NCBI GenBank assembly: GCA_005880175.1
Contig: VBJR01000261.1
Span: 1-15,163, forward strand
Length of the DNA: 15,163 nt
Reading direction: 5' to 3'
Source of the DNA: Chloroflexota bacterium
GTDB taxonomy: Bacteria > Chloroflexota > Dormibacteria > Dormibacterales > Dormibacteraceae
This document shows positions 1-15,163 of the stretch, one piece after another (the stretch's first letter is position 1; every line of letters begins with the position of its first letter). A program made the position numbers and the translations under genes. A model generated the notes under the pieces. That model was not told the origin of the DNA. It worked only from the letters and a program-made list of their open reading frames with translations, and searched no databases.

Positions 1-1104
1 CGCGTCGGCCGGCGTGATGATCGAGCTCTTCGACTCCTGGATCGGCGATACCCGCAGCTCGCGCCACATGGCGGTCGCGAACGCCTGGACCAGGCCGGCG
101 ATCGGGGCGCCCAGCAGCGCCCCCCACACCCCGAACAGCTCGCTGCCGGCGACCAGGGCCAGCAGCGCGACCGCCGGGTGGATGCCGACCGCCCGCGCCA
201 TCACACGGGGCCCGATCAGGTCGCCCTCGATCACGTGCACGACCACGAAGTAGCCGAGCACGATGCCCGCCAGCACCGGGCTCTGCAGCAGCGCGATGAT
301 CACGCAGACCGCGCCGGAGATGATCACGCCGAGCACGGGCACGAACTCCATGAAGAACGCCAGGATGCCCAGCAGCAGGGCGTAGCGCACCTGGAGCACG
401 CCCATGCCCACGCCCACCAGGGCCCCGACCAGCAGCGCCATCGTCAGCGTCCCCCGGACGTAGCCGCCCACCACCTGGTTGACGATCGTGATCACCAGGT
501 TGGCCCGGCGCGACTGGCTCCGGGGCGCGTTGTCGCGCAGCCAGGCCACCATCTTCGGCCCGTTGGCGACCAGGTAGATGCTCAGGATGAAGACCAGGAC
601 CGTGTCCACGATCGCGCTCAGCACCGACCGGACGAAGTCGAACGCGTCCGACGCGGCCTGGGTCCCGATGCCCTGCAGGTACTCGATCAGCCGGCCCTGC
701 GCCTGGTCCAGCTCCGACTGCGTGACGCCGAACCGGCCGAGCACCCGGACGAGCTCCGGCAGCATGGCCTGGGCCTGGGAGGCGTAGCCGGGCAGGTTGT
801 GGACCAGGGTGGTCGTCTCGGTGGCCGCGCTGACCACCACCACGCTGAGCAGGCCGAGCAGCAGCGTGAAGCCGATCACGTACGCGATCACGATCGCCAG
901 CATGCGGGGCAGCCAGCGCTCCAGCAGCTGGACGAGCGGCGACAGCGCGAACGCCACGACCGTGCTCAGGACGAGGATCAGCAGCGCGTGCGTGACGTGG
1001 CTGAGCAGCCATCCGACGACGAGCAGGACGGCCAGCCATGCCAGCACCACGAGCGGCACGAGCAGTGCCCGAACCAGACGCGGGGGCGCCACATCACGCG
1101 ACAT
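1..1104 (-). CDS. AI-2E family transporter (PerM/UPF0118-type permease), 3' end outside window
   Basis: This is a polytopic inner-membrane protein. Reading back from the ATG at 1104 gives 368 codons with no stop, so the C-terminus lies off the left edge. The N-terminus (MSRDVAPPRLVRALL) is followed by two hydrophobic segments (about residues 12-50). A short motif LSPLVQLLERWLPR follows, and then a third segment. Next comes a long, less hydrophobic soluble stretch (about residues 90-160). The C-terminal half holds the family core, with GGYVRGTL, glycine-rich membrane helices, FVPVLGVIISG, and VIEGDLIGPRVMARAVGIHP followed by GSELFGVWGALLGAPIAG. This layout is typical of the AI-2E exporter/PerM superfamily, whose members are proposed to export signals or carry ions. 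The real substrate cannot be told. It starts 22 nt after the upstream membrane-protein gene, so the two are probably co-transcribed. I see no clear Shine-Dalgarno. Confidence 0.9.
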   Translation of the reverse strand, partial: MSRDVAPPRLVRALLVPLVVLAWLAVLLVVGWLLSHVTHALLILVLSTVVAFALSPLVQLLERWLPRMLAIVIAYVIGFTLLLGLLSVVVVSAATETTTLVHNLPGYASQAQAMLPELVRVLGRFGVTQSELDQAQGRLIEYLQGIGTQAASDAFDFVRSVLSAIVDTVLVFILSIYLVANGPKMVAWLRDNAPRSQSRRANLVITIVNQVVGGYVRGTLTMALLVGALVGVGMGVLQVRYALLLGILAFFMEFVPVLGVIISGAVCVIIALLQSPVLAGIVLGYFVVVHVIEGDLIGPRVMARAVGIHPAVALLALVAGSELFGVWGALLGAPIAGLVQAFATAMWRELRVSPIQESKSSIITPADA

Positions 1105-1126
1105 CTTGAACCCGATACGGGTCAGG

Positions 1127-1933
1127 TTACCGGGTCTGGTAGGTGATGAAGAAGAGGTATGCGATCAGCGCGATGAACACCCCGTACTCGATGATCACGT
1201 TGCGGCTGATCGACTCCTCGACCGTATGCCGGATGATGCCGCGGTTCACGTACCAGAGCAGGAACAGCATCACCGTGAACACGCCCTCCGGGAAGTAGAG
1301 GTACACGGTCATCGCCCAGGCGAAGAACGTCACGAGCTGGGCGACGAAGACCGAGAACAGGATGGCGCGCCGGGGCGTCATCGGGTTGCCGAACACGCGG
1401 AACGAGCGGTAGCTGCCCAGCAGCGAGATGATGAACACGCTGGCCAGGCTCAGCGGCAGCGCCAGGTGCAGCGCCAGGATGACCAGGAAGGAGCCGGCCA
1501 GGCCGAACGCCAGGAGGACCTCCTGGACGACCAGGTGGCTCGGCTTGAGGCGCTCCCTGATCTGCCGGTAGTCGAGGTGGGCGGCGAAGCAGAACCCGAT
1601 CCCGAACGCGCTGGTGATCAGGGAGTACTTCCACCACTCCGGCACCAGCAGGGACAGGCCCGCGACCGCCAGCGTGCCCAGGACCACGGGCACGAAGTGC
1701 TCGATGCTGGGCATTCCCGTGTCCGAGTGCAGGTAGCCCATCAGCGCCGGGGTCGCCAGCACGAGGAGACCCACGCCGAGGCCCCAGACCTGCGTCGGGC
1801 CCACCATCTCGGACTTGAAGCCCATGGAGATCGCCACCAGGATGATCCCCACGAAGATCAGGAAGCGCTTGTCTCGCTCGCTCCGGGCCTTCATGGAAGG
1901 CAACACGCGAGCCTCAGCGGGAGGCGTCTTCAC
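1127..1933 (-). CDS. polytopic membrane protein of unknown function
   Basis: I do not recognise the family. The 268-residue product has a short charged N-terminus (about 24 residues, ending SERDKR) and then eight or nine hydrophobic segments, roughly at residues 25-40, 49-68, 80-97, 103-120, 135-157, 159-178, 190-214, 217-234 and 246-265. Loops carry conserved-looking charged or aromatic runs such as LDYRQIRERLKPSH and SYRSFRVFGNPMTPRRA. There is no signal peptide, no ATP-binding motif and no obvious catalytic motif, so it is more likely a membrane channel, carrier or assembly protein than an enzyme. The GTG at 1933 is preferred because a TAAGAT -10 element sits exactly 9 nt upstream, fitting a leaderless mRNA. 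An internal ATG at 1894 is an alternative start that would remove 13 residues. It is the first gene of a probable two-gene unit with the AI-2E permease. Confidence 0.75.
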   Translation of the reverse strand: MKTPPAEARVLPSMKARSERDKRFLIFVGIILVAISMGFKSEMVGPTQVWGLGVGLLVLATPALMGYLHSDTGMPSIEHFVPVVLGTLAVAGLSLLVPEWWKYSLITSAFGIGFCFAAHLDYRQIRERLKPSHLVVQEVLLAFGLAGSFLVILALHLALPLSLASVFIISLLGSYRSFRVFGNPMTPRRAILFSVFVAQLVTFFAWAMTVYLYFPEGVFTVMLFLLWYVNRGIIRHTVEESISRNVIIEYGVFIALIAYLFFITYQTR

Positions 1934-1942
1934 GACCGCACC

Positions 1943-1973
1943 ATCTTAGCCAAGGCGTGGGGCAACAGCTCAA
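1943..1973 (-). promoter_or_regulatory. probable promoter of the membrane-protein/AI-2E gene pair
   Basis: On the minus strand, TAAGAT (1948-1943) lies 9 nt before the GTG at 1933. A TTGAGC hexamer (1973-1968) lies 19 nt further upstream, slightly longer than the ideal 17. Transcription would start at or within a few bases of the GTG, giving a leaderless or nearly leaderless message. The surrounding 1950-2010 stretch is visibly less GC-rich than the genes, as expected for a promoter region. Confidence 0.5.
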
Positions 1974-1989
1974 CCTTCTTCGTTGTGTT

Positions 1990-2005
1990 CAAGTGAGTTG
2001 ACTTG
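1990..2005. promoter_or_regulatory. short inverted repeat in the divergent promoter region
   Basis: CAAGT (1990-1994) and ACTTG (2001-2005) are perfect inverted arms separated by 6 nt. They lie between the minus promoter at 1943-1973 and the plus -10 element at 2040. A dimeric regulator could bind here and affect both directions, but arms of only 5 bp can occur by chance. Confidence 0.25.
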
Positions 2006-2039
2006 TCGTTCAGCAAGTGGGCAGGACACGCGGACAAGC

Positions 2040-2045
2040 TATTCT
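2040..2045 (+). promoter_or_regulatory. -10 element upstream of the cupin gene
   Basis: TATTCT at 2040-2045 lies 9 nt before an ATG at 2055 that opens a six-codon reading frame (MLREQP). Its TGA overlaps the ATG at 2072 of the cupin gene in an ATGA arrangement. A GGGAG Shine-Dalgarno sequence (2062-2066) is 5 nt before the ATG at 2072. I see no good -35 hexamer at the right distance. Confidence 0.4.
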
Positions 2046-2071
2046 GTCTGGACCATGCTGCGGGAGCAACC

Positions 2072-3096
2072 ATGACGCCGAGCGCGAGCGACATCGACCG
2101 GGCGATCGCCGAGGTCTCGCGGGACCCGGCCGACCCGGACGGTGGCGCGGTGATCCGCGAGGCGGGCCTGGCCGCCCTGCCCGTCCTGTCCGGACGGCTG
2201 ACGGCGGACGCTCCCATCGACCGCGTGAGGTGGCGCGGTTCCAGCAGGAGATCGGCTTCCTGTTCAAGTACAAGTCCTATGCGGTGAAATGCGCGACGCC
2301 GCTGGGGTACTCGGTCTTCTTCCAGCGGCGGGGTGAGGGATTCAGCTTCCAGCGCCACGTCACCCGTAAGACCGAGGTGTTCCACATCCTCGACGTGCTC
2401 CCCGGTGGGTACGCCTTCGTCTGCCGGTACGAGGACTGGGCGCACGCGTACGAGCCGGCGTCGTTTGCCGCCTGGCTGGCCGGCGCCCAGGACCCCCGCT
2501 ACGACGGGTTCCGGTTCGAGGTGCGGCCGGGCGACGTGTTCGTGATCGACCAGCTCAACGTCGTGCACACGGTGATCGGCTGCGTGCTCGAGGAGTTCGC
2601 GACGGTGTCCACCGACATGGTGGACCGCCTGTACGACCAGAACCTGGGCAGGCCGATCCCGGCCGAGTTCAACCGGGGGTGGTCGCTGGAGAACCTGGAG
2701 TCGCTGGCGTTCCCGAGCGGCGCGCGGCGTCTGACGGTGGGCGGCCGCGCCCCGGCGGCGACGCCGGTGGAGCCGGTCCCGATCACGGGCGGCACGCTGC
2801 TTACGCTCGCGGACACGTTCGTGCTGGCCCGCCGCTACCTGGTCGAGCCCGGCCGGAAGACGGACCTCCAGCACGACGACGAGCGTGCATCGATCCTCCA
2901 CGTGACGGCCGGCCGGGGCCGCATCGTCGTGGCGGACCGCGAGGAGGCGGCGTTCACGGTGCCGCCCTCGCTGCCGGCCGCCAGGGCGGACGTGCTGCTG
3001 ATCCCGCCGGGCACCCATTACGGCTTCGTCAACGAGGGCGAGGGCCCGCTGGAGGTGTCGGAGCACCGCATCGCGCTGGCGGAAGCCCTGGCGTAG
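2072..3096 (+). CDS. double-cupin protein, possibly a sugar(-phosphate) isomerase-like protein; apparent frameshift near residue 50
   Basis: Coding-like sequence begins at the ATG at 2072 (MTPSASDIDRAIAEV), with a GGGAG ribosome site 5 nt upstream and strong G/C third-base preference. Around 2215-2232 the coding signal moves to the -1 frame and continues as VARFQQEIGFLFKYKS to the stop at 3096, about 340 residues in all. An intact shorter product could only start in the second frame, for example at GTG 2230 (288 residues). The C-terminal half has a cupin-like barrel: a region around LQHDDERASILHV and GRGRIVV resembles cupin motif 1, and IPPGTHYGFVNEG resembles motif 2. The first half (FHILDVLPGGYAFVCRYE, then EVRPGDVFVIDQLNVVHTV) looks like another barrel. 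Two-barrel cupins include phosphomannose isomerases. With mannose-pathway genes 7 kb away that role is possible, but no diagnostic residue proves it. The frameshift may be a real mutation, recoding or a sequence error. Confidence 0.6.
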
Positions 3097-3245
3097 CGGC
3101 CTCGGGGGCGGCCCTGGGCGGCGGGGCCGACTCGTGTGTCGGCGCGGCGCCCTGGTGAGCTGTTCGATGAGTGGGGCCTCCGGTGGGCTATCACTGTGCG
3201 ACTTCTGGGCGTCGCTTGTGCCACGTGCGGGTCATTGTCGGACAT

Positions 3246-3413
3246 GCCGGCAAATCTGGCTCTGGACGGGGATCAATAGCCTGATTCGCCGGCACATCCG
3301 GCTGTGGGCAGGGGTTCAGAGCCCCGTCCGCCAGCAAGCGGGGCTATCAGGGCCCATGTATGGCGCCGCTTGCCAGCAAGCGGGGCTATCGCCCCGCTCC
3401 CCACGCGCCTTGC
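3246..3413. repeat. four tandem units with exact 42-nt phasing
   Basis: Related 16-nt cores begin at 3246, 3288, 3330 and 3372, exactly 42 nt apart. They read GCCGGCAAATCTGGCT, GCCGGCACATCCGGCT and, twice, GCCAGCAAGCGGGGCT. All share GCC, GCA and GGCT at fixed positions and have inverted GCC/GGC ends. Units 1 and 2 match at 29 of 42 positions along their full length. Units 3 and 4 share a perfect 19-nt block (3330-3348 and 3372-3390) and little beyond it. A period of 42 nt equals four turns of B-form DNA, so all cores would face the same side of the helix. This fits an array of protein-binding sites or decayed tandem duplication. Confidence 0.6.
3366..3398 (+). promoter_or_regulatory. two overlapping, mutually exclusive hairpins
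   Basis: CCGCTTG (3366-3372) pairs perfectly with CAAGCGG (3377-3383) around a CCAG tetraloop. AGCGGGGC (3379-3386) pairs perfectly with GCCCCGCT (3391-3398) around a TATC tetraloop. The two stems share 3379-3383, so only one can form at a time. This arrangement is seen in attenuators, but there is no T run after the second stem and the next gene starts 240 nt downstream. The fold could equally be a by-product of the repeat array it lies in. Confidence 0.35.
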
Positions 3414-3638
3414 CACGGCCCGGGAGCAGGCCTTGACACTTTTCGGAACAGTGGGGACCACTTGCACCCGGGCGAGCGGATGATAGCCCGCCAGCCCCCC
3501 TTCGCTGAACTCCCACACCCTGACGAAGGCGCCGCCACCAGGGCGCCCCAGCCGACAGCCCAGCGCCCGCCCGTGGCACGAGCCCGGGCCCCTCTCCCCC
3601 ATCCTTTACCACTCCCGTGGGATGATCGGGCCCAGGAC

Positions 3639-6600
3639 ATGGTCCCACGCTCCGAATCGGCAGCCTCGGGTCTCGCGGGCGTCCTCCACGGCCTCGTCGC
3701 GGACCTGCGCCGGGCCTCCGGCGCCGACATCGTCTCGCTCTACCTCTACGACGCCGCCGGCGAGCGCTACTACGCGCCGTTCGCGCTCGGGCAGCCGGAG
3801 GAGGGCCTGCTCGACTCGCTGAACGACCTCCAGGCCCAGCTCGGCCGCTACCTGGAGGACGCCGCCCAGCACAAGGCGCCGGACGACCTCGCCGTGCAGC
3901 AGTACGGGTCCACGGTGTGGCTGACGGTCGGCCGGCGCACGCTGGTCGCCCGCGACGCCCCCTCCGAGATCGACAGCACGTTCATCCGCCGCCACCAGGT
4001 GGAGTCCACCGTGGGCCTGCCCCTGCTGGCCGGGGACGACCTGGTCGGCCTCGTCTACCTGAACTACCGCGCGCGGGACCGGGCCCCCGACGCCGCCCGC
4101 GTCGCGGACCTGGAGCTGCAGGCGGCCGAGGCCGCGCGGGAGATCCAGGTCGCCCTGGCCATGGCCGAGCGGGCGGCCCTGGAGGGCGCCGCCCGCCTGA
4201 CGGCCCTGCTGACCGAGGCGGCCGAGGACGGCGGCGCCGACCGGGGCGCCCTCCGGCGCCGCCTGTCCATCGCGCTCGCCGAGCTCCTGCTGGCCAGCGA
4301 CCTCGACGCCGCCGCCGTCTACGCGGTCACCGCCGACCGCCACGCCGTCGAGCTGGTGACCGCCCACGCGCCCGCCGCCGCCCCAGCGCGCCTCGACCTG
4401 CCCGAGGACCGGGCCGGCCACGAGCCCGAGGTCACGGCCGGCGTGGCCGCCGCCATGGCGGACGCGGAGCTGCACCCGGCGGGGACGCACGCGCTGGGCG
4501 GGCCCGAGGAGCCGGTCGGCTACCTGGTCCTGTTCAGCCGCGACCCGCTCGCCGCGGTGCGCCGGGCCGGCGCCACGGACCTTCTCCTGCGCGCCGCGGC
4601 CGACCTGATCGGCGGCACGCTGGTCAGCCGCGACCGGATCGCGACCCTGGCCCGCGGCAACCGCCTGCTGGGCGCGCTCGCCGAGCTGGGCAGCGCAATG
4701 CTCCGCCCGGGGTCGTCGCGGCAGGAGGTGCTCGACGCGGTCGTGGCGCACCTGACCGACGCCGCCGTGCCCGAGTTCGACTTCCACTTCGCGACGGTGT
4801 ACCTGCTCGACGACGGCCCCGACGACACGCCCGTGGTGCGGATGGCGGCCGGCGCCAGCCCGAGCGAGGCGATCGCGTCCACCGTGGTCGCCGGCGGCCG
4901 GCCGGCCCCGGTGCGCGTGCCGCGCTGGGCCCTCGAGCAGGAGCGGGCGCTGGCCCCGGACGACGTGGTCGCGTTCGTCGCGCGCTCCCGGCAGGTGGTG
5001 CTGGTCGGACCGGCCATGCGCGGGCCGACCGCCGCCAACGGCGACCTGTTCGCCGGCGCCCTGCCCGAGGCCGCCCGCTGGCTGCAGGTGCCCGTGATCC
5101 GCGACGGCGCGGTGGTCCTGGCGGTGCCGGCCTGCCTGATCGGCGAGCCGGAGAACGGAGGCGCACCGGCCGTCGAGGGACCGCCGTTCACGCTCGCGGG
5201 CGACATCTTCGAGGCCGGCGGCCACGGCGAGCTCATCCGCCTGTTCCTGCCCGTCGGCCTGGACGGCGGCAGCCGGGCCACCGGCGTCCTGGAGGTCGGC
5301 TACCACCGGTCGTTCCAGCGCCGCCCCGACTGGGGCCAGGTGGAGGCGCTGCGCGCGGCCGCCGGGCAGGTGGCGATCGCGGTGGAGACCGCGCGGCTGT
5401 ACGAGGACGCCCGCCGCCACGCCGAGCAGCTGGAGCTGAGCGCGGACGTCAGCCGGGCGATCGCCTCGTCGATCGACCTGGAGCAGACCCTGCGGCTGGT
5501 GGCCCGCAACCTGGTCCGGCTGGTGGACGCGTCAACGTGCCAGATCGCGCTGTACGAGGAGGACGGCGAGGGCTGGTACGGCGCGGCGGCGGCCGACCAG
5601 GAGGAGCAGTGGCGGCGGCAGCGCGGGGAGCGCCAGGAGGGGTCGTTCCTGTTCGACGTGCTCGAACATGGTCAGCCCGTCGTGATCGAGGACACGGGCG
5701 CGAGCGAGCTCGCGGGGGGCGACTACGTGCGCACGTTCGGCGTCCGCGCCGTGCTCGCGCTCCCGCTGGAGGTCGGTGGCCAGACCATCGGGGCGGCCCT
5801 GCTGGCGCAGCGCGACCAGACGCGGACGTTCACGGCCGACGAGGTCCACCGCGCCCAGGGGCTGGCCCACCAGGCCGCCGTGGCGATCAAGAACGCCCGC
5901 CTCCACGCGCTGACGGAGGAGGAGCGGCACATCCAGAAGGACTTCGTCCTGGTCGGCTTCGGCCAGTGGGGCCAGCGGGCGTATCGCCACCTCCAGGTCC
6001 TCAAGCAGTTCTTCAACTTCCGGCTCCACGTCGTCGAGCGCGACGACGGCCACGGCGCCCGGAAGCGGCTGGCCGCCCGCGAGAGCGAGGTCCGCGACAA
6101 CGGCGACGCGTTCTACTGGGACGCGCCGGCCTCGCCCGCCGACCAGCAGCTGCGCCGGGAGCTGGAGCCGAGCTGCTACGCGATCACGTACATCGCGACG
6201 CCGGCCGCGACGCACCTCGCCACGCTGGCCCGCTACTACGACGTCAGCGACGTCGTGCTGATCGAGAAGCCGCTGGGCGCGCCGCCGGACGAGTACCGGA
6301 GCTTCCTGGACGGCGTCAGCGGCGGCGTGGAGCTGGTGGCCGCCGACCACTACTACTTCAAGCTGGAGGTTCGGCTGCTGCAGCTCCTGCTCACCGAGGA
6401 GCGGACGCTGCGCGACTTCCTGGACAGCGTCCAGGAGGTGTGCATCGAGATCCTGGAGGGGCAGACGCTGGCCGGCGCCGCCGCGGACATCGGCGTCGTC
6501 TCCGACTTGATGCCCCACGCGCTCGCCATCATCTCGCTGCTCACGCCGATCGACCGGCTGGAGCTCGACCCCGAGGCGCCGCTGCTGGTCGGCCGCCACG

Positions 6601-7055
6601 AGCCGGCGGCGAGCGAGCGGGAGACGTACGCCCGGCTGACCGCGACGTTCCCGTACCACGGCCGCCCGGTCCGGCTGGTGGTGGACGTCGGCAAGGGCGT
6701 GGAGGACGCCAAGTGGATCCGGCTCAGCGGCGAGCGGCGGGCGGCCGGGCGCAGCCCGTTCTACAAGTTCGACTTCGCGAAGGGGGAGGCGATCGACGGC
6801 ACCCAGTCCACCGTGCGGGCGGCGGTGCGCAAGATCCGCGAGCCCGGCGTGCCGGACAACGCGCACCTGACCATGCTGCGCCACGTGATCGAGAAGCGAC
6901 ACCCCGCGGTGGGCATCCTCTCGATCCGCGAGGCGATCCGGGCCAACCAGCGCATCCGGGAGCTGGAGGCGCTGGCGGCGGAGCTGATCGGGCGGGGCGA
7001 GTTCACGCCGTACCAGCCGGGCGCCCGTCCGGCGCTGGGCCGGCCGTCGCGCTGA
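3639..7055 (+). CDS. multi-GAF sensor protein fused to a G6PDH-like/Gfo-Idh-MocA-like oxidoreductase domain
   Basis: The product has 1138 residues counted from the ATG at 3639 (MVPRSESAASG). Codon bias and domain content begin there, although the frame stays open upstream to 3360. Four GAF-like sensor units can be outlined at about 15-180, 185-335, 340-595 and 600-765. The last is the clearest, running from SRAIASSIDLEQTLRLVARNLV through VRAVLALPLEVGGQTIGALL-like sequence to HQAAVAIKNARLHAL. A helical linker leads into a Rossmann domain with a perfect GxGxxG (VGFGQWG, G773/G775/G778). Next come EKPLG (K877), ADHYYFK (D903, H904, K908) and SDLMPH (H960). In glucose-6-phosphate dehydrogenase the matching motifs are EKPFG, DHYLGKE and the D..QNH catalytic histidine, so nearly all key residues have a counterpart. 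The domain is about 370 residues, shorter than a full G6PDH and closer to Gfo/Idh/MocA size. There is no membrane segment. The likely role is a cytoplasmic NAD(P)-linked sugar-phosphate oxidoreductase or sensor gated by a small ligand. Confidence 0.85.
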   Translation: MVPRSESAASGLAGVLHGLVADLRRASGADIVSLYLYDAAGERYYAPFALGQPEEGLLDSLNDLQAQLGRYLEDAAQHKAPDDLAVQQYGSTVWLTVGRRTLVARDAPSEIDSTFIRRHQVESTVGLPLLAGDDLVGLVYLNYRARDRAPDAARVADLELQAAEAAREIQVALAMAERAALEGAARLTALLTEAAEDGGADRGALRRRLSIALAELLLASDLDAAAVYAVTADRHAVELVTAHAPAAAPARLDLPEDRAGHEPEVTAGVAAAMADAELHPAGTHALGGPEEPVGYLVLFSRDPLAAVRRAGATDLLLRAAADLIGGTLVSRDRIATLARGNRLLGALAELGSAMLRPGSSRQEVLDAVVAHLTDAAVPEFDFHFATVYLLDDGPDDTPVVRMAAGASPSEAIASTVVAGGRPAPVRVPRWALEQERALAPDDVVAFVARSRQVVLVGPAMRGPTAANGDLFAGALPEAARWLQVPVIRDGAVVLAVPACLIGEPENGGAPAVEGPPFTLAGDIFEAGGHGELIRLFLPVGLDGGSRATGVLEVGYHRSFQRRPDWGQVEALRAAAGQVAIAVETARLYEDARRHAEQLELSADVSRAIASSIDLEQTLRLVARNLVRLVDASTCQIALYEEDGEGWYGAAAADQEEQWRRQRGERQEGSFLFDVLEHGQPVVIEDTGASELAGGDYVRTFGVRAVLALPLEVGGQTIGAALLAQRDQTRTFTADEVHRAQGLAHQAAVAIKNARLHALTEEERHIQKDFVLVGFGQWGQRAYRHLQVLKQFFNFRLHVVERDDGHGARKRLAARESEVRDNGDAFYWDAPASPADQQLRRELEPSCYAITYIATPAATHLATLARYYDVSDVVLIEKPLGAPPDEYRSFLDGVSGGVELVAADHYYFKLEVRLLQLLLTEERTLRDFLDSVQEVCIEILEGQTLAGAAADIGVVSDLMPHALAIISLLTPIDRLELDPEAPLLVGRHEPAASERETYARLTATFPYHGRPVRLVVDVGKGVEDAKWIRLSGERRAAGRSPFYKFDFAKGEAIDGTQSTVRAAVRKIREPGVPDNAHLTMLRHVIEKRHPAVGILSIREAIRANQRIRELEALAAELIGRGEFTPYQPGARPALGRPSR

Positions 7056-8787
7056 GCAGCCGCCGGGAGGGGTCGTACGGGAACAGGTCCATGATCTCGT
7101 GCCGGCGCACGCGGGCCTGGACCTCCTGCCAGAACGCCACCTGGCACAGCTCGCCGTGGCTCCGCTCCAGCACGTCGCGGAGCGGCGGCGGGAGGCCCAG
7201 GAAGCGGCTGAACTCCTCGGGGAACAGGTCGCGCGGCCCGACGCCGAACCACGCCTCGTCGGACAGGTCGTCGTCGTCGGTCGCCGCCTCGGGCAGACGC
7301 CGGAAGCTGAAGTCCGTGACCAGCCCCAGCTCGTCGTAGTCGTAGCAGACGACCCGTCCGTGCCGGGTCACCCCGAAGTTCTTGGGCAGCAGCTCGCCCG
7401 GGAAGATCCCGCTCGCGGCCAGGTCCTTGACCGCCTGGCCGAAGTCCACCACCGCCGCGGTGGCCGCCTGGTCCGGCGCCTGGCGCACGTGCAGGTCGAG
7501 CGGGGTGACGCGCCGCTCGACGTACGCGTGGTGGACGACCACCTCCTCGGGGCCCACGTCCACCGTCTGGTCGGCGTCGCGCAGGAACTCCTCCACCAGC
7601 CCCGGCTCGAACCGGGCCCGGTCGAACTGCAGGTGCTCGAACTCCTGCGCCTCGACCAGCCGGCCGGCGCGGTCGTGCCGGAACACCAGCCGGTAGCTCT
7701 CCCGGATGCTCCCGGGCGTCGTCGGCTTGATGGCCGGGAACCGGTCCCGGATCACCTTGAACACGACGTCGGAGCCCGGCATCGTGAACACGATCATCAC
7801 CATGCCGGGCGTGCCGGGCGCCAGCCGGAACCGCTCGTCGGTGTCGTGGAGGCGGTGCAGCAGGTCGCGGTACAGCTCCGTCTTGCCGTGCTTGTGGTGG
7901 CCGAGCGCGATGTACAGCTCCGCGATCGACTTGCGCGGCATCAGCAGCTTCAGCGTGCGCACCAGCCGGTACGGCGGGTCCACGTCCACGTGGAAGTGGG
8001 AGCGCGTGAAGCTGAACAGGATGCTGATGTCGTTCTCATCCGTCAGCACCGCGTCCACCACGATCCCGCACTCGGTGTTGAGCAGGGCCAGCGCGAACGG
8101 CACGAACCGCTCGCCCACGACCAGGCGGCCGAGCAGGTACGCGCCCTTGCGGCGGTAGAACGGCGCCTCGATCACCTCCGCGCGGTCGATTCGCTCCGGC
8201 AGGCCGGCCCGCTCGAGGTGGTCGGTCAGGCGCCCGGCGGCCAGGCGGGCGTCGCGGCGCAGGTCCTGGTAAGGCGCCTGGAGGCCGTCGTGGCGCAGGA
8301 TCGTCTCGACCAGCTCGGTCACGTCCGTCCGCAGCTCGTGCGCGTTGAACAGCAGGCTGCCGGCGTCCACCGGCGGCGTCTCGAAGTCGGAGTCCACGAA
8401 CTCGATGCCGCCGTCCACGCCGACCGTGGCGAAGATGCGGCGGGTCACCGAGTTGAAGAACGTCTCGGCCAGCTCCCAGTCGTCGCGGCGCGCGATCAGG
8501 CCGGAGTAGACGGCCTTGATGCTCGCCCACACGACCTTGTCGGTCACGCGGTCCGCCACCGTCTCGCGCACCACGCGCTCGACGCCGTCGATCACGCCGC
8601 CGTACATGTCGAGCCGCTCGGCGGCGTCGGCGAGCGCGCCCGCCCAGTCGCGGCGCGCGAACCGACCCGCCGCGCGCCGGCTGATCGCCCGGAACTCGTC
8701 GCGGTACGCCTCGAAGCCGACGAGCACCGCGTTGGCCGCCAGGTTGGCGACCCGGCTCGCCGAGAGGTCTCCCGCGCTCCGTGCCAT
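7003..8787 (-). CDS. aceK: isocitrate dehydrogenase kinase/phosphatase AceK
   Basis: AceK phosphorylates isocitrate dehydrogenase to divert carbon into the glyoxylate bypass and also reverses the reaction. The 594-residue product is close to the E. coli length (578) and aligns along its whole length. The N-terminal regulatory domain shows ELAETFFNSVTRRIF. The kinase-like domain shows APGTPGMVMIVFTMPGSDVV followed by FKVIRDRF (ATP lysine K344). Further on are AQEFEHL, FPGELLPKNFGVTRHGRVV, CYDYDE (D483, D485), then FPEEFSRFLGLP. Compared with E. coli as I recall it, Asp371 is Glu379 here, Asp457 is Glu465 and Glu439 is Val447. Lys336, Asn462, Asp475 and Asp477 are kept. I chose ATG 8787 because it matches the AceK N-terminus and has TACGCT exactly 9 nt upstream, a possible internal leaderless promoter. 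It lies 50 nt after the mutase gene, and its last 53 bp overlap the GAF gene tail to tail. No icd, aceA or aceB is in the window. Confidence 0.93.
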   Translation of the reverse strand: MARSAGDLSASRVANLAANAVLVGFEAYRDEFRAISRRAAGRFARRDWAGALADAAERLDMYGGVIDGVERVVRETVADRVTDKVVWASIKAVYSGLIARRDDWELAETFFNSVTRRIFATVGVDGGIEFVDSDFETPPVDAGSLLFNAHELRTDVTELVETILRHDGLQAPYQDLRRDARLAAGRLTDHLERAGLPERIDRAEVIEAPFYRRKGAYLLGRLVVGERFVPFALALLNTECGIVVDAVLTDENDISILFSFTRSHFHVDVDPPYRLVRTLKLLMPRKSIAELYIALGHHKHGKTELYRDLLHRLHDTDERFRLAPGTPGMVMIVFTMPGSDVVFKVIRDRFPAIKPTTPGSIRESYRLVFRHDRAGRLVEAQEFEHLQFDRARFEPGLVEEFLRDADQTVDVGPEEVVVHHAYVERRVTPLDLHVRQAPDQAATAAVVDFGQAVKDLAASGIFPGELLPKNFGVTRHGRVVCYDYDELGLVTDFSFRRLPEAATDDDDLSDEAWFGVGPRDLFPEEFSRFLGLPPPLRDVLERSHGELCQVAFWQEVQARVRRHEIMDLFPYDPSRRLLSATAGPAPDGRPAGTA

Positions 8788-8837
8788 CACCAGGTCAGCG
8801 TAGGCGATCGCGTTCGGCGTGCGTCTACGTGCGAACC

Positions 8838-10280
8838 CTACGAATGATCTCGTGCGGGAGGGTGGATGCCCACGATCTCCTCCAGCGCCGTCAGGCGGGC
8901 CTGGACCGCGTCCGGGCTGGCCGCCTCGGAGTAGACGCGGATCAGCGGCTCGGTGCCGCTGGCCCGGAGCAGGACCCAGCTGCCGTCGCGGAGGAAGAAC
9001 TTGAAGCCGTCGTCGTCGCGCACCCGCTCGACGGCCACGCCGGCCACCTCGCGGGGCGCGTTCGCGGCCAGCGTCTCCAGCACGCGCCTGCGCTCGGTCG
9101 GGTACGTGTCCCGGGCCAGGTGGATGTCGTGGCGGGCGTACGCGTGCTCGCCCACCTCGGCCTCCAGCGCCCGCAGGATCTCGCTCAGCGGGCGGCCCTC
9201 CCTGATGATCATGTCGGCGAAGAACAGGCCGCACAGGATGCCGTCGCGCTCGGGGATGTGGCCGCGGATCGCGTAGCCGCCGGACTCCTCGCCGCCCAGC
9301 ACGGCGTCGGTCTCGATCATGCGGGGCGCGATGCTCTTGAAGCCCACCGGCACCTCGTACACGGGGACGCCGTAGCGCTCGCCCAGCCGGTCGGCCATCG
9401 ACGTCATGTTGATGCTCTTCACGACCGGCCCGCGCCAGCCGCGGACCTCGACCAGGTAGCGCATGAGCAGGGCGTAGACCTGGAGCTGGTTGATGAACCG
9501 GCCGGTCTCGTCGATGATCCCGACCCGGTCCGCGTCGCCGTCGGTCGCGACGCAGAGGTCGTGGCCGCCCTGGCGCATCGCCGCCAGCGCCTGGCCCAGG
9601 TTGGGCGGGATCGGCTCCGGGTTGACGCCGCCGAAGTACGGGTTGCGCTCGCCGTGCAGCTCGACCACCGCCGTGGCGCCCCCGCCGAGCAGGCCGGTCA
9701 GGTAGCCGTACGCCGACCCGTGCATGCACTCGTGGACCAGGCGCAGGCCGGCGGCGCGGATCCCGTCCACGTCCACCATCCGGCGCAGCTGTGCGCAGTA
9801 GGCCGGCTGGGGGTCGATCCGCTCGATCAGCGGGTCGTCCGGGGCCGACCGGCGGGCGGCGCCGGGGTCGAGCGCGTTGATCCGGCGCTCCAGCTCGGCG
9901 ATCACCTCGGGCGGCGCCGAGCTGCCGGTCTCGGGCTTGTACTTCAGGCCGTTGAACAGGTACGGGTTGTGGCTGGCGGTGACGACCGCGGCGCCCGTCG
10001 CCCGCCGCTCGATGACGGTCCAGGACGCCACCTGGGTCGGCGAGGGGCGGTCGAACAGCAGCGCCCGCACGCCGTTCCCGGCCAGCACGCGGGCCACCTC
10101 GGACGCGAACTCCTCGGACGCGAACCGGCAGTCGTAGCCGACCACGGCCACCGGCTCGGCCGCCCGGCCGCGCAGGTATTCGGCCGTGCCCTGGGCGCAG
10201 CGCCGGACGGACTCGTAGGTGAAGTCGTCGCCGACGATCCCGCGCCAGCCGTCGGTGCCGAACTTGATCTCCGCTGGCAT
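8838..10280 (-). CDS. phosphomannomutase/phosphoglucomutase
   Basis: The enzyme interconverts hexose 6- and 1-phosphates in the cytoplasm (alpha-D-phosphohexomutase superfamily). The 480-residue product carries all four signature regions. These are the phosphoserine loop TASHNP (S103), the Mg-binding loop DGDADR (247-252), the sugar-recognition loop GEESGG (330-335) and the phosphate-binding loop RASGTEPLIR (439-448). The N-terminus MPAEIKFGTDGWRGIVGDDF is typical. The superfamily includes mannose- and glucose-specific enzymes and dual ones. The GEESGG loop suits glucose/mannose substrates, and the adjacent guanylyltransferase favours phosphomannomutase (ManB-type). The ATG at 10280 follows a GAGGA ribosome site by 7 nt and lies 12 nt after the guanylyltransferase stop, so the two are surely in one transcript. 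aceK follows after 50 nt. Confidence 0.93.
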   Translation of the reverse strand: MPAEIKFGTDGWRGIVGDDFTYESVRRCAQGTAEYLRGRAAEPVAVVGYDCRFASEEFASEVARVLAGNGVRALLFDRPSPTQVASWTVIERRATGAAVVTASHNPYLFNGLKYKPETGSSAPPEVIAELERRINALDPGAARRSAPDDPLIERIDPQPAYCAQLRRMVDVDGIRAAGLRLVHECMHGSAYGYLTGLLGGGATAVVELHGERNPYFGGVNPEPIPPNLGQALAAMRQGGHDLCVATDGDADRVGIIDETGRFINQLQVYALLMRYLVEVRGWRGPVVKSINMTSMADRLGERYGVPVYEVPVGFKSIAPRMIETDAVLGGEESGGYAIRGHIPERDGILCGLFFADMIIREGRPLSEILRALEAEVGEHAYARHDIHLARDTYPTERRRVLETLAANAPREVAGVAVERVRDDDGFKFFLRDGSWVLLRASGTEPLIRVYSEAASPDAVQARLTALEEIVGIHPPARDHS

Positions 10281-10292
10281 GGCGCCGTCCTC

Positions 10293-11366
10293 TTACAGGT
10301 ACTTGCTCAGGCCGCTGCGGCCGAGCTGCTCGACCACCTTCTTGACGTCCTGAGCCCGGGACTTCGGGCAGACCAGCAGCGCGTCCTCGGTGTCCACGAC
10401 GACCAGGTCGCTGACGCCGATGACCGCGACCAGCTTGTCCGGCACCGAGATGAAGCTGTTGCGCGTGTCGATGAGGACGGGCACGCCGTCCACCACGTTG
10501 CCGGCCTCGTCCTGGTGGAGCAGGTCGGCCAGCTCGGTCCACGAGCCGACGTCGGCCCACTCGAACGTGGCCGGGACGAGCAGCAGGCGGTCGGTCCGCT
10601 CCATGACCGTGTAGTCCACCGCGTCCACCGGCAGGCCCGCGTAGATGCGGGCCGCCTCCTCCTCGTCACCCGCGCGGCGGGCGGCCAGCGTCTCGACCAG
10701 GCCGGCGTGGTGCTCGGGCCCGTGCCGGGCCAGCTCCTCGACGAACACGGCGCAGCGCCAGCAGAACAGGTTCAGGTTCCAGAAGTGGCGGCCGCTGGCC
10801 AGGTAGCCGGCGGCCGTGGCGGCGTCGGGCTTCTCGACGAAGCGGAGGACGCGGCGGGCGGCCTCCTCCCCCACCTGGACGTCCTCCCCGGCCTCGATGT
10901 AGCCGAAGCCGGTCGCTGCGTAGCGGGGCTGGAGGCCGATCGTGACCAGGCGGTCGGAGCTCGCCGCGATGGCGGCCGCGCTGCGCACGGCCTGCTGGAA
11001 CGCGGGCAGGCCGCCGATCACGTGGTCGGCGGCAGTGGATACCATGACGGCGTCCGGGTCGCGCTCCAGGAGCGTCATCGCGGCCAGGCCCAGCGCGTTG
11101 GTGGTGCCCCGGGCCGCTGGCTCGACGATCATGCCGTCCGCCGGCAGCTCGGGCACGAGCTCGGCGATCAGCGGGACCTGGCGGTCCTCCGTCAGCACGA
11201 AGACCTGGTTCACCAGCGGGGCCATCCGCTCGTACGCCTCGGCCACCAGCGGCCGGCCGCTCCCGGACAGGGGCAGCACGTGCTTGGGGGAGCGGCGGCG
11301 GGACCGGGGCCAGAGCCGCGAGCCCGCTCCGCCGGCGGGGATGACCGCGTAGAGGTGGTCCGTCAA
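10293..11366 (-). CDS. manC: mannose-1-phosphate guanylyltransferase (GDP-mannose pyrophosphorylase)
   Basis: The enzyme makes GDP-mannose from mannose 1-phosphate and GTP. The 357-residue product starts with the nucleotidyltransferase signature [21 protein letters not shown] (residues 11-31). It continues with [23 protein letters not shown] (metal/GTP site), FVEKPD (177-182), [11 protein letters not shown] (249-259) and FEWADVGSW (268-276), the normal order for this family. It lacks the C-terminal isomerase cupin found in long bifunctional ManC proteins, so a separate isomerase is needed. One oddity is [10 protein letters not shown] (195-204), where relatives usually have a WNSGMF-like motif. 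The start is TTG at 11366, set by a GGAGG 4 nt upstream. This TTG overlaps the metK stop as TTGA, so translation is probably coupled to metK. The mutase gene follows after 12 nt, making a two-step GDP-mannose cassette. Confidence 0.92.
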
Positions 11367-12502
11367 TGCACCTCCGCCGCCAGCTCCGGCGCGCGGCGGG
11401 TGTCCTCCCAGGGCGCCTCGACGTCGGTGCGCCCGAAGTGGCCGTAGCAGGCGATGGGCCGGAACAGCGGCCGGCGCAGGTTGAGCTCTTTGATGATCCC
11501 CAGCGGACTGAGGTCGTAGCAGCGCAGCACAACCCGTGGCTTCACAAGGCCGATAGCGTAGGCGATCTGGACTTCGCACCGCCTGGCCAGACCGGCGGCC
11601 ACGACGTTCTTGGCGACGTAGCGCGCGCCGTACGCGCCCGCGCGGTCGACCTTCGTCGGGTCCTTGCCGCTGAAGCAGCCGCCGCCCTGGCGCGCGTAGC
11701 CGCCGTACGTGTCCACGGTGGTCTGGCGGCCGGTCAGGCCGGTGTCGGCGACGGGCCCGCCGATCGCGAAACGGCCGCTCGGGTTGATGTGGTGGCGCGT
11801 CTCCCCGGCGGCCAGGCCGTCGCCGATGACCGGGCGGACGATCTGCTCGACGACGTCCGCGCGGAGCTGGTCCAGGGTGACCTCCTCGTGGTGCTGGGCG
11901 GAGACCACGACGTCCGGGACGCTCACCGGCCGGCCCTCCTCGTCGTAGCCGACGGTCACCTGGACCTTGCCGTCGGGCCGCAGGTAGGGCAGCGACTTGG
12001 TCCTGCGCGCCTCGGCCAGCCGGCGAGCCATGCCGTGGGCGAGGGTGATCGGCAGCGGCATCAGCTCGGGCGTCTCGTCGCAGGCGAAGCCGAAGACGAT
12101 CCCGGAGTCCCCGGCCCCGCCCACGTCCACCCCGTGGGCGATGTCCGGCGACTGCTCGTCGATGCTGACCAGGACCCCGCACGTCTCGGAGTCGAAGCCG
12201 TACTTGGCGCGCGTGTAGCCGACCTCGCGCACGGTCTGGCGGATGATGCGCGGGATGTCCACGTAGCAGTCGGTCGTGATCTCCCCGGCGACCATGACGA
12301 GGCCGGTGGTGACGGCGGTCTCGCAGGCCACGCGGGCCAGCGGGTCCTTGGCCAGGATGGCGTCGAGGACGGCGTCGGAGATCTGGTCGGCCAGCTTGTC
12401 GGGGTGCCCCTCGGTCACGGACTCCGAGGTGAACCGGCTGACGGTGCGCGCAGGGCGCTTCCTATGGAACGCCTCTAGTGTACCTTCGGGCGGCCTCGCC
12501 AC
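11363..12502 (-). CDS. metK: S-adenosylmethionine synthetase (methionine adenosyltransferase), divergent, start uncertain
   Basis: The enzyme makes SAM from methionine and ATP in the cytoplasm. Family motifs are clear: [13 protein letters not shown] (His and Asp of the ATP/metal site), [84 protein letters not shown] and YGHFGR near the end. Three things are odd. First, no ATG, GTG or TTG lies in frame close to the conserved FTSES. The nearest is GTG 12502, about 20 codons upstream, with GGAGG 12 nt before it, and the next is ATG 12553. Second, about 19 residues found in E. coli MetK between YAIG.xxP and the FDLRP.GI-like block are missing (here [22 protein letters not shown]). Third, the conserved TGRK is TGRQ and GAGDQG is GAGDSG. 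The gene may be a divergent working enzyme, a paralogue or decaying. It heads the cluster with manC. Confidence 0.85.
11371..11375 (-). promoter_or_regulatory. ribosome binding site that sets the TTG start of manC
   Basis: GGAGG on the minus strand (11375-11371), inside the last codons of metK, is followed by TGCA and then TTGA. The sequence TTGA holds both the manC start codon and the metK stop. The full-strength site and exact overlap are the reason for taking TTG rather than a later start. Confidence 0.7.
12477..12482 (-). promoter_or_regulatory. possible second -10 element and ribosome site inside the 5' end of metK
   Basis: TACACT on the minus strand (12482-12477) is followed by AGAGGCGTTCCAT and an AGGAAG Shine-Dalgarno-like sequence (about 12463-12458). 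This is a good arrangement for a start codon near 12450, yet none exists in the metK frame there. Either this promoter is not used or a start codon has been lost. Confidence 0.3.
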
Positions 12503-12525
12503 GGGCGGGGCGGGCCTCCGGACGT

Positions 12526-12587
12526 GCGGTTTGGCGCCGAATGGCCTGTTCATGGGCGCCCGAATGGGCGGTTCGGCGCCAAACCGC
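12526..12587. promoter_or_regulatory. large inverted repeat, probable operator between metK and the aldo/keto reductase gene
   Basis: GCGGTTTGGCGCCGAA (12526-12541) and TTCGGCGCCAAACCGC (12572-12587) are perfect 16-bp inverted arms, 30 nt apart. Each arm is itself nearly palindromic around GGCGCC, and a third GGCGCC lies in the spacer within GGGCGCCC. The three GGCGCC cores begin at 12533, 12555 and 12575, that is 22 and 20 nt apart or about two helical turns each. The right arm ends 2 nt before the TAGATT -10 of the reductase gene, so bound protein would block that promoter. The left arm lies 24 nt upstream of metK GTG 12502. The DNA could also fold as a long hairpin. No matching regulator gene is in view. 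Confidence 0.6.
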
Positions 12588-12589
12588 TG

Positions 12590-12595
12590 TAGATT
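12590..12595 (+). promoter_or_regulatory. -10 element of the aldo/keto reductase gene
   Basis: TAGATT at 12590-12595 is followed by exactly 9 nt and then the ATG at 12605, so the message should be leaderless or nearly so. No ribosome binding site is present in those 9 nt. The -35 position (about 12567-12572) is GC-rich and touches the right arm of the inverted repeat, which suggests control by a bound protein. Confidence 0.5.
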
Positions 12596-12604
12596 GCTCG
12601 GGCG

Positions 12605-13393
12605 ATGCAGCGGCGGCAGCTCGGCAGGACCGGCATGGACGTGCCCCTCATCGGCATGGGCACGTGGCGCACGTTCGACACCGACGCGGACCGGGGCTGG
12701 CTCGTCGAGGAGGCCCTCGCGGCCGGCATCGACCTGTTCGACTCCTCTCCCATGTACGGGCTGGCCGAGGACACGCTCGCCCGGGCCCTGGCGCCGGACG
12801 GCCTCCGTGACCGCGTGCTGGTGGCCACGAAGGTCTGGACGCCCGACCCCGCCGAGGGCCGCCGCCAGGCCGAGCGCGCGCTCGCCCTCTACGGGACGGT
12901 GGACGTCTACCAGGTCCACAACCTGGTCAACGTGCCGGCCCAGCTCGGGCTGCTGGAGGGCCTGAAGGCCGAGGGCAGGGTCCGCGCCGTCGGCGCCACG
13001 CACTACAGGGAGGGGGCGTTCGGCGACCTCGCCGCCCTCATGCGGACCGGCCGCCTGGACATGGTGCAGATCCCCTACAACCCCCTGCGCCGGGACGCCG
13101 AGCGCGCCGTGCTGCCGCTGGCCGAGGAGCTGGGCCTCGGCGTGCTCACGATGAGCCCGCTCCAGGACGGCATCCTGGACGTCCGCCCCACCGCCGAGCA
13201 GCTGCGCGAGCTCGGCGTCGAGACGTGGGCCCAGGCGATCCTCAAGTGGGTCGCGAGCGACCCACGCGTGAGCACCGTCCTGACCGCGACCCAGCGCCCG
13301 GGCCGCGCGGCCGAGAACGCCCGGGGCGGCGAACCGCCCCTGTTCACGCCCGAGCAGCGGGCGTTCGTCAGCCGGATCTGCGGCGGGGACTGA
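12605..13393 (+). CDS. aldo/keto reductase family oxidoreductase
   Basis: This is an NAD(P)H-linked reductase of carbonyl compounds with a single-domain TIM-barrel fold, found in the cytoplasm. The 262-residue product opens with [19 protein letters not shown], a usual family start. The catalytic tetrad can be read as D46 and Y51 (FDSSPMYG), K76 (VLVATKVW) and H105 (VDVYQVHN). Later strands include [25 protein letters not shown] and the cofactor-binding end region [29 protein letters not shown], all in order. It is slightly shorter than the common 280-330 residues, with a compact C-terminus. The substrate cannot be predicted. The ATG at 12605 is set by the -10 element 9 nt upstream. The gene is divergent from metK and shares the inverted-repeat control region. 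The following transporter genes are on the same strand after a 66-nt gap containing a hairpin. Confidence 0.9.
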
Positions 13394-13405
13394 GCGCCCC
13401 CGCAG
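13378..13405 (+). terminator. candidate terminator hairpin at the end of the aldo/keto reductase gene
   Basis: CTGCG (13378-13382) pairs with CGCAG (13401-13405) and GGGG (13385-13388) with CCCC (13397-13400). A 2-nt bulge lies on the left side and the loop has 8 nt. The stem spans the stop codon. No T run follows, so this would be a weak or factor-dependent terminator, or only an RNA 3'-end structure. Confidence 0.35.
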
Positions 13406-13459
13406 TACCATTGGCGGGCATTCGTCGGTTCGGCAGTGAGGCAGGGGGATGCAGCGACG

Positions 13460-15097
13460 ATGAGCCGCGGGGAGCACTTGACACGTCGAGACCTGCTGGG
13501 ACGCCTGGCGCGCGCCGGCGGAGTGGCCGTCGCCGCGCCGCCGCTCACCGCGCTCGCGGCCGCCTGCGCCAGCCCCTCCGGCGGCTCCGGCAGGACCGGG
13601 GGGACGGTCAGCTACGCCATCTCGATCGAGCCCAAGGTCCTGAACCCGCCGATCCACAACCTGGCCATCGAGTCCACGGTGATGTCCGCCATCTTCTCCG
13701 GCCTCGTCCGCGCCCGTTCGGACGGCACCCTGGAGCCGGACCTGGCGGCCAGCTACCAGGTCCAGGACGGCGGGATGACGTACCGGTTCAGCCTCCGGCC
13801 CGGCCTGCGCTGGCAGGACGGCGCGCCGCTGACGTCGGCCGACTTCCTCTTCACGTACCGCACGTACGTGGACCCGAAGACGAAGACCGCGTTCCTGCTC
13901 GGCTGGGACAAGATCGACCGGGTCGAGACCCCCGACGCGCAGACGGTCGTCTACCGCATGAGGGAGCAGTTCGCCCCGTTCCTGCTCTTCGTCGGCGGCA
14001 ACCCGGTGCTCCCGGAGCACGCGCTGGCCGGGACCGCTGACATCCGGCAGGACCCGTTCAACCGCGCCCCGATCGGCTCGGGCCCGTTCCAGGTGAAGGA
14101 CTGGCAGACCGCCTCCCGGATCAGCCTGGAGGCGAACCCGCACTACTGGCGGGGCCGGCCCGGGCTCGACCGCCTGGTCTTCCAGATCGTCCCCGACGCC
14201 ACCGCGCAGATCAACCAGCTCCAGGCCGGCGAGGTGGACATCATCAGCGTCGGCCAGACCGCCCAGTGGGACCAGGTCAAGGCCATGGCGCCCGACGTGG
14301 CCGCCGTCTCGTACGACGACACCCGCTACGTGCTGGTCCAGCTCGACCAGTACGGCGCGCTCAAGGAGGTGCCGGTCCGCCAGGCGCTCGACTACGCGAC
14401 GCCCAAGCAGGACATCGTGCGCGGCATCCTGCGCGGGCTGGCCACGGTCGCGTACGCGGACGTGCCTCCCGCGTCGGCGTACTACTCGGCCAACGTCGAG
14501 CGCCACACCTACGACCTGGACCGGGCGCGGAGCCTGCTCCAGGGCGCCGGGTTCACGATGCAGAACGGGGTGATGGTCAGGAACGGGCAGCCGCTCCATG
14601 TGCCGATCTACACGATCTCCAGCTCGCCCACGTACATCCAGGTGGCGCAGGTCCTCGAGGACAGCTGGTCGAAGATCGGCGTCCGGACCGACGTGACGAC
14701 CATGGAGGCGACCACGCTGTTCAGCGACAAGGGCCCGCAATGGAACGGCGGCGACGCCGCCCTCATCTTCTCCTGGGGCCAGGGCACCGACCCGTACAAC
14801 TACGTCAACTGGTCGTCGCGCCAGATCCCCAACGACGAGAACGACCCGGGCGAGAACGCCGAGCGGTACGCCAACCCGACGATCGACGACCTCGTGGTGC
14901 AGGGCGGCCGCGAGACCGACGTCGCGAAGCGCCGGCAGGTGTACGCCCAGATCCAGCGCATCCTGGCCCACGACGTCCCCGTGATCTTCCTGTACTGGCC
15001 GAAGGCGCTGTACGCCCACCGCTCGGGCGTCCACGGGTTCCAGCCGAACGCGTTCGCCGGCGAGCTGAACGAGGTGTGGGCCTGGACGAAGTCCTGA
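13460..15097 (+). CDS. ABC transporter substrate-binding protein, family 5 (peptide/nickel type), Tat-type lipoprotein
   Basis: This is an extracytoplasmic binding protein that captures solute, probably oligopeptides, and hands it to an ABC importer. The 545-residue product has a signal sequence with a twin-arginine motif TRRDLLGR (R9, R10), a moderately hydrophobic stretch [14 protein letters not shown] and a lipobox-like cysteine C36. It should therefore be exported folded and anchored by lipid. A serine/glycine-rich linker follows. Family-5 landmarks come next: [67 protein letters not shown] and [16 protein letters not shown]. The C-terminal lobe ends in [23 protein letters not shown]. The ATG at 13460 is 11 nt after an AGGGGG ribosome site. 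A longer version from GTG 13436 would put eight extra residues before the Tat motif. The permease gene begins 10 nt after the stop, so they form an operon. Confidence 0.92.
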
Positions 15098-15107
15098 GCC
15101 AGCTGCC

Positions 15108-15163
15108 GTGAGGTACGCCGCGGCCCGGATCGCCCAGGCGGTGCCGCTGCTGCTGCTCGTCTC
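15108..15163 (+). CDS. ABC transporter permease (DppB-like), N-terminal fragment only
   Basis: Starting at GTG 15108, 18 codons are visible before the window ends: [20 protein letters not shown] basic start followed by [13 protein letters not shown] closely fits the first cytoplasmic turn and first membrane helix of DppB/OppB-type permeases. These pair with family-5 binding proteins and normally follow them directly. No clear ribosome site precedes the GTG. The rest of the gene lies beyond the right edge. Confidence 0.65.

Follow-up and report, generated by a model that had tools for sequence, protein, structure and literature searches.

The fusion gene described here lies in a 15,163-nucleotide stretch of contig VBJR01000261.1 of a Chloroflexota bacterium (family Dormibacteraceae), referred to below as the window. 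The gene is a single open frame of 1138 codons, in which a chain of GAF-like units is followed by a domain related to glucose-6-phosphate dehydrogenase (G6PDH; Table 1). A longer alternative frame opens at position 3360. The start at 3639 is favoured by a relative in G001, which aligns from residue 1 of the shorter product, and the predicted start of a second relative, L001, yields an N-terminus resembling that of the 3639 start. The uniting of a four-GAF chain and a shortened G6PDH relative in one gene suggests a sugar-oxidising enzyme with a built-in sensor.

Table 1. Coordinates of the fusion gene and its features in the window.
Feature	Position	Strand	Basis
GAF-array/G6PDH-like fusion gene (1138 aa)	3639..7055	+	Open frame; relatives with the same fusion
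GAF-like unit 1 (residues ~11-150)	3669..4088	+	Full-length AlphaFold model; limits approximate
GAF-like unit 2, short (residues ~202-300)	4242..4538	+	Full-length AlphaFold model; limits approximate
GAF-like unit 3, with insert (residues ~361-556)	4719..5306	+	Full-length AlphaFold model; limits approximate
GAF unit 4 (residues 613-750; ~614-725 in model)	5475..5888	+	Pfam PF01590/PF13185 over cut-off; AlphaFold model
Connecting helix, GAF 4 to dehydrogenase (residues 733-760)	5835..5918	+	AlphaFold model
G6PDH-like dehydrogenase domain (residues 766-1138)	5934..7052	+	AlphaFold and Foldseek/VIA
GxGxxG dinucleotide-binding loop (773-778)	5955..5972	+	Sequence; G773 and G775 46/46, G778 45/46
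EKPLG (876-880) with Lys877 (= G6PDH Lys148)	6264..6278	+	46/46; aligned with 19/19 G6PDHs
DHYYFK (903-908): Asp903, His904, Tyr905, Lys908 (= G6PDH Asp177, His178, Tyr179, Lys182)	6345..6362	+	46/46; 19/19 G6PDHs, selected for DHYxxK
D956-L-M-P-H960, Asp and general-base His (His960 = G6PDH His240)	6504..6518	+	46/46; 19/19 G6PDHs via one-residue gap

GAF domains normally drive kinases, cyclases or transcription regulators, and arrays of them usually serve signalling. A sequence-only reading of this DNA had seen about four GAF-like units and a Rossmann oxidoreductase in one frame, which is borne out by the uninterrupted frame, the Pfam GAF profile and the AlphaFold model. The profile scores far above its cut-off (PF01590, 88.5 bits versus 22.4) and covers two stretches, the best at residues 613-750; the remaining units come from the full-length model alone, in which a by-eye reading of secondary structure gives four GAF-like units with long helices between them. 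Structures matched by this model include tandem GAF structures of PDE5A, PDE2A and a cyanobacterial adenylyl cyclase, enzymes that are regulated by their GAF units. In these proteins, as in the fusion, a catalytic domain follows tandem GAF units joined by long helices, but their output is a cyclic-nucleotide enzyme, whereas that of the fusion is a metabolic-type dehydrogenase, which likewise differs from the kinase or transcription factor outputs of GAF-regulated proteins. Pfam revealed no kinase, cyclase or DNA-binding domain in the window's fusion protein, and no NCBIfam model matched it over cut-off. With up to 17 candidates scored per genome, the complete 765-residue array was found in the fusion alone (19 of 61 genomes), and non-fusion proteins aligned to the array only from about residue 512 onward, the region around GAF 4.

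The C-terminal part has a predicted fold of the G6PDH/Gfo kind, as the sequence-only reading had anticipated. Structure comparison (Foldseek/VIA) ranked G6PDHs above Gfo/Idh structures in both AlphaFold models, by a modest lead in which the lower G6PDH rows tie with Gfo/Idh rows, and a G6PDH-like fold of residues 766-1138 is supported at the level of these models; pLDDT is below 50 across the active-site segment 904-913 in the full-length model. The likeness to G6PDH (Zwf; PF00479/PF02781) extends over the whole domain, and the EKPxG lysine, DHYxxK and the Asp/His dyad follow in the same order. Unlike Zwf, the domain stands behind four GAF units, and it is shorter, as had also been read from the sequence: its 373 residues compare with 428 (8i37) and 485 (1dpg) in solved G6PDH chains, a difference of 55-112 residues that leaves it without a full-length C-terminal beta+alpha domain. 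Neither PF00479 nor PF02781 matched the window's protein at E up to 0.1, and the PF02781 matches listed for 16 genomes all lie away from the fusion gene. Because Pfam profile and length both fail, the domain is G6PDH-like yet is not classed as a G6PDH, and for the same reasons its substrate pocket may differ from that of G6PDH. In excerpts of a structural review, G6PDH is itself described as fused to 6-phosphogluconolactonase in H6PD, Plasmodium and Giardia (PMC11448927); there the partner catalyses the following step of the pathway and is no sensor.

Proteins of the Gfo/Idh/MocA family (PF01408; e.g., inositol dehydrogenase) resemble the fusion domain in GxGxxG, EKP, Asp-x3-His and length, and their structures come slightly behind G6PDH in likeness to it. 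The PF01408 match of the window's C-terminal part is sub-threshold (16.2 bits versus a cut-off of 24). On the fusion in four genomes the same model gave 28.7 and 24.2 bits, both over the cut-off, 21.3 bits, under it, and in one case no match, while C-terminal Gfo/Idh/MocA models of Pfam matched nothing in the window's protein at E up to 0.1. Profile comparison of the two families gave unstable results: in the first run, against six G6PDHs and four Gfo proteins, Gfo came out ahead (91.8 versus 34.6 percent probability), and a second with 27 G6PDH and 29 Gfo extracted frames, some possibly wrong-frame, supported neither (G6PDH 3.0, Gfo 1.1 percent).

The four motifs occur in the order first read from the sequence, GxGxxG, EKPLG, DHYYFK and D-x-x-x-H, and their proposed match to Lys148, Asp177, His178, Lys182 and His240 of G6PDH holds in an alignment with 19 Chloroflexota G6PDHs. 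All 46 aligned proteins, among them the window's, share residues G773, G775, K877, D903, H904, Y905, K908, D956 and H960, and 45 share G778; one row of this alignment (L038) is cut at the N-terminus, and 19 rows trace to loci that a scan for the motifs DHYYFK and EKPLG had picked out. A protein search that was not motif-led returned all four motifs in 109 of 109 proteins of at least 900 residues (window included). When 10 family members were set against the 19 G6PDHs, Lys877, Asp903, His904, Tyr905, Lys908, Asp956 and His960 each aligned with an invariant G6PDH residue, as did Glu937 in 8 of the 10 members and all 19 G6PDHs. Since these 19 are the DHYxxK-containing subset of 27 extracted frames, the other eight having been dropped, agreement in DHYxxK is partly by choice; agreement in the lysine and the later Asp/His is not. 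Of 29 extracted Gfo/Idh/MocA frames, none contains DHYxxK and 18 contain EKP. In excerpts of the G6PDH literature, the EKPxG lysine touches substrate and cofactor, the Asp-His pair is the catalytic dyad, and the His, Tyr and Lys of DHYxxK bind phosphate (PMC11448927, PMC9769727, PMC6471386). A by-eye likeness to the substrate lysines of the later G6PDH sheet (GK...K, 1019 and 1025) was not upheld by alignment, and a similar pattern appears in 5 of the 29 Gfo frames.

Two details depart from G6PDH. His960 meets the histidine of the G6PDH dyad through a one-residue gap: Asp956 and His960 are spaced by four, whereas the G6PDHs examined need one residue more (five). Inositol dehydrogenase of the Gfo family has, in excerpts of its description, a K-D-H triad of Lys106, Asp191 and His195 with the same spacing of four (PMC5969746). 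As aligned, the spacing is a hybrid feature, Gfo-type in an otherwise G6PDH-like site, which the sequence-only reading had passed without comment. The second detail is the end of strand 2, where 42 of 45 rows have an acidic residue at position 800, residue 801 is mixed and no arginine is fixed. An acidic residue at this place in Rossmann domains points to NAD+ by general rules, and on that ground residue 800 and the lack of a fixed arginine suggest a preference for NAD+. NADP-type G6PDHs carry an arginine there instead, and some G6PDHs lack it too, according to excerpts of one study (PMC9769727).

The same architecture is widespread, and the sequence-only reading's proviso that it might be absent from relatives or be due to misassembly is set aside by 457 proteins and 41 loci. 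The proteins are those that match the dehydrogenase C-terminal region at E up to 0.001 (7997 scored). Among the best 120 of the 457, 105 are 1083-1214 residues long and the rest shorter, and all have GAF domains; short proteins among the matches listed number 116, of 209-647 residues (e.g., P0126, P0122, P0133), and many begin inside a GAF unit. The loci were obtained by scanning 84,980 species genomes for DHYYFK and EKPLG, and are titled Chloroflexi, Dormibacteraeota/Dormiibacterota or Thermomicrobiales, apart from a single contig that had been binned as Acidobacteria. In 40 of the 41 the enzyme comes after the GAF part, the last being cut by a contig end, which rules out misassembly or a frame accident and, with the protein matches, supports strict coupling of array and enzyme as far as sequence can tell. 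Samples overlapping these loci gave the fusion always at one locus per genome, in 25 of 400 genomes of the phylum, in 33 of 110 genomes of the G001 class as strong matches, 31 of them in frames of at least 833 residues, with 2 further weak matches, and in 2 of 120 genomes of the G008 class, with 8 further weak matches. Besides the fusion, the genomes searched held only 16-23 bit matches to the dehydrogenase domain as possible stand-alone kin, so the edge of the family is sharp at this sensitivity. In a tree of 39 proteins, the window's protein, on a long branch, groups with those of Dormibacterota L001-L003 (support 100/98).

Eight genomes hold both the fusion gene and an ordinary G6PDH gene. 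Between them, similarity was higher for the dehydrogenase domain than for the best-scoring ordinary G6PDH of each genome in all 28 pairwise comparisons, which share ancestry and are not 28 independent tests; mean identity was 81% for the dehydrogenase domain, 71% for the ordinary G6PDH and 64% for the GAF part. Across six pairs, dN/dS ranged over 0.02-0.09 in the enzyme part and 0.04-0.11 in the array, everywhere below 0.12, values that support purifying selection on the fusion gene; the enzyme had the lower ratio in four pairs and not in the other two. An ordinary G6PDH was found over cut-off in 16 of 16 genomes tested (in G014 only a fragment, at the end of a contig), and the fusion is ruled out as the housekeeping G6PDH of these genomes, a set to which the window's own does not belong. 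Because all 16 already hold an ordinary G6PDH, the fusion gene probably has another role.

Neighbouring genes were called by a home-made codon score and clustered, and one member per cluster, or a single neighbour, was named by Pfam. Glycosidases of the GH1, GH2 or GDE/MGH1-like kinds lie in the fetched flanks of 28 of the 41 loci, GH1 as the adjacent upstream same-strand gene in 14 and GDE/MGH1 as the adjacent downstream gene in 18. A sugar-type ABC transporter is represented by a solute-binding protein at 16 loci and a permease at 15, and a family-4 glycosyltransferase lies nearby at 14. This adjacency is unlikely to be chance, because the 16 genomes checked hold few such genes (1-6 GH1 matches per genome, many genes giving two, and 0-3 of GDE_N_bis). 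It mostly reflects one inherited arrangement and few independent events, since 25 of the 28 glycosidase loci belong to one clade, in which the neighbourhood is one of sugar genes; the other three are L028 and, both outside the tree, L019 and L026. Other lineages have GH15 downstream (L028, where GH2 is next, and L029), GH130 upstream (L034) or a transaldolase within 20 bases downstream (L036). No sugar gene appears among the named neighbours, a subset of all, at 10 of the 41 loci (L001, L002, L003, L010, L031, L032, L033, L035, L038, L039), and no neighbour cluster is common to all contexts. In the window, AceK is encoded tail to tail with the fusion gene, and genes for a phosphoglucomutase/phosphomannomutase and a ManC-like nucleotidyltransferase come next. 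Of eight neighbour proteins of the window that were compared, these among them, none was seen in the 41 loci, except for a 27%-identical match to the solute-binding protein in L038.

We lean, with moderate confidence, towards a single-protein sensor-enzyme in which four GAF units set the activity of an NAD-dependent sugar 6-phosphate dehydrogenase. The GAF units would bind one or more small ligands, and the connecting helices would relay their state to the C-terminal domain, which would use NAD+ to oxidise a sugar 6-phosphate, in the simplest case turning glucose 6-phosphate into its lactone, in cells that would import glycosides and hydrolyse them. The parts on which this proposal builds are supported by sequence, alignment and predicted structure, namely the fusion, the fold, invariance of the catalytic and phosphate residues, purifying selection, coupling and the sugar neighbourhood of one clade. 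A stronger form is offered tentatively and is doubtful at present: a new class of metabolic sensor-enzyme, in which a four-GAF array would directly and obligately gate a compact G6PDH-like dehydrogenase, so that signal ligands, rather than transcription or a kinase, would switch sugar-phosphate oxidation. Its domain would combine a G6PDH phosphate site with Gfo/Idh catalytic spacing, and may retain a state intermediate between these families.

It is unlikely that the dehydrogenase fold is instead a sensor input or regulatory part, binding sugar phosphate and NAD(H) and controlling a partner protein together with the GAF units, as Gal80, a regulatory protein of Gfo/Idh fold, controls its partner in yeast. 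Such a role would suit the signalling habit of GAF arrays, the G6PDH that every tested genome has of its own, and the lack of any kinase, cyclase or DNA-binding domain among the Pfam matches of the window's protein. Mere binding, however, would not need Lys877, the Asp903-His960 dyad and the phosphate-binding residues to be invariant, and a neighbour cluster common to all contexts is missing. The reading is disfavoured because the catalytic dyad is invariant; judged from the alignment, the invariant catalytic residues favour an enzyme over a sensor input. Less likely again is a GAF-gated Gfo/Idh/MocA-type oxidoreductase that acts on a free sugar or glycoside. The glycosidase neighbours, the Asp-x3-His spacing shared with inositol dehydrogenase (excerpts of PMC5969746), the PF01408 matches that passed in two of four genomes and the first profile comparison all agree with it, but G6PDHs outrank Gfo/Idh structures in both models, DHYxxK is absent from all 29 Gfo frames, the Gfo C-terminal Pfam domains are unmatched in the window's protein and the second profile comparison supported neither family. 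A frame accident, misassembly or decaying gene is extremely improbable: in a few copies (G211, G258, G397, G516, G317, L032, P0212) the match is interrupted by stop codons or breaks of frame, but the fusion recurs in every locus not cut by a contig end, 457 database proteins match its dehydrogenase region and dN/dS is low in all six pairs.

The sequence-only reading knew of no described enzyme with GAF domains directly before a sugar-phosphate dehydrogenase; likewise, no published description of the fusion was found among open-licence papers at the level of titles and abstract openings. The term 'GAF' is absent from the portion examined of a G6PDH structure review (PMC11448927). In a GAF-gated sugar 6-phosphate dehydrogenase, the reading preferred here, the output of a GAF array would be an oxidoreductase of central-metabolism type, where the known role of such arrays is to head signalling proteins. 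If active, the protein would be a case in which control of sugar oxidation by ligands can be tested directly in uncultured bacteria; it could also prove a modular switch of NADH supply and shed light on the kinship of G6PDH and Gfo/Idh/MocA enzymes. In none of the pairs compared was the ordinary G6PDH of the cell as well conserved as the fusion enzyme, yet the latter has been passed over in database names, which, where given, are mostly 'GAF domain-containing protein'.

The fusion gene in the window, which encodes GAF-like units joined to a glucose-6-phosphate-dehydrogenase-like domain, is arranged tail to tail with a gene for the isocitrate dehydrogenase kinase/phosphatase AceK, and the fusion gene of this contig falls with Dormibacterota in the tree. 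In the class of genome G001, AceK is present in six of the 110 genomes, five of which also carry the fusion. The L010 copy, from a genome labelled Acidobacteria, was placed among Chloroflexota/Dormibacterota copies in the same tree, a position that likely reflects a binning error, or else transfer.

A cassette of varying completeness recurs in the flanks of loci L005–L008, L014, L015, L018, L041, and others, comprising genes for a sulfatase, a sugar-type ABC transporter, GH1, the GAF-dehydrogenase, a GDE/MGH1-like glycosidase, and a family-4 glycosyltransferase. The L033 and L036 loci, which belong to different lineages, share a divergent neighbor of one family (Table).

Table. Genes in the window and beside the fusion at other loci
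Product	Location	Strand	Remarks
AceK	window 7003-8802	-	both Pfam domains; NCBIfam over cut-off
DUF5656 protein of unknown function	window 1127-1933	-	23.7 bits, just over cut-off (23.3)
Transaldolase	L036:9182-10321	+	same strand as fusion; starts ≤20 bases 3' of it
Fumarylacetoacetate-hydrolase family	L033:4158-5006	-	divergent from fusion
Fumarylacetoacetate-hydrolase family	L036:4606-5406	-	divergent from fusion
Small cyclic-nucleotide-binding-domain protein	L021:9177-9569	+	directly downstream of fusion
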